Below, in pieces: positions 1 to 7,457 of a stretch of 7,457 bases of DNA. Source of the stretch: Anaerolineae bacterium. GTDB lineage: Bacteria; Chloroflexota; Anaerolineae; B4-G1. Where the stretch lies: assembly GCA_030612185.1 (NCBI GenBank), contig JAUWOI010000202.1, positions 1 through 7,457 on the forward strand, in the 5' to 3' direction. The notes beneath the pieces are model-generated. The model did not search any database and was not told the DNA's origin. It saw nothing but the letters and a program-made list of their open reading frames with translations. The position numbers and the translations under genes are program-made. Within the stretch, counting starts at the first letter, position 1. Every line of letters starts with the position of its first letter.

Positions 1-15
1 TTTATCCGTTTGCTC

Positions 16-39
16 GGCCTGGATTGTCAAATCCAGGCT
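16..39. repeat. Palindrome 1 downstream of the operon
   Basis: The arms GCCTGGATT (17-25) and AATCCAGGC (30-38) pair perfectly around a GTCA loop, and a G-U pair at 16/39 extends the stem. No T-run follows on either strand, so it is not a textbook intrinsic terminator. It lies in the 185-nt stretch between the left edge and the last gene of the minus-strand operon. It may be a dispersed intergenic palindrome or a 3'-end RNA structure; the sequence alone does not decide. Confidence 0.55.
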
Positions 40-68
40 AAAGGGAGGCCAAACTCGCCCAATCTGGT

Positions 69-106
69 CTGTTCAGCCGCCGGATCTGGCGATCCGGCGG
101 GAGCAG
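69..106. repeat. Palindrome 2 downstream of the operon
   Basis: A perfect 10-bp stem, CCGCCGGATC (77-86) against GATCCGGCGG (91-100), closes a TGGC loop. After a two-base bulge (75-76) an outer 6-bp helix, 69-74 with 101-106 including one G-U pair, continues it. This is very stable and almost certainly folds in RNA. There is no U-tract. It resembles REP-like intergenic palindromes, but no second copy is present in the window to prove that. Confidence 0.6.
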
Positions 107-141
107 AATCGGTCTGGAATTATAAATGCGTTCGCCCTGCC

Positions 142-177
142 CAGAAACCGGGTTTTTCGGAAAAAACCCGGTTTCTG
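142..177 (-). terminator. 16-bp palindrome just after the operon's last stop codon; possible terminator or dispersed repeat
   Basis: The arm CAGAAACCGGGTTTTT (142-157) pairs perfectly with 162-177 around a CGGA loop, 16 bp without mismatch. It begins eight bases beyond the TAA of the operon's last gene (186-188), where a terminator is expected. However, its T-run is inside the stem rather than after it, so classical rho-independent release is doubtful. Alternatives are an mRNA 3'-end stabiliser or a copy of a widespread CAGAAACC/GGTTTCTG palindrome, which I recall from other bacterial intergenic regions without being able to check. Confidence 0.5.
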
Positions 178-185
178 CTGGTCTA

Positions 186-1418
186 TTACTCCCGTCGTCG
201 GGGCCTGGCTCCCACCATCAGCCGCAGGACCTCGACCTCAGTCATCACGCGATCTGACTGCTTCGCCACCTCCAGAATGCGCTGGATCATCTCGTCGCTG
301 GCTTCCAGGCCGTACTCGGCGAGTTGGTAACGCACATTGCTGACCCCGCTCATCGGCCCGATCTCAATCTTCTGGTAACGTCCGAGCAGCGCGGCGGGAA
401 CGGCCGAATAGACCCGATCGGCCACCCAATCGTCCCCCTTCTGCTGAGCCTTGTAGATCGCAGCCGCGTGGACGCCCGATGCAGTGCGGAAAGCATCTTG
501 ACCCACCACAGGGTGATTGGCAAGCACTGGTATATTGCACGCTCTGGCGACCATGCGGCAATACGGCAGAAGCCAGGCCAGATCGCGCTGGATGTATCCC
601 AGGAGTTGAAGGTTGGTCAGCAGCAGTTCCATCGAAGTGTTCCCCGTGCGCTCGCCAATGCCCAACGCGGTGGCGTGCAATCGGTCTGCACCGGCCTCGA
701 AGGCCGCGAGTGCGTTGATCAACGCCATGCCCAGGTCATTATGACCGTGCCAGTCAATGCCGATCCCGGGACCAACCAGTTCGCGCATGAAATGCACGAG
801 GCGCGCCGTTCCCTCAGGCGTGGCATGGCCGGCCGTGTCACACAGGCACACACGTTTGGCGCCGTGCTCGACGGCGGTCAGGTACAATTGGCGCAGGGCC
901 TCTGGATCGGCGCGGGTGGTGTCTTCGGTGACGAACATAACGGGCACATCATGCTTCACAGCAAAGTCTATAGCCTTGCGTGTGCGACGCAGCATGAGGG
1001 GCAGATCCCACCCCTCGGCGTAGCGGCGGATAGGGCTTGAGCCGATGAACAAACCCACGCCGACGCGGATGCCAACCCGTTGCGATATCTCAACGATGGG
1101 GGCAATGTCTGCAGGCAGTGTGCGCGCAGCGCAGTGGCACGCCAGGGGCAAGTGCCGATCCATGACTTCGCGTGCCATGATCAAACACTCTTCAGCGAAG
1201 CGCGATCCAGCCCCTGGAATCCCAAGATTCACGTCATCCACGCCCAACTGGGCCATCAGCGCCAGCAGACCGAGCTTGTCTGCCACGGATGGTTGGGTCA
1301 CAGAGGGTGACTGCAACCCATCTCGCAGCGTCTCATCCACGATTCCTACGGTCCTGGCCGGGGGGGCGCAGGGGCTCGTGTTCCAATCGTAGATTAACTC
1401 GCTTCTAGTGTCACTCAT
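186..1418 (-). CDS. Homocitrate/2-isopropylmalate/Re-citrate synthase-family enzyme, short form (DRE-TIM)
   Basis: This 410-residue protein belongs to the DRE-TIM metallolyase family that condenses acetyl-CoA with a 2-oxo acid. The N-terminal motif DETLRDGLQ (28-36) supplies the metal-binding Asp28 and catalytic Arg32. HGHND (224-228) gives the two metal-ligand histidines, and GIGERTGN (253-260) is the family glycine loop. SGVHAAA (314-320) and IGPMSG (353-358) lie in the linker region. The allosteric domain of full-length LeuA (about 510 residues) is absent. DGLQ replaces the common DGEQ, a detail shared with HMG-CoA lyases, but the remainder is synthase-like. ATG at 1418 is preferred over GTG at 1427 because AGGTG sits six bases upstream. 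It overlaps the aconitase stop as ATGAGTGA, suggesting translational coupling. With an aconitase partner, Re-type citrate synthase is attractive, as described in Dehalococcoides; isopropylmalate, citramalate or homocitrate synthase cannot be excluded. The family is certain; the substrate is not. Confidence 0.85.
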   Translation of the reverse strand: MSDTRSELIYDWNTSPCAPPARTVGIVDETLRDGLQSPSVTQPSVADKLGLLALMAQLGVDDVNLGIPGAGSRFAEECLIMAREVMDRHLPLACHCAARTLPADIAPIVEISQRVGIRVGVGLFIGSSPIRRYAEGWDLPLMLRRTRKAIDFAVKHDVPVMFVTEDTTRADPEALRQLYLTAVEHGAKRVCLCDTAGHATPEGTARLVHFMRELVGPGIGIDWHGHNDLGMALINALAAFEAGADRLHATALGIGERTGNTSMELLLTNLQLLGYIQRDLAWLLPYCRMVARACNIPVLANHPVVGQDAFRTASGVHAAAIYKAQQKGDDWVADRVYSAVPAALLGRYQKIEIGPMSGVSNVRYQLAEYGLEASDEMIQRILEVAKQSDRVMTEVEVLRLMVGARPRRRE

Positions 1419-3339
1419 GTTCATCACCTTTGTTGCGCGCGTAGTTCAATAGTCCACCGGCGAGGAGGATTTGGATCTGGCGCGACGTGAGTTCGTAGGT
1501 CGCATCGAAGGTTACGCCCTGCGTTCGGTTGCGGATGCTGACCGGGCAGCCGGTATGGAGACATTCGTACAGCCCGATGATCTCCCACTCATGGCCCACT
1601 CGAATTCCATCATAGGCCGTGGGGTCAACAAAGATGAGGGGCAGGATACCGAAGTTGACCAGATTGGCCTGATGTATGCGGGCATAGGATTTGGCGACGA
1701 CGGCCCGTAGCCCCAGCACCAGTGGACCTTGTACAGCGTGTTCCCGAGAAGAGCCGAGGCCATAATTGTGGCCGGCCACGAAAAAGCCGCCGCCCCACTC
1801 ACGGGCACGCGCAGGGAAGCCAGGGTCTATCCGGCTAAACGTTAAGTCACCCATAGCCATGATGTTGGCACAAGCGGCAATAGTCTCAGGCTTGGCAGGC
1901 ATGATGTGGTCTGTGGTGATGTCGTCGCCCAACACAATCAACACGCGCCCCCGGAGTTCATCGGAGAGTGGAGTTACCGCTGGTAGCGGGGTGTGATGAG
2001 CCCCGCGGACAATCTCGACAGTGGCACGATCCACAGGAGGAGGCACAATTTCATACACGTCAGGGTAGCGAGAGGGTGGCTCAATGTGGGGAGGAATGCC
2101 CAGATCGCGAGGGTCAGTGATCACTCCGGTCAGCGCCGACGCTGCTGCAACGGCCGGGCTGCACAGGTAGACCTGGTCGCCAACTACCCCCGAACGGCCA
2201 GGAAAGTTGCGGGGATAAGTGCGCAAGGAGACCGCGCCCGCTGGCGGTTCGAGCACCAGCCCCAGGCATGGGCCACAACAAGGCTCCAGGATACGCACTC
2301 CAGCCGCAATGAGGTCGCCTAGTTCGCCGGATGTAGCCAGCAAGTGGTACACCTGCCTGGTTCCTGGCGTCACAGCCAGCGTAACTTGGGGCGGAACACG
2401 TTGCCCGCGCAGCATACGAGCGACTAGCGCCAGGTCCTCATAACTGCCATTGGTACAACTGCCTACGACGGCCTGGTCCACCAGTGTGCCAGCCACCTCC
2501 CGCACCGGTACCACGTTGCCAGGGCTGCCCGGCAGGGCTACCAAGGGCTCAATGGTGGAGAGATCGAGCCGCACCTGCTCATCGTAGGTGGCATCGGGAT
2601 CCGGACGCAGGCGACGGAAGTCGGCCTCACGGCCTTGAGCGACCAGGTAACGCCGGACTTGCTCGTCGGACGGGAAGATCGAGGTCGTGAGTTCCAATTC
2701 CGCGCCCACTGAGGTGATGGTGACACGTTCTGACACGCTGAGAGTGGCGACCCCCGGCCCTGTGAACTCGGCCGCCTTGCCAACTCCCCACCGTGTGCCC
2801 AGACGGCGCAGCAGTTCCAGGATCACGTCTTTGGCACTGACCCAGGGGCGGAGTTCGCCGCTCAACTCGATCCCCACGACGGCTGGCATACGCACGTGGT
2901 AGCGGGCAGTGGCCATAGCGACGGCCACTTCCAGCCCTCCTGCCCCAATCGCCACCGACCCAATGGCTCCTGCTGTTGGCGTATGGCTGTCGGCCCCTAA
3001 CAGCAATGCGCCAGGCCGGGCAAAGTGTGCCAGAAAGAGCAGGTGACAGATGCCGCTGCCAGGTGGAGAGTAACAAAGCCCGTAGCGGGCTGCCATCGTG
3101 CGCAGATAGTGATGGTCAGCGGCGTTCTCCGAGCGTACCTGGGGGGTGCCGTGGTCCACCAGTGACACGGCCTGCAGGCCAGGTGCCAGTGGCAATCCCA
3201 AGGCTTCGAACTGAAGATAAGCGGTCAAGCCTGTGGCATCTTCGGTGAGGGTCTGGTCAACCCGAAGGAGTATCTCGCTATTGGGAGAAAGTTCGCCGTC
3301 AAGCAGATGATCGGCTATAAGTTTGTGCATCAGGTTCAT
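1411..3339 (-). CDS. Aconitate hydratase-family [4Fe-4S] enzyme, single-chain Aquifex type
   Basis: This 642-residue protein fuses the large [4Fe-4S] domain and the C-terminal swivel domain in one chain. It would interconvert citrate and isocitrate, or a homologous malate-type acid, via dehydration and rehydration. Substrate and cluster motifs run in order: VDHGTPQ (61-67), ADSHTPTAG (116-124), SCTNGS with cluster Cys295 (294-299), and CCGPCLG with Cys355 and Cys358. The swivel domain has DDITTDHIMPAK (472-483) and YGLGSSREHA (526-535), where the GSSRE loop carries the catalytic serine and substrate-binding arginine. YGxGSSREHA looks more like aconitase than LeuD, favouring citrate. The start at 3339 has GAGG 11 bases upstream. 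A longer reading frame reaches 3792, but its extra 151 residues only shadow the preceding synthase and have no family resemblance. It follows that gene by 19 nt and overlaps the next by 8 nt. ATG 3330 is an alternative start. Confidence 0.9.
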   Translation of the reverse strand: MNLMHKLIADHLLDGELSPNSEILLRVDQTLTEDATGLTAYLQFEALGLPLAPGLQAVSLVDHGTPQVRSENAADHHYLRTMAARYGLCYSPPGSGICHLLFLAHFARPGALLLGADSHTPTAGAIGSVAIGAGGLEVAVAMATARYHVRMPAVVGIELSGELRPWVSAKDVILELLRRLGTRWGVGKAAEFTGPGVATLSVSERVTITSVGAELELTTSIFPSDEQVRRYLVAQGREADFRRLRPDPDATYDEQVRLDLSTIEPLVALPGSPGNVVPVREVAGTLVDQAVVGSCTNGSYEDLALVARMLRGQRVPPQVTLAVTPGTRQVYHLLATSGELGDLIAAGVRILEPCCGPCLGLVLEPPAGAVSLRTYPRNFPGRSGVVGDQVYLCSPAVAAASALTGVITDPRDLGIPPHIEPPSRYPDVYEIVPPPVDRATVEIVRGAHHTPLPAVTPLSDELRGRVLIVLGDDITTDHIMPAKPETIAACANIMAMGDLTFSRIDPGFPARAREWGGGFFVAGHNYGLGSSREHAVQGPLVLGLRAVVAKSYARIHQANLVNFGILPLIFVDPTAYDGIRVGHEWEIIGLYECLHTGCPVSIRNRTQGVTFDATYELTSRQIQILLAGGLLNYARNKGDEHE

Positions 3340-3358
3340 GGCAGCGTGTACCTCGGAA

Positions 3359-4498
3359 TCACCGTTCGCGGCTGAGGAGCATTTGCGCCAGTTCGTGGAG
3401 CGCCAGGGCGGCTGGGCCATGCAGATTCGCCTGGTCCAGCGCGGCCAGTGCCTGGGCATGAAACTCTTGCGCCAGTCGTTCAGCGTATTCGCGGCTATCT
3501 GTCTCTCGCAGCAACTCCGTGGCGCGGTGGACATCGGCTGTTGAGAGCGTCTCCTGTGCCAGTAGCGCGCGTAGTTCCGCGCTTTGTTCCAGGCCGTGGA
3601 GGATAGGGAGCGACTTCTTGCGCCGGGCGATGTCGGCGCCAGCGGGCTTGCCGGTGACGATCGGATCGCCCCAGATGCCCAGGACGTCGTCGCGCATCTG
3701 GAAAGCCAGCCCCAGGTGATGGCCGAAGGTGCGCAGGCTCTTACATTGGGCATCTGGGGCAGCGGCGACGAGGCTGCCCATCTCGCAGGCACATGCCACC
3801 AGCGCCCCGGTTTTTCCCTCGACCATCGTCAGGTAATCTGCGATGGAGATGCTATCGCGGCTCTCGAAGCCGATGTCAAGATACTGGCCGCCAGTAAGGG
3901 CCAGGCAAGTACGGTTGAAAAGATGAAGGGCTGTCACGACCGTCGTAGCAGGCACGGTTCCCTTCGACAGGCTCAGGGCAGGCTCCTTCGACAGGCTCCC
4001 CTCGACTACGCTCGGGGCAGGCAGGGCAGGCTCCTTCGACCCTTCGGCTCCGCTCAGGGCAGGCAGGCTCAGGGCACCGCGCTCGGAGAGCCGCAGCAGG
4101 GCCAGTTGAGCCAGCGCGAACAGCACATCCCCGGCGTTGATCGCCTGAGCCTCCCCCCACAATGCCCAGATGGTGGAGCGACCACGGCGAGTCTTATCCT
4201 GGTCCTCGACATCGTCGTGGATGAGGGAGAAGTTGTGCATAAGTTCGAGGGCGGCTGCGGCGGGCAGTGCCTGCTCCCAATCGCCACCACAGGCTTCACA
4301 GGCAAGAAGGCAGAGCACGGGGCGCACGCGCTTGCCGGTTCGCCCCTGGCAGGGGTTGAACGCCGCGTCGGCCCAGCCCATGTGGTAGCGCAGCATGCCG
4401 AAGAGTCCGGCGTAGCGCGGGTCGGCGGTCTGGACGACGGCGCGCATTTCCGCCTCGAGCGGCGGTAGATAGCGGTTGAAGAATGTTTTGAGCGACAT
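3359..4498 (-). CDS. Polyprenyl (farnesyl/geranylgeranyl) diphosphate synthase with repeat-derived insertion
   Basis: This 379-residue trans-prenyltransferase adds IPP units to an allylic diphosphate. GKRVRP (55-60) binds IPP diphosphate. HDDVED (94-99) is the first Asp-rich motif and is followed by TRRG (103-106). LTGGQYLDI (201-209) and GKTGAL (228-233) are conserved, and QMRDDVLG (267-274) is the second Asp-rich motif. ARRKKSLPIL (291-300) replaces the usual GKxTLP segment. All catalytic residues look intact. Residues 140-179 are not family sequence: they encode a 40-residue repeat array in a variable inter-helix loop. Without it the protein would be about 339 residues, a normal length. 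The chain length of the product is not evident. The start follows a 48-nt gap after the upstream gene and has no good Shine-Dalgarno; the nearest GGAGG lies more than 20 bases away, so coupling or leaderless-like initiation is possible. The stop is 19 nt before the aconitase gene. Confidence 0.93.
   Translation of the reverse strand: MSLKTFFNRYLPPLEAEMRAVVQTADPRYAGLFGMLRYHMGWADAAFNPCQGRTGKRVRPVLCLLACEACGGDWEQALPAAAALELMHNFSLIHDDVEDQDKTRRGRSTIWALWGEAQAINAGDVLFALAQLALLRLSERGALSLPALSGAEGSKEPALPAPSVVEGSLSKEPALSLSKGTVPATTVVTALHLFNRTCLALTGGQYLDIGFESRDSISIADYLTMVEGKTGALVACACEMGSLVAAAPDAQCKSLRTFGHHLGLAFQMRDDVLGIWGDPIVTGKPAGADIARRKKSLPILHGLEQSAELRALLAQETLSTADVHRATELLRETDSREYAERLAQEFHAQALAALDQANLHGPAALALHELAQMLLSRER
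3999..4022. repeat. Nested 24-bp repeat unit, PSVVEG variant
   Basis: This unit carries the imperfect palindrome CCCCTCGACTACGCTCGGGG (3998-4017) followed by CAGG. It interrupts base unit 2 after CCTTCGACAGGCTC. Deleting exactly these 24 bases restores a perfect second copy of unit 1. On the minus strand it encodes PAPSVVEG (residues 160-167) between EPAL and SLSK. The boundary is ambiguous by one C (3998-4021 is equivalent). The site of entry is immediately before a CAGG. Confidence 0.85.
4041..4064. repeat. Nested 24-bp repeat unit, LSGAEG variant
   Basis: This unit carries the imperfect palindrome CCCTTCGGCTCCGCTCAGGG (4040-4059) followed by CAGG. It interrupts base unit 3 after CCTTCGAC; its removal leaves CCTTCGACAGGCTCAGGG, the same 18 bases that open unit 1. 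It encodes PALSGAEG (residues 146-153) between GALSL and SK. As in the other nested unit, entry is directly before a CAGG and the boundary is ambiguous by a single C. Confidence 0.85.
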
Positions 4499-4546
4499 TG
4501 TGCTTGATGCTGGATGCCTGGCCCTCCGTCAGATTTGGCGTCGGTG

Positions 4547-5545
4547 TCAGGTCGCTTGTGCCAACACTCCACTTTGGTATGCTGGGCGAGCCAGATACCT
4601 GTAGTACCAGGCAAGCCAGCGATTGGACCAGCCAAACAGTTTAGTATCGCGTATGATCTTCCTGACCTGATCACGGTTCATTTTTGCTCCGGCAAGAAGC
4701 ACATTGACGTTATCTCGGCTGAGCGCCAGCGTTTTCACTGCGAAAAAGTAGGGCCACATGCAGGCCAGCCGAATGCGGTGTTGGCGGCGCGGAAAGGCCA
4801 CAATATAGCTGGTCCCATACCGCAGATGGCGCTCCGCCTTGTCGGCCAACATATCTACGACCTTCAAGGCCAATTCTGCGTTTGCGGGGTCAAAGAGCCC
4901 GTCACGGGTCAGGCCAACCTGTTCGTAAAAGGTGCGTGGCACAAAGACCCAGCCTCGCTCGTAATCCTTGCGCATCCCCCGGATCACATTGACTGTTTGC
5001 AGAGCCAGCCCAAACTCCCGTGCCTGGGGCATCAGTTGCGCTTTGCACCTGCGGATAGTGGGCGAGTACCAGGCAAAAACGTCGGTCAGCAAATAGCCCA
5101 CCCGACCCGCTACCTGGTGCATATAGTCATCCAGCGCTTCCTCATCCTCTACGAAGGGGCCATGCGCCTGCCAGCGGGCCATACCCAGCGAGGTCCCAAT
5201 CACATGCAGTCTGATGGCCTCTTGAATCTCGGAGGGGAACCGGTCAAGTTGCTCAATGATCTCACCGGCGTGTTGGGCGACGTAAACCTCGGGGGCTCTA
5301 TGGTCCAGGTCAGAAACACGAGCGGTCAGGTTTCCTGGTGATACCTCCCTGCTTAACACGCGCGCCCACAGACGGAGCAGTTGGACTTTGCGTTCGACTT
5401 CCATTGCTTCATGGTCTTCCAGACAATCGGAGACGCGAAAAAGCAGATAAGAAATGGTCAGGATGTCTCGCAAGGTGCGCGGCAACTGTTCGACAGATAA
5501 TGCAAAAGTGCGGCTGACCTGGCGCAGCATCTCGTATTGGTTCAT
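4547..5545 (-). CDS. Squalene/phytoene synthase-family protein with altered second Asp-rich motif
   Basis: This 332-residue protein is of the class that joins two prenyl diphosphates head to head, to squalene from farnesyl or to phytoene from geranylgeranyl diphosphate. The N-terminus has VSRTFALSVEQLP (10-22). The first Asp-rich motif is intact as SDCLED (39-44). YMHQVAGRVGYLLTDVF (141-157) is the family Y-x-H/Y-VAG-VG helix. The second motif, normally DxxED after N-I-x-R, reads NVIRGMRKD (186-194), so its first Asp is Gly190 and its Glu is Lys193; only Asp194 remains. RIRLACMWPYFFAVKTL (257-273) looks squalene-synthase-like, but I see no C-terminal membrane anchor. The start is ATG 5545, with AAGGAG about 12 bases upstream; the longer reading to 5671 overlaps the isomerase gene and adds nothing family-like. 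Flanking isomerase and prenyl synthase genes support isoprenoid assembly. Whether it makes squalene, phytoene or something else is open. Confidence 0.85.
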   Translation of the reverse strand: MNQYEMLRQVSRTFALSVEQLPRTLRDILTISYLLFRVSDCLEDHEAMEVERKVQLLRLWARVLSREVSPGNLTARVSDLDHRAPEVYVAQHAGEIIEQLDRFPSEIQEAIRLHVIGTSLGMARWQAHGPFVEDEEALDDYMHQVAGRVGYLLTDVFAWYSPTIRRCKAQLMPQAREFGLALQTVNVIRGMRKDYERGWVFVPRTFYEQVGLTRDGLFDPANAELALKVVDMLADKAERHLRYGTSYIVAFPRRQHRIRLACMWPYFFAVKTLALSRDNVNVLLAGAKMNRDQVRKIIRDTKLFGWSNRWLAWYYRYLARPAYQSGVLAQAT

Positions 5546-5606
5546 GGGGCTTATGTTCTCCTTGCCTTCAGTATGCCAGGCGGCATAAATACGATCAGGA
5601 CCATGG

Positions 5607-6629
5607 TTACGGCCCGGTGGGAATGATGGGAGCGCGCCGGAGCGCCGGAATGTCGGCAGCGCCGGCGGCAAACATGGTGACGCGCAACTGCGTCACGAGT
5701 ACCGCGATGAGTTCGGCTACGGCAGTAGTGGACTGGCTGGCGGCACGTAGGAACGGCCCGGCAATACCACACGCGGCTGCGCCGAGAGCGATGGCCTTGG
5801 CTATCTGGATGCCGTCACGAATGCCCCCGCTGGCGATGATGGGCAGGCCGGGCGCACCTCGACGGGCCAGCAGCAGGCTTTCGGCGGTGGGGATGCCCCA
5901 GTCTGCGAAGGCCGCCGCCACATGCCGTTGGCGCTCGGTCGCGGCACGGTGCATCTCCACCTGGCTCCACGAAACACCCCCAGCGCCGGCGACGTCAATC
6001 GCCGCTACGCCGGCATCCGCCAGTTGGCGGGCTACCTGCTCAGAGATGCCCCAGCCCACCTCCTTGACGACCACCGGTACCTCCAAGACCTGGCAGACCG
6101 ATTCGATTCTGGATAGCAGCCCGGCGAAATCGGTCTCGCCCTCGGGCTGGAGCGCCTCCTGCAGCGGGTTGAGGTGCAGAATAAGGGCATCGGCTTCCAC
6201 CATTTCGACAGCGCGGCGACATTCGTCTGGGCCATAGCCATAGTTCAGTTGCACCGCGCCCAGATTAGCCAGCAGGAGGATATCGGGAGCGATGTGGCGT
6301 ACGCGGTAGGTGTCTGCCAGGGCAGGGTCTTCGACAGCGGCGCGTTGCGAGCCCAGCCCCATCCCGACGCCGGCAGCCTGGGCCGCTTCTGCCAACCGTT
6401 GATTGATCGCGCTGGCTTCTGGCGTGCCACCGGTCATCGAAGAGATGAGGAGTGGGACCGCCAACGGCTTGTCCAGCAGTGTTGTAGAAGTGTCCACGTC
6501 TTCGAGGCTGAAGCCTGGCAGCGCGCAGTGGGCGAAGCGGTAAGACTCAAAGCCGGTGGAGACATGCTTGAAGTTTACGTCCTCTTGCAGGTTGATGCGG
6601 ATGTGGGCGGACTTGCGCTGTTGGTGCAT
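5607..6629 (-). CDS. fni: Type 2 isopentenyl-diphosphate delta-isomerase (FMN-dependent)
   Basis: This 340-residue cytosolic TIM-barrel flavoenzyme interconverts IPP and DMAPP, supplying the allylic starter for the prenyl synthase two genes downstream. The full set of family motifs is present: RKSAHIRI (5-12), TGFESYRF (25-32), LISSMTGGT (61-69), GLGSQR (91-96), ANLGAVQL (121-128), HLNPLQE (152-158) with the catalytic Gln157 and metal-binding Glu158, VVKEVGWG (187-194), [10 protein letters not shown] (212-221) and IASGGIRDG (265-273). The length is typical. The start at ATG 6629 matches the family N-terminus; AAGGAG lies only three bases upstream, a tight but usable spacing. It is the first gene of the operon, about 46 nt behind a good promoter. 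The next gene starts 61 nt after its stop; that gap holds a small hairpin, TATGCC/GGCATA (5572-5587). A type 2 enzyme works with either the MEP or mevalonate route. Confidence 0.95.
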
Positions 6630-6681
6630 GCGCTCCTTCGTAACCTGAGACGCCGGTCAGTGTTCTTTATGACAGACGTCT

Positions 6682-6710
6682 ATGATACTCGCAGTGGCGA
6701 TAGTTGTCAA
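6682..6710 (-). promoter_or_regulatory. Sigma70-type promoter of the isoprenoid operon
   Basis: On the minus strand, TTGACA (6710-6705) is followed by 17 bases and TATCAT (6687-6682), a consensus -35 and a -10 with one mismatch at ideal spacing. The predicted start is near 6675, giving a leader of about 46 nt to the isomerase ATG. The 8-bp palindrome AGACGTCT (6674-6681) covers the start site and might be an operator, though an 8-mer this short is weak evidence. Confidence 0.7.
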
Positions 6711-6727
6711 ATTGCGAGACTTGACAA
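6704..6727. promoter_or_regulatory. Inverted repeat formed by two back-to-back -35 boxes
   Basis: TTGTCAA (6704-6710) and TTGACAA (6721-6727) are perfect inverted arms around a 10-bp spacer. Each arm contains the -35 hexamer of one of the divergent promoters. The simplest reading is two consensus -35 boxes pointing apart; a dimeric regulator touching both boxes would control both transcripts at once. Confidence 0.5.
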
Positions 6728-6748
6728 ACATCCCTCTACGGGTAGAAT
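6721..6748 (+). promoter_or_regulatory. Sigma70-type promoter of the acyl carrier protein gene
   Basis: Consensus TTGACA (6721-6726), a 16-base spacer and TAGAAT (6743-6748) place the start near 6755, about 35 nt before the ATG at 6790. It is arranged back to back with the operon promoter, with only 10 bp between the two -35 hexamers. Confidence 0.7.
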
Positions 6749-6789
6749 ATCGCCATCAATAGCCTGAAAATTCGAAGGGAGGTAGAGAC

Positions 6790-7035
6790 ATGGCAGATAC
6801 GTTTGAACGGGTCAAGAAAATCGTCGTTGATCTCTTGGGAGTGGAGCCAGACAAGGTCACGCAGGAGGCACGCTTCCGCGAGGACCTGGAGGCGGATTCC
6901 CTCGACCTAGTTGAACTGATTATGGAGTTCGAGGAACAGTTCGGCGGGACGATCTCCGACGAGGATGCTCAGCAGATCAGGACGGTTGGTCAGGCAGTGG
7001 ACTACATCGAACAGAGCATGGTCGCTGGCGCGTAG
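6790..7035 (+). CDS. acpP: Acyl carrier protein
   Basis: This 81-residue acidic protein is a typical type II fatty-acid-synthesis acyl carrier protein. The 4'-phosphopantetheine attachment serine is Ser37 in [10 protein letters not shown] (34-43), at the start of recognition helix [16 protein letters not shown] (5-18) is helix I, and [12 protein letters not shown] (63-74) is the last helix. Length and charge are ordinary, and no second domain is present. A strong GGGAGG lies seven bases before the ATG. The gene stands alone, with its own promoter and an intrinsic terminator 25 bases after the stop; the fab genes that often flank acpP are absent. It diverges from the isoprenoid operon, so both membrane-lipid branches share one intergenic region. 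A polyketide-dedicated carrier is possible, but nothing nearby supports that. Confidence 0.95.
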
Positions 7036-7060
7036 ATTCCACGCTGACTAACGCAGGGGC

Positions 7061-7095
7061 AAGACCACCGGTAAGCGCCGGTGGTCTTTCGCTTT
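7061..7095 (+). terminator. Rho-independent terminator of the acyl carrier protein gene
   Basis: The arms AAGACCACCGG (7061-7071) and CCGGTGGTCTT (7078-7088) form a perfect 11-bp GC-rich stem around a TAAGCG loop, followed by TCGCTTT. The T-run is short and interrupted, but the stem and its position 25 bases after the stop codon make termination likely. Confidence 0.8.
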
Positions 7096-7106
7096 GGCGC
7101 AGTTTA

Positions 7107-7115
7107 TGCTATACT
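7107..7115 (+). promoter_or_regulatory. Extended -10 promoter for the Cys-rich gene
   Basis: TGCTATACT is an extended -10 (TG-N-TATACT, hexamer at 7110-7115). The -35 region, around 7087-7092 (TTTCGC), is poor, as is usual for extended -10 promoters, and lies in the tail of the preceding terminator. The predicted start is near 7122, giving a leader of about 137 nt before the ATG at 7259. Confidence 0.5.
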
Positions 7116-7153
7116 TCGTCTGGAACAGCCAAATCAGAGATCTCTCGGAAATA

Positions 7154-7220
7154 GGGTAGTAGCCCAACCGTGTTGGGCGTTGTTTGGCACCAGACGGCCA
7201 ATACGATTGGCCTGCTACCC
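7154..7220 (+). other. Structured leader: three-way junction with twin hairpins (cis-RNA or paired operators)
   Basis: An outer 8-bp helix pairs GGGTAGTA (7154-7161) with TGCTACCC (7213-7220), with one G-U. Directly stacked inside it are two perfect 7-bp hairpins: GCCCAACCGTGTTGGGC (7162-7178) and GGCCAATACGATTGGCC (7196-7212). They are joined by a 17-nt single strand. The second hairpin is a diverged inverted copy of the first, matching at 13 of 17 positions after reverse complementation, with the differences forming swapped base pairs. No linker separates either hairpin from the outer helix. I match this to no known riboswitch. The alternative is DNA: two CCAAY-N3-RTTGG operators with centres 34 bp apart. 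A separate 10-bp palindrome, AGAGATCTCT (7136-7145), lies between the promoter and this structure. Confidence 0.55.
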
Positions 7221-7258
7221 GTCAAAAAGCCTGCCATCACTTTATGGAGGTGAAGAGT

Positions 7259-7456
7259 ATGGAGTGCAAAATAGACGAGAACCTGGCGCAGTGCAATTGC
7301 ACCTACGAGCCCTGCTCCAGGAAGGGCAAGTGCTGCGAATGTATCCGCTACCACTGGCGCATGGGTGAGTTACCGGCCTGCCTCTTCCCACCGGAAGCGG
7401 AGCGTACCTACGACCGCTCCATCGCCCATTTCATCCGCATCTACAGCAGGACCTAA
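7259..7456 (+). CDS. Small Cys-rich protein, DUF6485-like
   Basis: This complete 65-residue protein has eight cysteines: Cys3, Cys12, Cys14, Cys19, Cys25, Cys26, Cys28 and Cys41. Most are grouped in QCNCTYEPC (11-19) and KCCECIRYH (24-32). That density, with His32, suggests a bound metal such as zinc or an iron-sulfur centre, but this is inference. The C-terminal [12 protein letters not shown] (48-59) is a distinctive helix-like signature. I recall the pattern as DUF6485, a family of unknown function found in anaerobes and often labelled 'cytosolic protein'. There is no signal peptide or membrane segment. ATG 7259 is chosen because GGAGGTGA (7246-7253) lies five bases upstream; in-frame starts at 7184 and 7244 lack such a site, and 7184 falls within the leader structure. 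The gene has its own promoter and a long structured leader, and may continue into an operon beyond the window. Confidence 0.8.
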
Positions 7457-7457
7457 C

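What the first reader, a model, noticed from the sequence alone, without database searches (positions are those of the whole stretch)
3961..4080. Nested 24-bp repeats inserted into each other inside a prenyl synthase gene
Removing 3999-4022 restores a perfect 24-bp duplicate of unit 1. Removing 4041-4064 restores the unit's first 20 bases. This is a direct fossil of insertion within insertion, not simple tandem slippage, because the inserts differ in sequence from their hosts. At the protein level the base is RGALSLSK plus EPALSLSK twice, with PALSGAEG and PAPSVVEG set inside. All units are exactly 24 bp, so each event adds eight residues in frame. The base unit and each insert are imperfect palindromes ending in AGGG. 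This implies a mobilisation process with a fixed 24-bp product, perhaps analogous to the Rickettsia palindromic elements found inside genes.
Basis: partly seen in the sequence, partly recalled or inferred. Interest (0 to 1): 0.85.

Follow-up and report, generated by a model that had tools for sequence, protein, structure and literature searches.

The report
Nested hairpin repeats growing a gene
A 24-letter DNA hairpin that is scattered through many bacteria of one phylum has inserted itself into an enzyme gene and then into its own earlier copies, each copy adding about eight amino acids, and living relatives still show several of the steps.

Summary
The block at 3961-4076 is three 24-bp units, two of them split by a different 24-bp unit. 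It lies in a polyprenyl synthase of a Chloroflexota-like contig. Orthologues show 0, +8, +16, +24, +32 and +40 residues at this spot; three close ones are off the 8-residue step. An HdrA-like gene shows empty, single and nested forms, and genome G033 has nested copies in three further genes. Insertion into insertion is well supported.

The unit is a dispersed REP-like element: a covarying 4-bp stem, a GAGC/GTCGA core and an unpaired 5' tag; the core occurs in 122 of 301 Chloroflexota genomes. The tag is neither GTAG nor, in the window clade, CGTC. A fixed 24 bp is not general: tandem periods of 18 and 22 bp occur elsewhere.

RAYT-like transposases are over-represented in unit-rich genomes (28 of 36 against 82 of 265; post hoc, uncorrected for kinship) but are not flanked by units. 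The mobilising enzyme is therefore inferred, not shown.

The parts
3359..4498 (-). host gene: polyprenyl synthetase, 379 aa
   Evidence: Pfam PF00348 5.1e-64, two matched stretches
3961..4080 (-). repeat block; 40 extra residues (120 bp) against empty orthologues, outer limits set to within a few bases
   Evidence: residues 143-178 have pLDDT < 50 in a model of mean pLDDT 87, between helices 116-138 and 184-212
3961..3984 (-). base unit 1, intact 24 bp (last in coding order, EPALSLSK)
3985..3998 (-). base unit 2, one part (14 bp)
3999..4022 (-). nested insert B, 24 bp (PAPSVVEG), host entered at CCCTG^AGC in coding orientation
4023..4032 (-). base unit 2, other part (10 bp)
4033..4040 (-). base unit 3, one part (8 bp)
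4041..4064 (-). nested insert A, 24 bp (PALSGAEG), host loop entered at GAGCCTG^TCGA in coding orientation
4065..4076 (-). base unit 3, other part (12 bp); the first 20 bases of the unit are restored

Best explanation
The block is a stack of five copies of a small REP-like mobile hairpin. The element, in coding orientation, is an unpaired 5' tag (here GCCTG) followed by a bulged hairpin NNCT-GAGC-loop-GTCGA-AGNN. SHOWN: copies are dispersed through Chloroflexota; they lie in frame in conserved genes; in this lineage a copy adds 24 bp; later copies enter earlier copies; the confirmed nested copies enter after a CTG in the non-Watson-Crick part of the host hairpin (stem side xxCTG^AGC, or loop GAGCCTG^TCGA). 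Five of the six reading frames of the unit are open and 24 is a multiple of 3, so genes can survive. INFERRED: movement is by a single-strand (HUH, Y1) REP-associated tyrosine transposase acting in trans, which moves or copies the hairpin into exposed single-strand or hairpin DNA without target duplication. The protein tolerates it because the site is a loop between two helices.
For: Stepwise orthologues 0, +8 (P0021), +16 (P0005), +24 (P0007), +32 (P0006), +40 (window, P0002); the eight bearers form one clade (support 100) with P0021 as sister (98). HdrA: of 121 rows 93 have the empty length, 6 the single unit, 2 a nested one, and DNA-level empty sites are seen in four relatives. G033: nested 24-bp inserts at xxCTG^AGC in three genes, backward control 0 in 42 genomes; fmt there has 17 extra residues against solved Fmt. 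Shuffled-flank control 0.6 against 8. Stem pairs 3 and 4 covary, z 12.0 and 10.9. 22 of 178 units sit at the centre of palindromes with arms of 14 bp or more beyond the stem, 1.0 expected, which fits hairpin targeting. L114-like or L329-like RAYT in 28 of 36 unit-rich genomes against 82 of 265 others, p 1.1e-7; any of the three searches 28 of 36 against 124 of 265, p 5.8e-4.
Against: [quoted passage not shown], counted) only L114/L293 (same ORF), L253 (about 2.9 kb off) and L367 (about 0.85 kb off) hold a real unit. Eight of 36 unit-rich genomes lack all RAYTs searched at the thresholds used, G032 with 67 copies among them (G052 has one weak match). The L329 group scores below both curated cut-offs and was chosen after seeing it in unit-rich genomes; PF01797 alone gives only 20 of 36 against 101 of 265, p 0.049; kinship and assembly gaps are uncorrected. 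The CTG entry point holds for nested copies but not for the primary HdrA site (TCAGGG^, with 0-4 bases of slide); the five confirmed nested junctions are few, and two of them were found with a pattern that presupposes the stem site. Three close orthologues are off the 8-residue step. One unit folds no better than shuffles.
Confidence: 0.62

Rival explanations
1. The units are dispersed hairpins, but local growth in the gene is by replication slippage, template switching and unequal recombination among copies, not by transposition. Nested forms are template-switch products.
For: Tandem arrays with a constant period exist (24 bp in G006, 18 and 22 bp in G191); three orthologues show increments that are not multiples of 8; blocks differ between proteins 98.4% identical elsewhere (P0007/P0008).
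Against: Nested inserts carry a different loop or stem from their host. A switch at the shared CCTG would be expected to give 20 bp without a second CCTG, whereas 24 bp with CCTG repeated is seen (inference). The right-hand junctions share no homology. The single insertion into unique HdrA sequence cannot come from local slippage.
Confidence: 0.22
2. The elements are moved by an unidentified enzyme, as is said for CGTC REPs, and RAYT co-occurrence only reflects lineage.
For: No RAYT flanked by units; 8 of 36 rich genomes without a RAYT at the thresholds used; Di Nocera et al. [quoted passage not shown]
Against: Strong, though uncorrected and post hoc, co-occurrence; a hairpin with tag and mismatches resembles known RAYT substrates (passages of PMC8266576).
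Confidence: 0.3
3. Assembly artefact or low-complexity expansion in one metagenome contig.
For: No whole genome is held for the window.
Against: P0002, from another contig, has the same 40-residue block in a protein 96% identical elsewhere; related alleles come from several sources.
Confidence: 0.02

Closest known systems
REP elements with RAYT/TnpA-REP (GTAG class)
   Same: Short dispersed hairpin with an unpaired 5' tag and stem mismatches; tandem and clustered copies; some copies in genes
   Different: Tag is G-pyrimidines-G (GCCTG, GTTCG) or GCTCA, not GTAG; [quoted passage not shown] nested copies with clean empty sites
CGTC-tagged REPs, including Rickettsia RPE-4 and RPE-6
   Same: Short, in frame within conserved genes, no dedicated transposase known, stem-loop core
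   Different: No CGTC tag and no A-T-first stem in the window clade; that paper lists CGTC repeats in five phyla without Chloroflexi. Some G191 and G242 units do read CGTC just before CTGAGC, there half tag, half stem
Long Rickettsia palindromic elements (105-146 bp)
   Same: In-frame palindromic inserts tolerated by enzymes
   Different: Four to six times longer, terminal inverted repeats; sequences not compared here
IS200/IS605 single-strand transposition
   Same: Insertion beside a short target, hairpin recognition, no target duplication (the last recalled) would fit
   Different: No enzyme shown here; the primary HdrA site does not share the target

Membership tests
REP (RAYT-mobilised, GTAG class) | GTAG tag at the 5' foot of the hairpin | tested here: not met
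   Tag is GYYYG-like: G in 144 of 165 at -9 and in 136 of 165 at -5, from few genomes
REP (RAYT-mobilised, GTAG class) | RAYT gene flanked by cognate repeats | tested here: not met
   149 locus scans, partly overlapping, about 1.5-2 kb each side: no flanking pair
REP-like elements in the broad sense | 20-40 bp dispersed hairpin, many copies, conserved stem | tested here: met
   up to 192 core copies in one genome, control 1; covarying stem
REP-like elements in the broad sense | RAYT present in the genome | tested here: inconclusive
   28 of 36 rich genomes, 8 without; not testable for the window's own genome
CGTC REP / short RPE | CGTC tag, stem starting with A-T pairs, CCA tail | tested here: not met
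   Window units have GCCTG tag and CCCT/AGGG stem; definition from PMC3733652
Long RPE of Rickettsia | 105-146 bp palindrome with terminal inverted repeats | tested here: not met
   24 bp; size range from PMC2229807 passages
IS200/IS605-type insertion | cut next to a fixed short target, no duplication | tested here: inconclusive
   nested copies after CTG, primary HdrA copy not, and its 4-base slide leaves a duplication open

The most novel reading that the evidence does not exclude
A class of tagged REP-like hairpins in Chloroflexota, not described in the papers I could search, is moved in trans by RAYTs that sit elsewhere in the genome, prefers the loops of DNA hairpins, its own copies included, and so makes proteins grow in quanta of eight residues at fixed spots.
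Probability: 0.35. Interest if true: 0.8.

Novelty: new variant of a known kind. Interest (0 to 1): 0.62.

Why it matters
How REP-like elements spread is described in the papers seen as poorly understood (abstract of PMC8266576). Here orthologous genes keep the steps from empty to five units, nested copies are seen in several independent genes, and the entry points inside the host hairpin repeat. That gives exact substrates and target sites on which candidate enzymes can be tested. It also shows a way in which protein loops lengthen in frame.

Tried and rejected
Artefact: rejected (P0002-P0008). Simple slippage for the nested copies: rejected as sole cause (inserts differ from hosts). Target duplication: none flanks the nested copies; in HdrA a 4-base slide (AGGG) leaves it open. 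CTG as a universal target: rejected, the primary HdrA site lacks it. Fixed 24 bp as a general product: rejected. Strong single-strand folding: not found. The Mod insertion in L114 was meant as another empty-site case, but the solved Mod proteins align only beyond the unit, so its empty site is recalled, not tested, and I do not count it. A 20-base junction pattern gave 3 of 301 genomes, of which only L132 came out as nested. A 33-base stem-site pattern found nothing in 20 genomes, but it was one base too long and would have matched the known cases only at its mismatch limit; the corrected 32-base pattern gave 3 of 42 genomes: three nested copies in G033 and, in G102 and G276, single units that are not nested. 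First AlphaFold run with 20 sequences was poor (pLDDT 42.8); the second with 71 was good. Papers: nine searches showed no description of this unit or its peptides; PMC3733652 was read in parts 1-4 of 8 plus passages, PMC8266576 and PMC2229807 only in passages, all others only as listings. The original Rickettsia reports were not seen (recalled).

Full report
WHAT IS THERE. The window is a 7457-base contig with minus-strand genes for a LeuA/homocitrate-synthase-like protein, an aconitase, a polyprenyl synthetase, a squalene/phytoene-synthase-like protein and a type 2 isopentenyl-diphosphate isomerase, then plus-strand genes for an acyl carrier protein and a DUF6485 protein. The homologues of the synthetase that carry an organism name are Anaerolineae, Chloroflexi or Chloroflexota metagenome bins; no whole genome is held for the window. 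Inside the synthetase gene (3359-4498, minus) lie three copies of a 24-bp unit; unit 2 is split by 3999-4022 and unit 3 by 4041-4064. Taking out either 24-bp piece restores the host (24 of 24 bases, and the first 20).

THE ORTHOLOGUES KEEP THE STEPS. The search scored 3231 homologues and listed the best 120. Of these 120, 109 have the empty length, P0072 is one residue shorter, and ten have extra residues: P0001 (the window's own protein) and P0002 +40, P0006 +32, P0007 +24, P0005 +16, P0021 +8, P0003 +29, P0004 +35, P0008 +37 and P0015 +16. P0021's extra residues (DASSLSEEP) read as an eroded unit; P0003, P0004 and P0008 probably carry later small deletions (both inferences). A tree without the insert puts the eight bearers P0001-P0008 together (support 100) with P0021 as sister (98); branching inside the eight is mostly weak (one node 95, the rest 37-55). 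P0007 and P0008 are 98.4% identical outside the block yet their blocks differ by 13 residues. P0015 lies outside this clade; weak support leaves open whether its insert is independent. The block falls between helices 116-138 and 184-212, and residues 143-178 are disordered in a model of mean pLDDT 87; the two solved homologues shown aligned (3nf2, 1wy0) lack the segment.

OTHER GENES. In genome G001 (that of L001, the best of the 80 loci) an HdrA-like gene holds one unit. Of 121 aligned rows (query and the 120 listed hits), 93 are 8 residues shorter (the empty length), 6 have the single 8-residue unit (query and its database copy included), 2 (P0126, P0133) have a second 8-residue unit inside the first, 2 (P0132, P0135) have altered unit-like inserts, and 18 have other lengths, 15 of them the most distant listed. 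DNA of four relatives (L264, L265, L266, L286) shows the empty site: 24 bp stand between TCAGGG and GTGGAG, with 0-4 bases of sliding. In genome G033 three ORFs hold a 24-bp unit inside a unit: fmt (L132/L375), a 622-codon frame (L376) and a 674-codon frame (L377); joining the flanks restores the host core in each, in L377 with the compensated stem CACT/AGTG. Against solved Fmt (5uai) the fmt copy has 17 extra residues in the alignment. Units also lie in long open frames of G022 and G001. Five of the six frames of the unit are free of stops, and peptides of all five are seen in open frames, not all of them proven genes (PALSLSK, PEPVEG, PSTGSGQ, LRQAQ, FDRLR).

WHERE THE NESTED COPIES ENTER. 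In 2,014,960 bases with 305 cores (overlapping loci included), the confirmed nested inserts enter after CCTG of the host: window insert A in the loop (GAGCCTG^TCGA), window insert B and L132 at the stem side (CCCTG^AGC). L376 and L377 enter at the same stem-side point (TCCTG^AGC, CACTG^AGC), but were found with a pattern that assumes it. The HdrA nests fit the stem site at protein level. A repeat family in G242 (L173, L175, L189, L220) fits the loop site, but its reading is ambiguous (20-24 bp) and its copies count as one event. With shuffled flanks 0.6 nested contexts are expected against 8 seen of 191, one of which (L025) looks like chance. The four stem-site inserts read at DNA level are of one subfamily (CCGAG...CGAGGGG). 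The number of independent events is small.

WHAT THE UNIT IS. From 438 unique contexts, 165 with the CT/AG step and most from a few genomes, stem pairs 3 and 4 are Watson-Crick in 91.5% and 81.8% (67% and 45% when re-paired; z 12.0 and 10.9). Pairs 5 and 6 are not paired beyond chance (z -3.1 and 1.4); pairs 7 and 8 show a weaker excess (z 5.4 and 4.6), from the longer palindromes. Upstream stands a G-Y-Y-Y-G-like tag: GCCTG in the window clade and most of G022, GTTCG in G242, GCTCA in G191. G015 carries a variant whose inner G-C pair has become A-T. This is the plan of REP elements: tag plus bulged hairpin. Of 178 units, 22 stand at the centre of palindromes extending 14 bp or more beyond the stem, against 1.0 expected; the 14 printed are all from G191 and G242 and some are paralogous or repeated loci.

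HOW COMMON. The core is in 122 of 301 Chloroflexota genomes, up to 192 copies in G191; the backward control gives at most 2 in any genome. Tandem periods vary: 24 bp in G006, 18 and 22 bp in G191 and about 35-50 bp in G242.

THE ENZYME QUESTION. Y1 transposase (PF01797) is in 121 of 301 genomes; in the 36 genomes with at least 10 core copies it is in 20, against 101 of 265 others, p 0.049. A RAYT like the one in L114 (NCBIfam REP_Tyr_transpos, above its cut-off) is in 16 of 36 against 38 of 265, p 6.8e-5; a second, more divergent group (L329, below the Pfam and NCBIfam cut-offs) in 20 of 36 against 70 of 265, p 7.4e-4; either of these two in 28 of 36 against 82 of 265, odds ratio 7.8, p 1.1e-7; any of the three in 28 of 36 against 124 of 265, p 5.8e-4. 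The second group was picked after seeing it in rich genomes, so this is post hoc; kinship and assembly gaps are uncorrected. Against a role: in 149 partly overlapping RAYT locus scans only L114/L293, L253 and L367 hold a real unit, none as a flanking pair, and G032 with 67 copies has no RAYT in any of the four searches. Published work says TnpA-REP of E. coli cuts at CT next to the hairpin and that a stem bulge is needed (passages of PMC8266576). With the one-base slide the window's nested junctions read CCT^G, which fits but does not prove it; the primary HdrA site does not fit.

VERDICT. Insertion within insertion is real. The element is best called REP-like, with a tag outside the GTAG and CGTC classes of Di Nocera et al. 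(parts 1-4 of 8 read). It works like the short Rickettsia elements but the window units fail their tag test. The searches showed no description of it; only open-licence full texts were searched.

Noticed in passing
L114:1270-1830 (G001:C15): A whole RAYT (REP_Tyr_transpos) is read in frame inside a Mod-like methyltransferase ORF (PF01555), next to three 15-residue tandem repeats (VGSTPGYADVPSASS) and a 24-bp unit.
   Followed up: partly
L206:179, L206:753, L207:8716, L208:1396, L212:3985, L215:397, L220:8715, L221:10025: Units sit at the centre of long palindromes whose arms are unique sequence; either hairpins were targeted or the arms arose with the insertion.
   Followed up: partly
G033 (L375, L376, L377): Three nested units in three genes of one genome, all of the CCGAG...CGAGGGG subfamily entering at xxCTG^AGC; a good system for an unbiased scan.
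   Followed up: partly
G006 contig C251, 8901-8971 and 13399-13541: Head-to-tail arrays of the unit with a 24-bp period (one slot, 13447, not matched).
   Followed up: no
P0015: A prenyl synthase outside the repeat-bearing clade has a +16 insert (AVSLSPALSPVEVKGT) at the same spot, possibly an independent event.
   Followed up: partly
window 142-177: Palindrome CAGAAACCGGGTTTTT...AAAAAACCCGGTTTCTG just past the stop of the minus-strand gene, terminator-like by eye.
   Followed up: no
L328-L333, L338-L342: A divergent RAYT-like group (RRSIRLKGYDYSQ..FVVMPNHVHGII), some members with repeat-rich inserts in mid-domain, poorly caught by the Pfam model.
   Followed up: partly
G015: A frequent subfamily CCTTCAACAGGTTCAGGGCAGGC replaces the inner G-C pair by A-T.
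   Followed up: no
L237:3825-4387: Four units within about 560 bases in G022, in overlapping open frames.
   Followed up: no
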